Of a stretch of 38,980 nucleotides of DNA, positions 1 through 38,980 are shown piece by piece. Position 1 is the first letter of the stretch, and each line of letters starts with the position of its first letter. The notes beneath the pieces are model-generated. The model was not told the origin of the DNA, did no database searches, and worked only from the letters and a program-made list of their open reading frames with translations. A program made the position numbers and the translations under genes. Source of the DNA: Corynebacterium sp. (lineage in GTDB: Bacteria > Actinomycetota > Actinomycetes > Mycobacteriales > Mycobacteriaceae); contig NZ_DUOE01000109.1 of assembly GCF_012838985.1 (NCBI RefSeq), positions 1 to 38,980 on the forward strand, in the 5' to 3' direction.

Positions 1-2
1 AC

Positions 3-2276
3 GAGGGCTGGGCCGTCGGCGGCCTGCTCGTCGACGAGGTCCTGCTGGCCACCGGCCACGCCGCCACCTGGCCCGGCTCCCTGGAGCACGCCGACCTGCC
101 GGTGCCCGTCGTCATGCCGTACCCGGCCTCGAATCTGCAGGCCATCGGCCCTCAGGACCGCGTGCTCGTACGCGGTGCCGCGCTGACCTTCATCGACGTC
201 ATCCGCGCGTGCGATCCGGAGGTGTTCATCCCCGTCACCCGCACGGGCCGCCTCATGGAGGTCAAGCCCGAGTTCGACGGGGTGGAGGCCGACGACATCA
301 TCGCCGCCGGGAAGGCCCTGCTTATCGACGCCCCCGACATCGCCGCCCTCGTCGATGCCCTGGCCGTCACCGCGCGCCGCCTCCTCGAGCGCGCCGGCCG
401 GGACGGCGATGTCGACGCCGTGCTCGCCGGCACCGACCGCGACGACCCGGACGCCGCCTGGGCCGTCGGCCTGGCGTGGCGTGAGTGCTACACGGCCATC
501 GTCGGGCGTGCCTCCTACGACGGCCGCGACAGTCTCGCGGGCTTCGGGGAGCTGTGCCGCCGCCTCGAGCGCGTCGCGTTCGGCCCGCCGCCCGAGAGCG
601 TGGCCCACCTGGAGCAGCTCGTCGAGTCCGGGAAGGTCGACCTCACCCACCTGGGCCGCGGCAACGAGGACCTCGCCGACCTCGTCCGCGAGCTCGACGT
701 CACGGTCGTCATCGACGCGGTCATCCCGCCGCCCGGCGTCGTCGACGGCACCCTCGAGGCCTGGCTCGTCGATGAGGGCCTGGCGCGCGTGCGCCCCGGT
801 ACCCGCGGCCTCGACGTGGCCCCCGACGGCACGGTCGTCGGCCAGACGAACCTCGCCGCGGTGGGACGCATGACCGAGGACGTCGTCCTGGGCAACGACA
901 CCCTCTCCCGCACCCTCCACGACGTCATCCCGCGCTGGGCCCGCCGCCTCGTGCCCGGACCCGACCACGTCCACGGCATCCCGCCGCTGACCGCCCGTCT
1001 CGAGCCGTGGGCCGCCGAGCTCACCACCGACCCCGCCCGGTGCCGCTCCCTGCTCGAGGAGTTCGGCAGCCCCGTCAACGTCCTCGACCCCGGGCCGATG
1101 CTGGCCAACGTCACCGAACTGGTCGACGCCGGTGCCTCCTGCGGCATCGACACCCGCATCTTCTTCGCCCGCAAGGCCAACAAGGGCCTCGTGTTCGTCG
1201 ACACCGTCCGGGACGCGGGCCACGGCGTCGACGTCGCCAGCGAGCGCGAACTCTCCCAGGTACTGGGTCGCGGCGTGCCCGGCGAGCGCATCATCCTCTC
1301 CGCCGCCATCAAGCCGGACCGCCTGCTGGAGCTGGCCATCGCCAACGGCGTGACCATCTCCGCCGACTCCCGGGCCGAACTGGCCCGCATCTCGCGGCTG
1401 GCGGGGGAGCGCACCGCCCACGTCGCCCCGCGCGTCGCCCCCGACCCTGACCTTCTCCCGCCGACCCGCTTCGGTGAGCGCGTCGAGCAGTGGGCCGAGA
1501 TCGGCCAGGTCCCGGGCGTGGAGATCGTCGGCCTCCACGTCCATCTCCACGGCTACTCCGCCGCCGACCGCGCGACCGCCCTGCGCGAGTGCTGCCGCCT
1601 CGTCGACCTGCTTATCGACGCCGGCCACCACCCCACCTTCATCGACCTCGGCGGCGGCGTCCCCATGAGCTACCTCGACGACGCGGAGCAGTGGCGCGAC
1701 TACCACGCCGCCCGCGACGCCATGGTCGACGGCTACGCCCGGCCCTTCACGTGGAAGGCCGACCCGCTGGACACCACCTACCCCTTCCACCAGTCCCCGG
1801 TGCGCGGGGAGTGGCTGAAGGACGTGCTGTCCGGGGGAGTGGCGGAGATGCTCCGCGAGCGCAGCCTGCGTCTGCACCTCGAGCCGGGCCGCAGCCTGCT
1901 CGACGGGTGCGGCGTCATCCTGGCGGAGGTGGCCTTCGTCAAGGAGCGTTCCGACGGTCTGCCCCTTGTCGGGCTGGCCATGAACCGCACCCAGTGCCGC
2001 ACCACCTCCGACGACTACCTCATCGACCCGCTTCTGGTCACCGACCGCACGACAGGCGAGGAGGTGGAGGCGTTCCTCGTCGGCGCCTACTGCATCGAGG
2101 ACGAGCTCATCCTGCGCCGCCGCATCCGCTTCCCGTACGGTGTGGAGCCGGGCGACGTCATCGCCATCCCCAACGCCGCCGGCTACTTCATGCACATCCT
2201 CGAGAGCGCCTCGCACCAGATCCCGCTGGCGAAGAACGTGGTGTACCCCGGCACGCTCGACGACATCGACCGTTAA
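3..2276 (+). CDS. Fusion protein, 5'-truncated by window edge: C-terminal part of FAD-NAD(P)-binding (PF13454-like) domain + fold-type III PLP-dependent decarboxylase (Y4yA/DAPDC-like)
   Basis: Open frame runs from base 3 with no stop; N-terminal part EVLLATGH...VLVRGAALTFIDVI resembles FAD_NAD_binding proteins; C-terminal half has FFARKANKGLVFVDTVRDAGHGVDVASERE (PLP lysine), GLHVHLHGY, FIDLGGGVP, LEPGRSLLDGCG and GAYCIEDEL motifs of the Orn/DAP decarboxylase fold. Confidence 0.8.
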   Translation, partial: EGWAVGGLLVDEVLLATGHAATWPGSLEHADLPVPVVMPYPASNLQAIGPQDRVLVRGAALTFIDVIRACDPEVFIPVTRTGRLMEVKPEFDGVEADDIIAAGKALLIDAPDIAALVDALAVTARRLLERAGRDGDVDAVLAGTDRDDPDAAWAVGLAWRECYTAIVGRASYDGRDSLAGFGELCRRLERVAFGPPPESVAHLEQLVESGKVDLTHLGRGNEDLADLVRELDVTVVIDAVIPPPGVVDGTLEAWLVDEGLARVRPGTRGLDVAPDGTVVGQTNLAAVGRMTEDVVLGNDTLSRTLHDVIPRWARRLVPGPDHVHGIPPLTARLEPWAAELTTDPARCRSLLEEFGSPVNVLDPGPMLANVTELVDAGASCGIDTRIFFARKANKGLVFVDTVRDAGHGVDVASERELSQVLGRGVPGERIILSAAIKPDRLLELAIANGVTISADSRAELARISRLAGERTAHVAPRVAPDPDLLPPTRFGERVEQWAEIGQVPGVEIVGLHVHLHGYSAADRATALRECCRLVDLLIDAGHHPTFIDLGGGVPMSYLDDAEQWRDYHAARDAMVDGYARPFTWKADPLDTTYPFHQSPVRGEWLKDVLSGGVAEMLRERSLRLHLEPGRSLLDGCGVILAEVAFVKERSDGLPLVGLAMNRTQCRTTSDDYLIDPLLVTDRTTGEEVEAFLVGAYCIEDELILRRRIRFPYGVEPGDVIAIPNAAGYFMHILESASHQIPLAKNVVYPGTLDDIDR

Positions 2277-2851
2277 CGGCCTCGCGGGCGGTCCAGCTGC
2301 CGCTCGAAGGCCGCAAGGTGGCGCTGCGAGCCGTCGATGAGGAACTGGAGCAGCTCCCGCAGCTCCGTGTCATCCTCCGGGGTGGCAGCCAGGTCGTTCT
2401 CGAGCTCCGTGATGTCCCAGGTCTCGAAGTCGACGCCCACCTGGTACGCCGCGGTCTCGCTTTCCAGGCCGCGGGCGAGGAGGTCGTCGTACAGCTCCTG
2501 CAGCTCCGGGTCGGTGAACTCGCCCGGCACCCTGGTGCGGGGATCGTCGGTACCGGCGGCGTCGAGCACACGGAGCACGGCGTCCTGGTGGCCGACCTCC
2601 CCGCGGGTGATGTTGGAGAACACCTGCGTGCCGTAGTTCTCGTCGAAGGCGGTGTAGAGGTCATGGGCGACCTTCTCCTCCTCGATGAGGCGCTGGAGGA
2701 GGGCGTCGCGGTCGTCGGTGTCAGCGGCCTCGGTGGCCTCGGTGGCCTCGGTGGTCACGGACGTGTCGGTGGTGGTCTCGGGCGTGTCGGTGCACGCGCC
2801 CAGCGCGAGGGCGGGGACGAGCACGAGGGCGGGGAGCAGTGTGGTTCTCAT
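2273..2851 (-). CDS. DUF2202 ferritin-like lipoprotein
   Basis: MRTTLLPALVLVPALALGAC lipobox, TEATEATEA linker, then EEEKVAHDLYTAFDENYGTQVFSNITRGEVGHQDAVL ferritin-like helices; start moved to ATG at 2851. Confidence 0.8.
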   Translation of the reverse strand: MRTTLLPALVLVPALALGACTDTPETTTDTSVTTEATEATEAADTDDRDALLQRLIEEEKVAHDLYTAFDENYGTQVFSNITRGEVGHQDAVLRVLDAAGTDDPRTRVPGEFTDPELQELYDDLLARGLESETAAYQVGVDFETWDITELENDLAATPEDDTELRELLQFLIDGSQRHLAAFERQLDRPRGR

Positions 2852-2903
2852 ATCCGGTGCAACACCGCCCGGGCCGCAAAAATTACCACCGGGGTATGCG
2901 GGG

Positions 2904-3614
2904 CTACAATGAGCGCGACAGGGCCTCGGCCGCGTCCGTGAGGGCCGCGCCCCACTTCTCCGCGGGGTGGGGGCGCAGGCGTTCCGACGGCCCGGACACG
3001 GAGAGCACCGCGACGAAGCGCCCGGCGGGGGTGAACACCGGGGCGGACAGGGAGGCGAGCCCCACCTCGCGCTCGGCCACCGACTCACTGACGCGCTCGG
3101 CCTCGACGCGCGCGAGATCGGAAGGATCGAAGGTGACGTCGGGGAGGATGGCGTCGCGAAGCTGGGGTGAGCCGAAGGCGAGGAACACCTTGGCGGCCGA
3201 GCCGGAGGTGAGTGCCAGCTGGGAGCCGACGGGGACGGTGTTCTGCAGGCCGACGGGCGGTTCCTGGGCGGCCACGCACGTGCGGGAGGTGCCGGTGAGC
3301 TGGTAGAGCTGCACAGATTCGCCGGTGGTGTCCACGAGGGCGGCCATGATGGGGCGGGCGGCGTCGAGAAGCTGGTCGCGGCTGCCCGTGCCCAGGGAGG
3401 TGAGGGCGGGGCCGGTGGTCCAGCGGCCGTCCTCGCCGCGGGCGAGGATGCGGTGGGTCTCCAGGGCGGTGGCCAGGCGGTGGGCGGTGGCGCGCGGCAG
3501 TCCGGTGGTCTCGCAGAGCTCGGTGAGCGAGAGAGGATGCGGGGCGACGGCCATCATGATCGCGACCGAACGATCCAGCACCTTGATGCCTGACACTGCG
3601 CTATACTGTCCCAT
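2904..3614 (-). CDS. ltbR: IclR-family transcriptional regulator, LtbR-like
   Basis: wHTH ([23 protein letters not shown]) plus IclR effector domain; divergent from leuCD exactly as ltbR in C. glutamicum. Confidence 0.85.
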
Positions 3615-3628
3615 ACCACGATACTAAC

Positions 3629-3645
3629 ATCTCACCCAGTGAGAT
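3629..3645. promoter_or_regulatory. Perfect palindrome ATCTCAC-CCA-GTGAGAT, candidate LtbR operator
   Basis: 7-bp perfect inverted repeat, 3-nt spacer, in the ltbR/leuC intergenic region. Confidence 0.65.
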
Positions 3646-3670
3646 TTACACAGATGGAAAGGTGGCATCC

Positions 3671-5089
3671 ATGGCCGAGAAGCTGACGCTGGCCGAGAAG
3701 GTGTGGAACGACCATATTGTCGCGAAGGGCGAGAACGGCGAACCCGATCTCCTCTACATTGACCTGCAGCTCCTGCACGAGGTGACCTCCCCGCAGGCCT
3801 TCGACGGACTGCGCCTGGCCGGCCGTAAGCTGCGCCGCCCGGACCTGCACCTGGCCACCGAGGACCACAACGTCCCCACCGAGGGCATCCAGACCGGCTC
3901 CCTCCTGGAGATCAAGGAGGCCACCTCCCGCACGCAGGTCGAGACCCTGCGCAAGAACTGCGAGGAGTTCGGCATCCGCCTGCACCCCATGGGTGACGTC
4001 AAGCAGGGCATCGTCCACACCGTCGGCCCGCAGCTCGGTGCCACCCAGCCGGGCATGACCATCGTCTGCGGTGACTCCCACACCTCCACCCACGGTGCCT
4101 TCGGTTCCATCGCCATGGGCATCGGCACCTCCGAGGTCGAGCACGTCATGGCCACCCAGACGCTGCCGCTCAAGCCGTTCAAGACCATGGCCATCGAGGT
4201 CTCCGGCGAGCTGCAGCCGGGCGTCACCGCCAAGGACCTCATCCTGGCGATCATCGCCAAGATCGGCACCGGCGGCGGCCAGGGCCACATCATCGAGTAC
4301 CGCGGCGAGGCCATCGAGAAGCTCTCGATGGAGGCCCGCATGACCATCTGCAACATGTCCATCGAGGCCGGTGCCCGCGCCGGCATGGTCGCCCCCGACC
4401 AGAAGACCTTCGACTACGTCGAGGGCCGCGAGTTCGCCCCGAAGGGCGCCGACTGGGACGCCGCCGTCGAGTACTGGAAGACCCTGCCGACCGACGAGGG
4501 CGCCGAGTTCGACACCGTCGTCGAGATCGACGGCTCCGCGCTCACCCCGTTCGTCACCTGGGGCACCAACCCGGGCCAGGGCCTGCCGCTGTCCGCGAAC
4601 GTCCCGGACCCGGAGGACTTCACCAACGAGGCCGACAAGGCCGCCGCGGAGAAGGCACTGGCCTACATGGACCTCACCCCGGGCACCCCGCTGCGGGACA
4701 TCAGGATCGACACCGTCTTCCTGGGCTCCTGCACCAACGCCCGCATCGAGGACCTGCGCGCCGCTGCCGAGGTCGTCGAGGGCCGCACCATCGCCCCGGA
4801 CACCCGCATGCTCGTCGTCCCGTCCTCGACGCTGGTCAAGCAGCAGGCCGAGGAGGAGGGGCTGGACAAGATCTTCACCGACTTCGGCGCCGAGTGGCGC
4901 ACCGCCGGCTGCTCCATGTGCCTGGGCATGAACCCGGACCAGCTGGCCCCGGGCGAGCGCTCCGCCTCCACCTCGAACCGTAACTTCGAGGGCCGGCAGG
5001 GCCCGGGCGGCCGCACCCACCTGGTGTCCCCGCCGGTCGCCGCCGCCACCGCCGTCCTCGGCCACCTGGCTTCCCCCGCAGACCTCTGA
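3671..5089 (+). CDS. leuC: 3-isopropylmalate dehydratase large subunit
   Basis: [39 protein letters not shown] aconitase-family motifs; ATG at 3671 preceded by AGGTGG; GTG 3662 also possible. Confidence 0.97.
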
Positions 5090-5118
5090 CCACGCCGACC
5101 ACCAAGGAGATAAAAACA

Positions 5119-5715
5119 GTGGAGAAGTTCACCACCCACACCGGCGTCGGCGTCCCGCTGACCCGCTCGAACGTCGACACCGACCAGATCATCCCCGCCG
5201 TCTACCTCAAGCGCGTCACCCGCACGGGCTTCGATGACGGCCTGTTCGCCGAGTGGCGCAAGGACGATTCCTTCGTCCTCAACCAGGAGCCCTACCGCAA
5301 CGGCTCCGTGCTGGTCGCCGGCCCCGACTTCGGCACCGGCTCCTCCCGTGAGCACGCCGTCTGGGCCCTCATGGACTACGGCTTCCGCGTCGTGCTGTCC
5401 CCGCGCTTCGCCGACATCTTCCGCGGCAACTCCGGCAAGGCCGGCCTGCTGGCCGCCCAGATGGAGGAGGCCGATATCGAGCTGCTGTGGAAGCAGCTCG
5501 AGGCTGAGCCGGGCCTGGAGATCACCGTCGACCTCGAGTCCCGCACCGTCACCGCCGGCGAGAACACCTACCAGTTCTCCGTCGACGACTACACCCGCTG
5601 GCGCCTCATGGAGGGCCTCGACGACATCGGCCTGACCCTGCGCGACGAGCAGGCCATCACCGACTACGAGGCGAAGCGCCCCGTGTACAAGCCGACCATC
5701 ACCGCGGAGGTGTGA
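5119..5715 (+). CDS. leuD: 3-isopropylmalate dehydratase small subunit
   Basis: [31 protein letters not shown]...[17 protein letters not shown]; follows leuC. Confidence 0.97.
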
Positions 5716-5718
5716 GTC

Positions 5719-6120
5719 ATGTCCGACAACCGTTTCGACGAGGGAATCCGCATCCGCCGCGAGGTCATGGGCGACGATTTCGTCGACGCCGCCCTGACCC
5801 GCAACGCCGGCACCGACGGCGAGGACCTGCAGCACCACATCACCGCCACCGTCTGGGGTTCGGTGTGGACCCGCGAGGGCCTGTCCAAGCGTGACCGCAG
5901 CCTGCTCAACATCGGCATGCTCGTCGCCCTGCGCGCGACCGAGGAACTGCGCGGACATGTCCGCGGCGGCCTGCGTAACGGCCTGACCCGCGAGGAGATC
6001 ACCGAGGCGATCATCCACGCCTCCGGCTACTGCGGCGCACCGGCCGCCCTCTCCGCGATGAAGGTCGCCCAGGAGGTGCTCGTCGCCGAGCTGGGCCCTA
6101 TTTCGCCGGAAGCGGACTAG
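5719..6120 (+). CDS. Carboxymuconolactone decarboxylase (CMD/PcaC-like) family protein
   Basis: 133 aa; SKRDRSLLNIGMLVALRATEELRGHVRGGLRNGLTREEITEAIIHASGYCGAP; 3 nt after leuD stop. Confidence 0.85.
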   Translation: MSDNRFDEGIRIRREVMGDDFVDAALTRNAGTDGEDLQHHITATVWGSVWTREGLSKRDRSLLNIGMLVALRATEELRGHVRGGLRNGLTREEITEAIIHASGYCGAPAALSAMKVAQEVLVAELGPISPEAD

Positions 6121-7102
6121 TCAGGTAGTCAGCACCCGTCAGCTGTCCGTCGTTGAAGGACAGCACCCACACGGACGCCTTCTTCGCCTTGATCTCATCG
6201 AGCGGGAGGCGTCCGTTCGCGCTCAACCAGGCGATCATCCCCGGGATCGCCTCCCCCTGGGAGACGACGACGGAGGTGCCGCCGGCGTCGATGAGCTCCC
6301 GGAAACGCCGCTGGCAGGCGACCTGGTTCTCCAGCCACGCCTCATCGCCGAAGAGCTTGTCGACGACCACCTCCAGCCCCAGCTCATCCGCCAGGGGAGC
6401 AGCCGTCGACTGGCAGCGGTCGGGCTCCGCGGAGTACACGGCCACCGGCTTGTAGGGCAGCAGCATGGGCACGAGCATCTCCGCCTGGCGGCGTCCCTTC
6501 TTGTCCAGCGGACGCAGGGAGTCGTCGCCGTCCCAGTTGCGGCGCTGGTGTGCCCGACCGTGCCGGATGTAGAGCACCCGGGAGGTGGCGGGCAGGCGGA
6601 AACGCTTCTCCGCCTTGTCCAGCACGAGGCGGTCGACCTCGTAGGAGAGCAGGGCACGGGCCTCCGCGATGGGCAGCCAGCGCAGCTCGTCGACCTCGCC
6701 GTTGGGGGTGAACTCACCGCCGAGGACCTCCCCGGTCCAGTAGTAGACCACCTTGGTGCGGTTCTGGACGGGGTAGGTCACCTTGCCCAGCAGCTTGCCC
6801 AGGCGGATCTCGAAGCCGGTCTCCTCGAGGATCTCGCGGGCCGCGGTCGTCGGCAGTGACTCGCCCGGATCGACCTTGCCCTTGGCCAGGGACCAGTCGT
6901 CGTAGGCGGGGCGGTGGATCAGCGCCACCTCGACGTTGTCCAGGTCGGAGAGGTCACCGCGCCACAGGACGGCTCCCGCGGCGAGCATCGCGCGGCGGAA
7001 CTGTTTGGCCGGATCCGCGGGGATGACCTGGTGACGGCCGTTGACGAGCAACTCCGGAACCTGATCCTTGTCCACCTCGTGCGGCCTGTTCTTCTTCGCC
7101 AT
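6098..7102 (-). CDS. mutT1: NUDIX hydrolase with C-terminal histidine phosphatase domain (MutT1-like)
   Basis: NUDIX region [26 protein letters not shown], then [13 protein letters not shown] (RHG) histidine phosphatase; start moved to ATG 7102 with GAGGAGAAAC SD. Confidence 0.85.
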
Positions 7103-7225
7103 GTTTCTCCTCGGACCTCGGTTGCGGATGGGGTTCCCCTCATTTTCACCCACCTCCGGCTGATTCGCAGCACCAACCCATCCTTTAAGCTGGTTTGCAA
7201 ACGAAAGAAAGTGGAGGAGCAGCGC

Positions 7226-8224
7226 GTGGTCAACGTAGCGATCATGGGTGCCGGATCCTGGGGTACCACCCTGGCGAAGGTCTTCGCCGACGCCGGCAAC
7301 ATCGTCACCCTCTGGGCCCGGCGCCCGGAGCTGGCCGAACAGATCCGCACCACCCGGACCAACCCGGACTATCTGCCGGACATCCGCCTGCCCGACTCCG
7401 TGGTCGCCACCTCCTCCGCCGAGGAGGCCCTCGACTGCGCCACCATCGTCGTCTTCGCCGTGCCGAGCCAGACGATGCGCGACAACCTCACCGCCTGGAC
7501 GCCGCTGCTGCCGGCGGACTCGACGCTGGTGAGCATCTCCAAGGGCGTGGAGACCGGCACGCACCTGCGCATGAGCGAGGTCATCGCCGAGATCACCGGC
7601 GCCGACCCGACCCGCATCGCCGTGCTCTCCGGTCCGAACCTGGCCCGGGAGATCGCCGAGGAGCAGCCGGCCGCCACCGTCATCGCGTGCGTCGACGAGA
7701 ACCGCGCCAAGCTGGTGCAGGCCGCCGTCGCCACGCCCTACCTGCGCCCCTACACCAACACCGACGTCGTCGGCGTGGAGCTGGGCGGCGCCTGCAAGAA
7801 CGTCATCGCCCTGGCCTGCGGCGTGGCCACCGGCCTCGGCTTCGGTGAGAACACCCTGGCCACCATCATCACCCGCGGCCTGGCGGAGATCTCCCGCCTG
7901 GGGGCGGCCCTCGGCGCGGACCAGCGCACCTTCTCGGGCCTGGCCGGTCTGGGCGACCTGGTGGCCACGTGCAGCTCCCCGCTGTCGCGTAACCGTTCCT
8001 TCGGTGTGCGTCTCGGCGAGGGCGGCACCCTGGAGGAGGCGAAGAAGGCCACCCACGGGCAGGTCGCCGAGGGCGTGATCTCCTCGAACTCGGTGTTCCA
8101 GCTGGCCGAGGCGAACAAGGTGGAGATGCCCATCACGCAGGCCGTGTACGCCGTGTGCCACCGCGGACTGGACGTGCGGGACATGATCGCGGCACTGATG
8201 GGCCGGTCCCGGAAGGCGGAGTGA
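7226..8224 (+). CDS. gpsA: NAD(P)H-dependent glycerol-3-phosphate dehydrogenase
   Basis: [62 protein letters not shown] start after GGAGGAG. Confidence 0.95.
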
Positions 8225-8246
8225 CCGCGCGGTAGGCTTCCTGCCT

Positions 8247-9326
8247 ATGGAACAGCGCATCACAGTGGGGGTCGTCTACGGCGGCCGCAGCACCGAACAT
8301 GAGATCTCCTGCGTGTCCGCAGGAGCGGTCATGAGTCACCTCGACCCGGAGAAGTACGAGGTCGTCCCGATCGGCATCACGAAGGACGGCATGTGGACCG
8401 TCGGTGAGTCCGATCCGGGCCGTCTGCAGATCCGGGAGGGGGAGCTGCCGAGCGTCGGGGAGGGGGAGGAACTCGCACTGTCGCTGGACCCGGACGACAA
8501 CGGCCTCATCCTCAACCTGGACTCCGGTCAGCCGCACGCACGCATCGACGTGCTCTTCCCGGTGCTCCACGGCCCCTACGGTGAGGACGGCACCATCCAG
8601 GGCATGCTCGAACTCATCGGTCTGCCCTACGTCGGCGCGGGTGTGCTCGCCTCCGCGTGCGGCATGGACAAGGAGTTCACCAAGAAGCTCGCCGCCGCCG
8701 AGGGGCTGCCCATCACGGCGGAGCTCATCCTGCGGGACGGGGAGACGGACATCGCGGACGTCGAGAAGCAGCGCCTGGGGCTCCCGGTGTTCGTGAAGCC
8801 GGCACGCGGTGGTTCCTCCATCGGCGTGTCCCGGGTGACCGACTGGGCGGATCTCCCGGCGGCCATCGGGGTGGCGCGTGAGTCCGACGACAAGGTCATC
8901 ATCGAGGCGGAGATCGTCGGTTCCGAGGTCGAGGTTGGTGTCCTGGAGTACCCGGACGGCACGCTCGTGGCCTCCGTCCCGGCGAAGCTCAACGGCACCG
9001 GCGACTCGGAGGAGGGATTCTACGGTTTCGAGACGAAGTACCTCGACGACGTAGTCACCCCGACCATTCCGGCGCCCTTCCCCGACGAGGTCAACGACCA
9101 CATCCGGGAACTGGCCGTGCGCACCTTCCGGGCGCTGAACTGCCAGGGCCTCTCGCGCGTGGACTTCTTCCTCACGGACGAGGGCCCCGTGCTCAACGAG
9201 ATCAACACGATGCCCGGCTTCACGCCGATCTCGATGTACCCGCAGATGTTCGCCGCCTCCGGCGTCCCCTACGAGGAGCTTCTCGACGTCCTCGTGACTA
9301 CTGCTCTGCAGTCTCCGCGGCGATGA
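8247..9326 (+). CDS. ddl: D-alanine--D-alanine ligase
   Basis: GGRSTEHEISCVSAGAV, FPVLHGPYGEDGTIQGMLE, EINTMPGFTPISMYP. Confidence 0.96.
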   Translation: MEQRITVGVVYGGRSTEHEISCVSAGAVMSHLDPEKYEVVPIGITKDGMWTVGESDPGRLQIREGELPSVGEGEELALSLDPDDNGLILNLDSGQPHARIDVLFPVLHGPYGEDGTIQGMLELIGLPYVGAGVLASACGMDKEFTKKLAAAEGLPITAELILRDGETDIADVEKQRLGLPVFVKPARGGSSIGVSRVTDWADLPAAIGVARESDDKVIIEAEIVGSEVEVGVLEYPDGTLVASVPAKLNGTGDSEEGFYGFETKYLDDVVTPTIPAPFPDEVNDHIRELAVRTFRALNCQGLSRVDFFLTDEGPVLNEINTMPGFTPISMYPQMFAASGVPYEELLDVLVTTALQSPRR

Positions 9327-10242
9327 CCCGTCCCAGGCGGACCAGGACCTCGCTGCTGACGTCCTGCGGGGCGCTCACGGCGATGTCGGTCTCCCGGCCC
9401 AGCGCGAACCAGGTGGCGGCGGTGGTGCCGGTGGCGAGGATGGTGTCCTCGAACCAGACGATGTCGTCGACCTGGTTGAGCTGGATGCCCGGCTCGTAGT
9501 TCTCCGGCGGGGCGACGCCGCAGCGCAGGACGACCGGCTCCCGGCCGTTCGCGATCCAGGCGACCGTGTCCGCCTCAGGCACCTCGGTGCGCTGGTAGTC
9601 GTCGTCGGCGATGGTGTCCGGCAGGGCCTCCAGGAAGTCACCGCACACCTCGGGGGCACCGCCCTCAGCGGCCGTCAGCTGCGAGAGCGGGGCCGGGAAG
9701 GGCTCGTGGTCGGCGGCCGGCAGACCGGAGACGGCCTCCGAGAGCGCGGAGACCGGCTCGTCGTGGCGGCCCAGGGACTCCCCGTCAGCGGTGACCGCGA
9801 CGATCTGCTCCCGGTCGACGGTGTACCAGGTCTGCAGGGTGGAGCCCGGGGTGGCGTCCGTGATGCGCAGCCACTCGACGCCGTCGACGGTCTCGGTGGG
9901 GGCGTAGGGGGTGTACTGCAGGGGCAGGTCGACGCCGCAGCGCAGGGTCACGCGCTCCACGGAGCTGGAGGACCAGGCGGCGACCCCGTCCGGGGCGGGC
10001 TCGAGGATCTCGGCGCGGTCGTGGCCGATGAGCTTGTCGGGGAGGGTCTCCAGGAAGGCCGTGCACTCGGGGGAGTCGGCGAGAGGGGCGGGCAGGTCAC
10101 TCATCGGCACGGGCTGCTTCGCCGCCCGCTCGAACACAACCTTCGCACCGACGACGACACCGAGGACCAGTGCCACCGCCAGAACCAGGGAGAGATAGAT
10201 GGCGGTCCGGCTGGAACGGCTAGTTTGGATAGCGGAGCTCAT
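9298..10242 (-). CDS. DUF3515 membrane-anchored protein with two tandem DUF3515-like units
   Basis: N-terminal TM, then PECTAFLETLPDKL...VTLRCGVDLP and PEVCGDFLEALPDTI...VVLRCGVAPP repeats; ddl-DUF3515-thiL synteny. Confidence 0.75.
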   Translation of the reverse strand: MSSAIQTSRSSRTAIYLSLVLAVALVLGVVVGAKVVFERAAKQPVPMSDLPAPLADSPECTAFLETLPDKLIGHDRAEILEPAPDGVAAWSSSSVERVTLRCGVDLPLQYTPYAPTETVDGVEWLRITDATPGSTLQTWYTVDREQIVAVTADGESLGRHDEPVSALSEAVSGLPAADHEPFPAPLSQLTAAEGGAPEVCGDFLEALPDTIADDDYQRTEVPEADTVAWIANGREPVVLRCGVAPPENYEPGIQLNQVDDIVWFEDTILATGTTAATWFALGRETDIAVSAPQDVSSEVLVRLGRVIAAETAEQ

Positions 10243-11245
10243 GAATCTGAAGTCTATCGAAAGGGTCGGCGTGACCAGCTTTCCCGCCCGCTATTCGGGC
10301 CCGACACTCGGTGAGGTGGGTGAACACCGCGCCATCGAGGAGATCGTCGCGGCGGCCCCGTCGCGACGCAACGGCGATGACGCGGCCGTCCTCAACCACG
10401 CCTCCCCGAACTCCCGGGCGGTGGCCACGACCGACATGCTCGTCGAGGGCCGTCATTTCCGGGTCGACTGGTCCACCCCGGAGGAGATCGGCCGCAAGTC
10501 GATCGTGCAGAACTTCGCGGACATCGAGGCCATGGGAGCCCGCCCGATCGCGGCACTCCTCGCCGTCTCCGCCCCGCCGGACACGCCGGTGTCCTACCTG
10601 CGCGGCATCGCCGCCGGCATCCACCAGAAGGTGGGGGAGTACTCGGCGGAACTGGTCGGCGGTGACCTCACCTCCGGCAACGACCTCGTCCTCTCGGTCA
10701 CGGCGATCGGCTCCCTGGGCGGCTCCCGCCCCGAACTGACCCTCGACCGGGCCCGTCCCGGGCAGCGCGTCGTCGCGCACGGACAGATCGGCTGGTCCGC
10801 CGCCGGCCTGGCGCTGCTGGAGCGTTTCGGCCGTGACCTGCGCCGCATCCCGGAGCACCTCATCCCGCTCCTCGACGCCCACTTCACCCCCCGCCTCAAC
10901 CCCGGGCGTGGTGTCGTGGCCCGCGCCACCGGCGCAACCTGCATGACCGACAACTCCGACGGCCTCATCGTCGACCTGTCCACCATCGCCCGCCGTTCGT
11001 CCGTGAGCATCGACCTGCACTCCGCGGACATCACGCCGCCGCCGATCATCTACGAGGCCGCCGAGATCCTCGACGCCGACCCCTGGGAGTGGGTCCTCAC
11101 CGGCGGGGAGGACCACACCCTCCTGGCCACCACCGCCGGGGAACCGCCCTCCGGCTTCCGCGTCATCGGGCGTGTCGGCCGCGGCGAGGGAGTCACCATC
11201 GACGGCCAGCCCCCGCGCTACGGACACGGGTGGGTGAGCTTCTGA
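10241..11245 (+). CDS. thiL: Thiamine-monophosphate kinase
   Basis: [58 protein letters not shown]; start uncertain (ATG 10241 or GTG 10271). Confidence 0.92.
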
Positions 11246-11892
11246 TGGCCCTCCCCGTCCATGAGTCGTGGCAGCCGGTGCTGGCGGGCGTCGAGAAGCA
11301 GATCCACGACCTGGGGGACTTCCTCCGCGCCGAACCCGCCTTCCTGCCCCGCGGCAACGACATCCTCCGCGCCTTCCAGGACCCCTTCGAGGACGTGAAG
11401 GTGCTCATCGTGGGGCAGGACCCGTACCCCACGCCCGGGCATGCGATGGGACTGAGCTTCTCGACGCACCCCGGCGTCTGCCCCCTCCCACGCAGCCTCG
11501 GCAACATCTACCGGGAGCTGCACACGGACCTCGGGCTGCCGGTCGCCGAGGACGGCGATCTCACCCCGTGGGCGCGGCAGGGTGTGCTCCTGCTCAACAG
11601 GGTCCTCACCGTGCGTCCCGGCAAGCCCGCCTCGCACCGCGGCAAGGGCTGGGAGATCGTCACCGAGACCGCCATCCGCGCCTTGGCGGAACGCGACGCC
11701 CCGCTCGTGGCGATCCTGTGGGGACGCGACGCACAGACCGCCGCCCGCTTCCTCGGCGACACGCCGCGGATCGAGTCCCCGCACCCCTCCCCGCTGTCCG
11801 CGTCCCGGGGATTCTTCGGCTCCCGCCCCTTTTCGCGGGCGAATGAGCTCCTCGTGTCGGCGGGGGCCGAACCGGTGGACTGGCGGCTGTAG
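11245..11892 (+). CDS. ung: Uracil-DNA glycosylase
   Basis: [50 protein letters not shown]. Confidence 0.96.
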
Positions 11893-11903
11893 ACTACGGC
11901 CTT

Positions 11904-13349
11904 ATGTCCCATCCGCGTGAGCTAGACGGCAGCCGACTCCACGACTGGGCGACCCGTGCCGTCGCCGAGCTGTCCGCCCGCCGCGCGGAGATCAACGCCC
12001 TCAACGTCTTCCCCGTCCCCGACGCCGACACCGGCTCCAACATGGCCCACACGATGGAGGCCGCCCTCGCCGAGGTGGAGAAACTCACCGGGGACCCCGA
12101 CGCCGCCGCCGTCACCGGCGCCCTGGCCGTGGGCAGCGTCCGCGGGGCACGCGGCAACTCCGGCCTCGTCCTCAGCCAGGTGCTGCGGGCCGTGGCCGAC
12201 TCCGCCTCCCACGGCCGCGTCGACGGGAGCAGCATCGCCCGCTCGCTCATCCTCGCGGTCCAGCTCGTCGACCGGGCGATCGCGGAACCGGTGGAGGGAA
12301 CGGTCATCACCGTCCTGCGGGCCGCGGCCGTCGCCGCCGAGTCCTGCGACGCCGCCGGGGGAACCCTGCACCAGGTGGTCACCGCCGCCGTCGAGGCCGC
12401 CCGCACCGCCCTGGCGAACACCCCCTCCCAGCTGGACGTCCTCCGTGAGGCAGGGGTCGTCGACGCCGGCGGCACCGGCTTCCTCGTCCTCCTGGAGACC
12501 CTCCTCGCGGAGATCGAGGGCACGGCCGTCCACGAGACCACCGCGGTCACCCCGGCCATGCCCACCGCCGACCTCGAGGTCACGTTCTTCTTCTCCGGCG
12601 ACCTGGACCTCCTGCAGTCCCGCATCAGCCCCCTCGGCGACAGCCTCGTCATCGCCCGCGCCGACGACACCTCCGGCCGCGTCCACATCCACTCCCGCGA
12701 CGCCGGCCGTGTCATCGAGACCTCCTACGCCACCGGCCAGGTCAGTGACCTGCGCCTCGAGGTGCTTCCCGACGCCCCCCGGGTCGACGCCCCCCGCCGC
12801 GTCATCGTCGCCGTCACCCCGCCCGGCTCCGTCGCCGAGCTCTACCGCGAGGCCGGCGCCATCGTCGTAGCGCCGGGCGAGGACGTCGTCTCCCGGATCC
12901 TCTCGCAGGTCCGCTCCTCCCGCGCCCAGGAACTCATCCTCCTGCCCAACGGACTGCTCGACCGCCGCCAGCTCGTCTCCGTGGAGCGCGCCACCCACGC
13001 CTTCGAGCAGACCTTCATCATCGTGCCCACCGGCCGCCTCATCACGGGGATCGCCGCCCTCAGCGTCCACGACGCCGACGCCCCCATCGGCGTCGCCGCC
13101 TACACCATGACCGAGGCCGCCGCCTCCATGCGCACCGACATCATCCCCACCACCCTCAACGGCTCCGTCGAGGACGCCGTCTCCGGGGTGTGCCGCGACA
13201 TGCTCGCCACCGGCGGTGAGCACGTCATCCTGCTGACGGGGACGGGGACGGAGGTGGACGTCGAGAAGCTCACCACGGACCTCGGCGTCGACGTCCTCGC
13301 CTTCCCCGCCGACGGGCTGGGACACCTCGTGGAGATCGGGGTCGAGTAG
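11904..13349 (+). CDS. DAK2 (DhaL/FakA-like) domain protein, putative dihydroxyacetone/fatty acid kinase family
   Basis: INALNVFPVPDADTGSNMAHTMEAA, GSVRGARGNSGLVLSQVLRA; between ung and recG. Confidence 0.85.
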   Translation: MSHPRELDGSRLHDWATRAVAELSARRAEINALNVFPVPDADTGSNMAHTMEAALAEVEKLTGDPDAAAVTGALAVGSVRGARGNSGLVLSQVLRAVADSASHGRVDGSSIARSLILAVQLVDRAIAEPVEGTVITVLRAAAVAAESCDAAGGTLHQVVTAAVEAARTALANTPSQLDVLREAGVVDAGGTGFLVLLETLLAEIEGTAVHETTAVTPAMPTADLEVTFFFSGDLDLLQSRISPLGDSLVIARADDTSGRVHIHSRDAGRVIETSYATGQVSDLRLEVLPDAPRVDAPRRVIVAVTPPGSVAELYREAGAIVVAPGEDVVSRILSQVRSSRAQELILLPNGLLDRRQLVSVERATHAFEQTFIIVPTGRLITGIAALSVHDADAPIGVAAYTMTEAAASMRTDIIPTTLNGSVEDAVSGVCRDMLATGGEHVILLTGTGTEVDVEKLTTDLGVDVLAFPADGLGHLVEIGVE

Positions 13350-13351
13350 AC

Positions 13352-15457
13352 GTGCTCGGCTGGAGCGACGACCGACCGCTCACGGAGGTCCTCCCCAAGA
13401 AGGAGGCCACCGCCCTGCGCAAGGCTTTCGGCTACACCACCTGCATGGACCTCCTGCAGCACACACCCCGCGCCTGGTCCCGCCACGGCTCCGACGTGCT
13501 CGCCGACGACGCCGTCGAAGGCGACATGATCACCTGCGTAGGCAGCGTCCTCGACGTCAACGTCTTCCAGCGAGACAAGACGCACATCACCCGCGTCACC
13601 ATCACCGACGGCCACAACCGCTTCACCGCGTCCTTCTTCAACTCCCGCTGGCTGCCCAAGGTCCTCACCCCCGGCAGACGCGCCATGTTCTCCGGCAAGC
13701 TGAACTTCTACCGCGGCACCCCGCAGCTCCAGCACCCGGACTTCCTCGTCCTGCCCGGACCGGGGGAGAAGATGACAGGCTCCGGCTCCCTCAAAACCAT
13801 CGCCCTCTACGGCGACCCCGACGAACTCTTCGACGGCCTCGACCACATCCCCATCTACCCCGCCCGCGCCGCCCTGGCCTCCTGGCGCATCATGGCCGCC
13901 ATCCGCCACATCCTCGCCACCCTCGACCCCGTCCCGGAACCCCTAGGCGAGGTCCCCGAAGGCCTGGTCAGCTTCGACGACGCCCTCCGCGGCGTCCATT
14001 TCCCCGGACCCGAGGGCCCCGAACCCCACCTCGAACGCCTCAAGTACAACGAGGCGCTCACCCTGGGGCTGGTCATGGCGCTGCGCCGCCTCGACACCCT
14101 CCGCCGCGACGCACCCCCCATGCCACCGCGTGACGACGCCCACCGCGCCGGGCTGCTCGGAGCCCTGCCCTATGAACTCACGTCCGGGCAGCTCGACGTC
14201 ATCGCCGAGATCACCCGGGACCTCGCGGCCGGCGACCCCATGAGCCGCCTCCTCCAGGGTGAGGTCGGCTCCGGCAAGACGGTCGTCTCGCTGGTCGCCA
14301 TGCTGCAGGCCGTCGACGCCGGCCACCAGTGCGCCCTGCTGGCACCCACCGAGGTGCTCGCCCTCCAGCACGCACGCACCCTCACCGCCCTGCTCACCGA
14401 CGCCGGCCTCCCCGTCTCCGTCGTCCCCCTCACCGGCTCGATGCCCGTCCCCGTCAAGAGACAGGCACTGCTCGACATCGTCTCAGGCCAGGCCGACATC
14501 GTCGTGGGCACCCACGCGATCATCCAGGACACCGTCGAGTTCTTCGACCTGGGGCTGGTCGTCGTCGATGAGCAGCACCGCTTCGGCGTGGAACAGCGCG
14601 CCCGCCTGCGCTCCAAGGGCCGCGACGGGATGACCCCGCACCTGCTCGTCATGACCGCCACCCCCATTCCCCGCACCATCGCCATGACCGTCTTCGGCGA
14701 CCTCGCGGTGTCCACCCTGCGGGAGCTGCCCGGCGGACGCCAGCCCATCGAGTCCTTCGTCGTACCCGAGCACAAGCCGACCTGGGTCCGCCGCGCCATC
14801 CTCCGTATCGGCGAGGAGGTCGTGGCCGGGAGGCAGGCCTATGTCGTCTGCCCCCGCATCGAGGGCCCCGGTGGTGTCCTTGAGGTGTTCGAGACCCTCG
14901 GACAGGGCCCGTTCCGCGACTTCCACGTCGGCTACCTCCACGGCCGCATGCCCGCGGAGGAGAAGGACCTCATGATGCGGCGCTTCGCCTCCGGGGAGGT
15001 GCAGATCCTCGTGTCCACCACGGTCATCGAGGTCGGCGTCGACGTCCCCAACGCCACCGTCATGCTCATCCGCGAGTCCGAGATGTTCGGCGTCTCCCAG
15101 CTGCACCAGCTGCGTGGCCGCGTCGGCCGTGGCGGACACTCCTCCCTGTGCATCTTCCACACCCTCGCCGAACCCGACTCCGAGGCCGACCTCCGCATCC
15201 ACGCCGTCGCCGGGACCGCTGACGGTTTCGCCCTCGCCGAACTCGACCTCATGCACCGCCAGGAGGGTGACGTCCTGGGCACCAGCCAGTCCGGCTCCGC
15301 CCGCACCGTGCGCCTGCTCAACCTCCTGCAGGACTACGCGATCATCGACCGCGCCACCGGTGACGCCGCCGCCCTCGTGCAGCGGCACCCGCTGCTCGCC
15401 CAGCGACTCGTCCTGGAGATCGACCGGGTGGACCGTGAGTTCCTGGAGAAAAGCTAG
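13352..15457 (+). CDS. recG: ATP-dependent DNA helicase RecG
   Basis: LLQGEVGSGKTVVSL, VVVDEQHRFGVEQR, MTATPIPRTIAMT, STTVIEVGVDVPNATVM, QLHQLRGRVGRG. Confidence 0.97.
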   Translation: MLGWSDDRPLTEVLPKKEATALRKAFGYTTCMDLLQHTPRAWSRHGSDVLADDAVEGDMITCVGSVLDVNVFQRDKTHITRVTITDGHNRFTASFFNSRWLPKVLTPGRRAMFSGKLNFYRGTPQLQHPDFLVLPGPGEKMTGSGSLKTIALYGDPDELFDGLDHIPIYPARAALASWRIMAAIRHILATLDPVPEPLGEVPEGLVSFDDALRGVHFPGPEGPEPHLERLKYNEALTLGLVMALRRLDTLRRDAPPMPPRDDAHRAGLLGALPYELTSGQLDVIAEITRDLAAGDPMSRLLQGEVGSGKTVVSLVAMLQAVDAGHQCALLAPTEVLALQHARTLTALLTDAGLPVSVVPLTGSMPVPVKRQALLDIVSGQADIVVGTHAIIQDTVEFFDLGLVVVDEQHRFGVEQRARLRSKGRDGMTPHLLVMTATPIPRTIAMTVFGDLAVSTLRELPGGRQPIESFVVPEHKPTWVRRAILRIGEEVVAGRQAYVVCPRIEGPGGVLEVFETLGQGPFRDFHVGYLHGRMPAEEKDLMMRRFASGEVQILVSTTVIEVGVDVPNATVMLIRESEMFGVSQLHQLRGRVGRGGHSSLCIFHTLAEPDSEADLRIHAVAGTADGFALAELDLMHRQEGDVLGTSQSGSARTVRLLNLLQDYAIIDRATGDAAALVQRHPLLAQRLVLEIDRVDREFLEKS

Positions 15458-15467
15458 TCTGTAGGGC

Positions 15468-15677
15468 ATGGATATCTGCGCCCCCTTCGCCGGCATCGTG
15501 CGTTTCCACGTGTCGGCCGGCGACCCCGTCGACACCGGCGACCCGCTCGCCACCGTCGAGGCCGTCAAACTCGAGGCCCCGGTGCTCGCACCCGGCCCCG
15601 GCACCGTCACCTCCCTCGCCGTCGAGGACTTCAGCGACGTGCTCGGCGGCGACCTGCTCCTGGAGGTCAGCGAGTGA
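15468..15677 (+). CDS. Stand-alone biotin/lipoyl attachment (BCCP-like) domain protein, 69 aa
   Basis: CAPFAGIVRFHVSAGDPVDTGDPLATVEAVKLEAPVLAPGPGTVTSL; non-canonical EAVKLE in place of EAMKME. Confidence 0.8.
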   Translation: MDICAPFAGIVRFHVSAGDPVDTGDPLATVEAVKLEAPVLAPGPGTVTSLAVEDFSDVLGGDLLLEVSE

Positions 15678-16246
15678 CCCGCATCATCTCCGGAGAGGCC
15701 CGCGGCCGGAAGATCAAGGTGCCGCCGACCGGCACCCGTCCCACCTCCGACCGCGCCCGTGAGGGACTCTTCTCCTCCCTGCAGGTGCGCTTCGGCTTCA
15801 CCGACGCCCGCGTCCTCGACCTCTTCGCCGGTTCCGGGGCACTCGGCCTGGAGGCTGCCTCCCGCGGTGCCTCCGAGGTCGTCCTCGTCGAGAACAACCC
15901 CGCCGCGGTGAAGATCATCGAGCACAACGCGGGCGTCGTGAAGCACCCCAACGTACGCATCGAGGAGATGAAGGCGTCGACCTACCTCGCCCACGCACCA
16001 CGTGACTACTTCGACATGGTGCTGGCGGACCCGCCGTACGAGCTCACGGATGAGGCCGTCGTCGAGATGCTCGAGGCCCTGCGCCCCACGCTCGTCGACG
16101 GCGCCGCGGTGGTCATCGAACGTCACGTCGCCTCCCCAGAGACGGCGTGGCCCGCCGACTTCGTGCCCACCACCCAGAAACTGAAGAAGCGCACCTACGG
16201 CACCGCCCGCATGGACATGGCCGTGTTCCACCGAGAGGACTCCTGA
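15674..16246 (+). CDS. rsmD: 16S rRNA (guanine966-N2)-methyltransferase
   Basis: RIISGEARGRKIKVPPTGTRPTSDRAREGLFS, LDLFAGSGALGLEAASRGA, LADPPYEL. Confidence 0.95.
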   Translation: MTRIISGEARGRKIKVPPTGTRPTSDRAREGLFSSLQVRFGFTDARVLDLFAGSGALGLEAASRGASEVVLVENNPAAVKIIEHNAGVVKHPNVRIEEMKASTYLAHAPRDYFDMVLADPPYELTDEAVVEMLEALRPTLVDGAAVVIERHVASPETAWPADFVPTTQKLKKRTYGTARMDMAVFHREDS

Positions 16247-16732
16247 ATGAAAGCCGTCTGCCCCGGTTCCTTCGACCCGGTGACCATGGGTCACCTCGAC
16301 ATCTTCACCCGGGCGGCCAGCCACTTCGACGAGGTCGTCGTGCTGGTCACCGCCAACCCCAACAAGCACTCCGGCCTCTTCACCATTGAGGAGCGGATGG
16401 ACCTCATCCGTGAGGCCACCGCCCACGTGCCGAACATCAGCGTCGACTGGTGGGGTGGCCTGCTCGTCGACTACACCAACGAGCACGGCATCTCCGCCCT
16501 GGTCAAGGGTCTGCGCACCGCGCTGGACTACGAGTACGAGCTGCCCATGGCGCAGATGAACCGCCGTCTGTCGGGCATCGACACCTTCTTCCTCCTCACC
16601 GACGAGAAGTACGGCTACATCTCCTCCTCGCTGTGCAAGGAGGTCGCCAGGTACGGCGGCGACATCTCCGGCCTGCTGCCCGAGCAGGTCGTGGATGCGG
16701 TGAAGGAGAAGTACGCGAAGCCGGGGGAGTAG
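16247..16732 (+). CDS. coaD: Phosphopantetheine adenylyltransferase
   Basis: AVCPGSFDPVTMGHLDIFTRA, MAQMNRRLSGIDTFFL, YGYISSSLCKEVARYGGDISG. Confidence 0.97.
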   Translation: MKAVCPGSFDPVTMGHLDIFTRAASHFDEVVVLVTANPNKHSGLFTIEERMDLIREATAHVPNISVDWWGGLLVDYTNEHGISALVKGLRTALDYEYELPMAQMNRRLSGIDTFFLLTDEKYGYISSSLCKEVARYGGDISGLLPEQVVDAVKEKYAKPGE

Positions 16733-16741
16733 TCTGAGCCG

Positions 16742-17485
16742 GTGCTCGAACTTCTGCTGATTCTCCTCATCGTCCTGGTCGGATCCGCACTGCAGCGGAT
16801 CTCCGGGATGGGGCTCGGCCTCGTCGCCGGCCCGGTGCTCGCCGTGACGATGGGCCCCGTCGAGGGCATCCTCGTGGTCAACGTGCTGGCCTTCCTCAAC
16901 GCCGCCGCGACGACGGCCACCGTCCGGGAGTACGTCGACTGGAGGAAGTTCTCCCTCATCGCCTCCGTGCTCATCCTGGGGGCAGTCCCCGGTGCGCTGC
17001 TCGTGCGGGAGGTCTCGCCCTCGCTGCTGCAGGCGATCGTCGGTGCCCTCCTGCTGCTGGCTCTGGCGGTGACGACGTTCGGGCAGAAGCGCATCCCGCA
17101 GGTCACCGGCAACGTCCCGGCGGTGGTGGCCGGCATCGCGGGTGGGTTCATGAACACCCTCGCCGGTATCGCGGGTCCCGCGATCACCGTGTACGCGCAG
17201 GCCTCACGGTGGGCGCAGCAGTCCTTCGCTGCCACGTTGCAGCCGATCTTCATGGTCGCTGGTGCGATCTCCTTCGGAATCAAGATCCTCATGGGGGCGG
17301 GGTCACTGTCGGACACCGACTGGCTCGTGTGGCCGGTCGGCATCGTCGGCATGGCGCTCGGCCTGTGGATCGGCGTCCGTCTGAGCACCAAGGTCCCCCG
17401 ACCACGGGCACGCACCCTCGCCCTCCTGCTGGCCACCGCCGGTGGAGTCACCGCGCTGGTCCGCGGCATCAGCGGCCTCGTTTAG
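16742..17485 (+). CDS. TSUP-family (TauE/SafE) membrane permease
   Basis: 247 aa polytopic; GMGLGLVAGPVLAVTMGPVEGILVVN, GIAGGFMNTLAGIAGPAITVYA. Confidence 0.85.
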   Translation: MLELLLILLIVLVGSALQRISGMGLGLVAGPVLAVTMGPVEGILVVNVLAFLNAAATTATVREYVDWRKFSLIASVLILGAVPGALLVREVSPSLLQAIVGALLLLALAVTTFGQKRIPQVTGNVPAVVAGIAGGFMNTLAGIAGPAITVYAQASRWAQQSFAATLQPIFMVAGAISFGIKILMGAGSLSDTDWLVWPVGIVGMALGLWIGVRLSTKVPRPRARTLALLLATAGGVTALVRGISGLV

Positions 17486-18676
17486 GCGGCGGCGCCGCTC
17501 CTGCGCCTCCTGCCGGGCGCGCTCGTTGCGGGCGTCACGGCGTTGCACGAAGGTCTGCACCCACCGGCGGTTCTCCGGTGTGAGCGGACCGTCGGAGCGG
17601 TTCTCCACGTAGGAGCCGTCCGCGAAGAGGAAGATCGCGTTGCCGGTCACCGGGCAGATGATGTAGCGGAAGTGCCCCGCGGTCTTGAGATTGTGGTGGG
17701 TGCGGCACAGCTTCCGCAGGTTCCGGGCGGTGGTGGGGCCGCCGTCGGCGTGGTTGACCACGTGGTCGTTGTCGCAGAACTCGCCGGGCTCATCGCAGCA
17801 GGGGAATCCGCATTCATCATCGAATCCTTCCACGCAGGCCTCTATGTCCTCCGGCGTGGAGTAGCTCTTGCTGACCTTCCCATAGATCTCATCCATGTCC
17901 CGGATGGTGGCCGCCTTCGCCTCCCATTCGGCCGCCCGTTGTGGACTGAGCCAGCCGGCGCGTGGCATGTAGGTCGGGGCTCCGGGGACGTCGTGCGCGC
18001 GGTAGACGTTGACGTTCACCTTCACCCCCTCGTCCTCGCCGGTGACCAGCAGGGCATGTGCCTCGGCGAGGCCGATGCCCCGGCGGGCGGCCAGCGCCCG
18101 CACCCGCTTCTCGACGACCGCCGCCATCGCCACGTCCATCCGCGCGGAGAGATCCGCGGTGCCGTCGTCGTTGAACTGCATGTGGTACGTGAGCTGCGGA
18201 AACTCCGCGTCCTCCTCGTCGGTGGCGATGGAGGCGTCGAGTTCGACGACCATCGCCCGGATTCGTCTGGTGATCGCCTTCGGGGACGGCAGCGGCTGGT
18301 TGGCCCGCGTGGGGCTGAGGAAGGCGGTGATCTGTTCGTCGAGGAGCGGGAAGTACTGCCGGTCAGCCAGAGCAAGGGCGGACTCGATGGCGCGCAGACG
18401 CTTCATGTCGAGGTGGTGGAGTTTCTCGACGAGCTCCCGCAGACGGGGCAGCTCATCGAGCGTGGCCATGGCGAAGAGATTCTTCTCGATGATCCACCGG
18501 GACAGGCCCGTGGACCGGACGAGAGGGGCGTAGACGGCCTCACTGTCGAGCTGTTCGTCGACGCGTGAGGCCAGGGTGCGCCACAGGTGGTGGTTGGCAC
18601 GGGTGACGGCGTTGGCTGTCACCGCCAGGGGGTCGTAGGGGTTGTTGACGGTGAAGTAGTGGGGGATCAGGCTCAC
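17303..18676 (-). CDS. DUF222 / HNH endonuclease domain protein (13E12-like)
   Basis: C-terminal half has CDNDHVVNHADGGPTTARNLRKLCRTHHNLK HNH motif; N-terminal DUF222-like helical region. Confidence 0.82.
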   Translation of the reverse strand: MSLIPHYFTVNNPYDPLAVTANAVTRANHHLWRTLASRVDEQLDSEAVYAPLVRSTGLSRWIIEKNLFAMATLDELPRLRELVEKLHHLDMKRLRAIESALALADRQYFPLLDEQITAFLSPTRANQPLPSPKAITRRIRAMVVELDASIATDEEDAEFPQLTYHMQFNDDGTADLSARMDVAMAAVVEKRVRALAARRGIGLAEAHALLVTGEDEGVKVNVNVYRAHDVPGAPTYMPRAGWLSPQRAAEWEAKAATIRDMDEIYGKVSKSYSTPEDIEACVEGFDDECGFPCCDEPGEFCDNDHVVNHADGGPTTARNLRKLCRTHHNLKTAGHFRYIICPVTGNAIFLFADGSYVENRSDGPLTPENRRWVQTFVQRRDARNERARQEAQERRRRLNEAADAADQRGDSTGGGQQEGEGACPWSGDLGAQTDADPQAERHADDADRPHEPVGVRQ

Positions 18677-18690
18677 CTCCGCAGGTGTCG

Positions 18691-18715
18691 CTAGAGTGTT
18701 CGATCCGCACTCTAG
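18691..18715. promoter_or_regulatory. Inverted repeat CTAGAGTG-N9-CACTCTAG upstream of the HNH gene
   Basis: Perfect 8-bp arms in the HNH/SDR intergenic region. Confidence 0.5.
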
Positions 18716-18734
18716 AACGCCACCCCGACATGAG

Positions 18735-18748
18735 CACCCCCGGGGGTG
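18735..18748. repeat. Perfect palindrome CACCCCCGGGGGTG between the SDR 3' end and the HNH promoter
   Basis: 14-bp perfect palindrome 24 nt beyond the SDR stop; no U-tract. Confidence 0.4.
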
Positions 18749-18771
18749 GGAAAGTGGGTCTCTACCTGCGG

Positions 18772-19476
18772 CTATCCGCGTCCCAGGTAGGGCATTCCTG
18801 CGGCAGTCACGGTCACTTGGTCAACGCTCACATCCGCCGGCATCGCGGCCACGGCGACCAGCAGACGGGCGGCCTCGGAAGCGTCGAACATGGGCTCCGA
18901 GCCGGTGAAGGAACCCAGCAGGGCGGTCCGGGCGTTGCCGATGTCCAGCTCGGTGGCGGTGATGCCGTAGGGGCGGCCGTCGAGGGCCGTGGAGACCGTC
19001 AGGCTCGCCACCGCAGCCTTGGAGGCGGCGTAGGCGCCCACCCCCGGGCGCGGCGAGTGGCCCGCGATGGAACCGTTGTTGATGATGCGCCCGCCACCGT
19101 TGTCCGCCATCCACGCGAAAGCCTGCTGCGTGCACAGGAACGTGCCGGTGATGTTCGTCTCGAAGGTGCGGCGCCACTCGGCAGGGTCGATGGTGTGCAG
19201 CTCCCCGGTGGGCCCGGGCACTCCGGCGTTGTTGACCAGCAGATCCAGGCGGCCGTGCCACCCGGTCACCTCGGCGAAGGCGTCCGCGACGCTGGCCTCG
19301 TCACTGACGTCACAGACGACGACCAGCGCGTCCCCGATGTCCGTGGCCGTCTCCTCCAGCGTCTCCCGCGTGCGGCCCAGCAGGGCCACCGCCCATCCGT
19401 CACGCCCCAGCGCCCGGGCGAACATCCGCCCGAGGCCACCGCCGGCACCGGTCACAACAGCTACCTTCTTGTCCAT
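18772..19476 (-). CDS. Short-chain dehydrogenase/reductase
   Basis: VVTGAGGGLGRMFARALG, LLVNNAGV, GAYAASKAAV (YxxxK). Confidence 0.92.
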   Translation of the reverse strand: MDKKVAVVTGAGGGLGRMFARALGRDGWAVALLGRTRETLEETATDIGDALVVVCDVSDEASVADAFAEVTGWHGRLDLLVNNAGVPGPTGELHTIDPAEWRRTFETNITGTFLCTQQAFAWMADNGGGRIINNGSIAGHSPRPGVGAYAASKAAVASLTVSTALDGRPYGITATELDIGNARTALLGSFTGSEPMFDASEAARLLVAVAAMPADVSVDQVTVTAAGMPYLGRG

Positions 19477-19482
19477 ACGTCC

Positions 19483-19492
19483 ATCGTAGAGT
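19483..19492. promoter_or_regulatory. Overlapping divergent -10 elements (TACGAT on -, TAGAGT on +) for SDR and Hyi-like genes
   Basis: TACGAT-6 nt-ATG(19476,-) and TAGAGT-7 nt-ATG(19500,+). Confidence 0.55.
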
Positions 19493-19499
19493 GGTGCTC

Positions 19500-20171
19500 A
19501 TGATCACCGCGACAAACTGCTCCATCGGCCGTGCCAGCCTCACCGAGGGCCTGGACGCCTCCACCACCCCCAGGGTCGAACTGTGGTGGCCCTTCGCCCA
19601 CCCGGACCCCACCGACTCCGAGATCAGGGGAGTGGTCACCGAGCTGGAGAAGAGGAACCTGCAGCTCATCGCCCTCAACATGTTCGGAGGGGACCTCGCG
19701 GCCGGGGACCGCGGCATCCTGCACGAGCAGGACCTGCCGGAGGCGCACCTCGACGCGGTCGAGCGTTTCCACGAGCTCACCGGGGTCCGCCGCTTCAACC
19801 TGCTCCTCGGGCGGGGCGGCACCGAGCTCACCGCGGAGCAGGAGCGCAGGTTCGGGGCGGTGGCGGGGGACGTCGAGAAGCGTTTCGGGGGAGTGGCCAT
19901 GGTGGAACCCATCTCCGCCACCCCGGACTACCCCGTGACCACCGTCGCGCAGGCGGTGCCGCTCCTGCAGCACGGCGGCCTGCTGCTCGATCTCTACCAC
20001 CTGGCGGTCAACGACGCCGTTGACCTCAGCATCATGCCCGAGCACGTGCAGATCGCTGACAATCCCGGCCGCGGCGCCCCCGGCACCGGCAGCCTGCCGC
20101 TGGAGCAGTGGATCACGCAGCTGCGCGACGCCGGTTACGAGGGGGAGGTCGCAGCGGAGTGGCTCCCGTGA
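19500..20171 (+). CDS. Hydroxypyruvate isomerase-like / xylose isomerase-like TIM barrel protein
   Basis: VELWWPF, LQLIALNMFGGDLAAGDRGIL, ISATPDYPVTTVAQAVPLL, LLLDLYHL resembles Hyi family (NxxxGDxxxGxRG); weak overall. Confidence 0.6.
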   Translation: MITATNCSIGRASLTEGLDASTTPRVELWWPFAHPDPTDSEIRGVVTELEKRNLQLIALNMFGGDLAAGDRGILHEQDLPEAHLDAVERFHELTGVRRFNLLLGRGGTELTAEQERRFGAVAGDVEKRFGGVAMVEPISATPDYPVTTVAQAVPLLQHGGLLLDLYHLAVNDAVDLSIMPEHVQIADNPGRGAPGTGSLPLEQWITQLRDAGYEGEVAAEWLP

Positions 20172-20704
20172 CCGAACTCTGGGACATTCTCGACGACAAC
20201 CGCCAGCCCACCGGCCGCACCGCGCCCCGCCAGGACGGGCTCATCGACGGTGACCTGCACGTCGTCGTCCACGTCTGCATCTTCAACGAGGCCGACCAGA
20301 TGCTCATCCAGCGCCGCGCCGACACCAAACAGGACTGGCCCGGCCTGTGGGACTTCTCCGTGGGCGGCAGCATCCACGCCGGGGAGACGAGCCGCGAGGG
20401 AGCACAGCGGGAGGTCCGGGAGGAACTGGGGCTCGACGTCGCACTCGGCCGCCCGAGCTTCACGTTCAACTTCCAGTACGGCTTCGACGACTTCTACCTG
20501 CTGCGTCACGACGTCGCGCTGCCCCTCCCGGCCGTCCCCAACGACGAGGTCGCCGAGGTCCGCTGGGCGGACCTCGACGACGTGGTGGAACTGCTGCGGG
20601 CGGACGAGTTCATCAACTACCGCGAGTCGGCGGTGCGCTTCGTCTTCGACTTCCTCGACCAGCGCAACATCTTCGACTCCCGCGACCTCCGCCGGGGGCA
20701 TTAG
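20168..20704 (+). CDS. NUDIX hydrolase (IDI-like / YfcD-like)
   Basis: [65 protein letters not shown]. Confidence 0.88.
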
Positions 20705-21465
20705 AACAGCGACGACAGGAACGCCCGCGTCCGCCCCTCACGCGGGTTGTCCAGGACCTCAGCCGGCGGGCCCGCCTCGACGACGCGGCCGCCGTCCATG
20801 AATACGACCTTGTCGGCGACCTCCCGGGCGAAGCCCATCTCGTGGGTGACCACGAGCATGGTCATGCCGTCCTGGGCCAGTTCCTTCATCACCCGGAGGA
20901 CCTCCCCGACGAGCTCGGGGTCGAGGGCGGAGGTGGGCTCGTCGAAAAGCATGAGCTTGGGGTCCATGGCGACGGCGCGGGCGATGGCCACGCGCTGCTG
21001 CTGACCACCGGAGAGCTGCACCGGGTACGCGCCTGCCTTGTGGGCGAGGCCGACCTGGTCGAGCAGCTCGAGGCCGCGCCTCTTCGCATCCACGACGGAC
21101 TGACCCTTGACGTGCACGGGCGCCTCGATGACGTTCTCCAGGGCGGTGCGGTGCGGGAAGAGGTTGAACTGCTGGAAGACCATGCCGATGTCCGCGCGCT
21201 GGCGGGCGGCGTCCTTCTCGGAGATCTCGTGGAGCACGCCGTCGCGCTCCCGGTAGCCGATGAGTTCGCCGTCGACGTAGAGGCGGCCGGCGGTGACCTT
21301 CTCCAGGTGGTTGACGCAGCGCAGGAAGGTGGACTTGCCGGAGCCGGAGGGGCCGATGAGGCAGGCCACCTCGCCCTGGGGAACCTGCAGGTCAATGCCC
21401 TTGAGAACCTCCAGCTGGCCGAAGGACTTGCACACCTGCTGGGCGTTGATCATGAGGTTGGTCAT
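20701..21465 (-). CDS. Polar amino acid ABC transporter ATP-binding protein
   Basis: [51 protein letters not shown]. Confidence 0.95.
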
Positions 21466-21467
21466 GT

Positions 21468-22382
21468 CTAGTTCTCCTTCACGACCGAGACGTTGCCGGG
21501 GACGGTGCCCTCGGCGTCGGCGAGGGCAGCGAGCTGGCGGCCGGTGAGCTCCCGGCGGGCACCCTTCTCGAAGTGCTTCTCCAGGTAGTACTGCCCGACC
21601 ATGAGCACCGACGTCACCGCGAGGTACCAGGTGGCGGCGACCAGCAGCATGGGCACCGGGTCGAAGAGCGCGGCGGCGATGTCCATCGAGCGGCCGTAGA
21701 GCTCGAGGGTGTAGGGGATGGCCACCACGAGCGAGGTCGTCTTGAGCATGGAGATGAGCTCGTTGCCGGTCGGCGGGATGATGATGCGCATCGCCTGGGG
21801 GAGGACCGTGCGACGCATCGTCAGGGTCCAGCTCATGCCGAGCGCCTTGGACGCCTCCATCTGTCCCTCGGGGACCGAGGAGATGCCGGAGCGGACGATC
21901 TCGGCCATGTAGGCGGCCTCGTTGAGACCCAGTCCCAGGACCGCGAGGAGGAAGGCGTTCTTCAGCAGGGACTGCAGGTCGATCTCCGCGAAACCGACGT
22001 TGATGCTCTGGTACAGCGAGCCGAGCAGCCCCCAGAACACCAGCTGCACGTACACCGGGGTGCCGCGGAAGATCCACAGGTACACCCACGCGACGCCGCG
22101 CAGCACCGGGTTCGGCGACATGCGCATGACCGCCAGCGTGGCGCCGAGACCGACGCCGATGAGCATCGCCAGGACCGTCAGCGCCAGGGTGTGCAGGGCG
22201 GCGGTGGCGACGCGGGTGTCGAAGAGGTACGCGCGGTAGGTGTCCCAGCCGTACGCCTCGTTGGTCAGCGCCCCGATGACGAACCAGGCCGACAGGCCCA
22301 GCACGACCGCCGCGAGGACCCAGCGACCCGGGTGACGCAGCGGCTTCGCCTGGATGGGGGCGGGGGTGGCGGGAGTGCTCAT
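21468..22382 (-). CDS. Polar amino acid ABC transporter permease (HisM/GlnP-like)
   Basis: [47 protein letters not shown] (EAA loop). Confidence 0.93.
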
Positions 22383-23275
22383 GCGATCTCCTTCTCGTTG
22401 ATCATGGCGGTGTCGATGAGCCCGGTCCCCACACCCCACTGGGCGAGGATGCGCTCGTAGTCACCGGTGTCGATGAGGTGCTGCAGGGCGGCCGCCATCG
22501 CGGGGCCCAGCGGGGAGTCCTTCGGCACGGCCCAGCCGTAGGGCGCGGCGTCGAACATGCGGCCGGTGAGGGCCAGGCGGTCGTCGGAACGCGCGACGGC
22601 CCAGGCGGTGACGGGGGAGTCGGCCGACATGGCGTCGGCACGTCCCATGAGGGCGGCCAGCGCGGCATTGTCGGACGTGTCGTAGGAGAGGACGGTGATC
22701 GGCGGCAGCCCGGCGTCCTCGCAGGCCTGCGCCTTGGGGCGGACATCGTCGGTCTCCGAGACGGTCGTGCGCTGCACGGCGACGGTCAGCCCGCAGGGAT
22801 TCTCCGGGTCGATGTCGCTGCCCACCGGGGCGGCCCACTGGATGCCGGCGTAGAGGAAGTTGACGAAGTCGAAGTTCTTCCGCCGCTCCTCATTGTCCGT
22901 GAAACCCGACGCGCCGGCGTCGAGGGTGCCCGCCTGCACGGCGGGGAGGATGAGGGAGAAGTCCTGCTCCACGGGCTCGAAACGCAGCCCCATCACGCCG
23001 GCGACCGCGGCCGCGAGATCCATCTCCAGGCCGATGATCGTGCCGTCGGAGTCCTTGAGTTCGAAGGGGGCGAACGGCGGGTTGGTGCCGCCGCGCAGCA
23101 CACCGCGGGCGGCGATGTCGGCGGGCACCAGCTCCGCCACCGCGGGAACAGCCTCCGGCACGATGGGGGTCCATCCTGCGGGACGTCCCTCCTCGACGTT
23201 GGTCACACACGAGGTCATGCTTATCGACGCCGCGGTGATCACCGCGAGCGCCAGCGTCCGCGGTCCGCGGATCAT
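22379..23275 (-). CDS. Polar amino acid ABC transporter substrate-binding lipoprotein (SBP family 3)
   Basis: SISMTSC lipobox; [38 protein letters not shown]. Confidence 0.92.
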
Positions 23276-24195
23276 GCGGGCAGCGATGCCGTGATGACCT
23301 CTGACTCACGGCGGGTGGTGGCCACGCGGTCGGCGATGATGAACACCGCGACGACGGCACCGCCCAGGGCGATGAGGCCGACGATGGCGAGGACGTTCCC
23401 GCCGGGGGAGAGCAGGTTCGCGTCCGCGTCCTGCCAGGGCCACAGGGAGCGCAGGGAACCCAGCATCAGGCCGGCCATGAGGGTCAGGGAGACGGTGCGG
23501 TGCTTCTCCAGGGCCCAGGTGAGCACCTTGATGAACAGGGCGATGCCGACGAGCGCGCCGGCCATGAAGGTGAGGATCACGGTCCAGTTCCGGTCGGAGA
23601 CGGCACCGATGACCGGTGCGTACAGGCCCATGGCCAGCAGCATGTAGGAGCCGGAGATGCCCGGCAGGACGAGCGCACACACCGCGACGGCGGCGGCGAG
23701 GAAGATGATCGGCAGGGCAGGGTCCTCGCGCGGGGCGGAGACGAAGCTGGTACCCAGGAAGCCGACGACCGCGGCGACGAGGAACAGCGGGATGACCATG
23801 CCGGCGCGGCGGCGCAGATCACGGGGGTCCATCATGGCCAGCGGCACCCAGATCGACACGGCGACCATGCCGAGGAAGAGGGCGCGCGCGTACTCCGGGG
23901 AGTTCTCCACGAAGTTGTGCAGCACGGTCGACATGGTGAACACGGCGGTGACCATGCCGACCCCGATGGAGATGAGGAGGAGCCAGTCCACCTTCGCGAA
24001 CTGGCGGCGCAGCAGCTGGTTCGCGGCGTTGAGGGCGCGTTCGTAGACACCGACGACGAGCGCGACGGTGCCTCCGGAGATGCCCGGTACGAGCTCGGCC
24101 ATGCCGATGAGGGCACCACGGATGAGATTCGCCAGGACATGCAGCGGGGTGCGCGGCGTCCTGGCGGGGTAATGATGGGTGGTCGTCATGACCAC
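23272..24195 (-). CDS. DUF368 membrane protein (PopT-like polyprenyl-phosphate transporter family)
   Basis: RGALIGMAELVPGISGGTVALVVGVYERAL and LVLPGISGSYMLLAMGLY repeats typical of DUF368. Confidence 0.88.
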   Translation of the reverse strand: MVMTTTHHYPARTPRTPLHVLANLIRGALIGMAELVPGISGGTVALVVGVYERALNAANQLLRRQFAKVDWLLLISIGVGMVTAVFTMSTVLHNFVENSPEYARALFLGMVAVSIWVPLAMMDPRDLRRRAGMVIPLFLVAAVVGFLGTSFVSAPREDPALPIIFLAAAVAVCALVLPGISGSYMLLAMGLYAPVIGAVSDRNWTVILTFMAGALVGIALFIKVLTWALEKHRTVSLTLMAGLMLGSLRSLWPWQDADANLLSPGGNVLAIVGLIALGGAVVAVFIIADRVATTRRESEVITASLPA

Positions 24196-24208
24196 TCACC
24201 TTACGGCA

Positions 24209-24499
24209 CTAGCGCATGGCCGACATGACCGCCTGGATGATGGTTCCGATCACCGCGACGGCCGCGAAACCGATGAGCCAGTCACGCCCCAGCAGCAGCG
24301 CACCCTCCTGCTTCTCGGCCTCGGTGGAGGCGGAGGAGAGCTTCTGTGCACCGGTGGAACCGGCCCGCATGTCGGCCGGCAGCTCCTCGATCTGGGAGGT
24401 GACGGCATTCACCGGGGAAGCGGGCTGGGCGTGGACGGCCGGGACCGCCCCCAGGGTGAGGGCGGTGGCGGTGCCGAGGGCGATGAGGGTGCGGCGCAT
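24209..24499 (-). CDS. Small secreted/membrane-anchored protein with signal peptide and C-terminal TM
   Basis: MRRTLIALGTATALTLGAVPAVHAQP signal; WLIGFAAVAVIGTIIQAVM C-terminal hydrophobic segment. Confidence 0.6.
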   Translation of the reverse strand: MRRTLIALGTATALTLGAVPAVHAQPASPVNAVTSQIEELPADMRAGSTGAQKLSSASTEAEKQEGALLLGRDWLIGFAAVAVIGTIIQAVMSAMR

Positions 24500-24563
24500 G
24501 ACGGGGATCCTTAACTCATGGAGGGGACAGTACTGGTCCCATACTTTAACGCGTCGCGTCCGT

Positions 24564-26204
24564 TCAGTTCTCCTCCGGAATCATGGAGATCGCGCCGCAC
24601 GGGCACTCCTCCGCGCAGATACCGCAGCCCTTGCAGTAGTCGTACTTGAACTCGTACTCGCCGGCCGCCAGCTTGGTCACCGCATTGTCCGGGCAGACGC
24701 CGAAGCAGTTGTCGCAGCCGAAGCAGTTGCCGCACGACATGCAGCGGCGGGCCTCGAGGAGGGCGGAGTCGGCGTCGAGGCCCTGCACGACCTCGTCGAA
24801 GGTGGAGGCACGACGTGCCCCTTCGAGGCGTTCGCGCACCTGGTGCGGGGCCTCGGAGTAGTACCAGGTCTCCATACGGTCGAGAGTCGCGTCTGCAGGC
24901 TTGACTGCTGGCACATAGGGCTGGCCGCGCAGCCAACCGTCGATGTAGCGGGCCGCCTTCTTGCCGTGGCCGATGGCGACGGTGACGTTCTTCTCGCTCG
25001 GCACCATGTCACCGCCGGCGAAGACCCCCGCACGCCCGGTCATCATCTGTCCGTCGACGGCGACCACACCGCGGGAGATCTCCACGCCCTCGACGCCCTC
25101 CAGCAGGGAGAGATCCGACTCCTGGCCCAGCGCCATGACGAGGGAGTCGGCGGCGAGGTCCTCGTACTCGCCGGTCGGGGTGAGGTTGCCCTCGGCGTCG
25201 ATGGCCATCTTCTCGATCCTGACCGAGCCCTCGTCGACGTGGTTGACGGTGGACAGCCAGCGCATGGTGATGCCCTCCTCCTCGGCCTCCATGACCTCGG
25301 AGTCGTGGGCGGTCATGCGGTCGCGGGTGCGGCGGTAGAGGATGACCGACTCGGTGGCCCCCAGTCGGCGGGCCGTGCGTGCCGCGTCGACCGCGGTGTT
25401 GCCGCCGCCGTAGACCACCACGCGGCGCCCCAGCAGCGGGGCCTCCCCGTCCTCGGTGTCGCGCAGCAGGTCGACGGCGTTCATGATGGTCGCCGCCGAA
25501 CCTGCGGGCACCTCCACGTTGCGTGCCAGCTGGGCGCCGACAGCGGTGAAGACGGCGTCGAAAAGCTCCAGTTCGGCGTCGACGTCGGTGACGGTGACGC
25601 CCTGCTCGAAGGTGACACCCAGGGCCGCGATGCGGGCGATCTCGGCGTCGAGGATGTGGCGGGGCAGGCGGTAGGAGGGGATGCCGTAGCGCATCATGCC
25701 GCCGGGCCGGGCACCCTGGTCACGGACCGTGACCTCGTGGCCGAGGCGGGCCAGGTGGTACGCCGCGGACAGGCCGGAGGGCCCGGAACCGACGACGAGG
25801 ACCTTCCTGCCTGAGGGATCCTTGACGGGTGCGACCTGCCAGCCCTCCTTGATGGCGCGGTCACCGAGGAAACGCTCGATGGCGTTGATGCCGACGGCTT
25901 CGTCGACCTCCGCACGGTTACAGGCGGTCTGGCACGTGTGGTAGCAGACGCGGCCCATGACGGCGGGCAGGGGATTATCCACCATGATCTCGCGCCAGGC
26001 AGCCTCGTAGTCGCCCTCCTCGGCGTGGTACAGCCAGCCCTGGATGTTCTCCCCCGCGGGGCAGGCCTTGTTGCAGGGCGGCAGCAGATCGACGTAGACG
26101 GGCCGCTCGCTGCGCCAGGAGCCGGTCTTGTTCGCCAGGGAGGAACCGGTCTGCAGGGTGATGGCGAAGGGCATGCCGATGTTGACGTTCCTGTCGGGGC
26201 TCAC
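24564..26204 (-). CDS. GltD-like FAD/NAD(P) oxidoreductase with C-terminal 2x[4Fe-4S] ferredoxin domain
   Basis: N-terminal CNKACPAGENIQGWL / CYHTCQTACNR; FAD GSGPSGLSAAYHLA; NAD(P) GGGNTAVDAARTARRLGA; C-terminal CMSCGNCFGCDNCFGVCP...CKGCGICAEECPCGAI. Confidence 0.93.
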   Translation of the reverse strand: MSPDRNVNIGMPFAITLQTGSSLANKTGSWRSERPVYVDLLPPCNKACPAGENIQGWLYHAEEGDYEAAWREIMVDNPLPAVMGRVCYHTCQTACNRAEVDEAVGINAIERFLGDRAIKEGWQVAPVKDPSGRKVLVVGSGPSGLSAAYHLARLGHEVTVRDQGARPGGMMRYGIPSYRLPRHILDAEIARIAALGVTFEQGVTVTDVDAELELFDAVFTAVGAQLARNVEVPAGSAATIMNAVDLLRDTEDGEAPLLGRRVVVYGGGNTAVDAARTARRLGATESVILYRRTRDRMTAHDSEVMEAEEEGITMRWLSTVNHVDEGSVRIEKMAIDAEGNLTPTGEYEDLAADSLVMALGQESDLSLLEGVEGVEISRGVVAVDGQMMTGRAGVFAGGDMVPSEKNVTVAIGHGKKAARYIDGWLRGQPYVPAVKPADATLDRMETWYYSEAPHQVRERLEGARRASTFDEVVQGLDADSALLEARRCMSCGNCFGCDNCFGVCPDNAVTKLAAGEYEFKYDYCKGCGICAEECPCGAISMIPEEN

Positions 26205-27298
26205 TGTGCGTCGTCTCCTTCGTACTTGACGAACTCGTCGAGGGTCTCCTCGTCGATGAGGTTGTAGCGGCGGATGTTGCGGTCCGCCAGCGCCTGGATG
26301 CGTCCGATGACGGCGGGGTCCGCGTCCTTCCGGAACAGGTGCGCGTAACGGCGCTGCAGCCGGAGGTAGTCCTCGACCGGGGCGGGGCGGCGGATCTTCT
26401 TCACCGAGGTGACCTCGCCGTACTCCGCCTCGTAGACGGGGAACAGGCCGGTCTGGGTGGCCAGGCGGGCCAGCTTGATGGTGTCCTTCGACGCCGAACC
26501 CCAGCCCAGCGGGCAGGGCACGAACACGTGCAGGTAGCGGGCACCGCGGAACTCCATCGCGCGGGTCACCTTGTACTCGAGGTCGTGGAGGTCCGCGACG
26601 GTGGCGGTGGCCACGTAGGGGATCTCGTGCGCCATCGCGATGCGCGGCAGGTCCTTGCCCTGACCGAAGACGTTGCCCGGCTCCGGGCCGACCGGCTGGG
26701 TCGTGGCCGTCCGGGCTGCCGGCGGCGTCGCACCGGAACGCTGCACGCCGGTGTTCATGTACGCCTCGTTGTCGTAGCAGATGTAGAGGACGTCGTCGTT
26801 GCGCTCGAACATGCCCGACAGGGGACCGAAACCGATGTCGACGGTGCCGCCGTCACCGCCCTGGGCGACGACGCGGACGTCGGTACGCCCCTTCGCCTTC
26901 ATCGCGGCCGCGACACCGGTGGCCACGGCCGGGGCGTTACCGAACAGGGAGTGGATCCACGGCAGATTCCACGAGGTCTCCGGGTACGGGGTGGAGAACA
27001 CCTCGAGGCAGCCGGTGGCGTTGCAGGCGATGAGCTGGCCGTCCGTCGCGGCGACGGCGGCATCGAGGGCGTAGCGGGCTCCGAGCGCCTCACCGCAGCC
27101 CTGGCAGGCGCGGTGGCCGGAGGTCAGCGAGTTGAAGCGGTCGGGCCCCGACTGGATCGACAGCAGCTTGTCCTCGATGAGGCGGTTGCCGATGGCGAAG
27201 GAACCCACCTGGTAGAACTTCGTCTCCTCCGCCCCGGGGATCTCGGTGGCGGGGAAGCTCGGCGTGGGCAGTGCGGTGGTGTAGCGGAAATCAGACAT
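26201..27298 (-). CDS. porB: 2-oxoacid:acceptor (pyruvate:ferredoxin) oxidoreductase beta subunit, TPP-binding
   Basis: ACQGCGEALGARY, CNATGCLEVFSTPYPETSW, GGDGGTVDIGFGPLSGMFERNDDVLYICYDNEAYMNTGVQRS. Confidence 0.93.
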   Translation of the reverse strand: MSDFRYTTALPTPSFPATEIPGAEETKFYQVGSFAIGNRLIEDKLLSIQSGPDRFNSLTSGHRACQGCGEALGARYALDAAVAATDGQLIACNATGCLEVFSTPYPETSWNLPWIHSLFGNAPAVATGVAAAMKAKGRTDVRVVAQGGDGGTVDIGFGPLSGMFERNDDVLYICYDNEAYMNTGVQRSGATPPAARTATTQPVGPEPGNVFGQGKDLPRIAMAHEIPYVATATVADLHDLEYKVTRAMEFRGARYLHVFVPCPLGWGSASKDTIKLARLATQTGLFPVYEAEYGEVTSVKKIRRPAPVEDYLRLQRRYAHLFRKDADPAVIGRIQALADRNIRRYNLIDEETLDEFVKYEGDDAQ

Positions 27299-27300
27299 GT

Positions 27301-28545
27301 CTAGTTCTCCCTGGCTGCCAGATCGCGCAGCATGTTCTCCGGGATGGCACCGGAGCGGCGGTGGGTGTTCTCGCGGGCGAGTTCGGCGTCGACAAGCTCC
27401 CTGTCGAGGTCGAGGAACGTGGTGTCCTCCACCTCATCGACGACCGCCTTGTCCAGGTAGGAGTGCAGCGACGCCTTCGTGATGTCGCGTCCGCCGAGAC
27501 CGGCGATGAGCTCGTGGCAGATGAAGCGCTTTCCGCGCATGGCGGCGCGGCAGTGGGAGGAGACGATGCCGCCGATGCCGACGGAGAAGGCCTTCTCCAG
27601 GACGATGAAACGGGTGCACCTGCTCAGCGCCTCGCGCACGGCTGCGGTGGGGAAGGGGCGGAAGGACACGAGCGAGAGGACGCCGATCTTCTCGCCTGCT
27701 TCCCGACGCTCGTCGACGACGTCACGCAACGTGCCCGTCACGGACCCCAGGCACACGATGATCGTCTCCGCGTCCTCCGTGCGGTATTCGTGCATGAGAC
27801 CGCCGGAGGTGCGGCCGAAGATCCCGGCGAACTCGGCGCTCACCCGCGGGATGACGTCGAGGGCCTGCAGCTGCTTGTGGTGGGCGAGGTAGCGGACCTC
27901 GGTGAACGCCTCCGGACCGACCATCGCGCCGATGGAGATCGGGGCGGCCGGGTCGAGGACCTGCCGCGGCTCATAGGGAGGCAGGAACTTGTCGACGTCC
28001 TCCACCTCCGGCACATCCACCTGCTCCATGGCGTGCGTGAGGATGAAACCGTCCATGCACACCATGACCGGCAGGGAGAGCTCCTCGGCGATCTTGAACG
28101 CCTGCACGTGCAGGTCCGCGGCCTCCTGGTTGTCGGTGGCGTAGAGCTGCAGCCAGCCGGAGTCACGCTGCGACATGGAGTCGGTCTGGTCGTTCCAGAT
28201 GTTGATCGGCGAGCCGATGGCGCGGTTGGCCACCGTCATGACGATCGGCAGACCCAGGCCGGAGGCGTTGTACACGGCCTCCACCATGAACAGCAGACCC
28301 TGGGAGGCGGTGGCTGTGTAGGACCGGGCACCGGCGGCCGACGCGCCGATGGAGGCGGACATCGCGGAGAACTCACTCTCCACGTTGACGTACTCGCAGG
28401 AACCCAGCTCGCCCTTCTTGGCCATGGCACTCAGGGCCTCGACGATGTGGGTCTGCGGGGAGATCGGGTAGGCGCAGATCACCTCCGGACGGCAGGCCGC
28501 CACGGCCTGCGCCACCGCCTGGGAACCCTCGATCTGCTTAAGCAT
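27301..28545 (-). CDS. porA: 2-oxoacid:acceptor (pyruvate:ferredoxin) oxidoreductase alpha subunit
   Basis: GSQAVAQAVAACRPEVICAYPISPQTHIVE, VESEFSAMSASIGASAAGARSYTATASQGLLFM. Confidence 0.93.
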   Translation of the reverse strand: MLKQIEGSQAVAQAVAACRPEVICAYPISPQTHIVEALSAMAKKGELGSCEYVNVESEFSAMSASIGASAAGARSYTATASQGLLFMVEAVYNASGLGLPIVMTVANRAIGSPINIWNDQTDSMSQRDSGWLQLYATDNQEAADLHVQAFKIAEELSLPVMVCMDGFILTHAMEQVDVPEVEDVDKFLPPYEPRQVLDPAAPISIGAMVGPEAFTEVRYLAHHKQLQALDVIPRVSAEFAGIFGRTSGGLMHEYRTEDAETIIVCLGSVTGTLRDVVDERREAGEKIGVLSLVSFRPFPTAAVREALSRCTRFIVLEKAFSVGIGGIVSSHCRAAMRGKRFICHELIAGLGGRDITKASLHSYLDKAVVDEVEDTTFLDLDRELVDAELARENTHRRSGAIPENMLRDLAAREN

Positions 28546-29119
28546 TGGCTGCCTCCTCCTGCTTGGACATGACCAGGTCGTACGCGGCCTGCGCGGCGGC
28601 GACGTTCATCTCCCCGACCCGGCCGGGGAAACGGTTCATGATGGCGTGGGACACCGACTCCATCCGGTACAGACCGGTGAGCGCGGCGACGCCACCGAGC
28701 AGCACCGCGTTCGGCACGGTACGGCCGGTGTGTTCGCGGGCGATGTCGGTGGCGGGGATCGTCATGAAGTGGCCGGCGGGTTGGCGGGCCTGCAGTTCGC
28801 TGAGCCCCAGTTCCGCGCTGCGCTTCGACGAGTTGATGAGCACGTAGCCGTCCTCGGTGAGCCCCGAGAAGACATTGAGGATGGGGAGCAGCGTGCGGTC
28901 CTGCACCACGACGAGGTCAGGATTGAGCACCGGCTCCCGGGTACGGATCGGGGTGTCGCTGATCCGGCAGTACGCCACGACGGGCGCTCCGGTGCGTTCC
29001 GAACCGAAGGAGGGGAACGCCTGCGCGTGACGTCCCTCCTCGAAGGCTGCCATGGCTATGAGGTCGGACGCGGTGACCACGCCCTGTCCGCCCCGACCGT
29101 GAATACGTACTTCGACCAT
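28538..29119 (-). CDS. 2-oxoacid:acceptor oxidoreductase gamma subunit
   Basis: MVEVRIHGRGGQGVVTASDLIAMAAFEEGRHAQAFPSFGSERTGAPV; overlaps porA start. Confidence 0.92.
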   Translation of the reverse strand: MVEVRIHGRGGQGVVTASDLIAMAAFEEGRHAQAFPSFGSERTGAPVVAYCRISDTPIRTREPVLNPDLVVVQDRTLLPILNVFSGLTEDGYVLINSSKRSAELGLSELQARQPAGHFMTIPATDIAREHTGRTVPNAVLLGGVAALTGLYRMESVSHAIMNRFPGRVGEMNVAAAQAAYDLVMSKQEEAANA

Positions 29120-29181
29120 GCCCTCCACTCTAAGAGCACGGACCCCTGAATGTGCGGTAACTGGAGGAGGGCAGGATCTCC

Positions 29182-30411
29182 CTAGAGCAGGACGGTCAGC
29201 AGGATGAGGGTGGCCGGCAGCGCCACGAAGACACCGAGGACCCAGACGGCCACGTACATCTTCCTCTCCGCTCCCAGGCGGGCCAGCAGCTCGGCGCCGT
29301 GGACGGGCAGCTCCCGCAGGAACGGCACACCGTAGATGAGGATCGTGGCGAAGGTGTTGAACAGCAGGTGCACCAGGGCCGCCTGCAGGGCCAGCTGGCC
29401 GTCCATGCCGGTGAAGGCGAAGGCGGCGATGAGGGCCGTGATGGTGGTACCGATGTTGGCGCCCAGCGTGAAGGGGTAGATCTGGCGGGTGGTGAACGTG
29501 CCGGAGCCGGCCAGCGGCACCATCAGGGAGGTGGTGGTGGAGGAGGACTGCACCATGACCGTCACCAGTGCGCCGGAGGCGATGCCGGACAGCGGGCCAC
29601 GGCCGATGGCGGCGTGGAGGATCTTCCGCGCGCGGCCGACCATGACGACCTTGAGCAGCTTGCCGATGAGGTTGATCACGCCGAGGATGAGAGCGATGCC
29701 GATGGCGATGAGCAGGATGCCGCCCCACGGGTGGTCGATGGCCTTGCCGATGAGGCCGATGGTGCCGGCCAGGGGATCGGTGACGGCGGTGACCGCGTTG
29801 CCCAGTCCACCGAAGATGAACGTCAGTGCGCCACCGTCGGAGCCGGCGAACTGCTCAGCCAGGAAGCTGGAGGTGCGCTCCAGCAGGCCGAACATGATCT
29901 CCAGGGGCAGGAAGATGACCACGGCCAGCAGGTTGAAGAAGTCGTGCACCGAGGCCGCGGAGAAGGCCCGCCGGAACGAGGCCTTGTCGCGCATCATGCC
30001 CAGGGAGACGAGCGTGCTGGTCAGTGTGGTGCCGATGTTGGCGCCTAGCAGCATGGGGATCGCCGTGGCCATGGGCAGACCACCGGCGACGAGTCCGACG
30101 GTGATGGAGGTGGTCGTCGAGGAGGACTGGATGAGTGCCGTCGCGAGCAGACCGATCATCAGGGCGATGAGCGGGTTGGAGGCGAAGGCGAAGAGCTCCT
30201 CGGCGCGGCCGCTCGTGGCGAGCTTGAAGCCGTCACCGATGACGCTGACCGCGGTGATGAGCAGGTAGATACCGACGGCGACGGTGATCCAGTTGGCGAT
30301 CGCCAGCGGCTTCCCGCGGAGACCGAGTCGTGCGAGGGGACTCGGTCGCTCCGCCGGGATGTCGGGGGTGGTGTCCATCGGCGGAAGGACCGGAGGTGTC
30401 GTGGTGGACAT
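29182..30411 (-). CDS. Na/Pi cotransporter (PF02690), copy 1
   Basis: Duplicated QSSSTTTSITVGLVAGG / QSSSTTTSLMVPLAGSG and GANIGTTLTS / GANIGTTITAL motifs; no C-terminal PhoU domain; ATG at 30411. Confidence 0.92.
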   Translation of the reverse strand: MSTTTPPVLPPMDTTPDIPAERPSPLARLGLRGKPLAIANWITVAVGIYLLITAVSVIGDGFKLATSGRAEELFAFASNPLIALMIGLLATALIQSSSTTTSITVGLVAGGLPMATAIPMLLGANIGTTLTSTLVSLGMMRDKASFRRAFSAASVHDFFNLLAVVIFLPLEIMFGLLERTSSFLAEQFAGSDGGALTFIFGGLGNAVTAVTDPLAGTIGLIGKAIDHPWGGILLIAIGIALILGVINLIGKLLKVVMVGRARKILHAAIGRGPLSGIASGALVTVMVQSSSTTTSLMVPLAGSGTFTTRQIYPFTLGANIGTTITALIAAFAFTGMDGQLALQAALVHLLFNTFATILIYGVPFLRELPVHGAELLARLGAERKMYVAVWVLGVFVALPATLILLTVLL

Positions 30412-30500
30412 GCAGGGTTCTCCTGAAGTCTGAAGCGCGGGCACCGTGTGCCCCAGGGGACGGCCCTAACTTAGGAAGTCAACATGACCACTTCGGTACC

Positions 30501-30522
30501 GTTCGGTTAACGGACGGTGAAT
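30501..30522 (-). promoter_or_regulatory. Candidate PHO-box-like 11-nt direct repeats upstream of Na/Pi copy 1
   Basis: Minus strand ATTCACC-GTCC / GTTAACC-GAAC, two 11-nt units resembling GTTCACC-N4. Confidence 0.35.
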
Positions 30523-30548
30523 TGAATGGGAATCGTGGGGCAATTCAC
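30517..30548. repeat. Inverted repeat GTGAATTG-N16-CAATTCAC
   Basis: Perfect 8-bp arms between the PstS-like gene and Na/Pi copy 1. Confidence 0.5.
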
Positions 30549-30601
30549 AAAGAACTCCCCCTGAAAACGCCCTCCTCGAGTTGCAGCGCACCGGGAACCT
30601 G

Positions 30602-31531
30602 TTAGAAGAGGCCCTCGATGCCCTCCGCCGGCCCCGTCACACGGTTGTCCAGTCGTTCCCGTGCCGCCGCGTAAGCCTCATCCGGGAGCCGGTAGTAGTA
30701 CACCAACGGCAGTTCATCGTGGACCTTGTCCAGATACGTCCCGATGAACTCCCGGACATCCTCCCGCTCCTCCAGCGCCGCGACGGACACGTAGAGGAAC
30801 AGCGGCCGGGTGAGGGCCCGGTAGGTCCCGTCCTGCACGCCGGCGAGCGTCGGCTGCACGCCGTCGACGGACACGGTGGCCATGACGTTGCGGTGCCCCT
30901 CGTCGGAGGCCAGGTAGTTGCCCACACCCATGAAGCCGAGCGCGTTCCGGTCCGCGGCGATCCAGCGGGTGAGTTCCTCGATGTCATCGGTGGTGCGGTA
31001 GTCCTCGCGCAGGGAACCCGCCTGGCCGGTCACCGCCTCACTGAAGTAGTCGAAGGTGCCCGAGCCGGCCCCACGGCCGACGAGCACGATCTCCTCCTCC
31101 GGCCATTCGGGGCGGATGTCGGCCCAGGTGCTGATCTCCGAGCCCGGGGACCAGATCTTCCGCAGCTCCTCCATGGTGAGGTCGCGGACGGTCCCGTTGG
31201 CGGAGTTGCGGACCACGCTCAGAGAATCCACGGCGACGGGCAGTTCGATGAACTCCACGTCGTTCTCCGCGCACAGCTCCTGCTGCTCCCGGGGAATGGG
31301 GACCGAGGCGTTGTTGATCTGCGATTCACCCCGGCAGAACCGCCCGAAACCGTCGAGCGTGCCCTCGCTGGTCTGCTCGATGGCCGTGCGTGTCTTGAGG
31401 GCCATGTGGGCGGTGACCGGGGCGACGGTGGCGGAACCGGTCACCCGGATCGGGTCGTCGCCCACCGGGGTGCAGCCTGCGAGGAGCAGCCCGCACGCGG
31501 TCGTGAGCATCGCCAGTCGACGCAGCGTCAT
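30602..31531 (-). CDS. PstS-like phosphate-binding lipoprotein
   Basis: LLLAGC lipobox; IRVTGSATVAPVT, ESQINNASVPI, GRGAGSGTFDYFSEAVTG phosphate-binding protein motifs. Confidence 0.88.
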   Translation of the reverse strand: MTLRRLAMLTTACGLLLAGCTPVGDDPIRVTGSATVAPVTAHMALKTRTAIEQTSEGTLDGFGRFCRGESQINNASVPIPREQQELCAENDVEFIELPVAVDSLSVVRNSANGTVRDLTMEELRKIWSPGSEISTWADIRPEWPEEEIVLVGRGAGSGTFDYFSEAVTGQAGSLREDYRTTDDIEELTRWIAADRNALGFMGVGNYLASDEGHRNVMATVSVDGVQPTLAGVQDGTYRALTRPLFLYVSVAALEEREDVREFIGTYLDKVHDELPLVYYYRLPDEAYAAARERLDNRVTGPAEGIEGLF

Positions 31532-31749
31532 GCCTGCTCATCCTCCCCGCGACCGCGCAGGTCGCTCATGAGCGCGTCAATGAATACGCGGATGTTGTTC
31601 CAGCGGTGGCTGGTGGCGGCGAAGAGCTCCGGGAGCCGCTCGATCTCCTCCCGTTGACGCTGTTCCTGCAGCTCCTGCAGGCGGCGTTCGGTGTCGGCGA
31701 GGATCTCCTCGAGCTGCTCCTCCAGGGTGAGCCGGGGATCGTTGTTCAT
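31528..31749 (-). CDS. Small coiled-coil protein, 73 aa
   Basis: MNNDPRLTLEEQLEEILADTERRLQELQEQRQREEIERLPELF...; ATGA overlap with the PstS-like gene, 10 nt after Na/Pi copy 2. Confidence 0.75.
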   Translation of the reverse strand: MNNDPRLTLEEQLEEILADTERRLQELQEQRQREEIERLPELFAATSHRWNNIRVFIDALMSDLRGRGEDEQA

Positions 31750-31759
31750 GGTGGGCTCC

Positions 31760-32977
31760 TTAGAGGACGACGGTGAGGAAGATGAGCAGGGCGGGCAGGG
31801 CCAGGAACACGCCCAGCACCCAGCCGACGATGTAGAGCTTGTTGTCCGCTCCCAGGCGGGCCAGGGTGGTGGCCCCCAGGACGGGGATGTTGCGCAGGAA
31901 AGGCAGCCCGTAGATGAGGAGCGTGGCGAAGAGGTTGAACAGCAGGTGCACCAGGGCCGCCTGCAGGGCCAGCTCCGCCTCCACGCCGGTGAAGGCGAAG
32001 GCGGCGATGAGCGCGGTGATGGTGGTGCCGATGTTCGCACCGAGGGTGAAGGGGTAGACCTGGCGCAGCGAGAAGGTGCCTGATCCGGCCAGCGGCACCA
32101 TGAGGGACGTCGTGGTGGAGGAGGACTGCACCATCACCGTGATGAGGGTGCCGGAGAGGATGCCCGACAGGGGGCCCCGGCCGATGGCGTTGTGCAGGAC
32201 CTGCTTCGCCTTACCCACCATGACCACCTTGAGCAGCACACCGATGAAGTTGATCACGGCGAGGATGAGGCCGATTCCGATGGCGATGAGCGCGATGCCG
32301 CCCCAGGGGGCCGGGAGGACGCCGCCGAGGAGCCCGATGAGATCGGCCAGGGGGTCGGTGACGGTGGTGACCGCCGTGCCGATGCCGGCGAAGACGGTCG
32401 CGAACAGACCGCCGTCAGAGCCCGCCAGCTGATCGGAGAAGAAGCCGGACACCCGGTCGAGGACCCCGAACATCATCTCCAGCGGCAGGAAGATGACCAC
32501 GGCCAGCAGGTTGAAGAAGTCATGCACCGACGCGGCGGCGAAGGCCCGGCGGAAATCCTCCTTCTGCCGGACCATGCCGAGGGACACCAGCGTGGACGTC
32601 AGCGTCGTGCCGATGTTGGCGCCCATGAGCATGGGGATCGCCGTGGCCATGGGCAGACCGCCGGCCACGAGTCCCACGGTGATGGAGGTGACCGTCGAGG
32701 AGGACTGGATGAGCGCTGTGGCGAGCACGCCGATCATCAGCGCGATGAGGGGGTTGGAGGCGAAGGCGAAGAGCTCCTCCGCCTGTCCCCGGGTGGCCAG
32801 CTTGAAGCCGTCACCGATGACGCTGACGGCGGTGATGAGCAGGTAGATGCCGACGGCGACGGCGACCCAGTTCGCTGCGTCGAGAGCCCGGCCTCCGAGG
32901 CCGAACCGTTCCAGGGGACTGCGCGCCGGTTCCGGACGGGACTCGACAGCGACATCCGCCATGGTGGGCGTGGACAT
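31760..32977 (-). CDS. Na/Pi cotransporter (PF02690), copy 2
   Basis: Near-identical in long blocks to 29182..30411 product; same QSSS and GANIGTT motifs; ATG at 32977. Confidence 0.92.
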   Translation of the reverse strand: MSTPTMADVAVESRPEPARSPLERFGLGGRALDAANWVAVAVGIYLLITAVSVIGDGFKLATRGQAEELFAFASNPLIALMIGVLATALIQSSSTVTSITVGLVAGGLPMATAIPMLMGANIGTTLTSTLVSLGMVRQKEDFRRAFAAASVHDFFNLLAVVIFLPLEMMFGVLDRVSGFFSDQLAGSDGGLFATVFAGIGTAVTTVTDPLADLIGLLGGVLPAPWGGIALIAIGIGLILAVINFIGVLLKVVMVGKAKQVLHNAIGRGPLSGILSGTLITVMVQSSSTTTSLMVPLAGSGTFSLRQVYPFTLGANIGTTITALIAAFAFTGVEAELALQAALVHLLFNLFATLLIYGLPFLRNIPVLGATTLARLGADNKLYIVGWVLGVFLALPALLIFLTVVL

Positions 32978-33066
32978 GTCTCTTCTCCTAGGGATGCTGT
33001 GGTGCTTGTGGGCCACACCGGCCCGTCGTGAAGCGTCCTCACCCTAGGTATCTGAGGTGACAAAGC

Positions 33067-33107
33067 CTTTGCCCCCTGGTGAACCGGTGGTTGACCAGGG
33101 GGCAAAG
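33067..33107 (-). terminator. Strong hairpin downstream of tRNA (14-bp perfect stem)
   Basis: CTTTGCCCCCTGGT-N13-ACCAGGGGGCAAAG beginning 12 nt past the tRNA 3' end; no long U-tract. Confidence 0.65.
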
Positions 33108-33119
33108 TTGCGTGAACAG

Positions 33120-33193
33120 TGCCCCCGGTGGGACTCGAACCCACACTGTGCGGGTTTTGAATCCGCTGCCTCTGCCAATTGGGCTACGAGGGC
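33120..33193 (-). tRNA. tRNA with CAA anticodon (tRNA-Leu by anticodon) but class I fold with 5-nt variable loop
   Basis: GCCCTCG/CGGGGGC acceptor, A73, loop TTCAAAA, variable ACAGT, T-arm GTGGG-TTCGAGT-CCCAC; CCA not encoded. Confidence 0.9.
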
Positions 33194-33257
33194 ATGTCAG
33201 AACAGTTTAATCCACACGCGCCCGCCCGGGGAATCGGGCTGGCTACACTGGGACAGC

Positions 33258-35903
33258 GTGACTGAGAACAACCGCCTGCTGCTCATCGACGGCCACTCCA
33301 TGGCGTTCCGTGCCTTCTACGCCCTCCCCGCCGAGAACTTCTCGACGACCGGGGGCCAGCACACCAACGCCGTCTACGGCTTCCTCTCCATGCTGGCGAA
33401 CATTCTCGCCGAGGAACAGCCGGGCCACGTCGCCGTCGCCTTCGACGTGGGCCGCAAGACCTTCCGCACCGAGATGTTCCCGGAGTACAAGGCCCAGCGC
33501 GAGGCCTCCCCGCCGGAGTTCAAGGGTCAGGTGGACATCCTCCAGGAGGTGCTGGAGACACTCGGCATCCAGACGCTGAGCATGGAGAACTACGAGGCCG
33601 ACGACATCCTCGCCACGCTCGCCACCGCAGCCGAGCCCCTCGGCTACGAGACGCTCATCATCACCGGTGACCGTGACTACCTCCAGCTGGTCAACGACAA
33701 CGTCACCGTGCTCTACCCGATGCGCGGCGTGTCCAACCTGCACCGCTTCACGCCGGCGGCCGTGGAGGAGAAGTACGGCCTCACCCCGCAGCAGTACCCG
33801 GACTTCGCGGCCCTGCGCGGCGACCCGTCCGACAACCTGCCCAACATCCCGGGTGTCGGCGAGAAGACCGCCACCAAGTGGATCCAGCAGTACGGCACCC
33901 TCGCCAACCTCCTCGACCACGCCGATGAGATCCGCGGCAAGGTCGGCGACAACCTCCGGGAGCGGCTCGACCAGGTGAAGCTCAACCGCGAGCTCACCCA
34001 CATGCTCACCGACATGGAGCTGCCCGTCGGCCCTGATCAGCTGACGCTGCGTCCGGCGGACGTCGCGAAGGTCGCCGCCCGTTTCGACGACCTCCAGTTC
34101 GGCGCCAACCTCCGGGAGCGCGTGCTGGCCGCCGTCCCCACCGAGGGCACCGTCGAGGAGACCGCCCGGGAGCTTGTCGACGTCACCGTGGACACCGCAC
34201 CCCTCGCCGAGTGGCTGCCCGCCCGCGCCGGGCAGGGGCTGGCGATGTACGTGGTCGGTGACGGTTCCCCGAACCAGGGTGACGTGTCGGCGGTGGCGAT
34301 CATCGACACGGAACGGCACGCCGTGAGCGCCGAGATGGCTGATCTCTCCCCGGCCGATGAGAAGGCCCTGGCCACGTGGCTGGCGTCGGAGGACCCGAAG
34401 TACCTGCATGAGTCGAAGGCGGCGTTCCACATGTTCGCCGGCCGCGGCATGCCGCTGGAGGGCGTGGTCCACGACACCGCCATCGCCGCCTACCTCCTGC
34501 GCCCGGGCCAGCGCACCTACGAGCTCAAGGACATCTACCAGCGGCACCTGCAGCGTCAGCTCGCGGAGCCGGAGGACCAGCTCTCCCTGCTGGGGGACAC
34601 CTCCCTGGTGGACTCCGCGGCCGCGGTGCTCGAGCTCGCCGAGGAACTGACCGTCCAGCTGCAGGAGATCTCCGCCTACGAGCTCTACCGCGACCTGGAG
34701 ATCCCGCTCGCCCGGATCCTCGCCCGGATGGAGGCGACGGGCATCGCGGTGGACGTCGGGACGCTCGAGGAGCAGCTGGCGACCTTCCTCGACCAGGTGA
34801 AGGAGGAGGAGGCCGCCGCCCGCGAGCTGGCCGGTGACCCCTCCCTCAACCTGTCGAGCCCGAAGCAGCTGCAGGTCGTCCTCTTCGAGACCTTCGGCAT
34901 GCCCAAGACGAAGAAGACCAAGACCGGTTACTCCACGGCCGCCGCCGAGATCGAGGGCCTGGCCGCGAAGAACCCGCACCCCTTCCTCGACCACCTGCTC
35001 GCGCACCGCGAGTACCAGAAGATGAAGACCACGCTGGAGGGCCTGATCAAGACGGTGCAGCCGGACGGCCGCATCCACACCACCTTCAACCAGACGGTCG
35101 CGTCCACCGGCCGCCTCAGCTCCACCGAGCCGAACCTGCAGAACATCCCGGTGCGTACGCCGGCGGGCCGCAAGATCCGCTCCGCCTTCGTCGTCGGGGA
35201 GGGCTACGAGTGCCTGCTCACCGCCGACTACTCGCAGATCGAAATGCGCGTCATGGCGCACCTGTCGCAGGACCCCGGCCTCATCGACGCCTATCAGCAG
35301 GGCGAGGACCTGCACAATTACGTCGGCTCCCGGGTGTTCGAGGTGCCGATCGACGAGGTCACCCCCGAGCTGCGCCGCCGCGTCAAGGCCATGTCCTACG
35401 GACTGGTCTACGGCCTGTCCGCCTTCGGCCTCGGCCAGCAGCTGAGGATCCCCGCCGGGGAGGCGAAGGGCATCATGGACAACTACTTCGAGCGCTTCGG
35501 TGGCGTGAAGCGCTACCTCGCCGAGGTCGTGGAGCAGGCCCGCAAGGACGGTTACACCTCCACGCTCTTCGGTCGCCGCCGCTACCTGCCGGAGCTCAAC
35601 TCCGACAACCGCGTCGCCCGTGAGAACGCCGAGCGTGCCGCACTCAACGCGCCGATCCAGGGCACGGCCGCGGACATCATCAAGGTCGCCATGATCCGCA
35701 TCGACGGCGTGCTCCGCGACTCCGACCTGCGGTCCCGCGTCCTCCTCCAGGTCCACGATGAGCTCGTCGTGGAGATCGCCCCGGGCGAGCTCGACGAGGT
35801 CCGCGGCATCATCGAGCGGGAGATGGACTCCGCCATCTCCCTGCGCGTCCCGCTGGAGGTCTCCGCCGGTTCAGGAGCCGACTGGGACGAGGCCGCCCAC
35901 TAG
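33258..35903 (+). CDS. polA: DNA polymerase I
   Basis: LLIDGHSMAFRAFYALP 5'-nuclease, IPGVGEKTATKWIQQYG, LTADYSQIEMRVMAHLS, RRRVKAMSYGLVYGLSAFGL, LLQVHDELVVE; GTG start 33258, ORF extension to 33057 overlaps the tRNA and is rejected. Confidence 0.97.
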   Translation: MTENNRLLLIDGHSMAFRAFYALPAENFSTTGGQHTNAVYGFLSMLANILAEEQPGHVAVAFDVGRKTFRTEMFPEYKAQREASPPEFKGQVDILQEVLETLGIQTLSMENYEADDILATLATAAEPLGYETLIITGDRDYLQLVNDNVTVLYPMRGVSNLHRFTPAAVEEKYGLTPQQYPDFAALRGDPSDNLPNIPGVGEKTATKWIQQYGTLANLLDHADEIRGKVGDNLRERLDQVKLNRELTHMLTDMELPVGPDQLTLRPADVAKVAARFDDLQFGANLRERVLAAVPTEGTVEETARELVDVTVDTAPLAEWLPARAGQGLAMYVVGDGSPNQGDVSAVAIIDTERHAVSAEMADLSPADEKALATWLASEDPKYLHESKAAFHMFAGRGMPLEGVVHDTAIAAYLLRPGQRTYELKDIYQRHLQRQLAEPEDQLSLLGDTSLVDSAAAVLELAEELTVQLQEISAYELYRDLEIPLARILARMEATGIAVDVGTLEEQLATFLDQVKEEEAAARELAGDPSLNLSSPKQLQVVLFETFGMPKTKKTKTGYSTAAAEIEGLAAKNPHPFLDHLLAHREYQKMKTTLEGLIKTVQPDGRIHTTFNQTVASTGRLSSTEPNLQNIPVRTPAGRKIRSAFVVGEGYECLLTADYSQIEMRVMAHLSQDPGLIDAYQQGEDLHNYVGSRVFEVPIDEVTPELRRRVKAMSYGLVYGLSAFGLGQQLRIPAGEAKGIMDNYFERFGGVKRYLAEVVEQARKDGYTSTLFGRRRYLPELNSDNRVARENAERAALNAPIQGTAADIIKVAMIRIDGVLRDSDLRSRVLLQVHDELVVEIAPGELDEVRGIIEREMDSAISLRVPLEVSAGSGADWDEAAH

Positions 35904-36337
35904 CTGTTCCGGGGCAGCAGGCCGGAGTAGTAGGTGCGCAACGCCGCCGGATCGGAGGTGACCCCCTCCAGCTCGTCGAGGATGAGGTGCCAGCCGAGGG
36001 CGTAGTCCACGGCCTCCTCGCCGAGCAGTCCCTGGTGGGTGAGGCGGAGGTTGCCCTCGCCGACCTTCCAAGTGACGTAGGACTCCGGCAGTCCCGGCCA
36101 GTTCCACGTGTGGACCAGCGCCCGCGGCGGATCGGAGTGCGTCACCTCACCGGTGGCGGCACCCTCCGCGCCGAAGTCGTAGGTGACCCGGTCGGCGTCG
36201 ACACGCGCGGTCGTGGTCACCGCCTCCCAGAGTTCCTGCACGGAGCCGTGGAGTGTGCGGTCGAAACGGATGACGCCCTCCGAGATCGAGCCGGCGCCGG
36301 CCGGGGTGATGTCGGGGCTGAGATTCTGCCTGCTCAC
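35900..36337 (-). CDS. SRPBCC (AHSA1/START-like) domain protein
   Basis: ISEGVIRFDRTLHGSVQELWEAVTTTARVDADRV...HTWNWPGLPESYVTWKV. Confidence 0.8.
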   Translation of the reverse strand: MSRQNLSPDITPAGAGSISEGVIRFDRTLHGSVQELWEAVTTTARVDADRVTYDFGAEGAATGEVTHSDPPRALVHTWNWPGLPESYVTWKVGEGNLRLTHQGLLGEEAVDYALGWHLILDELEGVTSDPAALRTYYSGLLPRNS

Positions 36338-36732
36338 AGGGACTCCAGGAGGTCGGAGCACGCCTGCTCGCAGCGGCGGCACGCCTCCGCGCACACGCGG
36401 CAGTGCCCGTGGTGGTGGGCGTGGGCCTCGCACTCCTCCGCGCAGGCGGCGCAGGCGACGCGGCAGGCCTCCAGCTGGGCCCGCAGGATCTCCACGGGGG
36501 TGCCCGGACGGGAGAGGACGGTCGCCGTGGCGGCGCAGATGTCCGCGCAGGCCAGGTCGGTGCGGATGCAGTCCCGCAGCTCGGCGACCGAGTGCTCGGC
36601 GAGGCAGGCGTCGGCGCACGTGGTGCATGCCTGGAGGCATTCAAGGCATGCCTCGATGGCGGCCGCGAGCTTCTGCTTGTCGACGCCCCCGAGATCCGGG
36701 TGTGCATCAATCATGTCGGTGGTGGTGGACAT
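36334..36732 (-). CDS. Four-helix-bundle copper-binding (Csp/DUF326-like) protein
   Basis: 132 aa with 17 Cys in CxxC/CxxxC spacings (CLECLQACTTCADAC, CRVACAACAEEC, CRVCAEACRRCEQAC) and a HAHHHGH segment. Confidence 0.88.
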   Translation of the reverse strand: MSTTTDMIDAHPDLGGVDKQKLAAAIEACLECLQACTTCADACLAEHSVAELRDCIRTDLACADICAATATVLSRPGTPVEILRAQLEACRVACAACAEECEAHAHHHGHCRVCAEACRRCEQACSDLLESL

Positions 36733-36773
36733 GGAGTTCTCCTTGCCTGATGGCTGGTGTGGTGTGCGCCACA

Positions 36774-37523
36774 CTACCGTTTCCCGGCCACGAAGATCGC
36801 CGAGCCGGGGAAGATCCGGCCACGCTCCGGCGACCACTGGCCCCAGGTCTGGGTGAGGTGTTCCGGCCACTCGGGTTCCAGCAGGTCGCTGAGGTGGAAG
36901 CCGGCGTCGTGCAGGGCGCGCACCCAGTCGCCGAGGGTGCGGTGGAACTCGGCGTAGATGATGGTGCCGTCCTCGGTGGTCTCCGTGTACTCGCGCTCGA
37001 AGTAACTGATCTGCGCCTCGAAGGCCGTCGGATCGTCCGGGAAGATCCACCGCATGGGGTGATTGACCGAGAACACCAGGCGGCCGCCGGGGCGGAGGAC
37101 CCGGGCGACGTCGGCAAGCACCGCGGTGACGTCGGGCACGAAGGGCAGCGCACCGAAGGCGGAGAACGCGACGTCGAAGGAGGCGTCGCGGTAGGGGAGC
37201 GCCTGCGCGTCGGCCTGGACGAGGGGGACCGTGCCGTCGGCGCGGGAGAGCATGCCGCGGGAGAGGTCGAAACCGGTGACGAAGCCGACGCCGTCGGCCT
37301 GCAGCCAGGCCGCGCACGGTGCGGAGCCGCAGCCGATCTCGAGGACGGCGGCGTCCGTGACGTCGCCGAGGAGGCGGGCCTCGGATTCGGCGAGCATCTC
37401 CGGGCACCAGTGGAATCCGTCGAGGTAGGAGGCGTGGCGCTCGTGGTAGTCGGCAGCGTCAAGGTCCCACCAGAACCGGTTGGCGGAGGCGGCCTGTGAG
37501 GCGGTTGTTTCTGGTGTGGTCAC
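36774..37523 (-). CDS. Class I SAM-dependent methyltransferase
   Basis: VLEIGCGSAPCAAWLQADGVGFVTGFDLSRGML, DVAFSAFGALPFV; GTG start with GGAAGGAAAA upstream. Confidence 0.88.
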   Translation of the reverse strand: MTTPETTASQAASANRFWWDLDAADYHERHASYLDGFHWCPEMLAESEARLLGDVTDAAVLEIGCGSAPCAAWLQADGVGFVTGFDLSRGMLSRADGTVPLVQADAQALPYRDASFDVAFSAFGALPFVPDVTAVLADVARVLRPGGRLVFSVNHPMRWIFPDDPTAFEAQISYFEREYTETTEDGTIIYAEFHRTLGDWVRALHDAGFHLSDLLEPEWPEHLTQTWGQWSPERGRIFPGSAIFVAGKR

Positions 37524-37627
37524 GGCGTGATTTTCCTTCCGGGGGCATTTGCCCTTGGCGTGGCTGGGTACTAGTGTGTTATGGGCGTGTCTGTGTCTTG
37601 TGGTGCGGTGGGCTGTAATAGGAGGGT

Positions 37628-37641
37628 CCGCGCATGCGCGG
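37628..37641. repeat. Perfect palindrome CCGCGCATGCGCGG in the rpsA upstream region
   Basis: 14-bp perfect palindrome about 75 nt before the rpsA start. Confidence 0.45.
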
Positions 37642-37715
37642 GGTGAGATCGGATTTCCGAGAGACACGTTCCTGTCCACTTTCTATCTCCTATCCAACCC
37701 GGAGCAACTGAACAC

Positions 37716-38980
37716 ATGCCCAACACCACTACCCCTCAGGTTGCCGTCAACGACATCGGCTCCGCTGAGGACTTCCTCGCAGCAGTCGACGCCACGATCA
37801 AGTACTTCAACGACGGCGACATCGTCGAAGGCACCGTCGTCAAGGTCGACCGCGACGAGGTTCTTCTCGACATCGGATACAAGACCGAGGGCGTCATCCC
37901 GTCCCGCGAGCTCTCCATCAAGCACGATGTCGACCCGGACGAGGTCGTCGAGGTCGGCGACGAGATCGACGCACTGGTCCTCACCAAGGAGGACAAGGAG
38001 GGTCGCCTGATCCTCTCCAAGAAGCGCGCACAGTACGAGCGCGCCTGGGGCGCCATCGAGGAGCTGCAGGAGAAGGACGAGCCGGTCACCGGTACCGTCA
38101 TCGAGGTCGTCAAGGGCGGCCTCATCCTGGACATCGGCCTCCGTGGCTTCCTGCCGGCCTCCCTCGTCGAGATGCGTCGCGTCCGCGACCTGGATCCGTA
38201 CATCGGCCAGGAGCTCGAGGCCAAGATCATCGAGCTGGACAAGCACCGCAACAACGTGGTCCTGTCCCGCCGCGCATGGCTCGAGCAGACCCAGTCCGAG
38301 GTCCGCTCCGAGTTCCTGCACCAGCTGCAGAAGGGTCAGGTCCGCAAGGGCGTTGTCTCCTCCATCGTCAACTTCGGCGCCTTCGTCGATCTCGGCGGTG
38401 TCGACGGCCTGGTTCACGTCTCCGAGCTGTCCTGGAAGCACATCGACCACCCGTCCGAGGTCGTCACCGTCGGCGATGAGGTCACCGTCGAGGTTCTCGA
38501 CGTCGATCTCGACCGCGAGCGCGTCTCCCTGTCGCTGAAGGCGACCCAGGAGGACCCGTGGCGCGTCTTCGCCCGCACCCACGCTGTGGGTCAGATCGTC
38601 CCGGGCAAGGTCACCAAGCTCGTCCCGTTCGGCGCCTTCGTCCGCGTCGAGGAGGGCATCGAGGGCCTGGTCCACATCTCCGAGCTGGCTCAGCGCCACG
38701 TCGAGGTTCCGGACCAGGTTGTCACCGTCGGCCAGGAGGCCATGGTCAAGGTCATCGACATCGACCTCGAGCGTCGTCGTATCTCCCTGTCCCTCAAGCA
38801 GGCCGACGAGGACTACACCGACGAGTTCGACCCGTCCAAGTACGGCATGGCCGACTCCTACGACGAGCAGGGCAACTACATCTTCCCGGAGGGCTTCGAC
38901 CCGGAGACCAACGAGTGGCTCGAGGGCTTCGACGAGCAGCGTCAGGCCTGGGAGGCCCGCTACGCCGAGGCAGATCGTCG
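37716..38980 (+). CDS. rpsA: 30S ribosomal protein S1, 3'-truncated by window edge
   Basis: ATG at 37716 (MPNTTTPQVAVNDIGSAEDFLAAVDATIKYFNDGDIVEGTVVKVDRDEVLLDIGYKTEGVIPSREL); repeated S1 domains, open to window end. Confidence 0.97.
   Translation, partial: MPNTTTPQVAVNDIGSAEDFLAAVDATIKYFNDGDIVEGTVVKVDRDEVLLDIGYKTEGVIPSRELSIKHDVDPDEVVEVGDEIDALVLTKEDKEGRLILSKKRAQYERAWGAIEELQEKDEPVTGTVIEVVKGGLILDIGLRGFLPASLVEMRRVRDLDPYIGQELEAKIIELDKHRNNVVLSRRAWLEQTQSEVRSEFLHQLQKGQVRKGVVSSIVNFGAFVDLGGVDGLVHVSELSWKHIDHPSEVVTVGDEVTVEVLDVDLDRERVSLSLKATQEDPWRVFARTHAVGQIVPGKVTKLVPFGAFVRVEEGIEGLVHISELAQRHVEVPDQVVTVGQEAMVKVIDIDLERRRISLSLKQADEDYTDEFDPSKYGMADSYDEQGNYIFPEGFDPETNEWLEGFDEQRQAWEARYAEADR

Follow-up and report, generated by a model that had tools for sequence, protein, structure and literature searches.

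To our knowledge, no binding protein takes part in transport by SLC34-type symporters, and PstS proteins serve ABC permeases only. The DNA analyzed here (the window, 38,980 bases in all) raises the question of whether a PstS-like protein might serve such a symporter. On its minus strand, read 5' to 3', the gene for an Na/Pi symporter is followed by genes for a 73-amino-acid (73-aa) protein, a PstS-like lipoprotein, and a second Na/Pi symporter:

31760..32977, minus strand: Na/Pi symporter, SLC34/NptA type without a PhoU domain, cassette copy (405 aa; PF02690, E = 8.6e-33)
31528..31749, minus strand: 73-aa acidic helical/coiled-coil protein, a constant neighbor of this symporter type
30602..31531, minus strand: PstS-like phosphate-binding lipoprotein (309 aa; lipobox LAGC)
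29182..30411, minus strand: second Na/Pi symporter copy, a duplicate specific to this lineage, with a promoter region of its own (409 aa)
30504..30523, minus strand: PhoR-box-like tandem site AATTCACCGTCCGTTAACCG (PWM score 13.4; 92 nt upstream of copy 2)
33078..33097 (approximate), strand unassigned: weak PhoR-box-like tandem GGTCAACCaccGGTTCACC upstream of the cassette (PWM score 5.4)
33119..33193, minus strand: tRNA-Leu(CAA), the upstream neighbor, given for context (ARAGORN)

The first three genes are referred to below as the cassette. A sequence-only reading of this DNA had given the same minus-strand order, and its details are recovered in the coordinates: a 10-nt gap containing the ribosome-binding-site-like AAGGAG separates the cassette symporter from the 73-aa gene, and an ATGA overlap joins the latter to the PstS-like gene. 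A further gap of 190 nt precedes the second symporter. The same reading had stated that no PstC, PstA, or PstB is encoded nearby, and the cassette indeed contains none of the three.

Symporters without a PhoU domain

Both symporters match PF02690 in two stretches each, at 113.7 and 119.2 bits against a cut-off of 29.1, and both carry QSSST motifs in their two halves, which places them in the PF02690/SLC34 type. The best solved relative of the cassette symporter is SLC34A2a (9z60; E = 1.7e-50), and Na-dependent Pi transport is predicted for this SLC34-type protein. The second symporter is 77% identical to the first. Pfam detects no PhoU domain in either copy, as the earlier reading had claimed, and a third symporter of the genome (407 aa, on contig C82) likewise lacks one. 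In the symporter tree, the second copy groups beside cassette copies of its own clade, and one Pseudomonas pair falls beside the actinobacterial sequences, in a region where several branches are weak or long.

A three-gene order conserved within Corynebacterium

Among 242 genomes of the genus, 38 encode the PstS-like protein, and the titles of the records that hold these loci name Corynebacterium species. A PF02690 symporter lies directly upstream of the PstS-like gene, on the same strand, in all 38 loci, and a small open reading frame of 73 to 151 aa lies between the two in 37 of them (it is absent only in G031). The spacing consists mostly of gaps of 8 to 24 nt, then overlaps of -8 or -4 nt, which suggests that the cassette genes are translationally coupled and probably co-translated. 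The chromosomal site varies: the cassette adjoins polA in this clade and a pair of ABC exporter genes in many others, and the internal order stays constant while the surroundings change. The open reading frame maps came from greedy calling, which performs unreliably on high-GC DNA, and only anchor genes were taken from them. Because every relative with a PstS-like gene shows the three-gene order, save the one that has no small gene, the arrangement is evidently not due to chance.

The bracketing of the PstS-like gene by two symporters, as first proposed, is conserved in its three-gene part, but the second flanking symporter is local. The downstream copy occurs only in this genome (G000), in its nearest relative (G076), and, in altered form, in G208. 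A four-gene unit is ruled out, with the order intact only in G000 and G076, and that order is a local duplication. A search for PF02690 genes beside PstS-like genes that lack pstCAB, which had been suggested as a check, finds the order kept for three genes but not for four. What stands of the proposed hybrid phosphate uptake system is a conserved, probably co-translated starvation unit without pstCAB; the four-gene version of it does not stand.

The PstS-like lipoprotein

The lipoprotein matches PF12849 above the cut-off (E = 1e-19), scores 188.8 bits with TIGR02136, below the cut-off of 206.6 (E = 1.2e-55), and matches the phosphate-binding protein 4jwo in a sequence search (E = 5.4e-44). The top Foldseek matches of its AF2 model (pLDDT 88.8) are PstS or phosphate-binding structures, several solved with bound phosphate, and the match to 4jwo (E = 3.8e-27; TM 0.72/0.78) assigns it the PBP fold. 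In the PstS family, Pi is bound by GS.T and R..(G)SGT loops, and both motifs are retained in the intact PstS-like members. Canonical PstS is encoded with PstC, PstA, and PstB; in the 38 genus loci, the gene is accompanied by a symporter instead. Because evolution ties the PstS-like gene to the symporter and not to permease genes, the protein is likely to work with the symporter. The PstS-like genes of three genomes (G208, G036, and G154) look damaged, which suggests that the protein is dispensable in places.

The small helical protein

No Pfam or NCBIfam match of the 73-aa protein exceeds a cut-off. Profile searches found small proteins of this kind in 62 of the 242 genus genomes, and the homologues examined are always encoded 3' of a PF02690 symporter. 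This holds even without the PstS-like gene: in 25 of 25 such genus genomes, the small gene lies directly 3' of the symporter, which argues that the core unit is the symporter plus the small protein, with PstS as an add-on. Within genus cassettes, the small proteins are acidic, and all have a tryptophan within the last 40 residues; those of Pseudomonas differ from the genus members at the aligned tryptophan position.

AlphaFold models the 73-aa protein as one long helix spanning residues 9 to 72 (pLDDT 79.5, pTM 0.35). A structure search with this single-helix model returned no PDB match, and a coiled-coil dimer is plausible. Homology to PhoU was sought by family scans together with the structure search, and none was found. 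Scans of 22 members against Pfam and NCBIfam gave no PhoU similarity, the alignment of the small proteins retrieved only generic coiled coils and a weak, below-cut-off similarity to the sll1863 family, and the protein shows neither the sequence nor the six-helix fold of the PhoU family, its model being a single helix. Because the small protein accompanies PhoU-less symporters, we infer that it may be a cytoplasmic partner that replaces their PhoU domain. That 25 genomes lacking PstS still encode it next to a symporter without a PhoU domain fits a role in the regulatory place of the symporter.

Promoters and the Pho regulon

According to published work (PMC3353115), the site of PhoR in C. glutamicum consists of a tandem repeat of 8 bp with a linker of 3 bp. 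Training a PWM on 20 canonical pstS promoters from carriers yielded a clear 20-bp motif. At scores of at least 8, the pstS-trained PWM marked 78% of 37 cassette upstream regions versus 2% of controls (250-bp windows from the same loci), in a test that was not fully blind, since the motif template was written after both promoter sets had been viewed, and with counts that include related, nonindependent species. The same PWM marked 14 of the 20 symporter-small gene loci without PstS, versus 2.7% of controls. Direct scoring with an artificial best C. glutamicum PhoR motif gave a weak separation (59% versus 16% at scores of at least 11). The enrichment of a PhoR-box motif upstream of the cassettes makes it probable that the operon is part of the phosphate-starvation response.

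Tandem PhoR-box-like sites occur upstream of most of the cassettes; in this window, a strong one is found only before copy 2. That site lies 92 nt ahead of the second symporter gene and has the best PWM score of the whole window on either strand (13.4). The site before the cassette is weak (PWM score 5.4; shuffle fraction 0.07) and overlaps an inverted repeat, possibly the tRNA-Leu terminator, an assignment that is ambiguous. Upstream of the Pseudomonas cassettes described below, matches to an E. coli-type Pho box do not individually exceed those in shuffled sequences, and a GGTCA-containing block lies at a similar position in most.

The canonical Pst system

Neither PstC nor an above-cut-off PstB was found in the draft assembly of this genome. 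The missing PstC suggested that the Pst system had been lost, but this is ruled out as an assembly gap. The nearest relative has pstSCAB, and the DNA on either side of it there matches contig ends here, those of C160 (to position 6551 of 6572) and C216 (to position 12068 of 12068); on this ground the pstSCAB genes of this genome evidently fall in the gap. PstC is present in 37 of the 38 genus carriers, and each of the 20 carriers examined has a distinct canonical pstS ahead of pstC. The sequence-only reading had allowed that pstCAB might lack a pstS of its own and use this lipoprotein, which is not so in those 20 carriers. Together, the near-universal PstC and the separate canonical pstS argue that the cassette protein is an additional PstS and not a replacement.

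Occurrence outside the genus

When 85,000 genomes were scanned with the PstS alignment and the best 80 matches were examined, the same cassette appeared in Nesterenkonia alkaliphila, Mobilicoccus, Microbacterium halotolerans, and Pseudomonas mendocina. No symporter is adjacent in 69 of these best 80 PstS relatives, which look like ordinary PstS genes and include two Lutibacter loci with symporter fragments more than 4 kb from PstS. That most of the best 80 relatives lack an adjacent symporter argues that the cassette link is specific.

A close PstS-like homologue is present in 25 of 249 sampled Pseudomonadaceae. In 19 of the 25, the symporter, a gene of 74 to 75 aa, and PstS follow in order; the remaining 6, which have more distant homologues, encode PstS alone. 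In Pseudomonas, a lipobox is missing from most of the cassette PstS proteins, which argues that anchoring is not essential. Solo SLC34-type symporters, with neither the small gene nor PstS, occur in Aeromonas and Pseudoalteromonas.

Discussion

We consider it moderately probable, on the sequence evidence, that these genes form a phosphate-starvation uptake operon built on a PhoU-less SLC34/NptA symporter and a small protein, to which a PstS that serves the symporter is often added as the third member. The sequences themselves establish the operon, its conservation, the Pi-type folds, and the promoter motif of the starvation type; that PstS and the symporter function jointly, and where and how the small protein acts, is inferred from them. 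Under Pi limitation, PhoR would activate the operon, and the envelope-anchored PstS-like protein would capture scarce Pi and raise or deliver it at the symporter, which would import Pi with Na+. On the cytoplasmic side, the small protein would control or stabilize the symporter in place of the missing PhoU domain. The least certain step is a direct hand-over of Pi from the PstS-like protein to the symporter, which is possible but doubtful; the protein may hand over Pi as in TRAP and TTT systems, or it may only buffer or sense Pi.

Several observations run against this reading. Cotranscription under a Pho promoter would also join parts that act separately, and the lipoprotein could instead feed PstCAB, with which carriers are equipped as well. 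In this genome, the PhoR-box-like site before the cassette is weak and sits in a possible terminator hairpin; the PstS-like gene is damaged in three genomes, and symporters exist without either partner. It is conceivable, if rather unlikely, that the trio is simply coexpressed in Pi starvation, with the lipoprotein an extra PstS feeding PstCAB and the symporter working alone. PstC in 37 of 38 genus carriers, a motif common to canonical pstS and cassette promoters, the retained PstS fold, and the existence of the symporter-small gene pair without PstS would all agree with such bundling, but the PstS-like gene is tied to the symporter in all 38 genus loci, in other actinobacterial families, and in Pseudomonadaceae. 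Moreover, the link holds at several chromosomal sites, no pst permease genes were seen with the cassette, and carriers already own a canonical PstS.

The trio might also act as a transceptor, in which the PstS-like protein, working through the small protein, signals external Pi to the symporter, to Pho signaling, or to both, or gates them, without any hand-over. This is improbable: the cassette has no kinase or signaling gene and no PhoU similarity is detectable in the small protein, although the symporters lack a PhoU domain and are accompanied by the small protein at nearly every locus examined, and PhoU domains of NptA regulate PhoPR signaling in S. aureus (PMC13170248). That the lipoprotein stands in for a lost PstS in a genome without a Pst system is hardly credible; the assembly does lack PstC and an above-cut-off PstB, but the contig-end matches mark an assembly gap, and relatives carry both the cassette and pstSCAB.

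An uptake operon of the favored kind resembles several known systems in part. The PstSCAB ABC transporter likewise combines a PstS-type binding protein with a PhoR-box promoter, but the cassette has a sodium symporter in place of PstC, PstA, and PstB. TRAP and TTT systems would be alike, if the hand-over is true, in pairing a binding protein with an ion-driven permease, but their permease and binding-protein families are unrelated and their substrates are organic acids, and any dependence of the cassette symporter on its binding protein is putative. A 2026 survey of Pi transporters (PMC13170248) presents NptA.v of Vibrio cholerae and NptA-PhoU of Bacillus subtilis as Na/Pi transporters without a PhoU domain; these are PF02690/SLC34-like symporters of about 400 aa, as here, but are described there as standing alone, whereas the cassette symporter has partner genes. 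In S. aureus NptA, the C-terminal PhoU domain controls Pho signaling (PMC13170248). The likeness is an Na/Pi symporter coupled to an accessory regulator, putative in our case, but that accessory is fused and PhoU-like, whereas here it would be a separate helical protein of 73 to 151 aa in which no PhoU similarity was found.

SCO1846, encoded beside pitA (PMC13170248), is also a small non-PhoU protein positionally tied to a secondary Pi transporter, but it is annotated as a membrane protein and accompanies PitA, whereas the protein here is helical and acidic and accompanies NptA/SLC34. The survey covers NptA types without PhoU and, in the text consulted, mentions no small partner or PstS link. 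For Pseudomonas, the legend to Fig. 5A of Lidbury 2016 (PMC5082522) places nptA in the neighborhoods of uncharacterized Pi-binding proteins. These psp2/psp3 neighborhoods share nptA near Pi-binding proteins with the cassette, but the text consulted describes no small protein, cross-phylum operon, or mechanism. In the open-licence literature, no description of the three-gene system was found.

Alongside TRAP and TTT, the cassette could represent a third class of secondary transporter that depends on a binding protein, an SLC34-type sodium symporter fed Pi by a PstS-type protein with a new small helical accessory replacing PhoU, a proposal that is possible but doubtful. Transporter-linked phosphate accessory proteins include PhoU, PitR, and the PhoU domain of NptA; as a candidate fourth type, for symporters that have none, the small protein would join them. 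Whether a binding protein can feed an SLC34-type symporter becomes directly testable with an operon that joins such a symporter to a PstS-type protein and recurs in two phyla with a promoter of the starvation type. If it does, a catcher protein would work for a pump driven by ions, where the usual one runs on ATP.

At three Corynebacterium loci (L079 in genome G208, L078 in G036 and L080 in G154), the PstS-like gene is apparently damaged, being split, internally deleted or truncated, and the symporter and small gene are retained at each; in G208, a second symporter-small gene pair lies downstream. PstS is absent from L163 (G237:C4:265081-268335) and from L297, where the order is symporter, small protein and a second small, W-containing ORF. 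This second ORF is similar to the C-terminal portion of the small proteins (the acidic helical family encoded directly 3' of the symporter) and possibly reflects a tandem duplication of the small gene. The source genome has a further symporter, without a PhoU domain, small gene or PstS:

G000:C82:5339-6562 (L043), third PF02690 symporter, divergent

Directly downstream of the four genes in the window (24564-29149, minus strand), reading by eye gives an apparent multi-subunit 2-oxoacid:ferredoxin oxidoreductase operon that includes a glutamate-synthase-like FAD subunit. In many relatives, the cassette adjoins a heterodimeric ABC exporter pair (PF00664 and PF00005; e.g., L051 306-3802), and the cassette's other flank holds a DUF1707 protein and an aminotransferase.

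In most of the Pseudomonas cassettes (L208-L225), the symporter is preceded, at a distance of about 90-110 nt, by a conserved GGTCA-containing block, often CGGTCATCAAGnnTTCAC. Individual sites at these loci score no better than shuffles, and the block is possibly a degenerate Pho box.
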